Below, piece by piece: positions 1 through 38,403 of a stretch of 38,403 bases of DNA. The position numbers were made by a program, and so were the translations under genes. How positions within the stretch are numbered: position 1 is the first letter of the stretch; every line of letters starts with the position of its first letter. The notes beneath the pieces are model-generated. The model was not told the DNA's origin. It made no database searches and worked only from the letters and a program-made list of their open reading frames with translations. The stretch is from a virus. The stretch lies in the IMG/VR virus record IMGVR_UViG_3300010208_000017, positions 1 to 38,403 of that record; one strand, given 5' to 3'.

Positions 1-207
1 TTAGACATGTTGCTCTCCTCTTAAAATATCTGTTGATTGTTTTAACTCTTTTATAATCTCATCCATGATATTGATAAATCCTGACCTATGTTTGCTAGTA
101 AAATCTAACCTGTCAGTATCCCAGTTATATATTGAGTCTGAAACGAATTCCAATTTTTGGATTAATTGGTCTATTTTATCCCCTGCTTCAAATTTACTAC
201 TTGACAT
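1..207 (-). CDS. small hypothetical protein, 68 aa
   Basis: The start is the ATG at 207, preceded by AAAGGAG at a good distance; a longer in-frame start at 249 has no such site and would overlap the upstream gene. The product is short, acidic and soluble (begins MSSSKFEAGDKID) and is predicted largely helical. No known domain was recognised. It lies one base downstream of the antirepressor-like gene on the same strand, so the two are probably co-transcribed. Function unknown. Confidence 0.6.
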   Translation of the reverse strand: MSSSKFEAGDKIDQLIQKLEFVSDSIYNWDTDRLDFTSKHRSGFINIMDEIIKELKQSTDILRGEQHV

Positions 208-208
208 A

Positions 209-853
209 TTAAACTCCTTTAAATTTTTTATTAATAAGATATCTACCAAAGCTATCGTCTCTACTTCTTAATGCTAAAAATATTGCACCTTCTCTAGTCC
301 ACCAGATATTCTTTCCTAGTTTAAGAAAGTGTCTATCTTTTTTAAGGACATTCTCGTGGTAGACTTTAGAAGCTCTAATTGCAGACCTTCCTATACCTAA
401 TATCTGAGCTAATTCAGGAGTTGAAATAAGAAAGCCAAGCTTTTCATCATAATATGCTTTAACTTCTCTTTCGTCATATTTAATACTAAATACTGCATTT
501 GGATTCAAACTACCATATAATTCGTAGTATTTGAGTATATCTTTGTCAGCATCTGACACCTTAGAGTTAATTGTTAATTCCTCACACCACTTCTTAAACT
601 TTATGGCTCTTTGACTTTTAAAGAAGTTCCCTAGTTCTTGTATTCCTTCTTTGGTCCATAAAATTAAATCTTGGGTAATCCAATGTTTACCCTTTATGAA
701 TTGTTCTTTATTTAATTGATGTTTTTGAATATCATCAACAGTTGTTGCATAGCCTAAAGCTACCTCTTCAGTAGATAATAAGAACTCATACCTATTGTCA
801 GGTATAAAGTTAAGTTCTACGTCATCACTAAATGTTTTTGCGAATTTTTTCAT
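209..853 (-). CDS. antirepressor-like protein with an internally duplicated domain, 214 aa
   Basis: Two copies of one domain are visible. Copy 1 is at about residues 23-92 (EFLLSTEEVA, then LILWTKEGIQ) and copy 2 at about 140-205 (GFLISTPELA, then NIWWTREGAI). Each has the pattern (F)L(L/I)ST.E(V/L)A..., a basic helix, K.(H/R)(W/F), and a W(T)(K/R)EG turn. This pattern resembles phage antirepressor or BRO/KilA-type proteins that begin with a helix-turn-helix and a WTK(R)G signature. I infer a DNA-binding regulator; the exact family is uncertain. The start has an AAGGTG ribosome site. It is transcribed divergently from the small HTH gene at 1009 across a region of repeated palindromes, suggesting mutual regulation. 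Confidence 0.65.
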   Translation of the reverse strand: MKKFAKTFSDDVELNFIPDNRYEFLLSTEEVALGYATTVDDIQKHQLNKEQFIKGKHWITQDLILWTKEGIQELGNFFKSQRAIKFKKWCEELTINSKVSDADKDILKYYELYGSLNPNAVFSIKYDEREVKAYYDEKLGFLISTPELAQILGIGRSAIRASKVYHENVLKKDRHFLKLGKNIWWTREGAIFLALRSRDDSFGRYLINKKFKGV

Positions 854-874
854 AATGACACCTTTTATTAATTT

Positions 875-988
875 AAAGTCATCTATTTATGACTTTAGTT
901 AATTGAAGTATAAAATTAATGACCTTAAAATATTCTTATATAGTCATTTATTTATGACTTTTTATATTTTTAATCATTTATTTATGTT
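875..988. promoter_or_regulatory. divergent control region with three palindromic operator-like sites
   Basis: Two near-identical palindromes have the form AGTCAT-6-ATGACT: site 1 at 875-896 (extended AAAGTCAT/ATGACTTT) and site 2 at 942-959. A degenerate third copy is at 972-988 (AATCAT-6-ATGTT). The six-base centre (c/t)TATTT is shared. Half-site-like TGAC words also occur at about 919-922 and 855-858. A possible -10 (TATACT, minus strand, 912-907) serves the left gene and TAATAAT (996-1002) the right gene. Site 3 would cover the -35 of the right gene. The likely binder is one of the two flanking HTH-type proteins (inference). Confidence 0.6.
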
Positions 989-1008
989 TTCTTAGTAATA
1001 ATTCAACT

Positions 1009-1203
1009 ATGAAAAATGTAACATATAAAGAAATCGCTGAAGATTTAGGTAAAACAGAAGGTACTATAAAGAACTGGAGCAAAAGTCATCCAGTGCTTTT
1101 AAAGTATGTTAAAACAGGTGCTTTTTGTGAAAAGAACAATCTTGATATAGATAAGATAAAAAAACTAGTCGAGCTTCAAGAAGTTATTCAAAAGAGCCAG
1201 TAA
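1009..1203 (+). CDS. small helix-turn-helix protein, 64 aa
   Basis: Residues 5-25 (TYKEIAEDLG, then TEGTIKNWSK) form a clear helix-turn-helix: a helix, a glycine turn, and a recognition helix. The C-terminal half is lysine-rich and helical. No Shine-Dalgarno sequence precedes the ATG, and the best -10 box (TAATAAT at 996-1002) places the transcript start within a few bases of the ATG, so the mRNA may be leaderless. It is divergent from the antirepressor-like gene and flanked by the palindromic sites at 875-988. A DNA-binding regulator is likely; the target is inferred to be those sites. Confidence 0.6.
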   Translation: MKNVTYKEIAEDLGKTEGTIKNWSKSHPVLLKYVKTGAFCEKNNLDIDKIKKLVELQEVIQKSQ

Positions 1204-1209
1204 TTCACC

Positions 1210-1230
1210 AGCGTCCAAATTTTGGACGCT
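1210..1230. terminator. perfect 10-bp inverted repeat between convergent genes
   Basis: AGCGTCCAAA and TTTGGACGCT flank a single central base. It lies between the end of the HTH gene (1203) and the end of the convergent membrane-protein gene, overlapping the latter's stop codon. A bidirectional terminator or mRNA 3'-end hairpin is likely, although no long T-run follows. A protein-binding site is the alternative. Confidence 0.5.
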
Positions 1231-1822
1231 AATGTTCTAAAACCTCAGTCTCAACATAAGTAGAAGTAAAAAGCTGATAGCTTCTACCTTTTTTAACTCT
1301 TCTTACATCTCCAAGCTCGTGTGCAAAATATAATACATATCTTATAGTCTCTGGACTATGCTCTGGTATATATGGATAAATTTTTGATTGTAAGATACCT
1401 TCTTGCTTTGCAATGACAGGGATAAGTTTAATAATCATATCCTTATATAATGGATCACGATTAGCAAAATAAGTCATTATCTTTTTGAACTCATCTTTAT
1501 CTTCTTGAGAGACACTTTTATCAACCATTCCATAAGCTATTTGTTGAAGAAATCTTCTCATCTCATCAAAGCTTTGACGTTCGTATGCATCTATAATTTC
1601 TATAGGCGTACCATTTGGATAACTATTGTTTTCTTTTGTATCATCGTTGAGTATTATTTCTTTGCTCTCATCTTTTTTCTTTTGTTTATCTGTTACTATT
1701 TTGTTAAATTCAAACCAACCTATTTTTCTACCAGTTTCTTTTTCAAGTTTCTTTTTTTCTTTACTGTATTTCCATAGTCTGTAAAAAGACCAAAGTAAGA
1801 CAATCCAAACTAAAATTTCCAT
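1229..1822 (-). CDS. membrane-anchored hypothetical protein, 197 aa
   Basis: The start chosen is the ATG at 1822 (MEILVWIVLLW), which has AAGGA upstream; the longer reading from 1876 adds a poor N-terminus and overlaps the Dam fragment. The first 15 or so residues form a hydrophobic segment followed by basic residues, indicating one N-terminal membrane anchor with a cytoplasmic body. The C-terminal region (about 95-195) is helical with no recognised catalytic motif. It resembles no family I can name. It may be a host gene lying just outside the prophage right end. Confidence 0.55.
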   Translation of the reverse strand: MEILVWIVLLWSFYRLWKYSKEKKKLEKETGRKIGWFEFNKIVTDKQKKKDESKEIILNDDTKENNSYPNGTPIEIIDAYERQSFDEMRRFLQQIAYGMVDKSVSQEDKDEFKKIMTYFANRDPLYKDMIIKLIPVIAKQEGILQSKIYPYIPEHSPETIRYVLYFAHELGDVRRVKKGRSYQLFTSTYVETEVLEH

Positions 1823-1868
1823 ATTGATTCCTTTTATTTTGTTGGAATTATTGTAACAAAAATAACTA

Positions 1869-2132
1869 TTAATCATACTTATTTTGATTTAGATAAAAAG
1901 ATAGTGTTTGAGGATTAGTTCTTATTGATCTATGTAAGTTGATTAGGTCAGAGTTGATATCATTTAGAACTTCTAGTTTAGTTCTTTCTTTACCAAATAG
2001 TATAGAACCAGCTCCTCCAAATACTTCAATATAGATCTTGATATCTTCAGGAATAAGATCTATAATATCCTTTGAAAGTTTAGACTTTCCACCTACCCAC
2101 CCAAATGGTGCTTTTAATGTTGTTCTTTGCAT
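1869..2132 (-). pseudogene. truncated Dam-type (D12 class) adenine methyltransferase, N-terminal 87 aa only
   Basis: The residues match the N-terminus of D12 class N6-adenine DNA methyltransferases: APFGWVGGKSKL (residues 8-19, with the SAM-contacting Lys), YIEVFGGAGSILF (34-46, motif I) and LNDINSDLINL (56-66). Family members are usually about 260-290 aa; here the protein stops at residue 87. The target-recognition domain and catalytic DPPY motif are missing and are not found downstream in any frame. The ribosome site (AAGGAT) and start are intact. Mu-like prophages often carry a dam gene near the right end. This looks like a remnant truncated near the element boundary and is not expected to be active. 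Confidence 0.8.
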
Positions 2133-2146
2133 AATTATCCTTTGTG

Positions 2147-2177
2147 AAAAAACGTCACTTTTTTAAAGTAAAGTGAC
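2147..2177 (-). terminator. terminator of the tail operon
   Basis: GTCACTTT (2154-2161) pairs with AAAGTGAC (2170-2177) over an 8-bp perfect stem. Read on the minus strand the stem is followed by G and six T residues, a classical intrinsic terminator for the tail operon. A weaker T-run on the plus side could make it bidirectional. Confidence 0.7.
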
Positions 2178-2230
2178 ATTTTTAGTTAAAATTCTTATGC
2201 AGTCAGCTTGGGGAAGGTGGCTGTGTTTTA

Positions 2231-2479
2231 TTAAGGAGGTTCACTGCTTCTTTTATAAATCTCTTTCATTTCTTCTTTTATCGCTCTTTTGTTATCTACT
2301 AACCTATTTATATTTTCAACTGTTTTATTTGCTTCATCAAGTGCGTTTTTAGCATCATATGTTGTTTCTATTTTATCTTCCTCTAAAAACGGGATTTGTT
2401 TTCTGTATATGTATAGAATCAATAAAGATAAAACTATTAATATGATTGAAATAAATGAGTAGATTAGTAGATTGTTCAT
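2231..2479 (-). CDS. small single-span membrane protein, 82 aa
   Basis: The start is the ATG at 2479 (MNNLLIYSFI) with AAGGA upstream; the longer frame to 2530 runs into the preceding gene without a ribosome site. Residues 4-25 form one strong membrane segment, followed by a short basic stop-transfer (YRKQ) and an acidic, heptad-like helical tail rich in Glu, Asn and Lys. It is the last gene of the tail operon, just ahead of the terminator. Topology fits an accessory lysis protein (spanin-like i-component) or an envelope-directed phage protein, but no family was recognised. Confidence 0.6.
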   Translation of the reverse strand: MNNLLIYSFISIILIVLSLLILYIYRKQIPFLEEDKIETTYDAKNALDEANKTVENINRLVDNKRAIKEEMKEIYKRSSEPP

Positions 2480-2487
2480 ATTAATCC

Positions 2488-4314
2488 TTAAACTGGCGTA
2501 ATTATTGAACCATCCAACATACTCTTCCAAGTACCATTAGAAAGTCTACAATATAAGGCTTCATCTGTTGTATTGAAAACAGTTTTACCAACTAGTAAAT
2601 CTTCAGTATTAATAGAATGTGTTAAGTCAGATATATTTGCAGAAGTAACATTATAAGGTCTTACTTCACCTCTTTCACTTACAACTAACCCATTACTACT
2701 TTTTAAATATCCACCATTAGCTAGTCTTAATTCTTTATAAATATACACATTTCCCTGACATTGTAAGTAACCTTTTAAAAATGAACTTTGTGAAGTGTCA
2801 GAAATTTCTAATCTAGGAACTCTTAATACTGCAGTAGAAGTTCCACCTATTTTTTTCAAATTTATCCCATATTGTCCATATGCTTCTAAAATACAATATT
2901 CTGTATCGTCTTCATTAACATCAAACAATAATTGTCTTATTTTTGATATATTTATTCCAAAAGGATCGCCACCCCCATAAGCATCAATTATTTTGGTTGG
3001 AGTTTTATTGTTTGCTCCTAAATCTAAGTATACATCTTGTATATTCAAATTGTTTATTCTTCCTTTTTTAAGATTGATATTAGGGAAAAAAGTAGTTAAA
3101 CCAATTTCAGAATGAAGATACATTGCACTCATAAAACTAGCATCGTTTTCTAAGTGAACACCATCCCCTTCCATTCCTACACTTTGCAAAGTTGCATAGT
3201 CTTCAAAAAATTTATATTTGTCAAAAAAGAACAAACCTCTATTATATGCCTCTTTAAACCAAATATCATTTTTTAAGATTTGAGATTCTGTTGTTTCTAT
3301 ATCAGGTGAACTACCACAAACAATAGTTGAAGCATTACTTATATTGTTCAATTTTTCAAGAGTAATAGCAATATCAGTATCATAATTTTCCTCTTTTGCT
3401 TCTATAAAAATCAGATTTACATAAAATTCATTAAGCATTAGAGTAAATATATTATCATCACAATAATTGTTTTGTGCAAGTGTGCTACCGCCAAGACCAA
3501 AAGGAACTGGAATTATTCCTTTTTCCCTCATAAACATTGTTCTTATTAATATAATGTTTCCAGTCGCAGTATATCTTACTCTATGCTTTGTATTTTTATC
3601 CATAGTAAGAGTAGATTTAAGCATTGTTGCACTTGCTTGATTACAGTCTATTGTTTCACTATATAAAACAGTATCTTCTGCTTCATTCAAGACTTCTATT
3701 AAAACACTTCCTAAACCTACATCACCAACAAAATAACTTCTTGCTTCAATATATCCCGATGATTGAGAATTGTAACCTAATAAGAAAACTGCACCATCTT
3801 CAAATCTTGTTGTTGAACCAGCTGGGTCATACCTAAAATCTCTACCGCCATCACTACCATCATAAATAGTTTGGTCTGTTGAATCTGTCAAAGATGCTAC
3901 TCTTATAGTACCACTTACAACATTTTGAGGAATACTACCTATTGCATTTGGTGGTGGGGGAAATTGGTCTGCACCTATTCCACCTGCAAATTTTTCAAGT
4001 TGTTCAGTAAATCCTCCAGCAGTTTTATTAGAGATACTATCTCCATAATATGCAATACCTATATAGTTTAAACTTTCTTCAACTGCATATTTATAGTAGT
4101 TTTTGAAGAACTTTCTTAAGTTTTGTTTGTTGTAAATATAGTTTTTCGAGGCTAACAGTTCATCCGCAACCTCACTAGGACTAACCTTATCAAACAAAGT
4201 TTTGCCATCATTTAAAACTTTATCAATCTGAGTATCATCAAGATTAATTTGTACTACTTCTTTTTCTTCCCCACTTACAAAAGCTATTAATTTATTTATT
4301 ACACTTAATGACAT
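2488..4314 (-). CDS. tail-fibre-like protein with SGNH/GDSL hydrolase domain, 608 aa
   Basis: Residues 84-96 (NYIGIAYYGDSIS) carry the block I GDS motif with nucleophile candidate Ser93. A GGST segment at 275-278 is a block II candidate. GDGVHLEN at 383-390 gives the Asp384-x-x-His387 pair of block V. These are the signatures of SGNH esterases/deacetylases. The N-terminal 80 residues are helical and probably attach to the tail. About 170 residues between GDS and block II form a beta-rich insertion, probably carbohydrate-binding. The C-terminal 200 residues are beta-rich and end in a short fibre-tip-like segment. It follows the baseplate hub genes in the tail operon. I infer a receptor-modifying enzyme (O-deacetylase of capsule, LPS or glycan). 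Catalytic assignment is by motif only. Confidence 0.75.
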   Translation of the reverse strand: MSLSVINKLIAFVSGEEKEVVQINLDDTQIDKVLNDGKTLFDKVSPSEVADELLASKNYIYNKQNLRKFFKNYYKYAVEESLNYIGIAYYGDSISNKTAGGFTEQLEKFAGGIGADQFPPPPNAIGSIPQNVVSGTIRVASLTDSTDQTIYDGSDGGRDFRYDPAGSTTRFEDGAVFLLGYNSQSSGYIEARSYFVGDVGLGSVLIEVLNEAEDTVLYSETIDCNQASATMLKSTLTMDKNTKHRVRYTATGNIILIRTMFMREKGIIPVPFGLGGSTLAQNNYCDDNIFTLMLNEFYVNLIFIEAKEENYDTDIAITLEKLNNISNASTIVCGSSPDIETTESQILKNDIWFKEAYNRGLFFFDKYKFFEDYATLQSVGMEGDGVHLENDASFMSAMYLHSEIGLTTFFPNINLKKGRINNLNIQDVYLDLGANNKTPTKIIDAYGGGDPFGINISKIRQLLFDVNEDDTEYCILEAYGQYGINLKKIGGTSTAVLRVPRLEISDTSQSSFLKGYLQCQGNVYIYKELRLANGGYLKSSNGLVVSERGEVRPYNVTSANISDLTHSINTEDLLVGKTVFNTTDEALYCRLSNGTWKSMLDGSIITPV

Positions 4315-4315
4315 A

Positions 4316-4453
4316 TCATTTACTCCCTATTATCTTGTCATTGCTAGTCATGATTATTTTGTCATCACTTGTTAAAATCAATTTGAAAACCTTTTTGATT
4401 CTTCCAAACTTTCTCAGAACTCCTGCCAAAGGAGCAGTTAACTTTTTAACCAT
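4316..4453 (-). CDS. short basic protein, 45 aa
   Basis: An ATG at 4453 is preceded by AAGGAG at ideal spacing, and the frame runs 45 codons to a TGA at 4316, two bases before the start of the SGNH gene. The product begins MVKKLTAPLAGVLRKFGRIK and ends with a near-duplicate pair, TSDDKII and TSNDKII. The N-terminal half is amphipathic and basic. It fills the otherwise empty gap between two tail genes on the same strand. Function unknown; small basic proteins at this position may be structural linkers. Confidence 0.6.
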   Translation of the reverse strand: MVKKLTAPLAGVLRKFGRIKKVFKLILTSDDKIIMTSNDKIIGSK

Positions 4454-4465
4454 AACTTCTCCTTC

Positions 4466-4753
4466 TTAGATCACTTCTCTTGTAACCAATACTTCAACTA
4501 TATCTTCATTATTTTCAGCAATACCAAAAATTTTTGATGTTTCATCTTCATTTACGAAACTTGGTTTGTCTCTATAGTCACCTATCATTTTTCTAGTTGC
4601 TGGATCATTAGCTTTAACAGGAACATCAGAATCAAATCTATAAAGTAAGTTTCTATTGGGGGTTAAAAGTGTAATTATTCCTGGTCCTTCTAATAAAAGT
4701 TTCCAGTTTTCTCCTGTAACTTCAGTCGTTGTCGTATCATCTATAAGTGCCAT
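4466..4753 (-). CDS. hypothetical tail-module protein, 95 aa
   Basis: An acidic, Thr-rich N-terminus (MALIDDTTTTEV) is followed by a compact beta-rich body with YRFDSDVPV and an acidic C-terminus ending in VLVTREVI. It has a good ribosome site (AAAGGATA) and sits between the baseplate hub gene D and the fibre genes in the same operon. A small virion or fibre-associated protein is likely from position; no family was recognised. Confidence 0.6.
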   Translation of the reverse strand: MALIDDTTTTEVTGENWKLLLEGPGIITLLTPNRNLLYRFDSDVPVKANDPATRKMIGDYRDKPSFVNEDETSKIFGIAENNEDIVEVLVTREVI

Positions 4754-4768
4754 ATTTTATCCTTTGTT

Positions 4769-5719
4769 TTAGTTTTCAAACTTTACAGTCATAGTCCAGC
4801 CATCAGCTTTATCAAAACTATGATCTATACTTTCAATGCTGTATTCAAGATTATCATTTGCAGACACATTTAAAAGTTCTAAAACTCCACCTGCATACAT
4901 AATCTCACCTTCTATTTTTAGTTCACCTGTAACGATACCTGCATTTGCTTTTTCTAGTTTAGCTTGGGCTTTTGCTCTTGCTTCATCTTCATTAATAAAA
5001 CTATCTTTATACTCCAAAATTGGTTGAGCTGCATCTTTTGGTATTGTTATTACTCTTCTTTGATTTAATTTAGTGTCATGCCATGAAACTTTTACACTAT
5101 TGTAAAAGGTCTTTTGGTTGTGTACTATTTCAGGTTCTTCAATACAATTATTTATATCTATTTTATATCTTGGTAGAAGTTCACTTTTTTTATTTTCTTT
5201 GATTTTTTTTAAGAAATATATGGTGTCATTTTTGATATTAAAAATAGCGTTATACTCTTTTGCAATCCTGTTTAAAAAGTACATATCCGATTCATTTGTT
5301 TGAGCTAAACTTACAATATATAGATCATCATAATCACACTTTATTTTTAGATCATATCTAGTAGCTACTTGTTTGATAATATCTTTAATAGAAAGCTTCT
5401 CATAAGTGATGTTTCTTTTTACTTTAAAGTTGTTTGAGAAATTTACTCCAGTTGCTATGATAGTAAGCATTTTCGAACTTTTTTTAGTTGTTTTTACTCT
5501 ACACAAACAAAGTAAAGTTAAAGAACCATCATAACCTAGATAAAGTTTTATTTCATCTCCTGCAGCTGGTCTTTTAAAATTTCCTGCAACTTTTATTTCT
5601 AATTGGTCACTTTCATTATTTGCTTGATCACTAAATGACAGACTTATTAGGTTTTCTAATATTTTAGAGGTTTTATCTTTACCATTTACTGCTATTTTAA
5701 TAGAGGGTTTCCTTACCAT
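4769..5719 (-). CDS. D: P2 gpD-like late control / baseplate hub protein
   Basis: The 316-aa product matches the phage late control D family: an N-terminal beta domain (IKIAVNGKDKTSKI), AAGDEIKLYLGYDG at about 52-65, then KLSIKDIIKQVATRYDLKI and an oligonucleotide-binding-like middle ending in YFLNRIAKEYNAIF. In P2-type tails this protein forms the hub to which the V spike attaches. Gene order T-U-X-D is preserved, and its first seven bases overlap the end of gene X, indicating translational coupling. P2 gpD binds Ogr only incidentally; here no regulatory role is implied. Confidence 0.9.
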   Translation of the reverse strand: MVRKPSIKIAVNGKDKTSKILENLISLSFSDQANNESDQLEIKVAGNFKRPAAGDEIKLYLGYDGSLTLLCLCRVKTTKKSSKMLTIIATGVNFSNNFKVKRNITYEKLSIKDIIKQVATRYDLKIKCDYDDLYIVSLAQTNESDMYFLNRIAKEYNAIFNIKNDTIYFLKKIKENKKSELLPRYKIDINNCIEEPEIVHNQKTFYNSVKVSWHDTKLNQRRVITIPKDAAQPILEYKDSFINEDEARAKAQAKLEKANAGIVTGELKIEGEIMYAGGVLELLNVSANDNLEYSIESIDHSFDKADGWTMTVKFEN

Positions 5720-5907
5720 AATTCATCCTCTACAATCTCTTCAGTTTGGTTAATATCAGGTAATATTACTACATCACCCTCTTCCAAAAAAACTTTATCT
5801 ACTAACTTACTATTTAAAAGCAAAACATTTTCAAACTGCTCTAAACTTCCAAAAGTCTTATAAACTAATTGATCTAATCTATCTCCTTTAGTAGCTACTA
5901 TTGTCAT
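5713..5907 (-). CDS. X: P2 gpX-like tail protein (LysM-like)
   Basis: The 64-aa product has the tail protein X pattern: VATKGDRLDQLVYKTFG followed by an LNSKLVD segment and a terminal VVILPDI, which is a LysM-like fold. Length is typical for the family. It overlaps gene U (upstream) by four bases and gene D (downstream) by seven. Its role is in baseplate or hub assembly, by analogy with P2. Confidence 0.88.
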   Translation of the reverse strand: MTIVATKGDRLDQLVYKTFGSLEQFENVLLLNSKLVDKVFLEEGDVVILPDINQTEEIVEDELW

Positions 5908-6269
5908 TGGCCTACCCTCATTAAACTTATGTTATAGCTTTGTTTTAAGAATGCCCCATCTTTTAAAAACTTAGATCTTGTTTTACTAATTTTTAAAATC
6001 AAAACAGTATATACCTCACCATCAGCAAAAGCTATTGTTTGAGGCTCTTTTTTTGCTGCCATGCTTTCAAATTCATTTAAAGAGTTTTTACTCTTTGCAA
6101 TAAGATCTCCTGATAGTTCATCAGATTGTTCATATTTTCCTACATCTTGATAAGAGTTATGTTCTCCTATTCTTTCATGGGTTACAAAAGGATAGTCTAT
6201 ATTTGTACTAAACTGATCATATGAAGTTTTATTTACTGTAAATTGAAAGTCACCTATCATGCAAAGCAT
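5904..6269 (-). CDS. U: P2 gpU-like tail protein
   Basis: The 121-aa product resembles phage P2 GpU: MIGDFQFTVNKTSYDQF at the N-terminus, then a HERIGEHNSYQDVG segment, and a C-terminal YNISLMRVG strand. Family members are about 110-160 aa and act in tail completion. It abuts gene T (shared base at 6269), which argues for coupled translation. Confidence 0.88.
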   Translation of the reverse strand: MLCMIGDFQFTVNKTSYDQFSTNIDYPFVTHERIGEHNSYQDVGKYEQSDELSGDLIAKSKNSLNEFESMAAKKEPQTIAFADGEVYTVLILKISKTRSKFLKDGAFLKQSYNISLMRVGQ

Positions 6270-8167
6270 TAAAACTCCTCATCATCTAAATATGAGTTAG
6301 AAGCTCTTGCCATACCATTTGCAATACCTTTCTCAACTTCTACTGTTGAAGTTGGATTATTAATTTCTATTTTTGAAATATTTACATTTTGAGACATATT
6401 TCTATTTCTTCTATCTCTTCTACTTAGAAGCTTTTTACTTTCTTGAGCTACTATTTTTGTTGGTGTTTTTGGATTTATTACTGACTTTTCATCTCCAAAA
6501 CCAAAAAAACTAATAATTGATTTCCCAATTTTAGATGTAAGTTCTATTACTCTTGATATTGTCCAAACTGCCATTTCAATTGGTCTTAGAATAACTTTAA
6601 ATACTGTTCCTATTATCTCACCTATTCTTTTTCCAGTTGAGCCTATCTCTTCTAGTGAAGTGGTAGTTTCTTTTGAAACATTAAACAATGATAAAATTCC
6701 ATCATAGGCTTTACCTACAACTGAAAAAAAATCAGAAAAAGAACTAATCACAGGAGTAAAACCAGCTTTTAATCCTTCAAAAAAGCCACCAAAAAAAGTT
6801 TTTATTGGAGTCCAATGCTCGATGATTTTAGGTGCAAGAAAAGCTAAGGCTAAGGCAGCTACTCCAACTGGAACAAATGCCAATCCTAATGCTTTTATTC
6901 CAACTGTTGCAAGAGGAACAGCCTTTGCAATAAGTCCAAAAGTCATAAGAAGTCCACCACCTACAACTAAAGCAGTTCCACCAATAGCAACCCACTTTAC
7001 AATACTTGCCGAAAGTTCTTCATTCTCAGTCATCCAGGTTCTAGCTTTCATAGCTATATCACCAATTTTAGATGTTATTTTCGTAATCATAGGGTTTAAT
7101 TGTTTCCCTATAGTAGAAGTTAGATTTACAAGCCTATTTGTCATAAGCTCTACACCATAACCTTTATTCATAGACTTAGCCATTTTTTCAGTTACCTGTA
7201 TACCTTTATCCATATTAGTTCTTAAATTTCTTTGAGCTTCTGATAACTCATCAGTTTTAGTTATAAGACCTGCTATTAATTTTGTAGCTTCATCAGAACC
7301 AAATGCTTCTTTTAATAAATCTTTTGTTTCAACACTTTCTAAATCTTCATATTTATTTCTAATCTTTTCTAAAATATCTACAATTGGAAGCATTTTTCCA
7401 TGTGAATCAGTAAATTTAAGACCTAGTTTTTCTTGTGCACTTCCAACTCCAGTTAAAAAGGCTCTATAACCAGTTCCTGCTTCAGATGCACTATTGAAAA
7501 TAGATTTTCCTACACCTACAATAGCAAGCTCTTCCTCTAAACTCACTCCCATAGATTTAGCAGCAGCTCCAATATTTGAAAGTCCTAGTGCTAAGTCAGC
7601 TCCATCCGTTCTAAAAGCTTGTACTGAGGTTGAAATAGCTGCAGAAAACTTCTCTCCAAAATCAAAGTCATTTTTGAAATCTTTTCCAAATATTCCATAT
7701 CCCAAAGCAAAAAGCTTACTCATCTCTTGTCCTGTTGCTTTAGTAGCTTGTGCGGTCATAGATGATAAAGCTGTCATTTTTGCAACCCCTGTGTCAGAAA
7801 GTGAAGAGATACCAGATTTGATATCATATGCAGAGTTTAAAAATTCAGGAGCTGATACTCTTGCAAATTGATTAGTAAACTTTTTTGCTTCTTCAGTAAT
7901 AGATGCAATTCCTTTTGCACCTATTCCTAAAGACTCAAGTTCACCCTCTTTTTTTGCTATATCAGTAAAATCAGTGTAAAAACTTTTCATAGGAGCTAGA
8001 ATAGCAGTACCAACTGCAGCACCTGCAGCTCCAATTTTTAACATAGAAGTTCCTACTTGTTTTATCTTAGCATCAAATTTAGTAAGAGATTTATTTGCAG
8101 TAGATATTTTAGGACTTAAAAGATCTTTTCCTTTTAGTAAAACCCCTACATTCAATACACTATTCAT
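6269..8167 (-). CDS. T: tail tape measure protein (P2 gpT-like)
   Basis: The 632-aa product has tape measure hallmarks: a helical N-terminus, the TP901-type core (SAGTGYR-like SASEAGTGYRAFLTG at about 228-242), long Ala/Gly-rich helices and a hydrophobic stretch at about 390-450 (VAIGGTALVVGGGLLMTFG). It is the longest gene of the tail module and follows the tail assembly chaperone pair, the standard order. It sets tail length and is probably ejected into the envelope. Its C-terminus (RRDRRNRNMSQNVNIS onward) is polar. Confidence 0.92.
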   Translation of the reverse strand: MNSVLNVGVLLKGKDLLSPKISTANKSLTKFDAKIKQVGTSMLKIGAAGAAVGTAILAPMKSFYTDFTDIAKKEGELESLGIGAKGIASITEEAKKFTNQFARVSAPEFLNSAYDIKSGISSLSDTGVAKMTALSSMTAQATKATGQEMSKLFALGYGIFGKDFKNDFDFGEKFSAAISTSVQAFRTDGADLALGLSNIGAAAKSMGVSLEEELAIVGVGKSIFNSASEAGTGYRAFLTGVGSAQEKLGLKFTDSHGKMLPIVDILEKIRNKYEDLESVETKDLLKEAFGSDEATKLIAGLITKTDELSEAQRNLRTNMDKGIQVTEKMAKSMNKGYGVELMTNRLVNLTSTIGKQLNPMITKITSKIGDIAMKARTWMTENEELSASIVKWVAIGGTALVVGGGLLMTFGLIAKAVPLATVGIKALGLAFVPVGVAALALAFLAPKIIEHWTPIKTFFGGFFEGLKAGFTPVISSFSDFFSVVGKAYDGILSLFNVSKETTTSLEEIGSTGKRIGEIIGTVFKVILRPIEMAVWTISRVIELTSKIGKSIISFFGFGDEKSVINPKTPTKIVAQESKKLLSRRDRRNRNMSQNVNISKIEINNPTSTVEVEKGIANGMARASNSYLDDEEF

Positions 8168-8175
8168 AACTTCTC

Positions 8176-8525
8176 CTATTTGCTTTCACTTGCATCTTCT
8201 GCTTCTTTTACAAAAAAAACAAAATCATCTAAATCCATACTTAACATCTCTTCAAATCCAAACCCATGAACTTGAGCTACTAAACTTATAGCTTTAAGGC
8301 ACTCTTCCCACTCTATAACTACAAAAGTTTTTCTCTTAGAACCTCATAGTCTTTCCAGTCTAACTCATCAAGTTCTTCAGGAGTTATTTCACAAAGATTT
8401 CCAATAAGAGCAAATTCTCTTTCAATATCACTGTTGATATCTTTTACATTTTTCATATCTTTTACTTTTGGTTTTCTACCTTCAATTTCTTTTCCACTTG
8501 GAAGAATAATCTTAATTTTTGCCAT
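8176..8525 (-). CDS. E-E' tail assembly chaperone fusion by -1 frameshift (116 aa predicted)
   Basis: Between gene E and gene T the -1 frame is open from within the end of E to a TAG at 8178-8176, directly before the T ribosome site, and has no usable start codon in its first part. Slipping one base back on the AAAAA run at 8332-8328 (P-site AAA, residue 66 of E) gives 66 residues of E plus 50 more (TFVVIEWEECLKAI to AEDASESK). The extension contains HGFGFEEMLSMDLDDF, which fits E'-type chaperone tails. Such programmed frameshifts are conserved between the tube and tape genes of long-tailed phages. The exact slip site is inferred. Confidence 0.65.
8319..8525 (-). CDS. E: P2 gpE-like tail assembly chaperone, 68 aa
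   Basis: The protein begins MAKIKIILPSGKEIEGRKPK and has a helical acidic second half (ITPEELDELDWKDYEVL). Length and position between the tube gene and the tape measure gene match P2 E. It has a good ribosome site and a 9-bp gap to FII. Its 3' end overlaps the -1 frame extension described separately. Confidence 0.8.
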   Translation of the reverse strand: MAKIKIILPSGKEIEGRKPKVKDMKNVKDINSDIEREFALIGNLCEITPEELDELDWKDYEVLREKLL

Positions 8526-8534
8526 AATATTTCC

Positions 8535-9035
8535 TTATTGAATGTTTGATCTAAGTTCTGCTAAGTAATCTACACCATAGATCTTAGCAATCATATTATC
8601 TGCATCTAGTTGTACTAGCTGCTCACCATTTACTTCAAACTCAAAAAACTTCACTTTTATTTCAAGTGTTTGTTTTACAGCTTCTTTTGCTTTTAAGTTC
8701 CCAAACTCAATATCAAAATCACCTTTGATAGTAGCAACTGCAGGAACAGCAGCAGAACCTTTTTTAATAGAACCTTTTATTACAAAATATGCTTCTTTTT
8801 GTTTTGTAGCTTGTTCCATAATAGAAGTTGAATACTGATTTACAGTAATCTTTGCTTCCATCTTTTCTAAAGTTCCAACTAAAACTTCTTTTTCAAAACC
8901 ACCTGCTGAGATATCTTCTCTAGTAAATGCTATCTTAGGAAGTTCAACTTCATCAGATACACCTAAGTGACCGATACCACCTGCAAAAACATTTATATCC
9001 TGAACAAACTCAGGAACTTGTACACCTGTTGCCAT
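8535..9035 (-). CDS. FII: major tail tube protein (P2 FII-like)
   Basis: The 166-aa product matches contractile tail tube proteins: VQDINVFAGGIGHLGVSDEV at the N-terminus, beta-barrel strands through AYFVIKGSIKKG, and a C-terminal IYGVDYLAELRSNI tail. Length is usual for the family. It directly follows the sheath gene with a three-base gap. Confidence 0.92.
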   Translation of the reverse strand: MATGVQVPEFVQDINVFAGGIGHLGVSDEVELPKIAFTREDISAGGFEKEVLVGTLEKMEAKITVNQYSTSIMEQATKQKEAYFVIKGSIKKGSAAVPAVATIKGDFDIEFGNLKAKEAVKQTLEIKVKFFEFEVNGEQLVQLDADNMIAKIYGVDYLAELRSNIQ

Positions 9036-9038
9036 TTA

Positions 9039-10163
9039 TTATTCTCCTTGATTTAAAAAGTTAATTAGAACTTCACTATATGCATCCGTATAAACTAGCT
9101 CAATATTAAGTTCTCTAATAGATGGCATATCTTGAAATTTAACAGTTAAATAAAACTTACCTGCAGTAACCGTTGCTTTTGTATTCTTTTTAGGATCAAA
9201 ATAAACTTCAAATCCAATTACTACACCATTTCCTACAAGTTCATTCATAAACTCAGTGATAGTTTTTTTAACCTCAAGTAGTTGATCTGCTTCTCTATCT
9301 AAAGCCCAAAGTGAAGCTTTAACTATTGCATCCATACATCTATAAAAAGTTCTTACTCTGTCTAGAGCTTGCCAAATAGGATCTATATCTCTAGTTTCAA
9401 ATCCATAAGTTCTCCAACCTTGATTTTTAAGAACCATACAAATACCTTCTTGTCTAAGCCTTCTAGCTTCACAATCAGCTCCTTGAATAAATTCTATTTC
9501 TCTATCAGTACCAGCAGCTCCTTCAACAACTCTATTTGAATGAGATTTTGCCCAACCAAAAGGTTCATAATCATATCTTGCAACAACTCCAGCTATACAA
9601 GAAGAGTTTGGAACCATGATTCCATTTAGCTTCGTTCTTCCTGTTGAATGAAGAGTAAATCTTGATGCAAAGTTTTCTACATAGGCTTTGGTACCTGCTT
9701 CATCACTTGAAAAATCATCAATAATAGCAGTCATCCAATATTTAGAAGCCATTGCTGAAAGTTTTGTTCCAATATCTAGATCAGCTGAAAACTCAGGAGC
9801 TATAAGTAATCCAAGGATTGGACTTATACCTGTTTGAGAATCAACACTAGATAAAGTATCAAGAGCATTTAAAACAGCAGTTTCTTTTGATACATCATCT
9901 AAGGCATCATCAACTAAAATAGCTACAATAGGACAATTAACCCCTTGCATATAAATACCTGTAAGAGCAGCTTTTAAAGTACCTTCAGTAATATTTGTAT
10001 CAGATACATATGTTAAACCATCTTCAGCATTGTTAAATTTGTGAAAACCAAAATCCCCTGCATTTGCCGAAGCCACTATTACAATAGCAGTTGAAGACTC
10101 AACTGTTACAGGTCTAGCTGCTTCAACACTAAAACTTCCATTTATTCCATAGTTTAAATCCAT
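9039..10163 (-). CDS. FI: contractile tail sheath protein (P2 FI-like)
   Basis: The 374-aa product shows the sheath pattern: a variable N-terminal domain (ATTAIVIVASANAG-like SSTAIVIVASANAGD at 22-36), the core DDFSSDEAGTKAYVENFASRF, an SNRVVEG motif, YGFETRDIDPIWQALDRVR at about 253-271, and the C-terminal KFQDMPSIRELNIELVYTD handshake strand. With tube and tape it establishes a myovirus-type contractile tail. Confidence 0.93.
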   Translation of the reverse strand: MDLNYGINGSFSVEAARPVTVESSTAIVIVASANAGDFGFHKFNNAEDGLTYVSDTNITEGTLKAALTGIYMQGVNCPIVAILVDDALDDVSKETAVLNALDTLSSVDSQTGISPILGLLIAPEFSADLDIGTKLSAMASKYWMTAIIDDFSSDEAGTKAYVENFASRFTLHSTGRTKLNGIMVPNSSCIAGVVARYDYEPFGWAKSHSNRVVEGAAGTDREIEFIQGADCEARRLRQEGICMVLKNQGWRTYGFETRDIDPIWQALDRVRTFYRCMDAIVKASLWALDREADQLLEVKKTITEFMNELVGNGVVIGFEVYFDPKKNTKATVTAGKFYLTVKFQDMPSIRELNIELVYTDAYSEVLINFLNQGE

Positions 10164-10172
10164 AAAATCTCC

Positions 10173-10412
10173 TTATTTTTTGATTTTTAATATCTCTTCA
10201 GCAAATTTAACATCTGCTTCAAAGGAACTCTTGCAATGATCTAATTGCCAAAAGAAAAGACAATTTATATAAATATATGCATGTCTCCACCCTTTTTTGT
10301 TTCTATTTATATAACACCTAGCACTTATTGTCATATCATGGTGTCCAAAAAGTAAAAAAAGATTTAATGTTTGACTAATCCAAGCAAATATACTTAAAAC
10401 CCATTTTTTCAC
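10173..10412 (-). CDS. small conserved phage protein of unknown function, 79 aa
   Basis: The start is GTG at 10412, two bases from the stop of the upstream gene. The N-terminus is hydrophobic (KKWVLSIFAWISQTLNLFLLF), followed by FGHHDMTISARCY, a Trp/Arg segment and LFFWQLDHCKSSFEADVKFA. Short phage proteins with the FGHxDxTxSAR and FFWQxDHC features are familiar to me from other prophages, but I know no assigned function. It lies between fibre assembly and sheath genes. Confidence 0.7.
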   Translation of the reverse strand: MKKWVLSIFAWISQTLNLFLLFGHHDMTISARCYINRNKKGWRHAYIYINCLFFWQLDHCKSSFEADVKFAEEILKIKK

Positions 10413-10413
10413 A

Positions 10414-11028
10414 TCACACCTCTTCCCAAACTATTGCTTCAACTGCTTCTTTAGTGGTTGCATTTTCAATTTGTACTTTTAAAGTATTTGCTTGAAGAAG
10501 CAACTCTTCTTTTCTTTTTTTACCGTCAGAAAAAACAGTTTTAAGCTGCTCTATCGTATGAGCTTTCCAAGACCAAGTGGTTATTTCTTTATCATCGATT
10601 ATCTCTACTATTCCACATTTAAAAGAAGCGTCAGTTCCATCTAAAACCACCCCAATAAGATTTAACTGATCTGTTTCTTCAGATTGATAAATATGTTCAC
10701 TTCCTAAAGCACTTGATGGGAAGCCTGAAACAATTGCACTTTTACAAGAACTGTTTATTTTTAATGTTTGTTTGTCTTTTAATTCTCTTAATGTGTAAAC
10801 TGGATTTTTTAAAAGATCTGCTTTTTCTTCAAACTCATCTAAAGCATATTGATATTTAGTAAGTTCAACTCTTTCCATATTAGGTTCTTCTATACAATAA
10901 TCTCTTCCTGAATGAAATTGAACTGCTGTAAGATTTGCTGGAAGTGTTGTATCTATTTGTATTTCTACACCATTTACTATTGCTGTATCTTTAATTAGTG
11001 TTAGTGATGTTACATCTTTAAATTCCAT
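10414..11028 (-). CDS. tail fibre assembly-like protein (DUF4376-type)
   Basis: The C-terminal half of this 204-aa protein fits DUF4376: LRELKDKQTLKINSSCKSAI, then VSGFPSSALGSEHIYQSEE and TDQLNLIGVV. The N-terminal half (residues 1-75) contains a fibre-assembly-like FHSGRDYCIEE segment. Such proteins sit immediately after fibre genes and act as chaperones or fibre tip partners. Here it follows the collar fibre and a small gene in the same operon, at the position of P2 gene G. Confidence 0.7.
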   Translation of the reverse strand: MEFKDVTSLTLIKDTAIVNGVEIQIDTTLPANLTAVQFHSGRDYCIEEPNMERVELTKYQYALDEFEEKADLLKNPVYTLRELKDKQTLKINSSCKSAIVSGFPSSALGSEHIYQSEETDQLNLIGVVLDGTDASFKCGIVEIIDDKEITTWSWKAHTIEQLKTVFSDGKKRKEELLLQANTLKVQIENATTKEAVEAIVWEEV

Positions 11029-11238
11029 TTATCTACTCTCCTTTTCTATATCTTTTTTTTGTTTTAGAATGAAATCCTGACCTAATATCAAAGTACACTC
11101 AGACCATTTTGGTAGTGAGATTATTTTATCATCGAAATAAACATCCATTCTGTCGCTGTTGACATCATAATTGTGCCCAATTGCATTTTTTAGAGTCTTA
11201 TAAAAAAAATTTCTCTTGTATTTAAATTTATATGTCAT
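11029..11238 (-). CDS. hypothetical protein, 69 aa
   Basis: A basic, aromatic-rich short protein (MTYKFKYKRNFFYKTLKNAI, later SLPKWSECTLILG). It is packed with no gap between the collar fibre gene (upstream) and the DUF4376 gene (downstream), so translation is probably coupled. No family was recognised. Position suggests a small fibre accessory or chaperone. Confidence 0.6.
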   Translation of the reverse strand: MTYKFKYKRNFFYKTLKNAIGHNYDVNSDRMDVYFDDKIISLPKWSECTLILGQDFILKQKKDIEKESR

Positions 11239-12333
11239 TTAAGCAACCTTCATTATGTATTGAACATCTACATATTTTGGAATATGTTGTTTTGCAACCC
11301 CATTACCCACATTCCCAGAATTTCCAGTATGAGTAGCAACAGTGATATTATGAGAGTGCCCAGCATGAGTTGATGTTGTTACACTTGCAGTATTTACAGT
11401 TACTGTATGAGAGTGAGCTCCTGCACTATCACTTACATCGGTATATGTAGTTGCATCATAAATACTTCTTTGTGCAACTGTTCCACTTGGGGCACTCCAT
11501 CCACCACCTTCACCTAATGGAATACCATGAGCATGGTTCCCCATTGTACTAGAACTAGCAGAGTGGTTATGATTTGCACTATGTGAGTGAGCTCCTGCAC
11601 TGTCTGAACTTGCACTATGTGAGTGATTTATTGAGTGGCTATGAGCTGGTAGATTATCAGTTGATAATGTAAATGTATCTGAACCACCAGTATTACCTGC
11701 ACTTATTGAACCTCTTAAAAACCTTCCATTTGTTAGATCAGGTAAATCTCCACTTACTAAACTACCATTTGGAATTGTGCTTCCATCACAATACATCCAA
11801 CCATTCTCATCTACAACTCCACTATTAGGGACTGTGTATGTTCCATCTAAACTTGAATATATAGCTTTTATTTCACCTAAAAAAGATACATTCTTTAAAT
11901 CTTCCAATGTTGCATATATTGCTGTTTCATCAGTTGTAAAAGTAATATTTTCAGTATTTGTTGATGTAGTAGATACTTTTATATGAACTGATTTAGAAGC
12001 TCCTTCATTTTGATCTACTTTATAAGTAATTGGTACTGTACCTATCATAATACAATCACCATCTATATCAAACAAAGCTATTTCTTTTATATAAAATCCA
12101 CCAACTTCAGATGGAATAATACAGTCAAAAATAGTTGTACCATTTCTTGTATCTACATTATTTATATCAGCTCTATGCTCTTCGGTAATAAGTCCAGTCA
12201 TAGTTGGCTGTAAATCAGTAATCACACCAGAACCTACTGCATATTGTTTAATCTCTATATAATCATTGTTTAGTTCTGCATTTTGTTTTTTACTTAAACC
12301 AACATTTGTAAATATTAATCTATATGTACTCAT
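11239..12333 (-). CDS. tail collar fibre protein (P2 gpH-like N-terminus, His-rich shaft)
   Basis: Residues 1-150 match the DUF3751 tail-collar fibre domain that attaches to baseplate gpI/J (YRLIFTNVGLSKKQNAEL, YAVGSGV, GGFYIKEIALFD). Residues 178-206 form a collar-domain signature (GWMYCDGSTIPNG, LPDLTNGRFLRG). Residues 230-330 are a repetitive region of HSH/HNH/HAHG and SDSAGAHSH units, as in T4 gp12-type fibres where His pairs bind metal at the trimer axis. The C-terminus (IPKYVDVQYIMKV) is the usual end of this domain. It is a likely receptor-binding fibre at 364 aa. Confidence 0.88.
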   Translation of the reverse strand: MSTYRLIFTNVGLSKKQNAELNNDYIEIKQYAVGSGVITDLQPTMTGLITEEHRADINNVDTRNGTTIFDCIIPSEVGGFYIKEIALFDIDGDCIMIGTVPITYKVDQNEGASKSVHIKVSTTSTNTENITFTTDETAIYATLEDLKNVSFLGEIKAIYSSLDGTYTVPNSGVVDENGWMYCDGSTIPNGSLVSGDLPDLTNGRFLRGSISAGNTGGSDTFTLSTDNLPAHSHSINHSHSASSDSAGAHSHSANHNHSASSSTMGNHAHGIPLGEGGGWSAPSGTVAQRSIYDATTYTDVSDSAGAHSHTVTVNTASVTTSTHAGHSHNITVATHTGNSGNVGNGVAKQHIPKYVDVQYIMKVA

Positions 12334-12878
12334 CCAACTAACTCCAATTCAATTATTTCAGCACCATGTGTGCTACTTCCTAGATAAATATTTGCAGCAT
12401 CAATTGAAGCTGTTACATTTATACTGTCTAATACACTTCTTACATTTTTATAAATATTTACATATTTCTCTAATGTCTCAAGGTCATTTGCTGAATATGC
12501 AATACCTATTGATTCAATATCTATTTTAAAATGATAGGGTTCACCTTCATATTCAAACCATTCAATAACAGTTGCAGTGATATTTAATTGTTGAAAAACA
12601 TATTCAACAGCATACTTAGTGCCTTTTTTTCTTTTTAATTCTTTTACAGCACTAATAAGATTTCTTTTTTCTTGAGTACTTAATTCATCTCCCCAAAAAT
12701 CAACTGCAGTTTCATACCCTAAAAATGGAAGAAACTTTTCATCACACTCTTGAGGGTTTAACATTCTTTTTAAAGGTTCACACTCTATTCTTAAGTTTTC
12801 AAAAAGAGTTGCAGAAAGTTCATCTAGAGCATGAAGCTCTTTAGATTCATGCTGTGGCAGTAGTGATTGAAATGCCAT
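12330..12878 (-). CDS. I: baseplate protein I (P2 gpI-like)
   Basis: The 182-aa product has the tail protein I features: SLLPQHESKELHALDELSA at the N-terminus, LPFLGYETAVDFW at about 49-61, and KRKKGTKYAVEYVFQQL. It connects the baseplate wedge to the fibre. The start overlaps the end of gene J by 32 bp, and its stop overlaps the fibre start by four bases. Confidence 0.9.
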   Translation of the reverse strand: MAFQSLLPQHESKELHALDELSATLFENLRIECEPLKRMLNPQECDEKFLPFLGYETAVDFWGDELSTQEKRNLISAVKELKRKKGTKYAVEYVFQQLNITATVIEWFEYEGEPYHFKIDIESIGIAYSANDLETLEKYVNIYKNVRSVLDSINVTASIDAANIYLGSSTHGAEIIELELVG

Positions 12879-13953
12879 TGCATATCCCTATTTCATTTTC
12901 TATAGGTTCAATATTTGCTATAGGAGAAGTTATTACAACCTCTTTTACACCTTCCACTTTTAGAAAATTGTTTATCTCACTTAAAGTTACTTTCTCCCCT
13001 ATTTTTCTAATAGTTTTAAGTCCATTTTCAAGTGCTTTTTGAGCTGCTATTTGAATAGCTGCTGTCTCTTCATTTTCATTTATATATAAAGTTGCAACAA
13101 CATCAAAAGTTACTTGTGTTGCTTCTATTGCTGTAACGGTATCTGTTAGAGGTCTTTGTTTATCAATATTTACAGTTTCTAAGATTCTTGTATTCATTAG
13201 AGCATCTGCACTTTCAGAAAAATAATAGATTTTTACCTCTGCTTGATCATTCCCTAAAACTTTTACATCTTCAATTCTTGAATCAGCTTTATAAGTTAAA
13301 GATTTATATGTTTCTTCAGCTCCTGCAGTTGATTTATCAGCAAATGATATTAGATATCTATCAAGCAAGCTTTCATCTGATTCTTCAGCTTTTCCATTTT
13401 TAAAAGCTCCTAAAGAAGTTGCAGTTATTACATAGGGTAGAGAGTTTGTGATATTCTCTGTTTTTACAGGGCTTTCTTCTATTTCTTGTTGTAGTTCAAC
13501 TTTTCCTATTACACTAGATTCACCAGCATTTATAGTTACATCTTCTAACAATATTGATTCATATACACCTGTATCATCTGTTAGAACTAAGCCACTTTGA
13601 ATAGTATAATCAACACCTAGAGGAACAGATATAGAAAACTCATACTCGGTATATGGATTTTCTCCTCCTATTCTTTCAACACCATTTTCAGCCACCTTAT
13701 GATCTAAATTAGAACCTGAACAAAAAGCTAAAAGTAACTGTTTAACTATTTCATTTATCTCTTCTCTAAAATAAAGTTCTCGATATGAAAAAGCTTGTAA
13801 AAGTAAGGTATATTCATCACCTTCTAAAGGCTCCCATGTTACATCTTTTTCCGTGAAAATAGTTTTTAAAATATCTATATTTGAAGATAAAATATTTTCA
13901 TAGGTTTTGTTTTGTAAAACTGTAGGTATTGGGAGTGATTTAATATTTATCAT
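12847..13953 (-). CDS. J: baseplate wedge protein J (P2 gpJ-like)
   Basis: The 368-aa product matches the baseplate J family: LLLQAFSYRELYFREEINEI near residue 67, LLAFCSGSNLDHKVAENGV, KAEESDESLLDRYLIS at about 187-202, and the C-terminal NFLKVEGVKEVVITSP. Its start overlaps the W gene stop by four bases (ATGA type). Confidence 0.93.
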   Translation of the reverse strand: MINIKSLPIPTVLQNKTYENILSSNIDILKTIFTEKDVTWEPLEGDEYTLLLQAFSYRELYFREEINEIVKQLLLAFCSGSNLDHKVAENGVERIGGENPYTEYEFSISVPLGVDYTIQSGLVLTDDTGVYESILLEDVTINAGESSVIGKVELQQEIEESPVKTENITNSLPYVITATSLGAFKNGKAEESDESLLDRYLISFADKSTAGAEETYKSLTYKADSRIEDVKVLGNDQAEVKIYYFSESADALMNTRILETVNIDKQRPLTDTVTAIEATQVTFDVVATLYINENEETAAIQIAAQKALENGLKTIRKIGEKVTLSEINNFLKVEGVKEVVITSPIANIEPIENEIGICNGISITTATA

Positions 13954-14291
13954 CTTACTTGAACCTCTACTTCACTTAATCTATTTTGTCTATCTTTTAA
14001 TTTTATTTTTAGACTTACTTTTCCCGTAACAGGATAAATATCAAAACCTACACCTACGCAGTCAACTCTAGGCTCTATTCTTTGAGTAACTTTCTTACCA
14101 TCTACAATTTTTGTATATGTTTTATTTATGGCTTCAAAGCTGTACTTAGTAGCCTTTACTCTAAACTCATCATTTGCATCTCTATCAAGTAAAGTATAAA
14201 GTAAAGAACCGTATTCAGGTCTCATCACTCTGCTACCAAGGGGAGTCATAAGGATTCTATTTATACTTTTAGCTATAGATACTGCATACAT
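13950..14291 (-). CDS. W: baseplate wedge protein W (gp25/lysozyme-like family)
   Basis: The 113-aa product has the gpW/gp25 signature: SIAKSINRILMTPLGSRVMRPEYGSLL, with the RPEYG motif at 25-29, and a C-terminal beta domain. The gp25 family nucleates wedge and sheath assembly. The gene sits between PAAR and J, as in P2-type modules. Confidence 0.92.
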   Translation of the reverse strand: MYAVSIAKSINRILMTPLGSRVMRPEYGSLLYTLLDRDANDEFRVKATKYSFEAINKTYTKIVDGKKVTQRIEPRVDCVGVGFDIYPVTGKVSLKIKLKDRQNRLSEVEVQVR

Positions 14292-14294
14292 TTT

Positions 14295-14585
14295 TTATCC
14301 TATAAATACATTATTTGAACCAGTTGCGTTAGAACTACCACAAGCTATACTATCACCTATACGTGCTGCTGGTTTTCCATTTATAAAAACAGTTTCACTT
14401 CCTGTTGCCTGTACTGAACTATGAGTTTCAGGAATAGATGGACAAGTATGTGCTGCCCATGCATCACCTACTCTATGAGCACCTCTTCCATTTATAAAGA
14501 CATTATCACTAGCTTCAATATTTGCTCTTGGTGGCCAACAACCATGTCCTGTACAAGTATCACCAAGTCTAACTGCTCCTGCCAT
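14295..14585 (-). CDS. PAAR-motif spike tip protein
   Basis: The 96-aa product is a complete PAAR domain: MAGAVRLGDTCTGHGCWPPR, NVFINGRGAHRVGD, AHTC, ETVFINGKPAARIGD and a terminal GSNNVFIG. Conserved His and Cys (H14, C16, H46, C48 region) would bind the metal at the spike tip. It shares one base with gene V upstream, so tip and spike are coupled. Confidence 0.92.
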   Translation of the reverse strand: MAGAVRLGDTCTGHGCWPPRANIEASDNVFINGRGAHRVGDAWAAHTCPSIPETHSSVQATGSETVFINGKPAARIGDSIACGSSNATGSNNVFIG

Positions 14586-15028
14586 TATTCTTTATCCTCG
14601 TTTATATAAATTCTTGAACCTCTTAAACTTATATCTCCAGTAGATATAATTTCAATATCTCCTACACAAGAAACTTCAAGAGTCGAAGATTCTGTATCAT
14701 AAGAAATAGTAGTTCCATCTTCATATTCTGTTACCTCTTTTGTATCTGAATACTCATCAGGCTCCTCACAGTGAACATTTAAGAGACCTCTTAAAATTAC
14801 TCCAACATCTGCATTACCTTTTGGGCATAAAACCATTACTTGTTCATTTGCTCTTATAGGTTCAGCTTTTCTTTTAAAAGAGTTCCCAAAAGTTTGTACA
14901 GGGAAAAAGTTAGTTTCTCTATCATCATCTACTTTAACTCTTGCTAACATTTTCCCATCACTTACTTTTGTTTGAGTGATAGTTCCAAATTGGATTAAGT
15001 TTTGAATAGCTCTTTGGGTATCTTTCAT
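14585..15028 (-). CDS. V: baseplate spike protein V (P2 gpV-like)
   Basis: The 147-aa product shows the gpV OB-fold (IQFGTITQTKVSDGKMLARVKV), the KGNADVGVILRGLLNV segment, and a C-terminal beta-helix start (SCVGDIEIISTGDISLRG) with repeating hydrophobic residues. It forms the trimeric membrane-piercing spike beneath the hub. Confidence 0.9.
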   Translation of the reverse strand: MKDTQRAIQNLIQFGTITQTKVSDGKMLARVKVDDDRETNFFPVQTFGNSFKRKAEPIRANEQVMVLCPKGNADVGVILRGLLNVHCEEPDEYSDTKEVTEYEDGTTISYDTESSTLEVSCVGDIEIISTGDISLRGSRIYINEDKE

Positions 15029-15040
15029 TTATTCATCTTT

Positions 15041-15469
15041 TTATTTAAGTTTTATTCTTCCAAACATCCATCTAAGTCCAAATGTAGCTGTAACAATTCC
15101 AACAACTAACCACATATACCAATCTGGTGTTTGCTTTAAAACTTCAAACCCTTTTAAAATATATGGTTGTAAATATGGAATAAAAGCAGCTACAAGAGGA
15201 ATAGAAAACAGCAAAGTAAACCATTCATCTTTCCAGGAATGCTTCATATTATTTTGTGCAGCTGTATCCCAATCTGCTTCAATTTTTTGACCTTGTTTTG
15301 CAAGTTCAAAAGCCACATCTATTTTTTTCATTCTTGCTTCATGTTCACGCTCAAGCTCTTTGTCTTCTTGTTGAACTTTTATTGTTTTTCTTTTTTGCCA
15401 TTCATTAATTGGCTCTTTAATAACATCAGCTATCCATGATAAAGGATTTAGTTTTGATAAAAAGCTCAC
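15041..15469 (-). CDS. holin-like protein (GTA/3TM holin type)
   Basis: The 142-aa product has a charged N-terminal coiled segment (residues 20-60), the motif ADWDTAAQNNMKHSWKDE (65-82), then two strong membrane segments (WFTLLFSIPLVAAFIPYL and WYMWLVVGIVTATFGLRW). The DTAAQ.NM..SWKDE box is typical of the 3TM phage holin family. It precedes the tail genes and overlaps the preceding one-TM gene by four bases. The matching endolysin is encoded far away in the early operon. Confidence 0.8.
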   Translation of the reverse strand: MSFLSKLNPLSWIADVIKEPINEWQKRKTIKVQQEDKELEREHEARMKKIDVAFELAKQGQKIEADWDTAAQNNMKHSWKDEWFTLLFSIPLVAAFIPYLQPYILKGFEVLKQTPDWYMWLVVGIVTATFGLRWMFGRIKLK

Positions 15470-15801
15470 TTACTTCCTCCTATAAATTTTGTCATCATGT
15501 CTAGAATCTTTGAATTTTGTTCTTTTATCTCTCTTACTGATTCAGTTAAATGTTTTCTTTCTGACTGATAAAGTTCGATTGAGACAAAACTCTCTCTTGC
15601 ACTTTTTTCTTTAATCATCTCATCACATTTGCTGTCAATTTCTTTTAGTTCTTTATACACAAACTCTTTAAAGGTCTTAAAATCATCTAGTTTTTCACTT
15701 GCACTTTTACCTTGTAGTTTTAAAGTCCAATAACCTCCAGCAAAGGAGAAGATAAAACCAAGTACAAAAAAAAACTCTTTCAAACTCAAAGAAACTTCCA
15801 T
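15466..15801 (-). CDS. one-TM coiled-coil protein, possible spanin/holin partner
   Basis: Residues 9-27 (FFFVLGFIFSFAGGYWTLK) form one membrane segment. The remaining 80 residues are a charged coiled-coil (FKEFVYKELKEIDSKCDEMI to KEQNSKILDMMTKFIGG). This N-in topology with a long helical ectodomain resembles inner-membrane spanins or holin accessory proteins, but no sequence signature settles it. It is the first gene of the minus-strand late operon and overlaps the holin gene. Confidence 0.65.
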   Translation of the reverse strand: MEVSLSLKEFFFVLGFIFSFAGGYWTLKLQGKSASEKLDDFKTFKEFVYKELKEIDSKCDEMIKEKSARESFVSIELYQSERKHLTESVREIKEQNSKILDMMTKFIGGSK

Positions 15802-15977
15802 AAAAAAACCTTATATAAATTTTTATCGCAGTTTACACAACATCTATTCGTGAAATAAAGCAAAGGACTTTTGAAAAGATTTTTTCAAAAAAACACGGCT
15901 AGATAACACGAAACCTTCTTGGTTAAGATTCCAGCACTTACATTTAATTAGAAATAAATTTTAGGAAAGGAGAGTTG
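15802..15977. promoter_or_regulatory. bidirectional late promoter region with nested dyad
   Basis: This 176-bp gap separates the divergent head (+) and lysis/tail (-) operons. An inner inverted repeat TTTTGAAAA (15869-15877) / TTTTCAAAA (15882-15890) and an outer one TTCGTG (15847-15852) / CACGAA (15907-15912) share exactly the same centre, 15879.5. Reading outward on either side, CACGAA is followed by an AT-rich -10-like stretch (minus GATAAAAAT near 15829; plus around 15940). No good -35 boxes are seen, as expected for activator-dependent late promoters. The Mor-type protein at 24553-24831 is the likely activator (inference). Confidence 0.65.
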
Positions 15978-16415
15978 GTGCAAGAATATGAAGATGAACT
16001 AAAAAAGCTTTTAGAAGAGATTTGTACAGTTGAAACATATAATGGCGAATTTGCAAAAGCAAATGAGATCAAACTAGATCCAAGTAAACTTCCTATTATA
16101 TATATTGATTTTACTGGAGAAAAACCAGATGGTTCTTTTGAACTTACTTTAGACTATTCTTTATATATTGCACAAGCTGCTTACTCTTCAAACAAAAAAC
16201 TAAGAAATAAAAGTCATGAAGATATAAAAAACATCATAGTTGATATAAATAAAAAGTTATATCACGCCACAGTTCTTGAATCTCAACCTATAAACGTAAC
16301 AGGTTCACGAAAAATACTAGATGCCAAAAACGACAATGCTTATATAACAGTTTTTCAAAAAAACATAAATTTCACAATACCAGACAACTATATTGAAGGA
16401 GTTAATATTGAATAA
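15978..16415 (+). CDS. Mu gp37-like protein (DUF1834-type)
   Basis: The start is GTG at 15978, five bases after AGGAAAGGAG; the TTG three bases earlier is too close to that site. The 145-aa product (EYEDELKKLLEEICTVETYN, PIIYIDFTG, and a C-terminal YITVFQKNINFTIP) fits the gp37/DUF1834 family found in the tail-completion or neck cluster of Mu-like phages. It is the first gene of the head operon, which is unusual, since in Mu it follows the head genes. Confidence 0.7.
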   Translation: MQEYEDELKKLLEEICTVETYNGEFAKANEIKLDPSKLPIIYIDFTGEKPDGSFELTLDYSLYIAQAAYSSNKKLRNKSHEDIKNIIVDINKKLYHATVLESQPINVTGSRKILDAKNDNAYITVFQKNINFTIPDNYIEGVNIE

Positions 16416-17214
16416 AAAATCACTTATAGCATGTGGGCTTGTTTTTGCTTTAAATGCCCAAAATATACAAGATGAAATAAAGCTTGCAATTAAAGGAGAA
16501 TGGAAAGGTCATCAAAAGGGTTCATTTGAAATTACTATTAATGACCTAAACCAGATGAAAGATAACTTTGAAAAACAAAAAGTTGATTTAGTAATTGATT
16601 TAGACCACTTTACAATTGACCTTGGAACTGCTGAAGCTCAAGGTTGGATAAAAGAGCTTTATATAAAAGATGAGGAACTATGGGCAAAAGTTGAATGGCT
16701 TGAACATGGGAAAGAGCTAGTTAAATCAGGAAAATACAAATATATATCTCCTGTATTTCAAGAAAATACTATAGACCCTCAAACAGGAGAAAATATTGGT
16801 TGGACTATCCATAGTGCTGCTTTGACGAATAGACCTTTTCTTGAAGACTTAGGAGAAGTAGTAGCAAATAATAAACCAAATTCAAAAAAAGGAGAATCAG
16901 GTATGACACCAGAAGAGAAAAAAGAAATGGCTGACCTTAAAGCAAAGGTTGAAGATTTTGAGAAAAAAGAAGCAGCTGCTGAAGTTGCAAGAGTAGAAAA
17001 AGAGGTTGACGATGCAATTGCAGCTAATAAAGTAAATAAAGATCAAAAAGATTCTTTAATCACTTTAGGAAAAGCAAATCCTGAAGAACTTACAAAACTT
17101 TTAGCAGCTGCTAAACCAATCGTATCAAAACCAGAGGATAATTTATATCAAAACAATAACAACAATTCTGCTTCTGACAAAAATACATTGTCAAAAGAAG
17201 AATTAGAGGCATAA
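16408..17214 (+). CDS. Mu I-like head maturation protease with scaffold domain
   Basis: The start is TTG at 16408, seven bases after GAAGGAG and overlapping the previous gene by eight bases; length 268 aa. The N-terminal 150 residues match Mu protease I: EWKGHQKGSFEITINDLNQM, VDLVIDLDHFT (catalytic region), a GWIKELYI strand, YKYISPVF and the terminal IHSAALTNRPFL. After residue 165 comes a scaffold-type helical, Glu/Lys/Ala-rich region and an Asn-rich linker. The protease processes head proteins; the C-terminal part acts as scaffold (see the internal start at 16903). Confidence 0.85.
   Translation: MNKKSLIACGLVFALNAQNIQDEIKLAIKGEWKGHQKGSFEITINDLNQMKDNFEKQKVDLVIDLDHFTIDLGTAEAQGWIKELYIKDEELWAKVEWLEHGKELVKSGKYKYISPVFQENTIDPQTGENIGWTIHSAALTNRPFLEDLGEVVANNKPNSKKGESGMTPEEKKEMADLKAKVEDFEKKEAAAEVARVEKEVDDAIAANKVNKDQKDSLITLGKANPEELTKLLAAAKPIVSKPEDNLYQNNNNNSASDKNTLSKEELEA
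16903..17214 (+). CDS. scaffold protein from internal in-frame start (Mu Z-like)
   Basis: ATG at 16903 is in frame with the protease gene and has its own GGAG (16891-16894) eight bases upstream after an A-rich stretch. It would give a 103-aa protein starting MTPEEKKEMADLKAKVEDFE, mostly coiled-coil with an Asn-rich tail. In phage Mu a separate scaffold (Z) is made from within gene I in the same way. Whether both forms are made here is inferred from the strong internal ribosome site. Confidence 0.65.
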   Translation: MTPEEKKEMADLKAKVEDFEKKEAAAEVARVEKEVDDAIAANKVNKDQKDSLITLGKANPEELTKLLAAAKPIVSKPEDNLYQNNNNNSASDKNTLSKEELEA

Positions 17215-17227
17215 GGAGCTTTTAGAA

Positions 17228-17668
17228 ATGAATGAAATAATTCAAAGACCATTAACTATTGATGAAGTCATCATCAAAAAAGAGAAAGTGAAATCTGGAA
17301 ATATTCATTTTCCAGTAGGTGTAACAACTTTACTTATTGGAACGGTTATGACAACATCAAATGCTGGAGATGATTGGTATGCATATCCTATTTTTGATGC
17401 AACAGCTGTAGATACAGGTGTAAAAGTTGTTGCTGGAGGTAAACTATGGGAGAGTACTGCTGATGCTAATTCAACAGATCCTCTAGTAGATGAAACAAAC
17501 TGGACTGACCTTGGTGAGATAGATGCTTCAGGAGTTCTATGTGTAAACATGGAAGAAGAAGGGAAAGGTACAGTTCTAACTATGGGACAAGTGAGAGGTA
17601 AATATTTAACTTACCTTGATGATTCTATCAAACACTCACTTTTCAAAAACAAAATTGATTTAAAATAA
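17228..17668 (+). CDS. probable head decoration protein, 146 aa
   Basis: It lies between protease/scaffold and capsid genes, the usual position of a decoration protein. It is beta-rich with an N-terminal extended arm (EIIQRPLTIDEVIIKKEKVK). Residues about 67-95 (KVVAGGKLWES...NWTDLG) form a GGKLWES/NWTDLG pattern like short carbohydrate-binding modules, inserted into an otherwise decoration-like fold. The C-terminus has VRGKYLTYLDD. Assignment is by position and size; no strong family match was recognised. Confidence 0.6.
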   Translation: MNEIIQRPLTIDEVIIKKEKVKSGNIHFPVGVTTLLIGTVMTTSNAGDDWYAYPIFDATAVDTGVKVVAGGKLWESTADANSTDPLVDETNWTDLGEIDASGVLCVNMEEEGKGTVLTMGQVRGKYLTYLDDSIKHSLFKNKIDLK

Positions 17669-17680
17669 AAGGGGAAATAA

Positions 17681-18673
17681 ATGCCATTATTAACAGCTAG
17701 TGATTATTTAAGAAGTAGATGGACACCATCAAATGTTACAGATAAACTTATTCATACAAAAGTTGTTGAAACTCCAAATTTTGACAAATATGTAAAAGAT
17801 AGAAAAGGTCAAATTGGTGCAAACTTTACTATTAAAATTTACAAAGGACCAGGAGTAGTATTAGAATCTGTTGATGCAACAGATGAACATATTGTGTATG
17901 ATAGAGGTGAATACTATGAAATTGAAGCTAAAACAGCAAGATATCCTTTATCAAACCCTATCACACCTGATCAACTTGATGAGCTAAACAATTACAAAGG
18001 TGATGATCTAAGACTTTCTGTTGCAGAAGCAATTGGGGAAATTCAAAGAGAACATAAAGAAGCTTTTGACATAGCTTTAGAGCATCAAACTACAGGGGCA
18101 ATGTTCAACAATGTAACTGATGGAAAAGGAAAAGTTTTATTTAAAATCAACTACACAGGTTTAACAGCTGAGTTTAAATCTGGGAAAAAATTAAAAGACT
18201 CTATCAATGAAGTCTTTAGACATATCAAAAAAGAACTTGGTGTACAAGAAGTTCAAGTAGAAGCAAAATGTAGCCCTGCTTTTATGGATGGTATTTATGC
18301 TTTAGCTAAAGAGGAAAAGCTATTTGATACCAAACAAGCAAAAGAAGATGCTACAAATGGTACAAATGTTTTAGAGATTCATGGAATGACATTTATCGAA
18401 TATTTAGCTTCTTGTCCAAATCAAGATGGTGAAGAGATTGATTATATCTCCGAAGGTGAAGCTGTTTTCATTCCTACAAATGCTAGAAACTTTAAACTTA
18501 GATTTTCAAGAGCAAGCGATACAAAAGCAGCTGGTTCAAAACCTAAATTATATTTTGGTGCAGTTGAAGAAATTGCAAAAGGGAGAGGTTGGGATGTTAG
18601 ATCAGAGTGTAGACCTTTAGTTTATAACTCAAGACCAGCAGCAACTCCAAAAGGTAAATTTATCTCTGCTTAG
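17681..18673 (+). CDS. major capsid protein (lambda E-like)
   Basis: The 330-aa product resembles the phage major capsid protein E family: MPLLTASDYLRSRWTP at the N-terminus, GEYYEIEAKTARYPLSNPIT at about 86-105, the helix DLRLSVAEAIGEIQREHKEAFDIAL with TTGAMF, a C-terminal LYFGAVEEIAKGRGWDVRSE and RPLVYNSRPAATPKG. It is followed by a strong terminator, which would allow higher capsid expression than downstream genes. The capsid fold is thus lambda-type while neighbouring packaging genes are Mu-type. Confidence 0.82.
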   Translation: MPLLTASDYLRSRWTPSNVTDKLIHTKVVETPNFDKYVKDRKGQIGANFTIKIYKGPGVVLESVDATDEHIVYDRGEYYEIEAKTARYPLSNPITPDQLDELNNYKGDDLRLSVAEAIGEIQREHKEAFDIALEHQTTGAMFNNVTDGKGKVLFKINYTGLTAEFKSGKKLKDSINEVFRHIKKELGVQEVQVEAKCSPAFMDGIYALAKEEKLFDTKQAKEDATNGTNVLEIHGMTFIEYLASCPNQDGEEIDYISEGEAVFIPTNARNFKLRFSRASDTKAAGSKPKLYFGAVEEIAKGRGWDVRSECRPLVYNSRPAATPKGKFISA

Positions 18674-18682
18674 TCAAAATCA

Positions 18683-18710
18683 AAATAAAAGCCTTTAGGG
18701 GCTTTTATTT
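18683..18710 (+). terminator. strong intrinsic terminator after the capsid gene
   Basis: AAATAAAAGCC (18683-18693) pairs perfectly with GGCTTTTATTT (18700-18710) over 11 bp around a short loop, and the downstream arm itself is T-rich. It lies ten bases after the capsid stop codon and would partially end transcripts of the first half of the head operon. Confidence 0.85.
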
Positions 18711-18715
18711 GCTAA

Positions 18716-18733
18716 TTCGATAAATCTATCGAA
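18716..18733 (+). other. hairpin in the capsid-gp36 intergenic region
   Basis: TTCGATA and TATCGAA form a perfect 7-bp stem with a 4-base loop, directly after the terminator. The rest of the gap to 18790 (AAAGAG-rich, then a repeated TTTTAAACG) shows no clear promoter. It may stabilise the 5' end of the downstream transcript or bind a protein. Confidence 0.4.
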
Positions 18734-18790
18734 GAAAAAGAGAAAAGAGTTTTTAAACGGGTTTTAAACGCCCTAGTATAAGGATTAAAA

Positions 18791-19198
18791 TTGATTACAA
18801 ATGAAGATTTAATAAAAGAGATAGGAAGTGAACAATTAACACAGCTTTCTGATTTAGATGCTGAAGGTATTTTAAATCAAGATGTAATAGATGATGCTCT
18901 AAATGATGCAATCTCTCTTGTTGAGTCTTTTATAGTTCCACCAGATAACCCAACTAAACTTTTAAAAAAGATTGTAGTTGATCTAACTATCTATGAATTA
19001 AGAGCAAACCATAATCTAAACTCTGATGAGGACAAAGAAAAGAAAAAAGAAGCAGAAAACTATCTTTTAAAAATGAGCACAGGAAAACTAAGAACTGAAA
19101 TCACAAATGAAAGTACTGTAACAGTTCCTGTAGAAAATCAATCTTCTGCATTTAGAAATACAAAAAGAAAAAGAGTATGTTTCGAAGGATATAGATAA
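18791..19198 (+). CDS. Mu gp36-like protein (DUF1320)
   Basis: The start is TTG at 18791, six bases after AAGGA. The 135-aa product has the DUF1320 pattern: MITNEDLIKEIGSEQLTQLS, DDALNDAISLVESFI (residues 37-51), KKIVVDLTIYELRANH. Related proteins act as head-tail connectors in Mu-like phages. Its stop overlaps the next gene's start (TAATG). Confidence 0.82.
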   Translation: MITNEDLIKEIGSEQLTQLSDLDAEGILNQDVIDDALNDAISLVESFIVPPDNPTKLLKKIVVDLTIYELRANHNLNSDEDKEKKKEAENYLLKMSTGKLRTEITNESTVTVPVENQSSAFRNTKRKRVCFEGYR

Positions 19199-19704
19199 TG
19201 GCAAAGCTAAGTAATGCAGATAGAAATAGAATCCTTGCAAGAAGTCTTTTTGTAGATGCAAAAAAATCAACAGAAGAGATATCAGAAACTTTAGAAGTAA
19301 CAACTAAAACAATTGACAATTACAGAAGCAAAGATAAATCATTAGGCTATGACTGGCTTACTCTTAGAGCTTCAAAAGATATCCAATCTTCTCAAGAAAA
19401 AAATGAAAATATGTTCTCAATGTTTACTCAGTATATGATGGAGTCGTTAAAAGAGATTAGAGAAAATGAAGAGTTTACTCCAGAAAAGAAAACTCAAATG
19501 ATTGTATCTTTAGGAGATAGTTTCTCAAAAATGAGAAAAATAGCAGCTTCAGAAGATCCAGAAGCATACAAACTAGGATTAATCAAACACGTAGTTCAAA
19601 ATATATTAGTAGCTTTAAAAGATGTATTAGATGAAAAGTCTATGACTAGAGCTATTGACAAAATTTATGAAATCCAAGAGGATTTAATCGATGTCTCTGT
19701 TTGA
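19198..19704 (+). CDS. terminase small subunit-like (Mu gp27, DUF1804)
   Basis: The 168-aa product has an N-terminal helix-turn-helix (LARSLFVDAKKSTEEISETL, then TTKTIDNYRSKDKSLGYDW) typical of DUF1804, followed by a helical region that could oligomerise. It sits directly before the large terminase and overlaps it by 14 bp. It binds phage/host junction DNA for headful packaging in Mu-like phages. Confidence 0.82.
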   Translation: MAKLSNADRNRILARSLFVDAKKSTEEISETLEVTTKTIDNYRSKDKSLGYDWLTLRASKDIQSSQEKNENMFSMFTQYMMESLKEIRENEEFTPEKKTQMIVSLGDSFSKMRKIAASEDPEAYKLGLIKHVVQNILVALKDVLDEKSMTRAIDKIYEIQEDLIDVSV

Positions 19705-21436
19705 AAAAAGTGAGCTTTTAGAACTAGTTGACAATACTTACCAAAAAGCTTTAGAAGAAGGAAATAGTAAATATTCAGCCTTAAAACTTTCAAGGCTTGA
19801 ATATAAATCATGGGTTAGTGATTTTACTGCAGGACTCAAACAACAAATTAAAGTTACTAACCTTTTAGATGCAAATTTAAAAGAAGAAAGAAAAGAAAAA
19901 CAAAAGTCAGACTTTCATTATTTTAGAGAAACATACTTTCCTCACTATTATAGCTTAGAAGGTAAATCAAAGCTTCAGGACCACCTAGAAGATTGTTATT
20001 ATAAAATCATAGATAAATATAAACCATATGGATTAAGATTTGCTATAGCAGCTCCAAGGGGATTTGGTAAATCAACTGATGTGTCTATTGTTTTTCCTAT
20101 TTGGTGTATAGTAAATGGTTTTAAGAATTTTATCACTATTTTTTCAGATGCAATAGAACTAGCTGAAACTTTAGTTGAGTCTATCAAAGCAGAACTAGAA
20201 GAAAATGAAAGACTAAAAGCTGATTTTCCAGAAGCAACAGGAGTTGGTCTTGTTTGGAAAATTGGAAACATAGTTACTAAAAACAATATCAAAATTAGAG
20301 CATATGGTAGTGGGAAAAGAGTAAGGGGTGTTAAGCATGGAGTGTTTAGACCTGACCTTTCTATCATAGACGATTTAGAAAATGATACAAATGTTAGATC
20401 AAGAACCCAAAGAGATAAACTTGAAGAGTGGCTAGATGAAGCTATAGAGAACTTAGGTTCAGTTGATGATAGTATGGATATTTTATACATAGGTACTATT
20501 TTACATAGAGATAGTGTACTTGCAAGAAAACTAAAACTGGCTTTCTGGCATCCTGTCACATTTAGAGCTTTAATCTCATATCCTGAAAATATGCCTATGT
20601 GGGAAGAATACACAAGTATTCTAAAATATGAAGGTGATGAAGAAGCTCATAACTTTTATTTAGAAAATAAAGAGCTTATGGATACAGGTGCAATTTTACT
20701 TTGGGATGCAGTAAACTTAGAATCTCTTATGAGAAAAAGAGCTAAAAATCCTAGAGCTTTCCAAAAAGAGCAGCAAAATAAACCAAATAGTGAAAACCAA
20801 AAATTTGACTCAAGCAAATTTAAAAAAATACCTTATTCTCAAATGCCAAAGCTAGATTATATTTATATGGCTGTAGATGCCAAAGGAGATAGTGAGCAAG
20901 GAGACTATTGCGGTATTGTACTTGGAGGAGTTTGTTTGGCAACACAAAAACTTTATATCTTCTATTCAAAACAAGCAAGAATAAAAGGTAAGCCTGTAGT
21001 AACAGAAGTAATAAAACTTCTTAAAAAATACAAGGTTTATATGCTTGGTGGAGATAAGAATGGAGGTTTTTATCTTTTAAGAGACTGGATAAAAGATGAA
21101 ATATATAGAGACAATAGTGTTAATGAACCTATTATGAAATTTAAACACCATACAAATGATAAAAACGATCGTATGGGTGAATTAGAATTCCCTCTTGATA
21201 ATGGAGATATGATATTTGTAGATGATCATCCTGTATTATTTAATCAAATGGATGACTTTCCAGAATCAGAACATGATGATTTACATGACCCTTGTCAACA
21301 AGTGTATGAAATGAGCAGATTAAGAAGAGTAAAAAAAGATGCCCAAGAAAGTGGTTCAAGAGATAGAAAAAGTAAAAGACATAACAGACCTTCAAAAAGA
21401 GGTTCAAGAGACAGAAGAAGTAGGAGTAGAAGATAA
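19691..21436 (+). CDS. terminase large subunit (Mu gp28-like), C-terminus probably frameshifted
   Basis: The 581-aa product has Walker A APRGFGKS at 121-128, Walker B LSIIDDLE at 223-230, a coupling region DILYIGTILHRDS, and an RNase-H-type nuclease starting MAVDAKGDSEQGD at about 395. From residue 550 the sequence becomes Arg/Ser-rich (KSKRHNRPSKRGSRDRRSR), unlike the rest. An A7 run at 21331-21337 precedes this. With six A residues the frame continues as MPKKVVQEIEKVKDI, then KEVQETEEVG and NVWFF, stopping at 21452 inside the portal start, which looks like the genuine end. A one-base insertion or assembly error is likely; the enzyme core is intact. Confidence 0.85.
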   Translation: MSLFEKSELLELVDNTYQKALEEGNSKYSALKLSRLEYKSWVSDFTAGLKQQIKVTNLLDANLKEERKEKQKSDFHYFRETYFPHYYSLEGKSKLQDHLEDCYYKIIDKYKPYGLRFAIAAPRGFGKSTDVSIVFPIWCIVNGFKNFITIFSDAIELAETLVESIKAELEENERLKADFPEATGVGLVWKIGNIVTKNNIKIRAYGSGKRVRGVKHGVFRPDLSIIDDLENDTNVRSRTQRDKLEEWLDEAIENLGSVDDSMDILYIGTILHRDSVLARKLKLAFWHPVTFRALISYPENMPMWEEYTSILKYEGDEEAHNFYLENKELMDTGAILLWDAVNLESLMRKRAKNPRAFQKEQQNKPNSENQKFDSSKFKKIPYSQMPKLDYIYMAVDAKGDSEQGDYCGIVLGGVCLATQKLYIFYSKQARIKGKPVVTEVIKLLKKYKVYMLGGDKNGGFYLLRDWIKDEIYRDNSVNEPIMKFKHHTNDKNDRMGELEFPLDNGDMIFVDDHPVLFNQMDDFPESEHDDLHDPCQQVYEMSRLRRVKKDAQESGSRDRKSKRHNRPSKRGSRDRRSRSRR

Positions 21437-22866
21437 TGTTTGGTTTTTTTAAAAAAAATAAAAAAAAATTAAAGGCATCAGGTTCTTTAGTTGAAAATGC
21501 AAAAGATGAAAAAAGAACACCTATAAAAATCACTAGTAGGCAAAAAGATATTTTAACCTCTTTATTTGACTTACCTATTAGACAAGAATGGCTAGATGAA
21601 GAAGCAATAGACAAAATACTAAGAGACTCAACTGTAAGTGCTGCTATTGGTTCAAGAAAAGCAGCAACTCTAAAAAAAGAGATACTTATTACTTGCAAAG
21701 ATGATAATATGAAAGAAAGACTAGAGGCTATCTTTGATTATGATACTTTAGACTCTGTTTTAGATACTCCTTACCAAGGTTTTTCAGTGTTTGAACTTAA
21801 CTGGCAAGAAGAGATACCAAGTTATCCGAGAGCTGTAGAAAGATATCATAGAAACTTTTCTTTACAAAATGGTGTTTTAAAGTATGAAGGTAATGGTGTA
21901 GCAGAAGATATACAAAAACATAAAGCAGTATATCTAACATACAAAGCAAAACCTGATAAACCTTATGGTCAAGATATTTATAATACTTTATTTTGGTTAA
22001 TTGAGTTTAAAACAGCTTCTATGGAGTTTTGGGTTGACCTACTTGAAAGATTTGGAACACCTTGGGTAGTTGGTAAAACAGAAGGTTCTAAAAACCAAAT
22101 GGCAAATGAACTTTATGAGATGCTTGGTGGTGGAGTTGCAGCTATTGATGTAGATGATGAAATAGATATCACAACAGCAACCGATAAAGGAAACTTCAAA
22201 GAGATAGTTGAATATCTTGATGACCAAATAAGAGAAGTTATACTTGGAGGTAATCTTACAGGGCAAGTAAAAGGTGGCTCACAAGCAGCAGCAACAGTAC
22301 ATAATGATATTAGAGAAGATTTAGCAAGAGCCGATGAAAATGTAGTAAATAAGTTTATAAAAAATATTATTGATAACTTTAAAGAAATTAATCATATTAA
22401 TGAAAATATCACTGGACTTTTAAAAGATAAAGATGATCCAAACAAAGAATTGGTTGATAGAGATAAAGTTATCTATGATATGGGATATCAACCAACTCAA
22501 GAATATCTAGAAAAGACTTATAACATTAAGCTTGAGAAAGTAGAAAAACAAGAAGAAAAACAAGAACCTATTTCAAATAATGCAAAAGCCAATGAACTAA
22601 TATCTTTATCAAACAAAAATATCTATGTAGATGAACTTGATAAAAATGCATCAAAGATAGATATTGAGGAAATAGCACTTACTTTTCAAAAGCAAATAGT
22701 TGAAGTTATGAATAATAGTGATTCATATGAAGAAATGATTGATAAACTATATGATCTATATCCAAATATGAATACAACAGTTTTAGAAAACACTCTTTTT
22801 CAAAACCTTGCAAATGCAAAACTTCTTGCTGTTGCTCAAATAGAGGATGAAAATCCAAATGGTTAA
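21436..22866 (+). CDS. portal protein (Mu gp29-like, DUF935)
   Basis: The 476-aa product matches DUF935 portals: DSTVSAAIGSRKAATLKKEI at about 67-86, TPYQGFSVFELNW, RFGTPWVVGKT at about 207-217, LGGNLTGQVKGGSQAAATVH at about 269-288. The N-terminus is basic (FGFFKKNKKKLK). The C-terminal 100 residues are helical. It forms the dodecameric DNA channel and partners with the terminase. The start directly overlaps the terminase stop. Confidence 0.92.
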   Translation: MFGFFKKNKKKLKASGSLVENAKDEKRTPIKITSRQKDILTSLFDLPIRQEWLDEEAIDKILRDSTVSAAIGSRKAATLKKEILITCKDDNMKERLEAIFDYDTLDSVLDTPYQGFSVFELNWQEEIPSYPRAVERYHRNFSLQNGVLKYEGNGVAEDIQKHKAVYLTYKAKPDKPYGQDIYNTLFWLIEFKTASMEFWVDLLERFGTPWVVGKTEGSKNQMANELYEMLGGGVAAIDVDDEIDITTATDKGNFKEIVEYLDDQIREVILGGNLTGQVKGGSQAAATVHNDIREDLARADENVVNKFIKNIIDNFKEINHINENITGLLKDKDDPNKELVDRDKVIYDMGYQPTQEYLEKTYNIKLEKVEKQEEKQEPISNNAKANELISLSNKNIYVDELDKNASKIDIEEIALTFQKQIVEVMNNSDSYEEMIDKLYDLYPNMNTTVLENTLFQNLANAKLLAVAQIEDENPNG

Positions 22867-23995
22867 AATAGACTTTCAAAAGCCTCCTGAAGAGATACTA
22901 AACTATCTTAAAAACAAAGGCTTTAAACTAACTTTTGATTATGATGAGTTAATTAAAGAAGCTCATCATAGAACTTTTACTGTTGCAAAAGTTACAAGAG
23001 CTGACTTACTAAATGATATCTTTAACTCTTTAGCAACTGCTATGGAAGAAGGTAAAAGTTTCAAAGACTTTAAAGAAGATATTATTCCAACTTTAGAAAA
23101 AAAAGGTTGGTGGGGAAAAAAGGAAATACTTAATCCTATAACAGGAGAAGTTAAAGAAGTTCAAATAAACTCAAGAAGACTAAAAACTATCTATAATGTA
23201 AATATGAGAGTTGCACATCAAAGATATAGATTCAAACAAATGATGCAACTACCTACTTCTACATTTTGGATGTACAGAAGTGCTTTACTTGAAACCACAA
23301 GAACTTCACATGAAGCACTTCATAGAACTGTATTACCAAGAGATCATATTTTTTGGGCTACAAATTATCCTCCAAATGATTGGAATTGTAAGTGTACAGT
23401 TACAGCTCATAGTGCAAAGGATTTAGAAAAAAGAGGTTTAAAAGTACATACAGGAGTAATAGATAGTATTGCTTCAAAAGACTGGGCTTACAATATAGGA
23501 GATACTTCAAAGATATCAACTATCTCTAAACTTGATCTTTCAAATGTAAGTAAACTTAGAGATGTAAAAAAGAATAAAGCCTATGAAAACTTATCAGATA
23601 CAGTTTTACTAAATACTTTTTTTAAAAAGCTAGGGGTAAAAGAAGGTGATGTTTACATAGATAAAGTAAATGATCCAATGATAATTGATAACAATCTATT
23701 CTTAGACAAAAGAACTAAAAAACTAAAAATAAATAAAGAAGATAGACATCTATTACTTGATGAGTTTGTAGAAACATTAATAGATCCAGATGAGATATAT
23801 TTAGAGCATGACAAAAATGGTTTTAAAAAGAATATGTTTAGATATATAACTATTGATGGTAAAAAAGAAGCAATCCTTGCAGTGTTTAGATATTTTAAAG
23901 ATAAAACTCAAGGTGCTACTATATTTCATGTTACAAGAGATCTTGAAAAAAGAAGGGAAATGAAGTTGATTTATAGCAAAGAGAAGCCTGAATAG
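22859..23995 (+). CDS. MuF-like head morphogenesis protein with C-terminal nuclease-like domain (PBECR-type)
   Basis: The start at 22859 is favoured because GAGG lies 12 bases upstream; an ATG at 22847 (four residues longer) has no spacing to it. Residues 45-185 are the MuF domain (NVNMRVAHQRYRFKQM, TSHEALHRTVLPRDH, PPNDWNCKCTVTA). Residues 265-375 match the phage Barnase-EndoU-Colicin-RelE-like nuclease fold seen fused to MuF proteins: DKVNDPMIID, LIDPDEIYLEH, FRYITIDGKKEAILAVF and MKLIYSKEK. The toxin-like domain may be ejected with DNA. The minor head protein role is known from Mu gp30; the nuclease role is inferred. Confidence 0.82.
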   Translation: MVKIDFQKPPEEILNYLKNKGFKLTFDYDELIKEAHHRTFTVAKVTRADLLNDIFNSLATAMEEGKSFKDFKEDIIPTLEKKGWWGKKEILNPITGEVKEVQINSRRLKTIYNVNMRVAHQRYRFKQMMQLPTSTFWMYRSALLETTRTSHEALHRTVLPRDHIFWATNYPPNDWNCKCTVTAHSAKDLEKRGLKVHTGVIDSIASKDWAYNIGDTSKISTISKLDLSNVSKLRDVKKNKAYENLSDTVLLNTFFKKLGVKEGDVYIDKVNDPMIIDNNLFLDKRTKKLKINKEDRHLLLDEFVETLIDPDEIYLEHDKNGFKKNMFRYITIDGKKEAILAVFRYFKDKTQGATIFHVTRDLEKRREMKLIYSKEKPE

Positions 23996-24053
23996 TGTTA
24001 AGCTTCAGACATCACAGGCTTTGATGTCGTGACAAGCATCCAATACTTAACAC
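23995..24053 (+). ncRNA. nested hairpin between MuF and gpG genes (possible structured RNA)
   Basis: An outer stem GTGTTAAG (23995-24002) / CTTAACAC (24046-24053) encloses an inner stem GACATCA (24008-24014) / TGATGTC (24022-24028), both perfect. A further single-stranded arm of 17 bases follows the inner hairpin. The structure begins at the last base of the MuF stop codon and lies 43 bases before the gpG start. It has no T-run, so a terminator is unlikely; a stability, processing or translational control element is possible. Confidence 0.45.
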
Positions 24054-24096
24054 ATCTCTTTGTTTATGAAAAGATTATAACATTTTAGGAAGTATT

Positions 24097-24561
24097 ATGC
24101 AAATAAAAATAAAACTTGAAAACTTTGATTATGCTAAACAAAAACTTGAGGAAGCAGCTACTGAGATATCAGATACAAAACCTTTAATGGCAAAACTATC
24201 AAATCACTTGTATAACATAGGTATGGATAGTTTTGATGATGAAAAGGATCCTTATGGTAAACCATGGACTCCACTAAAAGAATCAACTCTAAAATATAAA
24301 AGTACAAAAAAGATGCTTTATGATGAGGGAGATTTACAAGGACAGTTTATAAGAAGATCTTCAAAATACAAAGCTACAATTGGAACAAGTGCAACTTTTA
24401 AAGGTTTTCCTTATCCTGTAGTGATGCAGTTTGGTAAAGATGATGGAACAGTGGAAGCTAGAGCTTTTATGCCTATAGATTCAAATGGTAAGTTATACGG
24501 TGGAGTAGAAGAAGAACTACAAGAGATAGTTATAGATTTTATAGAAAGCACCTTAAAATAA
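24097..24561 (+). CDS. virion morphogenesis protein gpG-like (Mu gp31)
   Basis: The 154-aa product fits phage virion morphogenesis proteins: a helical N-terminus (MQIKIKLENFDYAKQKLEEA), DSFDDEKDPYGKPWTPLKEST at about 46-66, then GDLQGQFIRRSSKY and VEARAFMPIDSNGKLY. The pattern DPYGKPW.P...T is diagnostic. The ribosome site is AGGAAG. It ends the head operon, and its 3' end overlaps the convergent Mor gene by nine bases. Confidence 0.88.
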   Translation: MQIKIKLENFDYAKQKLEEAATEISDTKPLMAKLSNHLYNIGMDSFDDEKDPYGKPWTPLKESTLKYKSTKKMLYDEGDLQGQFIRRSSKYKATIGTSATFKGFPYPVVMQFGKDDGTVEARAFMPIDSNGKLYGGVEEELQEIVIDFIESTLK

Positions 24562-24831
24562 TTGAGGCTCTCTTACAGATTTTGTAATTATGTAGATTTG
24601 TGATTCACTAAGATTATGTGTTTTTGCTAATTCTTTTATTTTTCTAACAGTAGGATTTTCTAGGTATGCTTTTATAATATCATCATTTCGTGATGTAGTT
24701 TTATATGAAGGAATATACAAAGAAGAACCACCATGTTCTTTTATAACATCATCCAAAGAAGTCTCAGGATTTTTAATAAAATTAAACAATTCTTCAATCA
24801 TATCAAGGTTTGTAACAGTATTTGCACCCAT
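24553..24831 (-). CDS. mor: Mor/C-type late (middle) transcription activator
   Basis: The 92-aa product shows the Mor family pattern: GGSSLYIPSYKTTSRND at about 35-51, then a C-terminal helix-turn-helix IKELAKTHNLSESQIYIITK (65-84). Mu Mor is longer (about 129 aa), the N-terminal dimerisation region being reduced here. The ribosome site is AAGGAA. It lies at the early/late boundary, as in Mu. It is the best candidate activator of the divergent late promoters at 15.8-15.98 kb. Confidence 0.82.
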   Translation of the reverse strand: MGANTVTNLDMIEELFNFIKNPETSLDDVIKEHGGSSLYIPSYKTTSRNDDIIKAYLENPTVRKIKELAKTHNLSESQIYIITKSVREPQLF

Positions 24832-25005
24832 GATTCTTCCTTAAACTTTTTTGAAAGTATAGCAAATAAAATTACATATCGCAAGATATAACTTATTTTA
24901 TATTTCTTATTGATGTATTTTATAAATTATATTACATATTGATATTCAATAGTAAATTACTATCTTTTAGATAAAATAATGACAATTTATTATAAAAGAG
25001 AAACA
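24832..25005. promoter_or_regulatory. divergent AT-rich promoter region between mor and the TIR-like gene
   Basis: This gap carries the promoter of the TIR-like gene. TTGATA (about 24940) sits 16 bases before TATCTT, with GATAAAAT also available, so a host-type sigma-70 promoter independent of phage activators is plausible. A small hairpin ATATC-gcaa-GATAT lies near 24878-24891. TTACATAT occurs twice. The boxes are read by eye in very AT-rich DNA, so the assignment is tentative. Confidence 0.4.
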
Positions 25006-25839
25006 ATGGAAAAACAAGAAGCCTTAAAAAAATTAAATGATTTAATAGAGGATTTAAAAAATCTACCAAGTTATAACAAAGATGGCATGCCAGAATATAG
25101 TAAATGGTATAGAAAAATTAAAAGAACTATAGAAAAAATTTTTGGAGAGGCAAGTAGTCACCTTTATGATTTAGAAAGAATGAAATTTGAACATATTCCT
25201 TTTAATCAAGCATTTGACAATATAAACAAAACAAGTGGAGAAGAGAATAGATTTCACAAATTGATACTTGAAAAAATAAGTTTAATAGAGTCTCTTATCG
25301 AAGAAGTAGAAGAGTGGGAAGATAATACAGCAAGAACATACTCTACAACCAAATTGGAAGGAACAACAGTTACTGTAGTCAATATAAAAGATACTACCCC
25401 TAAAACAAAGGTATTTATTGTCCATGGGCATGATAAACAAGCACGTCTTGAAATAGCAAGGTTTCTTGAGAAACTTGATATCGAGGCAATAATGCTTGAT
25501 GAACAAGCGAGTGGAAACAATACAATCATTGAAAAGATAGAAGAGTATTCAAGTCAAGTAGGATTTGGAATAGTTTTATATACAGAATGTGATATTGGCG
25601 GGAAAGATGAAAACTCATTGCAGCCAAGAGCACGTCAAAATGTAGTTTTTGAACATGGATATCTTGTTGCTAAACTAGGTAGAGAGAATGTATGCCAAAT
25701 AAAAAAAGGAAATGTTGAGACACCAGGAGATGTGAGTGGAGTTGTTTATATTACTATGAATAGTGATTCTTGGCACTTGCCTTTAGCTAAAGAATTAAAG
25801 AAAGCAGGATATAATATTGATTTAAATAAGTTATATTAA
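25006..25839 (+). CDS. TIR-like nucleotide-binding domain protein (probable NADase-type defence cargo)
   Basis: The start at 25006 (MEKQEALKKL) is chosen as the shorter form; an ATG at 24979 is also in frame, and both have weak ribosome sites (AAGAGAAA before 25006). The 277-aa product has a helical N-terminal region (1-110), a linker, and residues 134-277 matching the predicted nucleotide-binding TIR-like family (PF10137): KVFIVHGHDKQARLEIARFL, LDEQASGNNTIIEKIEEYS, VGFGIVLYTECDIGG and the signature PRARQNVVFEHGYLVAKLGR at 207-226, with candidate catalytic Glu216. Relatives are NAD-cleaving effectors in CBASS/Pycsar-type anti-phage systems. No nucleotide cyclase lies beside it. Its position between gemA and mor on the opposite strand marks it as cargo. 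Activity and trigger are inferred. Confidence 0.85.
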   Translation: MEKQEALKKLNDLIEDLKNLPSYNKDGMPEYSKWYRKIKRTIEKIFGEASSHLYDLERMKFEHIPFNQAFDNINKTSGEENRFHKLILEKISLIESLIEEVEEWEDNTARTYSTTKLEGTTVTVVNIKDTTPKTKVFIVHGHDKQARLEIARFLEKLDIEAIMLDEQASGNNTIIEKIEEYSSQVGFGIVLYTECDIGGKDENSLQPRARQNVVFEHGYLVAKLGRENVCQIKKGNVETPGDVSGVVYITMNSDSWHLPLAKELKKAGYNIDLNKLY

Positions 25840-26232
25840 CTTTTCCAAAGCCACAATAACCTTAGTGGCTTTACCTTTCAGCAAATCATCAAGCAAGATA
25901 ATCTTTGCTTTAGTAATTTTAAAGATAAAGTTTAAAAGTGCCTCTTCACTTGTATTTCTAGCTTTTTCATTCCAAAGAACTCTTATCTTCTCTTTTTGTA
26001 GTTCTGTTATAAACTCTTTATTTTCTACAGGATTCAACATAGGAATATCACTAACTTTTCTTTTACAAAAATCTAGTAAAAGTTTTAGTTGATCTATTGA
26101 TAGCTTTTTTGTACTATCAACTCCAAACCTAGAATTCATAAACTCTTTTCTTTCCTCGTCATCACTAAATACATTTGATTTATTGATTTGTATTAGTTTG
26201 ATTAACTGTTTTTTATATTCTGCTTGTGTCAT
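25831..26232 (-). CDS. gemA: GemA-like regulatory protein (Mu gp16, DUF1018)
   Basis: The start at 26232 (MTQAEYKKQLIKLIQI) follows a GGGAGGGG site; the longer reading to 26301 is an artefact. The 133-aa product has an N-terminal helix, FMNSRFGVDSTKKLSIDQLKLLL (about 33-55), and a C-terminal helical region (LQKEKIRVLWNEKARNTSEE) as in DUF1018. In Mu, GemA modulates host gyrase and gene expression. It is the last early gene; its stop overlaps the convergent TIR-like gene by nine bases. Confidence 0.75.
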   Translation of the reverse strand: MTQAEYKKQLIKLIQINKSNVFSDDEERKEFMNSRFGVDSTKKLSIDQLKLLLDFCKRKVSDIPMLNPVENKEFITELQKEKIRVLWNEKARNTSEEALLNFIFKITKAKIILLDDLLKGKATKVIVALEKLI

Positions 26233-26268
26233 TTTAATTATCCCCTCCCTTTTTAGAAAGATTAGTTT

Positions 26269-26390
26269 TACAACCATTTTACAACAAATACAACTATACA
26301 ACTATTTTTACATAAGCACTATTTTATGGTATTTATAGAGTTTTTTATAGTTGTATTTTTGTTGTTAGTTGTATTGTTGTAATAGTTGTA
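26269..26390. repeat. iteron-like array 1: TACAAC x4 facing GTTGTA x4
   Basis: TACAAC occurs at 26269, 26280, 26289 and 26297, and GTTGTA at 26350, 26368, 26376 and 26385 (plus a GTTGTT at 26361), making a rough large inverted repeat centred near 26329. Spacing within each arm is 7-18 bp, mostly 8-11. It lies between the ATPase gene (upstream) and gemA. The same motif forms array 2 at 37649-37706. Binding of the transposase, the MuB-type protein or the neighbouring RecA-like ATPase is possible. Confidence 0.6.
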
Positions 26391-26394
26391 AGGG

Positions 26395-27327
26395 TTAAAT
26401 TGCTTGGTAGATATGAGACCTACCTTCTTCTTTGCAAGACCAATATTTACCTACATATTTTTTTAAAAATGCAGTTGCAGTTTTATTTGCACTAGTAGTA
26501 CTAAGTGCTTTATCAAGCAATGCACCTTGAGGCATAGGTTCTTTATTTTGAGTTAAAACAGTAACTATTTTTTTAATTTCTATTTGTTCATGAGCAGGGA
26601 TACAGATATCATCATAATCAAGTATCTCTAAGTCATAGTTATCTTTTAATAGAAAACCACAATCACTCACTCTAAACCTGCCCTCATCTTTTTCAAGTTT
26701 GTATGTTTTACCATCTGCATCTTCATATTCTAAAGTTAATTTATAGATATTATCTGTTGCAGATTTAAATACAGTTGATCCTTTATAATTAGGATCTTTT
26801 TTATTAGTATGATGTAGTATTATTATAGTTGCTCCAGCAGATCTTAATTTCTTCATCTTTCCCATAAATGATTTAACAGAACTATCGCTTGATTCATCAC
26901 AAAAATCAGTTGCACTATCAAACATAAAAATTGTATCGTCATAGTTCTTAGTTGCACTATTAGCATCTTTTACAAGTATTTCAAGAGCATCTTTTGTATC
27001 TATTAAAATAAATTCTTCATCTTTAGCAGCTTCAGCTAAAACCTCAGGATGCATATAGTCAAATCTATCACTTAACTCTTCCCATAAACTATCTACACCT
27101 CTGTCTTCTAAGGCTATAAGAGGATTATCATTGTCATAATATTCTGTATAGAGATTTGTGTTTTTATATATCCATTTGGACAAACCACATAAAAACATAC
27201 TCTTACCTTGTTTTGGAGGGGCATAGATAATAGTAATTGTATTTTTAATCAAGAAGTTAGGGATGATGTATTCAGCTTTAGCAGCTTCTCTTCTTTTCTT
27301 AACTCCTTTCCCTCTAAATCTACTCAT
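26395..27327 (-). CDS. RecA-like (RepA/AAA_25-type) ATPase
   Basis: The 310-aa product has Walker A APPKQGKS (36-43), Walker B TIFMFDS (132-138), and a sensor-like IIILHHTNK (168-176), the arrangement of hexameric RepA/RadA-type ATPases. The N-terminus is basic. Residues 245-310 form a probable winged helix (LTQNKEPMPQGALLDKALS, then AFLKKYVGKYWSCKEEGRS). Such proteins act as replicative helicases or DNA-bound motors. A RepA-like ATPase is not part of the Mu core. It ends five bases from array 1, suggesting it may act there. Confidence 0.75.
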   Translation of the reverse strand: MSRFRGKGVKKRREAAKAEYIIPNFLIKNTITIIYAPPKQGKSMFLCGLSKWIYKNTNLYTEYYDNDNPLIALEDRGVDSLWEELSDRFDYMHPEVLAEAAKDEEFILIDTKDALEILVKDANSATKNYDDTIFMFDSATDFCDESSDSSVKSFMGKMKKLRSAGATIIILHHTNKKDPNYKGSTVFKSATDNIYKLTLEYEDADGKTYKLEKDEGRFRVSDCGFLLKDNYDLEILDYDDICIPAHEQIEIKKIVTVLTQNKEPMPQGALLDKALSTTSANKTATAFLKKYVGKYWSCKEEGRSHIYQAI

Positions 27328-27614
27328 TTATTTTCTCCTACTTTTCTCAAATTATCCTCAAGCCATTTTTTAAGCTGTACCTTTTTACCTGGTTCTACTT
27401 TCTCAAGAAGTTCATCAAAAGGATGTTTTCTATACTTCATTTGTACAAATAGTACTTTTAGAAGCCATTTGCTCAATACTGCTTTATCATCTGTTTTTAC
27501 TATCTTTTCAAAGTAGTTAAAGAACTCATCAAATTTTTCAAAGCTATCAACATGTGTTTGCATATTCATGTAAGCTTGATCCATCTTTTCATTTCCTGTT
27601 TGTGGAGTTAGCAT
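27324..27614 (-). CDS. hypothetical early protein, 96 aa
   Basis: A helical, acidic and Lys-rich protein (MLTPQTGNEKMDQAYMNMQT, FDEFFNYFEKIV, LLKVLFVQMKYRKHPFDELL) with a ribosome site AAGGAAAG. Its end overlaps the ATPase start by four bases, so the two are coupled and may act together. No known domain was recognised. Confidence 0.65.
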   Translation of the reverse strand: MLTPQTGNEKMDQAYMNMQTHVDSFEKFDEFFNYFEKIVKTDDKAVLSKWLLKVLFVQMKYRKHPFDELLEKVEPGKKVQLKKWLEDNLRKVGENK

Positions 27615-27724
27615 TCTCTTTCCTTCTTACATTTTTCACATCTACAAGGGTAGATATAACCATAAACTAAATTTCTACATCTATATTTCCAACAAACTTT
27701 TTGTATAAAAAAAACCTTATACAT
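27608..27724 (-). CDS. short cysteine-rich protein, 38 aa
   Basis: ATG at 27724 overlaps the stop of the upstream zinc-ribbon gene (TGATG), and the frame ends with TAA overlapping the start of the next gene by seven bases. The product has six cysteines in 38 residues (VCWKYRC, then PCRCEKCKKEREC), arranged as possible zinc ligands. Tight packing and coupling on both sides support a real gene despite its size. Confidence 0.5.
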   Translation of the reverse strand: MYKVFFIQKVCWKYRCRNLVYGYIYPCRCEKCKKEREC

Positions 27725-27936
27725 CACCCACCCTCTACTATTCCACATTTTTTGCACTCAAACACAGCTCCAGCATAAACAGCTATAAGCTCAAAATCAT
27801 GTGCACAGTTAGACTGTAGATCTTTGATTCTTTCATATTTTTCTGCATTATCAGCATTTAGATTATCTATTCTTTTACAATTGTCAGCTATATATCGTTC
27901 CATAGCTTCTATATCTTCTTTTGTCGTATCTTCCAT
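27724..27936 (-). CDS. zinc-ribbon early protein, 70 aa
   Basis: The start is ATG at 27936 (MEDTTKEDIEAMERY), seven bases after GAAGGAGG; the longer reading begins inside the shared upstream sequence. Residues 1-40 are helical. NCAHDFELI at 43-51 and FECKKCGI at 59-66 supply a C-x-H / CxxC zinc site. Conserved intercistronic element A precedes it. Function unknown; small zinc ribbons of this kind occur in early phage operons. Confidence 0.65.
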   Translation of the reverse strand: MEDTTKEDIEAMERYIADNCKRIDNLNADNAEKYERIKDLQSNCAHDFELIAVYAGAVFECKKCGIVEGG

Positions 27937-27955
27937 AAAACCTCCTTCAAATAAT

Positions 27956-27989
27956 CTCAATAGAACAGCTCGACAGCTGCTCTATGAAA
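27956..27989 (-). other. intercistronic element A (flank / palindrome / flank)
   Basis: On the plus strand CTCAATAGAA, a 14-base palindrome CAGCT-cgac-AGCTG, then CTCTATGAAA. The stem extends into the flanks with a wobble that pairs only in minus-strand RNA (AGAGCAGCU with AGCUGUUCU around a GUCG loop), so the structure is probably formed in the early transcript. It lies about 20 bases before the ribosome site of the zinc-ribbon gene. Confidence 0.6.
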
Positions 27990-28235
27990 CTACTTATTTT
28001 GATTTTCTATAAACTTATTTTTCATATCCTCTAGTAGTAAATCAATATTTGGGTAAAGTTCTGATTCATCTGCCCAAAAAGGTGTTTTTCTACCATCTAA
28101 TCTGATGTTGTAATCAACTGTTTGTTTATCAAAATCTGATAGAACTCTAACTTTCAATATTTTCGCTTTTACAATCTCTTCTTTATGTATTCCAAATACT
28201 TCATCTTCAGGATCAAACTTTGTTTCTATCTTCAT
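27990..28235 (-). CDS. hypothetical early protein, 81 aa
   Basis: A compact acidic, beta-rich protein (MKIETKFDPEDEVFGIHKEE, AKILKVRVLSDF, YNIRLDGRKTPFWADESELY). The central beta strands resemble a small SH3-like or Tudor-like barrel, but this is only an impression. The start directly follows the stop of the upstream gene (one base apart). Element A lies immediately after its stop codon. Function unknown. Confidence 0.62.
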   Translation of the reverse strand: MKIETKFDPEDEVFGIHKEEIVKAKILKVRVLSDFDKQTVDYNIRLDGRKTPFWADESELYPNIDLLLEDMKNKFIENQNK

Positions 28236-28778
28236 CTAACTAACCTTTTTAGAACAAATTTCATCAAGTAGACTTTCTTTATCATCAGATGTTAATTTAT
28301 TAACTGAATTTCTACCTCTTTCAAATGCTGCTTTTCCAAACTCCAAGAGCTCATCTTTAGTTAAAGTATAAGTTTTATTCTCAATTGTTATTCCTGGAAC
28401 GATATCTTTTTTAGTTTTTTCTACTACATTATTTTCTTTTGCCACTATTATCTCCTTTTTCTTTTTTTGATTGTTTTTTGTAGCTTGAATTTGCTGTTTT
28501 TTTCTAAGCTCTCTTTTCTCTTCTTGTTTTTCTTTTTGTCTTTCTGAAGAGTCAATTTTTTTACACTCTTTACATACACTCATATGACCTTTTGAAGTAT
28601 TGTCTTTATAAAACTCACTTAGTATTTTCTCTTGATTACAAGTAGTACATACATAAGTTCCATCATCTAAAAAGTGTCTACAACCTGTAAGTTCAAAATA
28701 ACTAGTTGGTTTAATCCTATTTTCTTTACATCTTTTCTTGTAGCTTTCATAAGCAACTCTCGTCATTGGATTACTCAT
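28236..28778 (-). CDS. zinc-binding (CxxC...CxxC) early protein, 180 aa
   Basis: The start is ATG at 28778 (MSNPMTRVAYESYKKRCK) after GAAAGGAG; the longer frame begins in the shared leader sequence. CTTCNQEKILSEF at 44-56 and CKECKK at 69-74 form the two-CxxC zinc site often found in phage DNA-associated proteins. A charged Lys/Glu-rich helix (75-105) and a C-terminal LLEFGKAAFERGRNSVN segment follow. It may bind nucleic acid; no catalytic motif is visible. Element B lies in its leader. Confidence 0.65.
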   Translation of the reverse strand: MSNPMTRVAYESYKKRCKENRIKPTSYFELTGCRHFLDDGTYVCTTCNQEKILSEFYKDNTSKGHMSVCKECKKIDSSERQKEKQEEKRELRKKQQIQATKNNQKKKKEIIVAKENNVVEKTKKDIVPGITIENKTYTLTKDELLEFGKAAFERGRNSVNKLTSDDKESLLDEICSKKVS

Positions 28779-28797
28779 AAATCTCCTTTCAAATAAT

Positions 28798-28886
28798 CTC
28801 AATAAAATAGTTGAATGTCAAAGATGCTTTACATTTCTAGATTTTTATTCAAAATGTAAAGTATCTTTTACAACTACTCTATGAAA
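28798..28886 (-). other. intercistronic element B (flank / nested palindrome / flank)
   Basis: CTCAATAAAA at 28798-28807 and CTCTATGAAA at 28877-28886 enclose 69 bases. An outer stem (ATAGTTG with CAACTAC, wobble in minus RNA) surrounds an inner 14-bp stem, GATGCTTTACATTT (28823-28836) with AAATGTAAAGTATC (28852-28865). The flanks are those of elements A and C. Upstream bases CAAATAAT are shared with A. Confidence 0.6.
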
Positions 28887-28890
28887 CCAT

Positions 28891-29121
28891 TTATCCCTGT
28901 ACAAACTTGTTTGTTGCCTTTTGTTCAGAAATAAATTCTGTATAAAATTCTTCATTACCACAATGCGGGCATACATATTTACTTTCAATTTCAGAAACAA
29001 CTTTCTCTGCGAGTTGAGAATGTAAACCTTCCCAACCACATTTCCTTGTTTTAGTACATTGCCATACCTCTATACACTTTTCTCTTCTTACTTCTTCAAA
29101 CTCTTCTTTAGTAACTTTCAT
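28891..29121 (-). CDS. zinc-ribbon protein, 76 aa
   Basis: The start is ATG at 29121 (MKVTKEEFEEVRREKC), after AAGGTGG; an in-frame GTG at 29130 is less likely. WQCTKTRKCGWEG (20-32) and YVCPHCGNEEFY (49-60) provide two Cys pairs that make a zinc ribbon. Function unknown. It is followed immediately by element B and is transcribed with the endolysin gene. Confidence 0.65.
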   Translation of the reverse strand: MKVTKEEFEEVRREKCIEVWQCTKTRKCGWEGLHSQLAEKVVSEIESKYVCPHCGNEEFYTEFISEQKATNKFVQG

Positions 29122-29139
29122 AACCACCACCTTATTAAA

Positions 29140-29709
29140 TTAATTGTTACCATTTTTTAAGTACTCTAAACTTTTACTAATAGCTTCACAGTACCACTTA
29201 GTTAAATCTCCATTATCAAAGCACTCTTTAGCTCTTAGTAACTCTTCATCATTATCCAAGAAAAAAGGTTCGCAGATGATACAAGGAGCCTGCGTATATC
29301 TAAGCAGATACCCACCTCTATCCTCAGAACTTTTAGCCTTGATTCCTCTGTCATTATTTTCAAGTCTTTGCACCAGGTGATTTTGAAAGATTCTAGCTAT
29401 CTCTTTTCCTTTTTCACTCTTATGATAATAAAGCATTTCGCAACCACTAGCATGGGTATCAAATGCATTACAATGAAGACTCACTATTAAATCTGGATTT
29501 AACTCATTGATTTGTATAGGTAAGTCTTGATAAGTAGTCTCTCTGTAAACAACTATTATCTCATCTTCATGAAAGTTAAATAGATCACCAAAATTATGCT
29601 CTATATCATGAGCTAAAGCTCTATTAAACTCAAACTCTTTTACATCATAGTTTTTATTAACTGCACCAACTGACCTCTCATTGTGTCCTATTACAATTGC
29701 AACTTTCAT
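29140..29709 (-). CDS. N-acetylmuramoyl-L-alanine amidase endolysin (Amidase_3)
   Basis: The 189-aa product has the zinc amidase ligands: GHN (His9), a Glu in DVKEFEFN (Glu25 or Glu27), SLHCNA (His79), and catalytic-type Glu147 in CIICEPFF. No signal peptide or cell-wall-binding domain is seen, so export would depend on the holin. It cleaves the lactyl-amide bond in peptidoglycan. It lies inside the early operon, far from the holin at 15.0-15.5 kb, and overlaps the DUF3164 gene by four bases. Confidence 0.88.
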   Translation of the reverse strand: MKVAIVIGHNERSVGAVNKNYDVKEFEFNRALAHDIEHNFGDLFNFHEDEIIVVYRETTYQDLPIQINELNPDLIVSLHCNAFDTHASGCEMLYYHKSEKGKEIARIFQNHLVQRLENNDRGIKAKSSEDRGGYLLRYTQAPCIICEPFFLDNDEELLRAKECFDNGDLTKWYCEAISKSLEYLKNGNN

Positions 29710-30368
29710 ACTGAATCCTTTACTCGTTTCTCATCTTCAGTAGTTATTTCTAAACCTGCTAAATCTAGAACTATATGTTCCAAAACTCCATCTACATCAT
29801 CATTTTTTCTATGTTTAAATCTGATGTATGATTTAGTTCCCGCTATCTCAGTTGCATCATCAATCATGCTCATTGCTTCTTTCCAAATTGGATGTGTTAT
29901 TTCATATGATTTTAAAGATAAAATTTGTTTAGCATCAACTTTTCCATTTTTTACATCAAAAGCTCTTGTAATAAGAGTTTGAATTTCAGCATCTGCACCA
30001 TTTGTTTTAAGTGTTAAATACTCATCTATTTTTTCTTTTGCAAGTGATAGTTTTTGATCAAAAGTTATAAGCTTAGTCACTTGTATTTCAACCACACCTG
30101 TACCATCATAAGTTTTAAGTGTAACAGCTCCACTTTTAGAAGTGATTCTCTCCATATCATATTTCTGTCTAAGTAAATCAACAAAACCATAACACTCTTC
30201 AAAAGCAGCTATCTTGAATTCTTTCATTGCACCTTGAAGAATAATTGCACCATGAATTAACTTTTCTACAGCTTCATCCTCTAACTGCTTATCAGCAGGA
30301 ACCATATCAGGATGAACATAAGTTCCATCCTTTTTTCTCCAGTGACCTTTTTCATTTTTATGTGCCAT
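29706..30368 (-). CDS. DUF3164 family protein
   Basis: The 220-aa product matches DUF3164, common in Mu-like early regions: GHWRKKDGTYVHPDMVPAD at the N-terminus, MKEFKIAAFEECYGFVDLL, KSGAVTLKTYDGTGVVEIQV, and the C-terminal SYIRFKHRKNDD followed by LEHIVLDLAGLEI. The function is not established. It overlaps the preceding gene by one base and the endolysin by four. Confidence 0.82.
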   Translation of the reverse strand: MAHKNEKGHWRKKDGTYVHPDMVPADKQLEDEAVEKLIHGAIILQGAMKEFKIAAFEECYGFVDLLRQKYDMERITSKSGAVTLKTYDGTGVVEIQVTKLITFDQKLSLAKEKIDEYLTLKTNGADAEIQTLITRAFDVKNGKVDAKQILSLKSYEITHPIWKEAMSMIDDATEIAGTKSYIRFKHRKNDDVDGVLEHIVLDLAGLEITTEDEKRVKDSV

Positions 30369-30823
30369 TAATTACCTCCCAATTTATCTTGTAAGCTTTT
30401 CTCTATTCTTAAAATAGGTGCTAACATCTCTTTTGTAGTTTCAATATCTGCTAAAAGTGTATCCATCATATGTTCAGCTAAATTTTTCATTCCACAAGTA
30501 CTAAACTGACTTTCATAAGTCACACCTTTTCCAGCAGTTAGGTGTTCTTGTTTTGTATAACTTTTTAATGTTAGATCATGGTTGTCATGATTATCTACAA
30601 ACTGCAAGAAGTGATGTAGTTCTTCTTTTCTCTTCTCTAAACGTTCAAGTCTTTTTTCAAGTTCTAGTTTTTGAGGACTCATTACTGTAATAGAACTAAA
30701 ATCACCCTCTTTAGATGCTTCATCAACTCCAACAAAACCACCACTTGCAAAACCACCTTTTAAACTTCTAACCATCATCAATGCAGCATATTCTACATCT
30801 GAAACTTCTATTTTTTTACTCAT
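30368..30823 (-). CDS. hypothetical early protein, 151 aa
   Basis: A mainly helical protein with a Gly-rich N-terminal segment (GGFASGGFVGVDEASKEGDF) and a long coiled-coil stretch (KLELEKRLERLEKRKEELHH, residues 52-71). Position beside DUF3164 and coiled-coil content suggest a DNA-end or nuclease-inhibitor role like Mu Gam, but no Gam signature is visible. It has an AAGGAGAAAA ribosome site. Function unknown. Confidence 0.65.
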   Translation of the reverse strand: MSKKIEVSDVEYAALMMVRSLKGGFASGGFVGVDEASKEGDFSSITVMSPQKLELEKRLERLEKRKEELHHFLQFVDNHDNHDLTLKSYTKQEHLTAGKGVTYESQFSTCGMKNLAEHMMDTLLADIETTKEMLAPILRIEKSLQDKLGGN

Positions 30824-30832
30824 TTTTTCTCC

Positions 30833-30940
30833 TTATATTAAATAATTTAAAGCTATAACAGCCAAACCTAACAAACAAAAAACTATAACCCAGAACAAAA
30901 GAATTACAGGTGCATCTTCATTTCCAGTGGGATTTTCCAT
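30833..30940 (-). CDS. very short membrane protein, 35 aa
   Basis: ATG at 30940 follows AAAAGGAG, and the frame gives MENPTGNEDAPVILLFWVIV, continuing in a 20-residue hydrophobic helix and ending NYLI. It ends ten bases before the next gene. Single-span peptides of this kind in phage early operons can affect the host envelope; no family was recognised. Confidence 0.55.
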   Translation of the reverse strand: MENPTGNEDAPVILLFWVIVFCLLGLAVIALNYLI

Positions 30941-30971
30941 TCAATCTCCTTTTAAAATCTAATTTTGAGTA

Positions 30972-31012
30972 CTCAATAAAATCTTCACCTTAAAGGTGAA
31001 GACTCTATGAAA
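30972..31012 (-). other. intercistronic element C (flank / palindrome / flank)
   Basis: CTCAATAAAA at 30972-30981, a perfect 21-base palindrome TCTTCACCTT-a-AAGGTGAAGA at 30982-31002, then CTCTATGAAA at 31003-31012. The core shares nothing with A or B, but the flanks are identical or nearly so. It lies before the 35-aa membrane protein gene and three bases after the broken ORF at 31015. Confidence 0.65.
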
Positions 31013-31014
31013 AC

Positions 31015-31140
31015 TCACTTGACTATTTTCATCTTCTTTCTTCCATATAACAAAGCAGATATCTTCAAGCTTCTATTTAGTTTTTTAATCTCTTTTTGTG
31101 TTAAATATCTAGCATTTGGCTTAATCTATTTTTTGCTCAT
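31015..31140 (-). pseudogene. short gene interrupted by an in-frame amber codon
   Basis: ATG at 31140 follows AAGG and reads MSKK, then TAG, then IKPNARYLTQKEIKKLNRSL and a further basic segment to a TGA at 31015, for 41 codons. The reading after the stop looks like a coherent basic helical peptide. The TAG is not explained by a homopolymer slip, since other A-run lengths do not restore the frame. Either the gene is broken or translation starts within (ATT or a later TTG). Confidence 0.4.
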
Positions 31141-31141
31141 A

Positions 31142-31315
31142 TTAAGCCTTTTTGATTTTTGTCTTTTTAACTACTTTCAAGCCCACAAAATCAGCTAAAA
31201 GCCTACATAAAAACTCTGCTTTTGATTTTTCTAATTGAAAATTCAATGCTCCTACTCCAATGAAAATTGTTGGAGTTTTGTCTATATTTACTTTTTTTAT
31301 TGTTATTGCACTCAT
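31142..31315 (-). CDS. short hypothetical protein, 57 aa
   Basis: ATG at 31315 follows AGGGAG and overlaps the upstream stop (ATGA). The product (MSAITIKKVNIDKTPTIFIG, FQLEKSKAEFLCRLLADFVG) is basic, with a Lys-rich C-terminus ending KKTKIKKA. Spacing and coupling support a real gene. No family was recognised. Confidence 0.55.
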   Translation of the reverse strand: MSAITIKKVNIDKTPTIFIGVGALNFQLEKSKAEFLCRLLADFVGLKVVKKTKIKKA

Positions 31316-31443
31316 TTCTTCTCCCTTTTGAAAGGTGTTTTATCTTTTGCTAAAAAATATAATCTTGATACATCAGCTATAAAAGCACCTAGCAGTAAAG
31401 CTCCTGCAAATCCTAAGGCTATTGTTCCACCATCTAAATACAT
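31312..31443 (-). CDS. short membrane protein, 43 aa
   Basis: ATG at 31443 lies within the end of the HTH gene and the frame ends with TGA overlapping the start of the 57-aa gene. The product begins MYLDGGTIALGFAGALLLGA and continues as one hydrophobic helix, then a basic tail (AKDKTPFKREKK). Gene overlap on both sides argues for translation. Function unknown. Confidence 0.5.
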   Translation of the reverse strand: MYLDGGTIALGFAGALLLGAFIADVSRLYFLAKDKTPFKREKK

Positions 31444-31670
31444 TCTAAATCCTTTGCTAAATCTTCCAATGTTGCTGTTGTATCAGCACCTATAATCTCA
31501 GTTTGTAATCCATAAGTCTCTTTTACTTTTTGAAGTATCTTCCTTGGGTCAGCTTTATATTTTCCTCTCTTTATTAGGCTAATTGTTGCTTTTGATACTC
31601 CAACTTCACGTGCTACTTTTCCTATTGATTTTTCATCGATCTTTTGTTTTAAAAGTTCTAATCCATCCAT
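31434..31670 (-). CDS. XRE-type helix-turn-helix protein, 78 aa
   Basis: Residues 14-40 (KSIGKVAREVGVSKATISLI) form a clear XRE/lambda-type helix-turn-helix with GVSKATISLIKRGKY at 23-37. The C-terminus is an acidic helix. It overlaps the upstream wHTH gene by 13 bases. It probably regulates early or host genes; its target is unknown. Confidence 0.75.
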   Translation of the reverse strand: MDGLELLKQKIDEKSIGKVAREVGVSKATISLIKRGKYKADPRKILQKVKETYGLQTEIIGADTTATLEDLAKDLECI

Positions 31671-32260
31671 AGACTTCTCAATTCATGGTCATCTTTTTTA
31701 TATGCTCCATTTTTAAGTTCTTTAAGTACTTGTCTAACTCTTTTTGCTGAAAAAATATAATTCACCTCTCCATCATTGTATGAATCTTGAATTACTCCAA
31801 GTTTTTCGATTATCTTCCACCAATCACTTAGTTTTTTTCTAGTGATACCAGCTGCTTTTGCAAGTTCAATTTTTGTTGCAGTTGTATTTTTAATCATGGC
31901 TTCAAGTATTTGTGGAAGATTTTCAGGCATCTTTATAACCTTGTCTTCTCTTAAAACATGGGTTTCATTTGTATTTGGATCATATAAACCTTCAGGAACT
32001 ACACGTGGAGCTGCTACACCTGTAAAATTAAAAAGTGAATACTCTCTATTTGAGTAAGGTTTTTTATTTTTGCTAGTTAAAAGTATGTATTCACAAGCTT
32101 CTAATTCTCTTATATATTTTTGCAAGTAAGCTAAACTTACATCACAAATCATCATCACATCACCCATCCTGAAATGTGGATTTCTTCTCATATAGTTCCA
32201 GATGGTTTGATGTTTTTTATTCTTTTTATAATTAAGCTTTTTTTGACTTGTTTGTGACAT
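31658..32260 (-). CDS. winged-helix early protein, 200 aa
   Basis: The N-terminal 80 residues (QTIWNYMRRNPHFRMGDVMM, VSLAYLQKYIRELEACEYI) form a winged-helix domain with YL-QKYIRELE as the recognition helix. The central linker is followed by a second HTH (ATKIELAKAAGITRKKLSDW at about 127-146) and a wing (DGEVNYIFSAKR). Two DNA-binding units in one early protein suggest a regulator. It overlaps the MuB-like gene by 29 bp and has GGAG upstream. Confidence 0.7.
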   Translation of the reverse strand: MSQTSQKKLNYKKNKKHQTIWNYMRRNPHFRMGDVMMICDVSLAYLQKYIRELEACEYILLTSKNKKPYSNREYSLFNFTGVAAPRVVPEGLYDPNTNETHVLREDKVIKMPENLPQILEAMIKNTTATKIELAKAAGITRKKLSDWWKIIEKLGVIQDSYNDGEVNYIFSAKRVRQVLKELKNGAYKKDDHELRSLWMD

Positions 32261-32948
32261 GATTTACTCCACTTTGATGAAACATTTTTAAATCAACACT
32301 TTTGATACTGTTTAATTTACAAATTTTCTCTAGTCTAATTAGAAACACTCTTATTTGACGAAGATTTGGGTATTTTTCTTTAAAATAAGAGATTAAATCC
32401 TCTTCAATCTCTACATCACTTTGTTTACAAAATGCCCGAATATCTTCCTTGCTGATATCTTGAAACTCTACAAACTCAACTATTCTTGACTCGTAGTGAG
32501 TATGTTTTGCAAACTTTGCTTTTGCTTCCTCCATACCCACAAAAAAGATAATCACTCCTGTCTCATCATGTATATCTCTGAACATTTCCAAGATTTCATT
32601 TTTTGTATATTTAAGTATTGCATCGACTTCATCTACGATTATCATCCGAGGTTCTTGCAAAAGTGCTTTTTTAATTCTTTGATAAAGAAATGATGCATTA
32701 CCAGCAGAATCTACTCTAAGCTCATAACAAAGTTCTCTTAGTACTGATGTTTTATTCCAAGTTTGAACTGCTCTAAATAACAGTGCTCCTTCAGCAGCTG
32801 CTATCTTTTCCAAACTCATAGTTTTTCCAAGTCCAAATTTTCCATATCCTAATCCCATCTTTGGAGCAGATTTAGGAAGATCTTTTAGACCTTGCACCGC
32901 TTCATAAAATTTGATATAATTTTGTGTTGGAAGAAAATTTTCTTTCAT
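32232..32948 (-). CDS. MuB-type transposition ATPase
   Basis: The start at 32948 (MKENFLPTQNYIKFYEAV) has AGGAG six bases upstream. The 238-aa product has Walker A GKFGLGKT at 36-43, Walker B MIIVDEVD at 102-109, and a sensor segment IIFFVGMEEAK. MuB proteins bind DNA non-specifically as ATP filaments and deliver target DNA to the transposase; this protein lacks the N-terminal HTH of Mu B. It follows the transposase gene after a hairpin. Confidence 0.88.
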   Translation of the reverse strand: MKENFLPTQNYIKFYEAVQGLKDLPKSAPKMGLGYGKFGLGKTMSLEKIAAAEGALLFRAVQTWNKTSVLRELCYELRVDSAGNASFLYQRIKKALLQEPRMIIVDEVDAILKYTKNEILEMFRDIHDETGVIIFFVGMEEAKAKFAKHTHYESRIVEFVEFQDISKEDIRAFCKQSDVEIEEDLISYFKEKYPNLRQIRVFLIRLEKICKLNSIKSVDLKMFHQSGVNHVTNKSKKA

Positions 32949-32973
32949 AATCACTCCTGTTTGATTTATTTTT

Positions 32974-33014
32974 AGTCTCGGCAAAGACTCGAGCAGGATG
33001 TGAAATTCACATCC
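32974..33014 (-). other. hairpin pair between transposase and MuB-like genes
   Basis: A perfect inverted repeat GGATGTGAA / TTCACATCC around one base (32996-33014) begins at the transposase stop codon. A second small stem AGTCT / AGACT lies at 32974-32989. No T-run follows. The structures could limit read-through or protect the transposase mRNA 3' end. Confidence 0.5.
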
Positions 33015-35105
33015 CTATCCAACCTTTGATTTTGCTATTTCCCACATATCTGGATACTCTTTTGCTAAAGCTAATGTTTCATTATCAACTCTATTATTTT
33101 GTAAATCCCAAACAAATCTGTCTATAAAGCTTGTAAATAAAGGTCTTCCTGATGGAAGTACTTTATTTGGTTTACCCTCTTCATTTTTGTTTTTAAAGTC
33201 ATATTTGTTTGATTGTTCTAGTTGCTCTTTATCTTTTTGTTCTATTTTTTTAGATTCTCTAAATAGAGCATCAACTGTTTTAGTTCTTTTAGTTACTGCT
33301 ATACCAGTTGCTTCAATCTCATCACTTACAGCTTCAATTCTGTCCATGATTGTTGTATCTTTTATAGCAGCTGCTTCTTTGATGATTTTGTCCATTTGTT
33401 TCATAAGTGCTTGTGATTTTTTCTTAGCACTTCTTATTTTGTATCTATCTTGACCCATTACTGATAAGTCTTCAGCAGTACAAATAAAATGCATATTTTC
33501 ATCAAAAACATAAACTACACCCAAGTCTTCACTTGCCATCACATAAACATAATGTCCTGTAAGTTCTATTAGGTCCAAATGAGCATATTGGCACCCATCA
33601 AATGAGATTCCTTTTTTACCAACTCTTCTAACTACACTCTCACCTAGAAGCATACAAAGCATACGTTCATCAGGAATACTTTGAATAGGTGTAATATCAC
33701 TATTCCATTTTTGTATTGGTTTTGTTTGAAGTGTTGTATGTTTTCTTTGTTCATAGATCTTATCGGTCCAGTTATCAATCCAAAACTGTAGTTCATTTGG
33801 ACTTTGTGTTACCGTTAGCTCAAGACCTATATTTTCTTTTTTGATTTTCCAAGCATCTCTCCAGGCATCCTTTTCCTCTTTGGTTTTAAGTCTTTGTTGC
33901 TCTCTCCATTTTTCTTGAGCTTTAAGTTTATCTGCAAAAGATTGACGTGCTTGTAACTCTTTTCTTTGAGCTACATTGTGACCTATATATCCTGGTATTT
34001 GTTCAAATAATTCTCTTGATAATGTTCCAAATATTCTCTCAACAAAAGGTTTACACTCACCACTAAAAGGAGGTACTACTTTCATGTTTATTCCAAGGTT
34101 TATACATATAGTTTCAAAGTGATTTGAAGTATAGTCTTTACCATTATCTATAACTACATTTTCAGGAATACCAAGTTTAAGTATTGCTTTTCTAAGTAGT
34201 TGGGATATGGAATAAGCAGATGAAGTTTCACATACATGAAAAACTGCTCTTCTACTAAACACATCAACAGCAGCTATAACTGAATACCTTTTTCCATCAC
34301 TACAAATAACATCAGCTGGTGTTGAGTCAAGTTCCCAATAGTGATTTCTATATTTAGCCTTAGCACTTTCATCACCATATGCGACTAGATATTTGTTTTT
34401 TGCACTATCAGGTGATTTACTAAACTCATGAAGAAGTGGATTTTTTCTTTTCCACTCATTGAAGAATGAATATAAAACATCCCTAGAGGGCATCGTATCA
34501 CCAAAGGTATGACACATATTTCTATATATCTCTGATATTCTTGGTCTTGAGGTTTTTAAAAAGTATCTAATAGCAGTATCTTTTTGTTTTTCATCTAAAG
34601 ATTTAACACCTTTAGAAGATCCTCTTGCATCTATAAAAGCTTCAATAAGATTTGCACCTTTTGCTTTTGCATCTTTGTATTTCCTAAGCCAATCAAACAA
34701 CTGCTTTTGAGATATCATTCCAAGCTCTTCAAATTCTAAACTCTGGTAAATTATTTCATCAAGCCACCTTCCTGCAGACAACTCATTTGATCTTTTTAAA
34801 TAAAGCTCAATAACTTTACATTTTAAGATCGCTACTTTTTGTTTTTCTGGAGTTGCCAAAAGATACTTTTTAGTAAAATTTGCTTTTAAAAAGTTAGTAT
34901 CTTTTTCATTTTTTTTTGGCTTAATTCCAGCTTCTTTTAATTTGTCCTGATATCTTTGTGGAAGATCTTCAAACTTGTAATGTTTTACAGGCTTTGTTGC
35001 ACCTGGTATATTTTTGAGTTCATAGGGTGTGTTTTTTAAACTATTAGATATAGCCTGCTGAGATATTCCTAAATGAGATATCAAATCTTTTTCTGTAAAC
35101 TTCAT
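33015..35105 (-). CDS. MuA-type DDE transposase
   Basis: The 696-aa product has an N-terminal winged helix (KFTEKDLISHLGISQQAIS), a further end-binding region (about 70-230), and the catalytic triad Asp260 (YWELDSTPAD), Asp320 (NVVIDNGKDY), Glu356 (FVERIFG), with 35 residues between the last two (DDx35E). The C-terminal Mu transposase domain is seen at about 490-560 (FDGCQYAHLDLIELTGHYVY). A Lys/Glu-rich helical tail could bind the MuB-like partner. It cuts and joins phage ends to target DNA. Confidence 0.93.
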   Translation of the reverse strand: MKFTEKDLISHLGISQQAISNSLKNTPYELKNIPGATKPVKHYKFEDLPQRYQDKLKEAGIKPKKNEKDTNFLKANFTKKYLLATPEKQKVAILKCKVIELYLKRSNELSAGRWLDEIIYQSLEFEELGMISQKQLFDWLRKYKDAKAKGANLIEAFIDARGSSKGVKSLDEKQKDTAIRYFLKTSRPRISEIYRNMCHTFGDTMPSRDVLYSFFNEWKRKNPLLHEFSKSPDSAKNKYLVAYGDESAKAKYRNHYWELDSTPADVICSDGKRYSVIAAVDVFSRRAVFHVCETSSAYSISQLLRKAILKLGIPENVVIDNGKDYTSNHFETICINLGINMKVVPPFSGECKPFVERIFGTLSRELFEQIPGYIGHNVAQRKELQARQSFADKLKAQEKWREQQRLKTKEEKDAWRDAWKIKKENIGLELTVTQSPNELQFWIDNWTDKIYEQRKHTTLQTKPIQKWNSDITPIQSIPDERMLCMLLGESVVRRVGKKGISFDGCQYAHLDLIELTGHYVYVMASEDLGVVYVFDENMHFICTAEDLSVMGQDRYKIRSAKKKSQALMKQMDKIIKEAAAIKDTTIMDRIEAVSDEIEATGIAVTKRTKTVDALFRESKKIEQKDKEQLEQSNKYDFKNKNEEGKPNKVLPSGRPLFTSFIDRFVWDLQNNRVDNETLALAKEYPDMWEIAKSKVG

Positions 35106-35106
35106 C

Positions 35107-35388
35107 TTACTCCTCCCAAGGTAGCTTACCTATCCAGATCCCATCTTTTTTAAGTTGTTGGATGATTTTTCTAGTAGCTCCATTTTTATGGTTTTTTGTT
35201 CCATTAAAACTTCCATCTAAAACCTGAGACACGATTGCATGACCAACACCATAGGCCTTAGCATAAGCAGTAACTGCAAAGCCACGTTTTTGAAATTTAT
35301 TAAAAACCTCAGTCATTTCTTCTATTTTTTCAGTTCGTAAATTTTTAGCTTTAATCTTTTTGAAATTTATATTTTCTGATTTGACCAC
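35107..35388 (-). CDS. Ner/BcepMu gp16-like DNA-binding protein
   Basis: The 93-aa product has a HTH of the BcepMu gp16 type: FQKRGFAVTAYAKAYGVGHA, then IVSQVLDGSFNGTKNHKNGA and a C-terminal LKKDGIWIGKLPW. In Mu-like phages the small HTH gene before transposase A negatively regulates the early promoter. It lies one base from the transposase start and is probably the Ner analogue. Confidence 0.75.
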   Translation of the reverse strand: MVKSENINFKKIKAKNLRTEKIEEMTEVFNKFQKRGFAVTAYAKAYGVGHAIVSQVLDGSFNGTKNHKNGATRKIIQQLKKDGIWIGKLPWEE

Positions 35389-35564
35389 AACCTCTCCTTT
35401 TTGACAAAATCAACTAACTCTTTCTTTCCTTTTAATCCACCATCTTTTATAAAGATAAGCTCAATATTTCTAGGATTACATTTGTGTTTTGCTAAAAAAT
35501 ATATAAAGCCATACCTCTTTTTTATATCTGTTTCAATTTCATAAAAACCACATTCAACTATCAT
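35367..35564 (-). CDS. hypothetical early protein, 65 aa
   Basis: A small basic protein (MIVECGFYEIETDIKKRYGF, ELIFIKDGGLKGKKELVDFV). It overlaps the Ner-like gene by 22 bp and follows the membrane protein gene by one base, so it is co-translated. No recognised domain. Confidence 0.6.
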   Translation of the reverse strand: MIVECGFYEIETDIKKRYGFIYFLAKHKCNPRNIELIFIKDGGLKGKKELVDFVKKERLWSNQKI

Positions 35565-35565
35565 T

Positions 35566-35826
35566 TCAAACCTTTATTTTAAAATTTAAGTAAGTACCAA
35601 TAACTCCACCAGCTAGATAAAAAACTACGGTTAAAAAGTCATTGTCTAATAATGCTTTTATTCCTATAGCACTACTTACCAACCAAGAAGCCTGTATTAA
35701 AAGTGTATAAAACATACTTTTTACAACTTGCTCTTTCACAAGCACACGTACATTTATATGCTTAAAAAAAACAAGTAATAACTGTGAAATAAATACAGCT
35801 GATATCTCTAATATTTGAGTATTCAT
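35566..35826 (-). CDS. small membrane protein, first early gene, 86 aa
   Basis: Three hydrophobic segments are likely (LEISAVFISQLLLVFF, MFYTLLIQASWLVSSAIG, FLTVVFYLAGGVIGTYL). It is the first gene of the early operon after the structured leader. Early membrane proteins can act in superinfection exclusion or host takeover; no family was recognised. The ribosome site is GAAAGGA. Confidence 0.6.
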   Translation of the reverse strand: MNTQILEISAVFISQLLLVFFKHINVRVLVKEQVVKSMFYTLLIQASWLVSSAIGIKALLDNDFLTVVFYLAGGVIGTYLNFKIKV

Positions 35827-35848
35827 CTTTTCCTTTCTATATTTAAAG

Positions 35849-35970
35849 TTAAGCCCTCGAAAATTCGCAAAAAAAACGAGGACTTAATAATAAATACAAA
35901 ATATCAATACTCCCACTCAACAAAGTATTAATCACTTTAACAATTCAGCCAATCAGTTCTGTGTGTGGCT
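35849..35970 (-). promoter_or_regulatory. structured leader of the early transcript (three hairpins)
   Basis: Three stem-loops lie between the early promoter and the first gene. AGCCA / TGGCT is at 35947-35970, AATACT / AGTATT at 35906-35929, and an 11-bp stem at 35849-35887 (TTAAGCCCTCG with CGAGGACTTAA). The last pairs completely only in minus-strand RNA, where one position becomes a U-G wobble. It is not followed by a T-run, so an RNA-level role in the early transcript is more likely than termination. Confidence 0.5.
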
Positions 35971-36016
35971 TAGATTTTTAAACAACAATACAAACAAAAG
36001 TAAAAAATATAACTTC

Positions 36017-36044
36017 TTGATTTTTTAATCTTTTCTGTTATAAT
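36017..36044 (+). promoter_or_regulatory. probable repressor promoter
   Basis: TTGATT (36017-36022), a 16-base spacer and TATAAT (36039-36044) face the early promoter head-on. Transcripts would start near 36051 and cross the operators into the repressor gene. Face-to-face early and repressor promoters are also the arrangement in Mu. Confidence 0.6.
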
Positions 36045-36062
36045 TTCCTAACTGCTTTGTTA

Positions 36063-36138
36063 GTATGTTGGAATTATACATACAAAATGTATGAATGTCA
36101 AGACTTTTGTATGTAAATTTAACAAAAAGTATGTATGG
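36063..36138. promoter_or_regulatory. early promoter with CATAC/GTATG operators
   Basis: On the minus strand TTGACA (36101-36096), exactly 17 bases, then TATAAT (36078-36073): a perfect sigma-70 consensus. The spacer is filled by an operator palindrome CATAC-5-GTATG (36079-36093). Further GTATG copies lie at 36063, 36109, 36129 and 36133; those at 36089, 36109 and 36129 are spaced 20 bp apart, two helical turns, so bound dimers would sit on one DNA face. The repressor at 36147 is the likely binder. Confidence 0.8.
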
Positions 36139-36146
36139 AGTTTAGA

Positions 36147-36785
36147 ATGAGTGATATAAAAGAATCGATAAATGCCCTTAAAAAAGCTTTTGATGTAGAA
36201 AAAGATAGTGAATTAACAGATATATTAAAAATAAGTTATTCTGCAATAGATGCATGGAAAAGGAGAGGTAAATTACCAAGTAAGTATGAAAAATACATAC
36301 AAATGCAAGGTAGAGTCAATAGACCATCCCATGAGTTAAAAACAAGCAAAGAAAAATTAACTACAGAAATTGAAACAAATAATTACACTATAGACTTATT
36401 AAGTGTTAGAGCAGGAGCTGGTAAAGGTATTTATAACTATGTCATAGAAACAGTTGATACCATTTCACTTGATAAAAGTTTTTTTAGAACACCAATAAAT
36501 ACAAAAAAAGTTAAAGGCATACAAGTAGATGGTGATAGCATGGAACCAACTTTGAGAGATGGAGACTATGTTCTAATTGATGAAAACATTACTTTTGGGA
36601 CAAATGGCATATATGCTATTCAATATGGTGGTCAATTGCTAATAAAAAGACTTCAATTCAAAATGGACGGAAGTATCATTATCATAAGTGACAATGAAAA
36701 ATACGAAAAAGAAATTTTCAACTCTCAAGAAAACCAATTACCTTTCCAAGTAATAGGAATAAAAATCTTAAGTATTCAAAGATAA
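36147..36785 (+). CDS. CI-like repressor with S24 peptidase domain
   Basis: The start is ATG at 36147 (MSDIKESINALKKAFDVE), six bases after GGAG; an earlier ATG at 36135 lacks a site. The 212-aa protein has an N-terminal HTH (SELTDILKISYSAIDAWKRR, 21-40), a linker with Ala-Gly at 89-90, and an S24 domain with VDGDSMEPTLRDGD (Ser131) and LLIKRL (Lys167). The catalytic dyad is intact, so RecA-stimulated self-cleavage and SOS induction are possible. It maintains lysogeny by binding the operators at 36063-36138. Confidence 0.88.
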   Translation: MSDIKESINALKKAFDVEKDSELTDILKISYSAIDAWKRRGKLPSKYEKYIQMQGRVNRPSHELKTSKEKLTTEIETNNYTIDLLSVRAGAGKGIYNYVIETVDTISLDKSFFRTPINTKKVKGIQVDGDSMEPTLRDGDYVLIDENITFGTNGIYAIQYGGQLLIKRLQFKMDGSIIIISDNEKYEKEIFNSQENQLPFQVIGIKILSIQR

Positions 36786-36801
36786 ATAAGCTGTTTTAAC
36801 C

Positions 36802-36820
36802 TATAATATAAAATATTATA
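36802..36820. promoter_or_regulatory. perfect palindrome before the membrane-protein gene
   Basis: TATAATAT-aaa-ATATTATA lies between the repressor and the next gene and contains a TATAAT -10 on both strands. It ends six bases before AAGGAAA, the ribosome site of the gene at 36835. It may be that gene's promoter; without a good -35, this is tentative. Confidence 0.4.
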
Positions 36821-36834
36821 AAAAAGGAAAACAT

Positions 36835-37596
36835 ATGGAAGCAATACCATTTATACTATTTATATTGGTATGGATATTCTTATATAAATATCTTGTAAAC
36901 AAAAAACAAAAAGGGAAAGTTGTATCGCATTTATTTAGTCTTGTTGTAGCTACCATTGCAATGCTTATTTCAATCCTACTTCTCGCACCTGATTTGACAC
37001 CAGAACAAAAAGCACAATTAGAAGAAAAAAGAAAACAAGAGACGCTGAAAGAACTTGCAGAAAGAAAACAAGAAGAACTTAAAGAATTTGAAAATGAATT
37101 ATTAGTAACTATAGGAGAAGCAAAATCATTTGAATTATATAAATTAGAAAATTTTGCAAAAAGATATGTTGAATCTAAAAGTATAGATGCATCATATAAT
37201 AAAAAATTTTATGACTGTTTGGGAAGTTTAGTTTGGGATAAAAATGAATCATTTACTGTTGGTAAAATGTTAGATTGGTGTTATGATGACTACAAATTAT
37301 CTAAAGAACATAAAATGAAGCAATATTACAATACTGCATGGCTAATGAAAGACTTTAGTTTTTGGAACGGCTCATATAAACCACTAGTTGAACTAGTTAA
37401 AAAAGCAATGCATAATTCAGATTCTTTTGAGCATATAAAAACAATACCTCACTTTGTTTATCATGGTGTAAAAAGACCTCATGTTTCTATAAAAATGGAA
37501 TATAAAGGAACTAATGCATTTAATGCAATTGTAAAAGGAGAAGTTTCAATAAAAGTTGATGCACTAACAAAAGAAATATATGACATTAAAGAATAA
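36835..37596 (+). CDS. two-span membrane/coiled-coil protein next to the repressor
   Basis: The 253-aa product has two membrane segments (IPFILFILVWIFLYKYLV, 4-21, and FSLVVATIAMLISILLLA, 34-51), a Lys/Glu/Gln-rich coiled-coil (56-90) and a soluble C-terminal domain of about 160 residues with a conserved-looking CLGSLVWDK and WCYDDYK. The C-terminus is basic with a KGEVSIKVDALTKEIYD strand pair. No family was recognised. Position beside the repressor and the likely own promoter suggest expression in the lysogen, such as superinfection exclusion. Confidence 0.6.
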   Translation: MEAIPFILFILVWIFLYKYLVNKKQKGKVVSHLFSLVVATIAMLISILLLAPDLTPEQKAQLEEKRKQETLKELAERKQEELKEFENELLVTIGEAKSFELYKLENFAKRYVESKSIDASYNKKFYDCLGSLVWDKNESFTVGKMLDWCYDDYKLSKEHKMKQYYNTAWLMKDFSFWNGSYKPLVELVKKAMHNSDSFEHIKTIPHFVYHGVKRPHVSIKMEYKGTNAFNAIVKGEVSIKVDALTKEIYDIKE

Positions 37597-37986
37597 TTTA
37601 AAATAAGTTTTAAAAGAGTGCCACATACTTTTCATAAACAAATATTTGGTTGTATTGGTTGTATTGCTTAGGTTGTATTGCTACAGTTTTACAACAATAT
37701 TACAACAATTAAAAGCATAAGATAAAACATATTTTTTCCTTATGCTTGGTTTACCTCATATTAACGATTTTATCGCTATTATCTGCTCTATAAACAGTAT
37801 TAAATTTACAATATTTTTTACTTTAAAATGAAGAAAAAGGAAAAGAGGGAAAAAAGAAGGTCACTTACTTTTTTAATTTTAGTCAAAATAATCGCCTACA
37901 AGTACCATAAAATAGGCTCTAAATTAAAAAAATGCCTCTTGAAATAGTGCTAACCTTTCTTTTACTCCCTTACAAAAGGAGATAGT
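37597..37986. other. 390-bp gene-free region at the left-end side
   Basis: It contains array 2 (37649-37706), a hairpin AAGCATAAG / CTTATGCTT (37713-37721 with 37739-37747), a stretch GTCACTTACTTTTTTAA near 37860 that resembles the minus strand at 2154-2177, and a small stem GCCTA / TAGGC (37894-37917). It probably holds the phage left end. No exact boundary can be placed from this sequence alone, and no tRNA or other gene is seen. Confidence 0.45.
37649..37706. repeat. iteron-like array 2: GTTGTA x3 facing TACAAC x2
   Basis: GTTGTA occurs at 37649, 37658 and 37672 (as GGTTGTATTG repeats), and TACAAC at 37690 and 37701. The last pair, read on the minus strand, starts TGTTGTAATATTGTTGTA, which resembles array 1 (TGTTGTAATAGTTGTA at 26375-26390) and begins TGT as Mu-type ends do. 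It may contain transposase-binding sites at the left end. Confidence 0.5.
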
Positions 37987-38403
37987 GTGATTCAAAAAAC
38001 ACATTTAATAGAAGATGACAATGGTTATAAAAAATATAACTACTTTGAAATATCTAAAGGACTAAAAGAAATATTAGCCAAAGACTACCATCTATATAAT
38101 AGTAGTGAATTTGAAAATAGTGATTTAGTAGAAAACTTATATAAAACAAATTTTATAGATAAATATGATGAAGTTACACAAAAAGAGGTTTTTGATTTAT
38201 ATATTAATAATGAAGAGTTTAAGAAAAAAGCTCAGTTTATATATTCTATTATAGATAATGACAAATATATTAAATTTGTAAATGAAAATAGTGAAATAGC
38301 TAATCCAAATGAATTAACAATAAAATACTCAATTTTAGATTCTTCTGGAGTAAAGGTTCAAATTTATCATGTAAGTATAATTGACATATCTTTTGTATTT
38401 TAG
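37987..38403 (+). CDS. hypothetical protein, 138 aa
   Basis: The start is GTG at 37987, five bases after AAGGAG. The product is acidic and helical in its first 90 residues (YFEISKGLKEILAKDYHLYN, VTQKEVFDLYINNEEFKKKA) with a beta-rich C-terminus (NELTIKYSILDSSGVKVQIY). It is complete, ending at the last base of the window. No family was recognised; it may be a host gene next to the left end. Confidence 0.55.
   Translation: MIQKTHLIEDDNGYKKYNYFEISKGLKEILAKDYHLYNSSEFENSDLVENLYKTNFIDKYDEVTQKEVFDLYINNEEFKKKAQFIYSIIDNDKYIKFVNENSEIANPNELTIKYSILDSSGVKVQIYHVSIIDISFVF

Follow-up and report, generated by a model that had tools for sequence, protein, structure and literature searches.

A bulged RNA hairpin, possibly a site of RNase III processing, recurs between genes of Campylobacterota phages and of a few host operons

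Three repeats from the early region of a Mu-like phage genome represent a single type of RNA hairpin, formed in the early transcript of the minus strand, and this hairpin is common to several kinds of Campylobacterota phages and to a few host operons. By comparison with known processing sites it is held, with moderate confidence, to be a site at which host RNase III would cut polycistronic transcripts.

Three hairpins in the early operon of the phage

The window, i.e. the whole stretch of 38,403 nucleotides that was analysed (IMG/VR record IMGVR_UViG_3300010208_000017), contains three sites that a preliminary description had presented as constant flanks around unrelated palindromes. Their coordinates, sequences and core lengths (14, 69 and 21 nt) were confirmed, and the 8/10 identity between the flanks, both read on the minus strand, was reproduced. 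The sites are real, but their proposed anatomy needed correction: rather than standing apart from the palindromic cores, the flanks pair with each other, as the two strands of a single conserved internal helix, and the helix extends outward past them (AAGUAGU/AUUAUUU in copy 1, AAUGGU/AUUAUU in copy 2 and GAGU/ACUC in copy 3). The two 10-mers look alike because they pair with each other. Since the flanks pair mutually and the helix runs outward, each site is a single long hairpin with one bulged U, in which the core forms the apical stem and loop (Table 1). The 69-nt core of copy 2 (window 28808-28876) is itself a nested long hairpin; similar long nested cores were seen in L100 (9164-9261) and L271 (8447-8552).

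Folding of the minus-strand RNA resulted in -25.2, -34.3 and -26.7 kcal/mol for copies 1, 2 and 3 (z -6.8, -6.3 and -7.7), compared with -11.1, -23.2 and -17.9 kcal/mol for the plus strand, and the extra wobble pairs noted previously indeed formed on the minus strand only. The sequence CTCTATGAAA occurs exactly three times in the 38.4 kb. The spaced pattern was found twice in the window with a gap of at most 40 nt, a limit exceeded by the 69-nt gap of the third copy, versus 0.00 occurrences after dinucleotide shuffling. The window copies and related ones were combined in a covariance model, which identified exactly the three window sites and none other (E 5e-15 to 5e-8).

The early operon is read on the minus strand, and each hairpin is placed between an upstream stop codon and the Shine-Dalgarno (SD) sequence of the gene that follows. 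The 3' arm of copy 1 continues into the SD of the following gene (GAAGGAGG), relatives of which in L183 and L125 likewise have the element in front. Beyond the window, the family is restricted neither to early genes nor to phages. On the opposite strand to the early operon, a 286-aa protein is encoded at window positions 24979-25839 (+), with a C-terminal TIR-like domain and matches to the PADLOC candidate PDC-S35 (E 2e-82) and to TIR effectors; it is likely a defence cargo gene of the phage.

Table 1. Hairpin copies and adjacent early genes in the window
Feature	Position	Strand	Evidence
Copy 1, 22-bp hairpin	27948..27996	-	71.0 bits, E 4.7e-15
Bulged U of copy 1 (UAUU-GAG)	27960	-	RNA fold
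Copy 2, same conserved middle helix, 69-nt core as long nested apical hairpin	28790..28893	-	43.3 bits, E 4.7e-8
Bulged U of copy 2	28802	-	RNA fold
Copy 3, UACUC-type basal helix (GAGU/ACUC), 21-nt core	30966..31017	-	53.2 bits, E 1.5e-10
Bulged U of copy 3	30976	-	RNA fold
81-aa gene upstream of copy 1	27990..28235	-	TAG stop inside hairpin 5' arm
Small gene directly downstream of copy 1	27724..27936	-	ATG at 27936, SD GGAGG
Gene downstream of copy 2	28236..28778	-	weak match, phage endonuclease VII/HNH families
79-aa gene upstream of copy 2	28891..29130	-	stop 4 nt ahead of TTTCATAGAG
Small gene (35 codons) downstream of copy 3	30833..30940	-	read from sequence
DUF3164 gene, further downstream of copy 3	29706-30368	-	Pfam

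The paired structure is conserved by compensatory change

Pattern searches over IMG/VR and GTDB contigs and three covariance models yielded 91 distinct elements, and it is near certain that these constitute a real family. A lack of further copies in related phages would have spoken against the proposed element; instead, dozens were found, in phages of the Arcobacter type and in others, and compensatory change among them is strong. The elements have in common a middle helix, UUCAUAGAG / YUYUAUUGAG with one bulged U (family consensus UU[C/U]AUAGAG / YUYUAU-U-[G/A]AG), inside a helix of 20-23 bp of which the apical and basal parts vary with pairing kept.

Across the 91 copies 91.5% of cells are paired. 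In the 91-row alignment, which was fitted to the model and is therefore biased toward structure, 416 cells were changed on both sides of the pair versus 141 +/- 9 after shuffling, and the covariation score was 0.618 versus 0.220 +/- 0.009 for shuffled rows and at most 0.126 for slid registers. An earlier MAFFT alignment of 23 seeds already contained 69 doubly changed cells versus 24.5. The suggestion of selection for structure is thus borne out by compensatory change far above the shuffled controls. Even the 'constant' core covaries: C14-G108, present in 62 rows, is replaced by U-A in 27, a number raised in part by one search aimed at this form, although host and phage copies with it had turned up before it was looked for. 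Core invariance is exaggerated because the searches were seeded with the core, and looser forms were identified at homologous places (L180 11261-11316, L125 3028-3088, L080 4486-4546). A stretch of 1.2 kb in L232 (1546-2721) holds four elements, one per junction of successive small genes; two of the four cores are altered (UUUAUAGUG, UUUAUAUGG) and the opposite arm is changed to match.

At least 18 of the 21 modelled pairs are formed in 85 of 90 copies, giving near-continuous dsRNA of about 20 bp. A U-G wobble is present in 86 and the bulged U in 88 of the 91 copies. The outer pair 8/115 is A-U or U-A in 90/90 copies and G-C in none, and would therefore suit minor-groove reading. Length and sequence of the loop are free (3 to about 70 nt); since both helix ends also vary with pairing kept, the body of the helix rather than the loop would be the part that is read.

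The hairpin occupies a fixed place and strand between genes

Of the two strands, the sense strand gives the better fold in 88 of 90 copies. A stop codon near the start of the element combined with an SD and start codon after it was observed in 73/90 copies versus 2.6% of positions drawn at random from these loci; some of the stop codons counted are the TAG within the core. The term 'modular intercistronic element' holds. Likewise, 73 of the 90 are co-directional with both flanking genes. In L060, L070, L034, L063, L170 and L178 the element stands at the end of an ORF, often a small one (none is clear in L070), and no obvious gene follows it for about 110-300 nt. The sequence that follows is alike in L060 and L070 (GGCTTATTA..TCCA.GTAGC), perhaps as part of a larger non-coding RNA.

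Two sites are typical of Campylobacterota Mu-like phages. One precedes DUF3164 (in the window and in L183 it precedes the gene or genes before DUF3164), and the other is located a few genes upstream of a helicase-like gene (window 26395-27327). Elsewhere the element follows genes for an SU10-type major capsid protein (L244), a major head protein (L257), a tail tube protein (L248) and a P22-type portal (L129), or it follows a T7-type SSB ahead of DNA polymerase (L177). In L185 (1501-1557) it lies between a 110-aa and a 57-aa gene, the latter resembling by eye an inovirus major coat protein, with no Pfam or PHROG match.

Among host operons, the arrangement uppP / hairpin / DEAD-box helicase was found in 7 genomes (L167, L168, L171, L187-L190; for L187 this rests on the helicase side). 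Four genomes (L284-L287) have the hairpin between metE and metF and one (L166) has it between ilvC and minD, with metE, uppP, ilvC and minD identified by eye from sequence. The uppP-helicase copies drift in sequence while pairing is kept. At the metE-metF junction a U/CU internal loop replaces the single bulged U.

Host copies are rare

A short-pattern search of IMG/VR returned 118 stretches, mostly due to chance, from which the true copies were sorted by palindromic core and fold energy. True matches among the first named GTDB records belonged to Arcobacter, Aliarcobacter and Sulfurimonas, and 12 of 104 genomes of Arcobacteraceae, the family of the Aliarcobacter genome G001, matched. The covariance model R3 matched 14/298 Campylobacterota genomes. 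With the same settings it matched 0/296 genomes in the phylum of L128 (Robertkochia) and 0/299 in the phylum of L122 (Pelagibacteraceae), numbers that do not prove absence elsewhere because the prefilter of R3 is strict. Across 200 Campylobacterota genomes, the pattern ATAGAG-N-YTTTATTRAG occurred at about the same rate as its control, save for a few palindromic matches; host copies are therefore rare. Many IMG/VR contigs have no assigned host. No named phage matched the early region by megablast. Copy number is one to four per phage.

Comparison with known RNA elements

No match to the Rfam 15 covariance models was obtained for the window elements or for 8 further loci. Literature searches found no description of the hairpin, and for TTTCATAGAG no phage or bacterial RNA element was among the matches listed.

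The closest parallel is offered by the RNase III sites in the early and late mRNA of phage T7 (R0.3, R0.5, R1.1 and others), which are likewise intercistronic hairpins right ahead of the next SD, with an upper stem of 9-10 bp, a helix irregularity and a lower stem. At the irregularity R0.3, R0.5, R1.1 and R18.5 carry CUUUAU^G in the 3' arm. The T7 sites differ in having an internal loop instead of one bulged U, the metE-metF copies being nearer to them in this respect, and in the 5' arm, which reads ACUCAAGG in T7. When R3 was run without filters against the T7 genome (V01146), no match was obtained at E up to 10. The element would thus work like a T7 RNase III site, yet it cannot be classed as one on present evidence.

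RNase III of E. coli cuts hairpins in rnc and rpsO-pnp, mRNAs for enzymes of RNA metabolism. These hairpins are not known to have sequence in common with the Campylobacterota element. They resemble the uppP-helicase site, a predicted target of cutting, in lying in an RNA-metabolism mRNA. Both E. coli hairpins have been named as RNase III hairpins (PMC8708148).

The ESAS of cluster K mycobacteriophages, 17-bp inverted repeats tied to a 13-bp SAS in one phage cluster (PMC3203893), are similar in being imperfect inverted repeats of fixed sequence with a variable spacer before the starts of some phage genes (PMC3203893). The Campylobacterota element differs in its sequence, in lacking an SAS and in its occurrence in many phage types and host operons; the 13-bp SAS GGGATAGGAGCCC was not found after the elements, where a plain SD is present. 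The 16S rRNA processing stalk of Arcobacteraceae (AAUCUUUGUAAAC/GUUUAUAAAGAUU) has a CUUU/AAAG box and the AGAUUAUU end in common with the element; it reads AAUCUUURUAAAC/GUUUAUAAAGAUUAUU in L224-L227, and the stalks of L228 and L229 bear no resemblance. This likeness may be regarded as a weak lead. REP/BIME sequences are intercistronic imperfect hairpins that occur in hundreds of copies per genome and accompany RAYT transposases, in contrast to the one to four copies per phage, fixed orientation and strong RNA-strand bias of the present element.

A candidate RNase III site and other explanations

The free loop, the kept helix length, the conserved middle and an outer pair that is never G-C point to a factor that reads the body of dsRNA, and the copies in uppP-helicase, metE-metF and ilvC-minD point to a host factor. 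RNase III would be the parsimonious candidate among such factors. RNase III of C. jejuni is active and cleaves T7 R1.1 (PMC3839596), and in T7 the early polycistronic mRNA is cut by RNase III at five sites (PMC4858673). The proximal box of E. coli RNase III is CWUW/WAWG, 2-5 bp from the cut (PMC5141509); on the assumption that cutting takes place at the bulge, C101U102U103U104/A17G18A19G20 fits it at 7/8 places. For the distal box, which in E. coli is UU/AG and expected 10-11 bp from the cut, no counterpart was found at that distance; UU/AG is present as U12-U13/A109-G110, but adjoining the bulge, and the upper-stem position is variable. This absence, the lack of a match in T7 and the low number of host copies argue against RNase III.

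E. coli RNase III sites have no strong consensus (PMC8708148), and the core, nearly invariant in part because of the search seeds, with 9-10 bp far more conserved than in known RNase III sites, may instead point to a sequence-specific RNA-binding protein, encoded by host or phage. Such a protein would regulate how the downstream or upstream cistron is translated, or how stable it is, without cutting, the hairpin acting as an operator. The wobble and the bulged U resemble a protein-reading motif, the SD adjoins the hairpin, and the DEAD-box helicase gene behind the host copy in 7 genomes makes autoregulation of the helicase possible. Nevertheless, such an operator is considered rather unlikely: a single regulator for all copies would be odd because the downstream genes are functionally unrelated, the loop is unconserved in contrast to coat-protein or boxB operators, and the stem usually does not include the SD. 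The frequent position right behind genes for abundant proteins (major capsid, tail tube, SSB, portal) would also suit a passive 3'-end stabiliser or insulator, i.e. an exonuclease barrier or a block to translational coupling like E. coli REP hairpins; this is improbable, as the internal sequence, bulge and wobble would be unneeded for it, yet they are the best conserved features.

A DNA-level element dispersed by recombination, either a mobile hairpin of the REP or attC kind or an operator for a DNA-binding protein, could account for conserved arms around a variable centre, one extrahelical base and varied neighbours. We regard it as very improbable, since wobble pairs give the sense strand the best fold (88/90), the orientation between stop and SD is fixed, compensatory change occurs on either side of the core, and copies are few per genome and mostly lacking from host chromosomes. 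The copies are neither strand-symmetric nor independent of orientation (73/90 co-directional), and the attC and REP readings were rejected on strand bias and fixed position. Least credible of all is that transcription of the early operon is terminated or attenuated at these sites, although the intergenic hairpins are stable; an intrinsic terminator was rejected, as a U-run after the 3' arm is absent and the hairpin leads straight to an SD and start codon.

If the hairpin is a processing site, the gap between stop codon and SD would fold, once transcribed, into the 20-23 bp helix with its conserved middle, the body of which would be recognised and cleaved by a double-strand-specific endonuclease of the host, most likely RNase III. 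By analogy with the T7 sites, the 3' arm would probably be cut at the bulge or adjacent to it (CUUUAU^UGAG); in copy 1, this predicts cleavage at or next to the bulged U 27960 (-). Cleavage would separate the cistrons of the long mRNA, giving the upstream message (often for capsid, tail tube, portal or SSB) a structured 3' end, with the SD exposed on the downstream one. In the window phage, as many as four mRNAs would result from the early Mu-like transcript. The data show the hairpin, its covariation, strand, intergenic place and spread, and its absence from Rfam; from the comparisons we infer where it is cut, how this affects expression and that its reader is RNase III.

Implications

A hairpin new to Rfam recurs in phages of the Mu-like, P22-portal, SU10-capsid and T7-SSB types and in host operons of one phylum. 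A broader and more tentative reading, possible but somewhat doubtful, is that Campylobacterota and several unrelated groups of their phages share a sequence-specific dsRNA code. In it, one conserved nine-bp helix with a bulged U would signal where cistrons meet, so that the mRNA of each could have a fate of its own, and the dedicated reader would be a new RNA-binding protein or an RNase III of unusual specificity. The collected elements are natural candidate substrates for studying how RNase III of Campylobacterota (C. jejuni, Arcobacter) chooses its sites, a matter on which E. coli offers a weak consensus. The hairpin is also a possible genetic part for the separation of cistrons in Campylobacterota, and a marker for the annotation of their phages.
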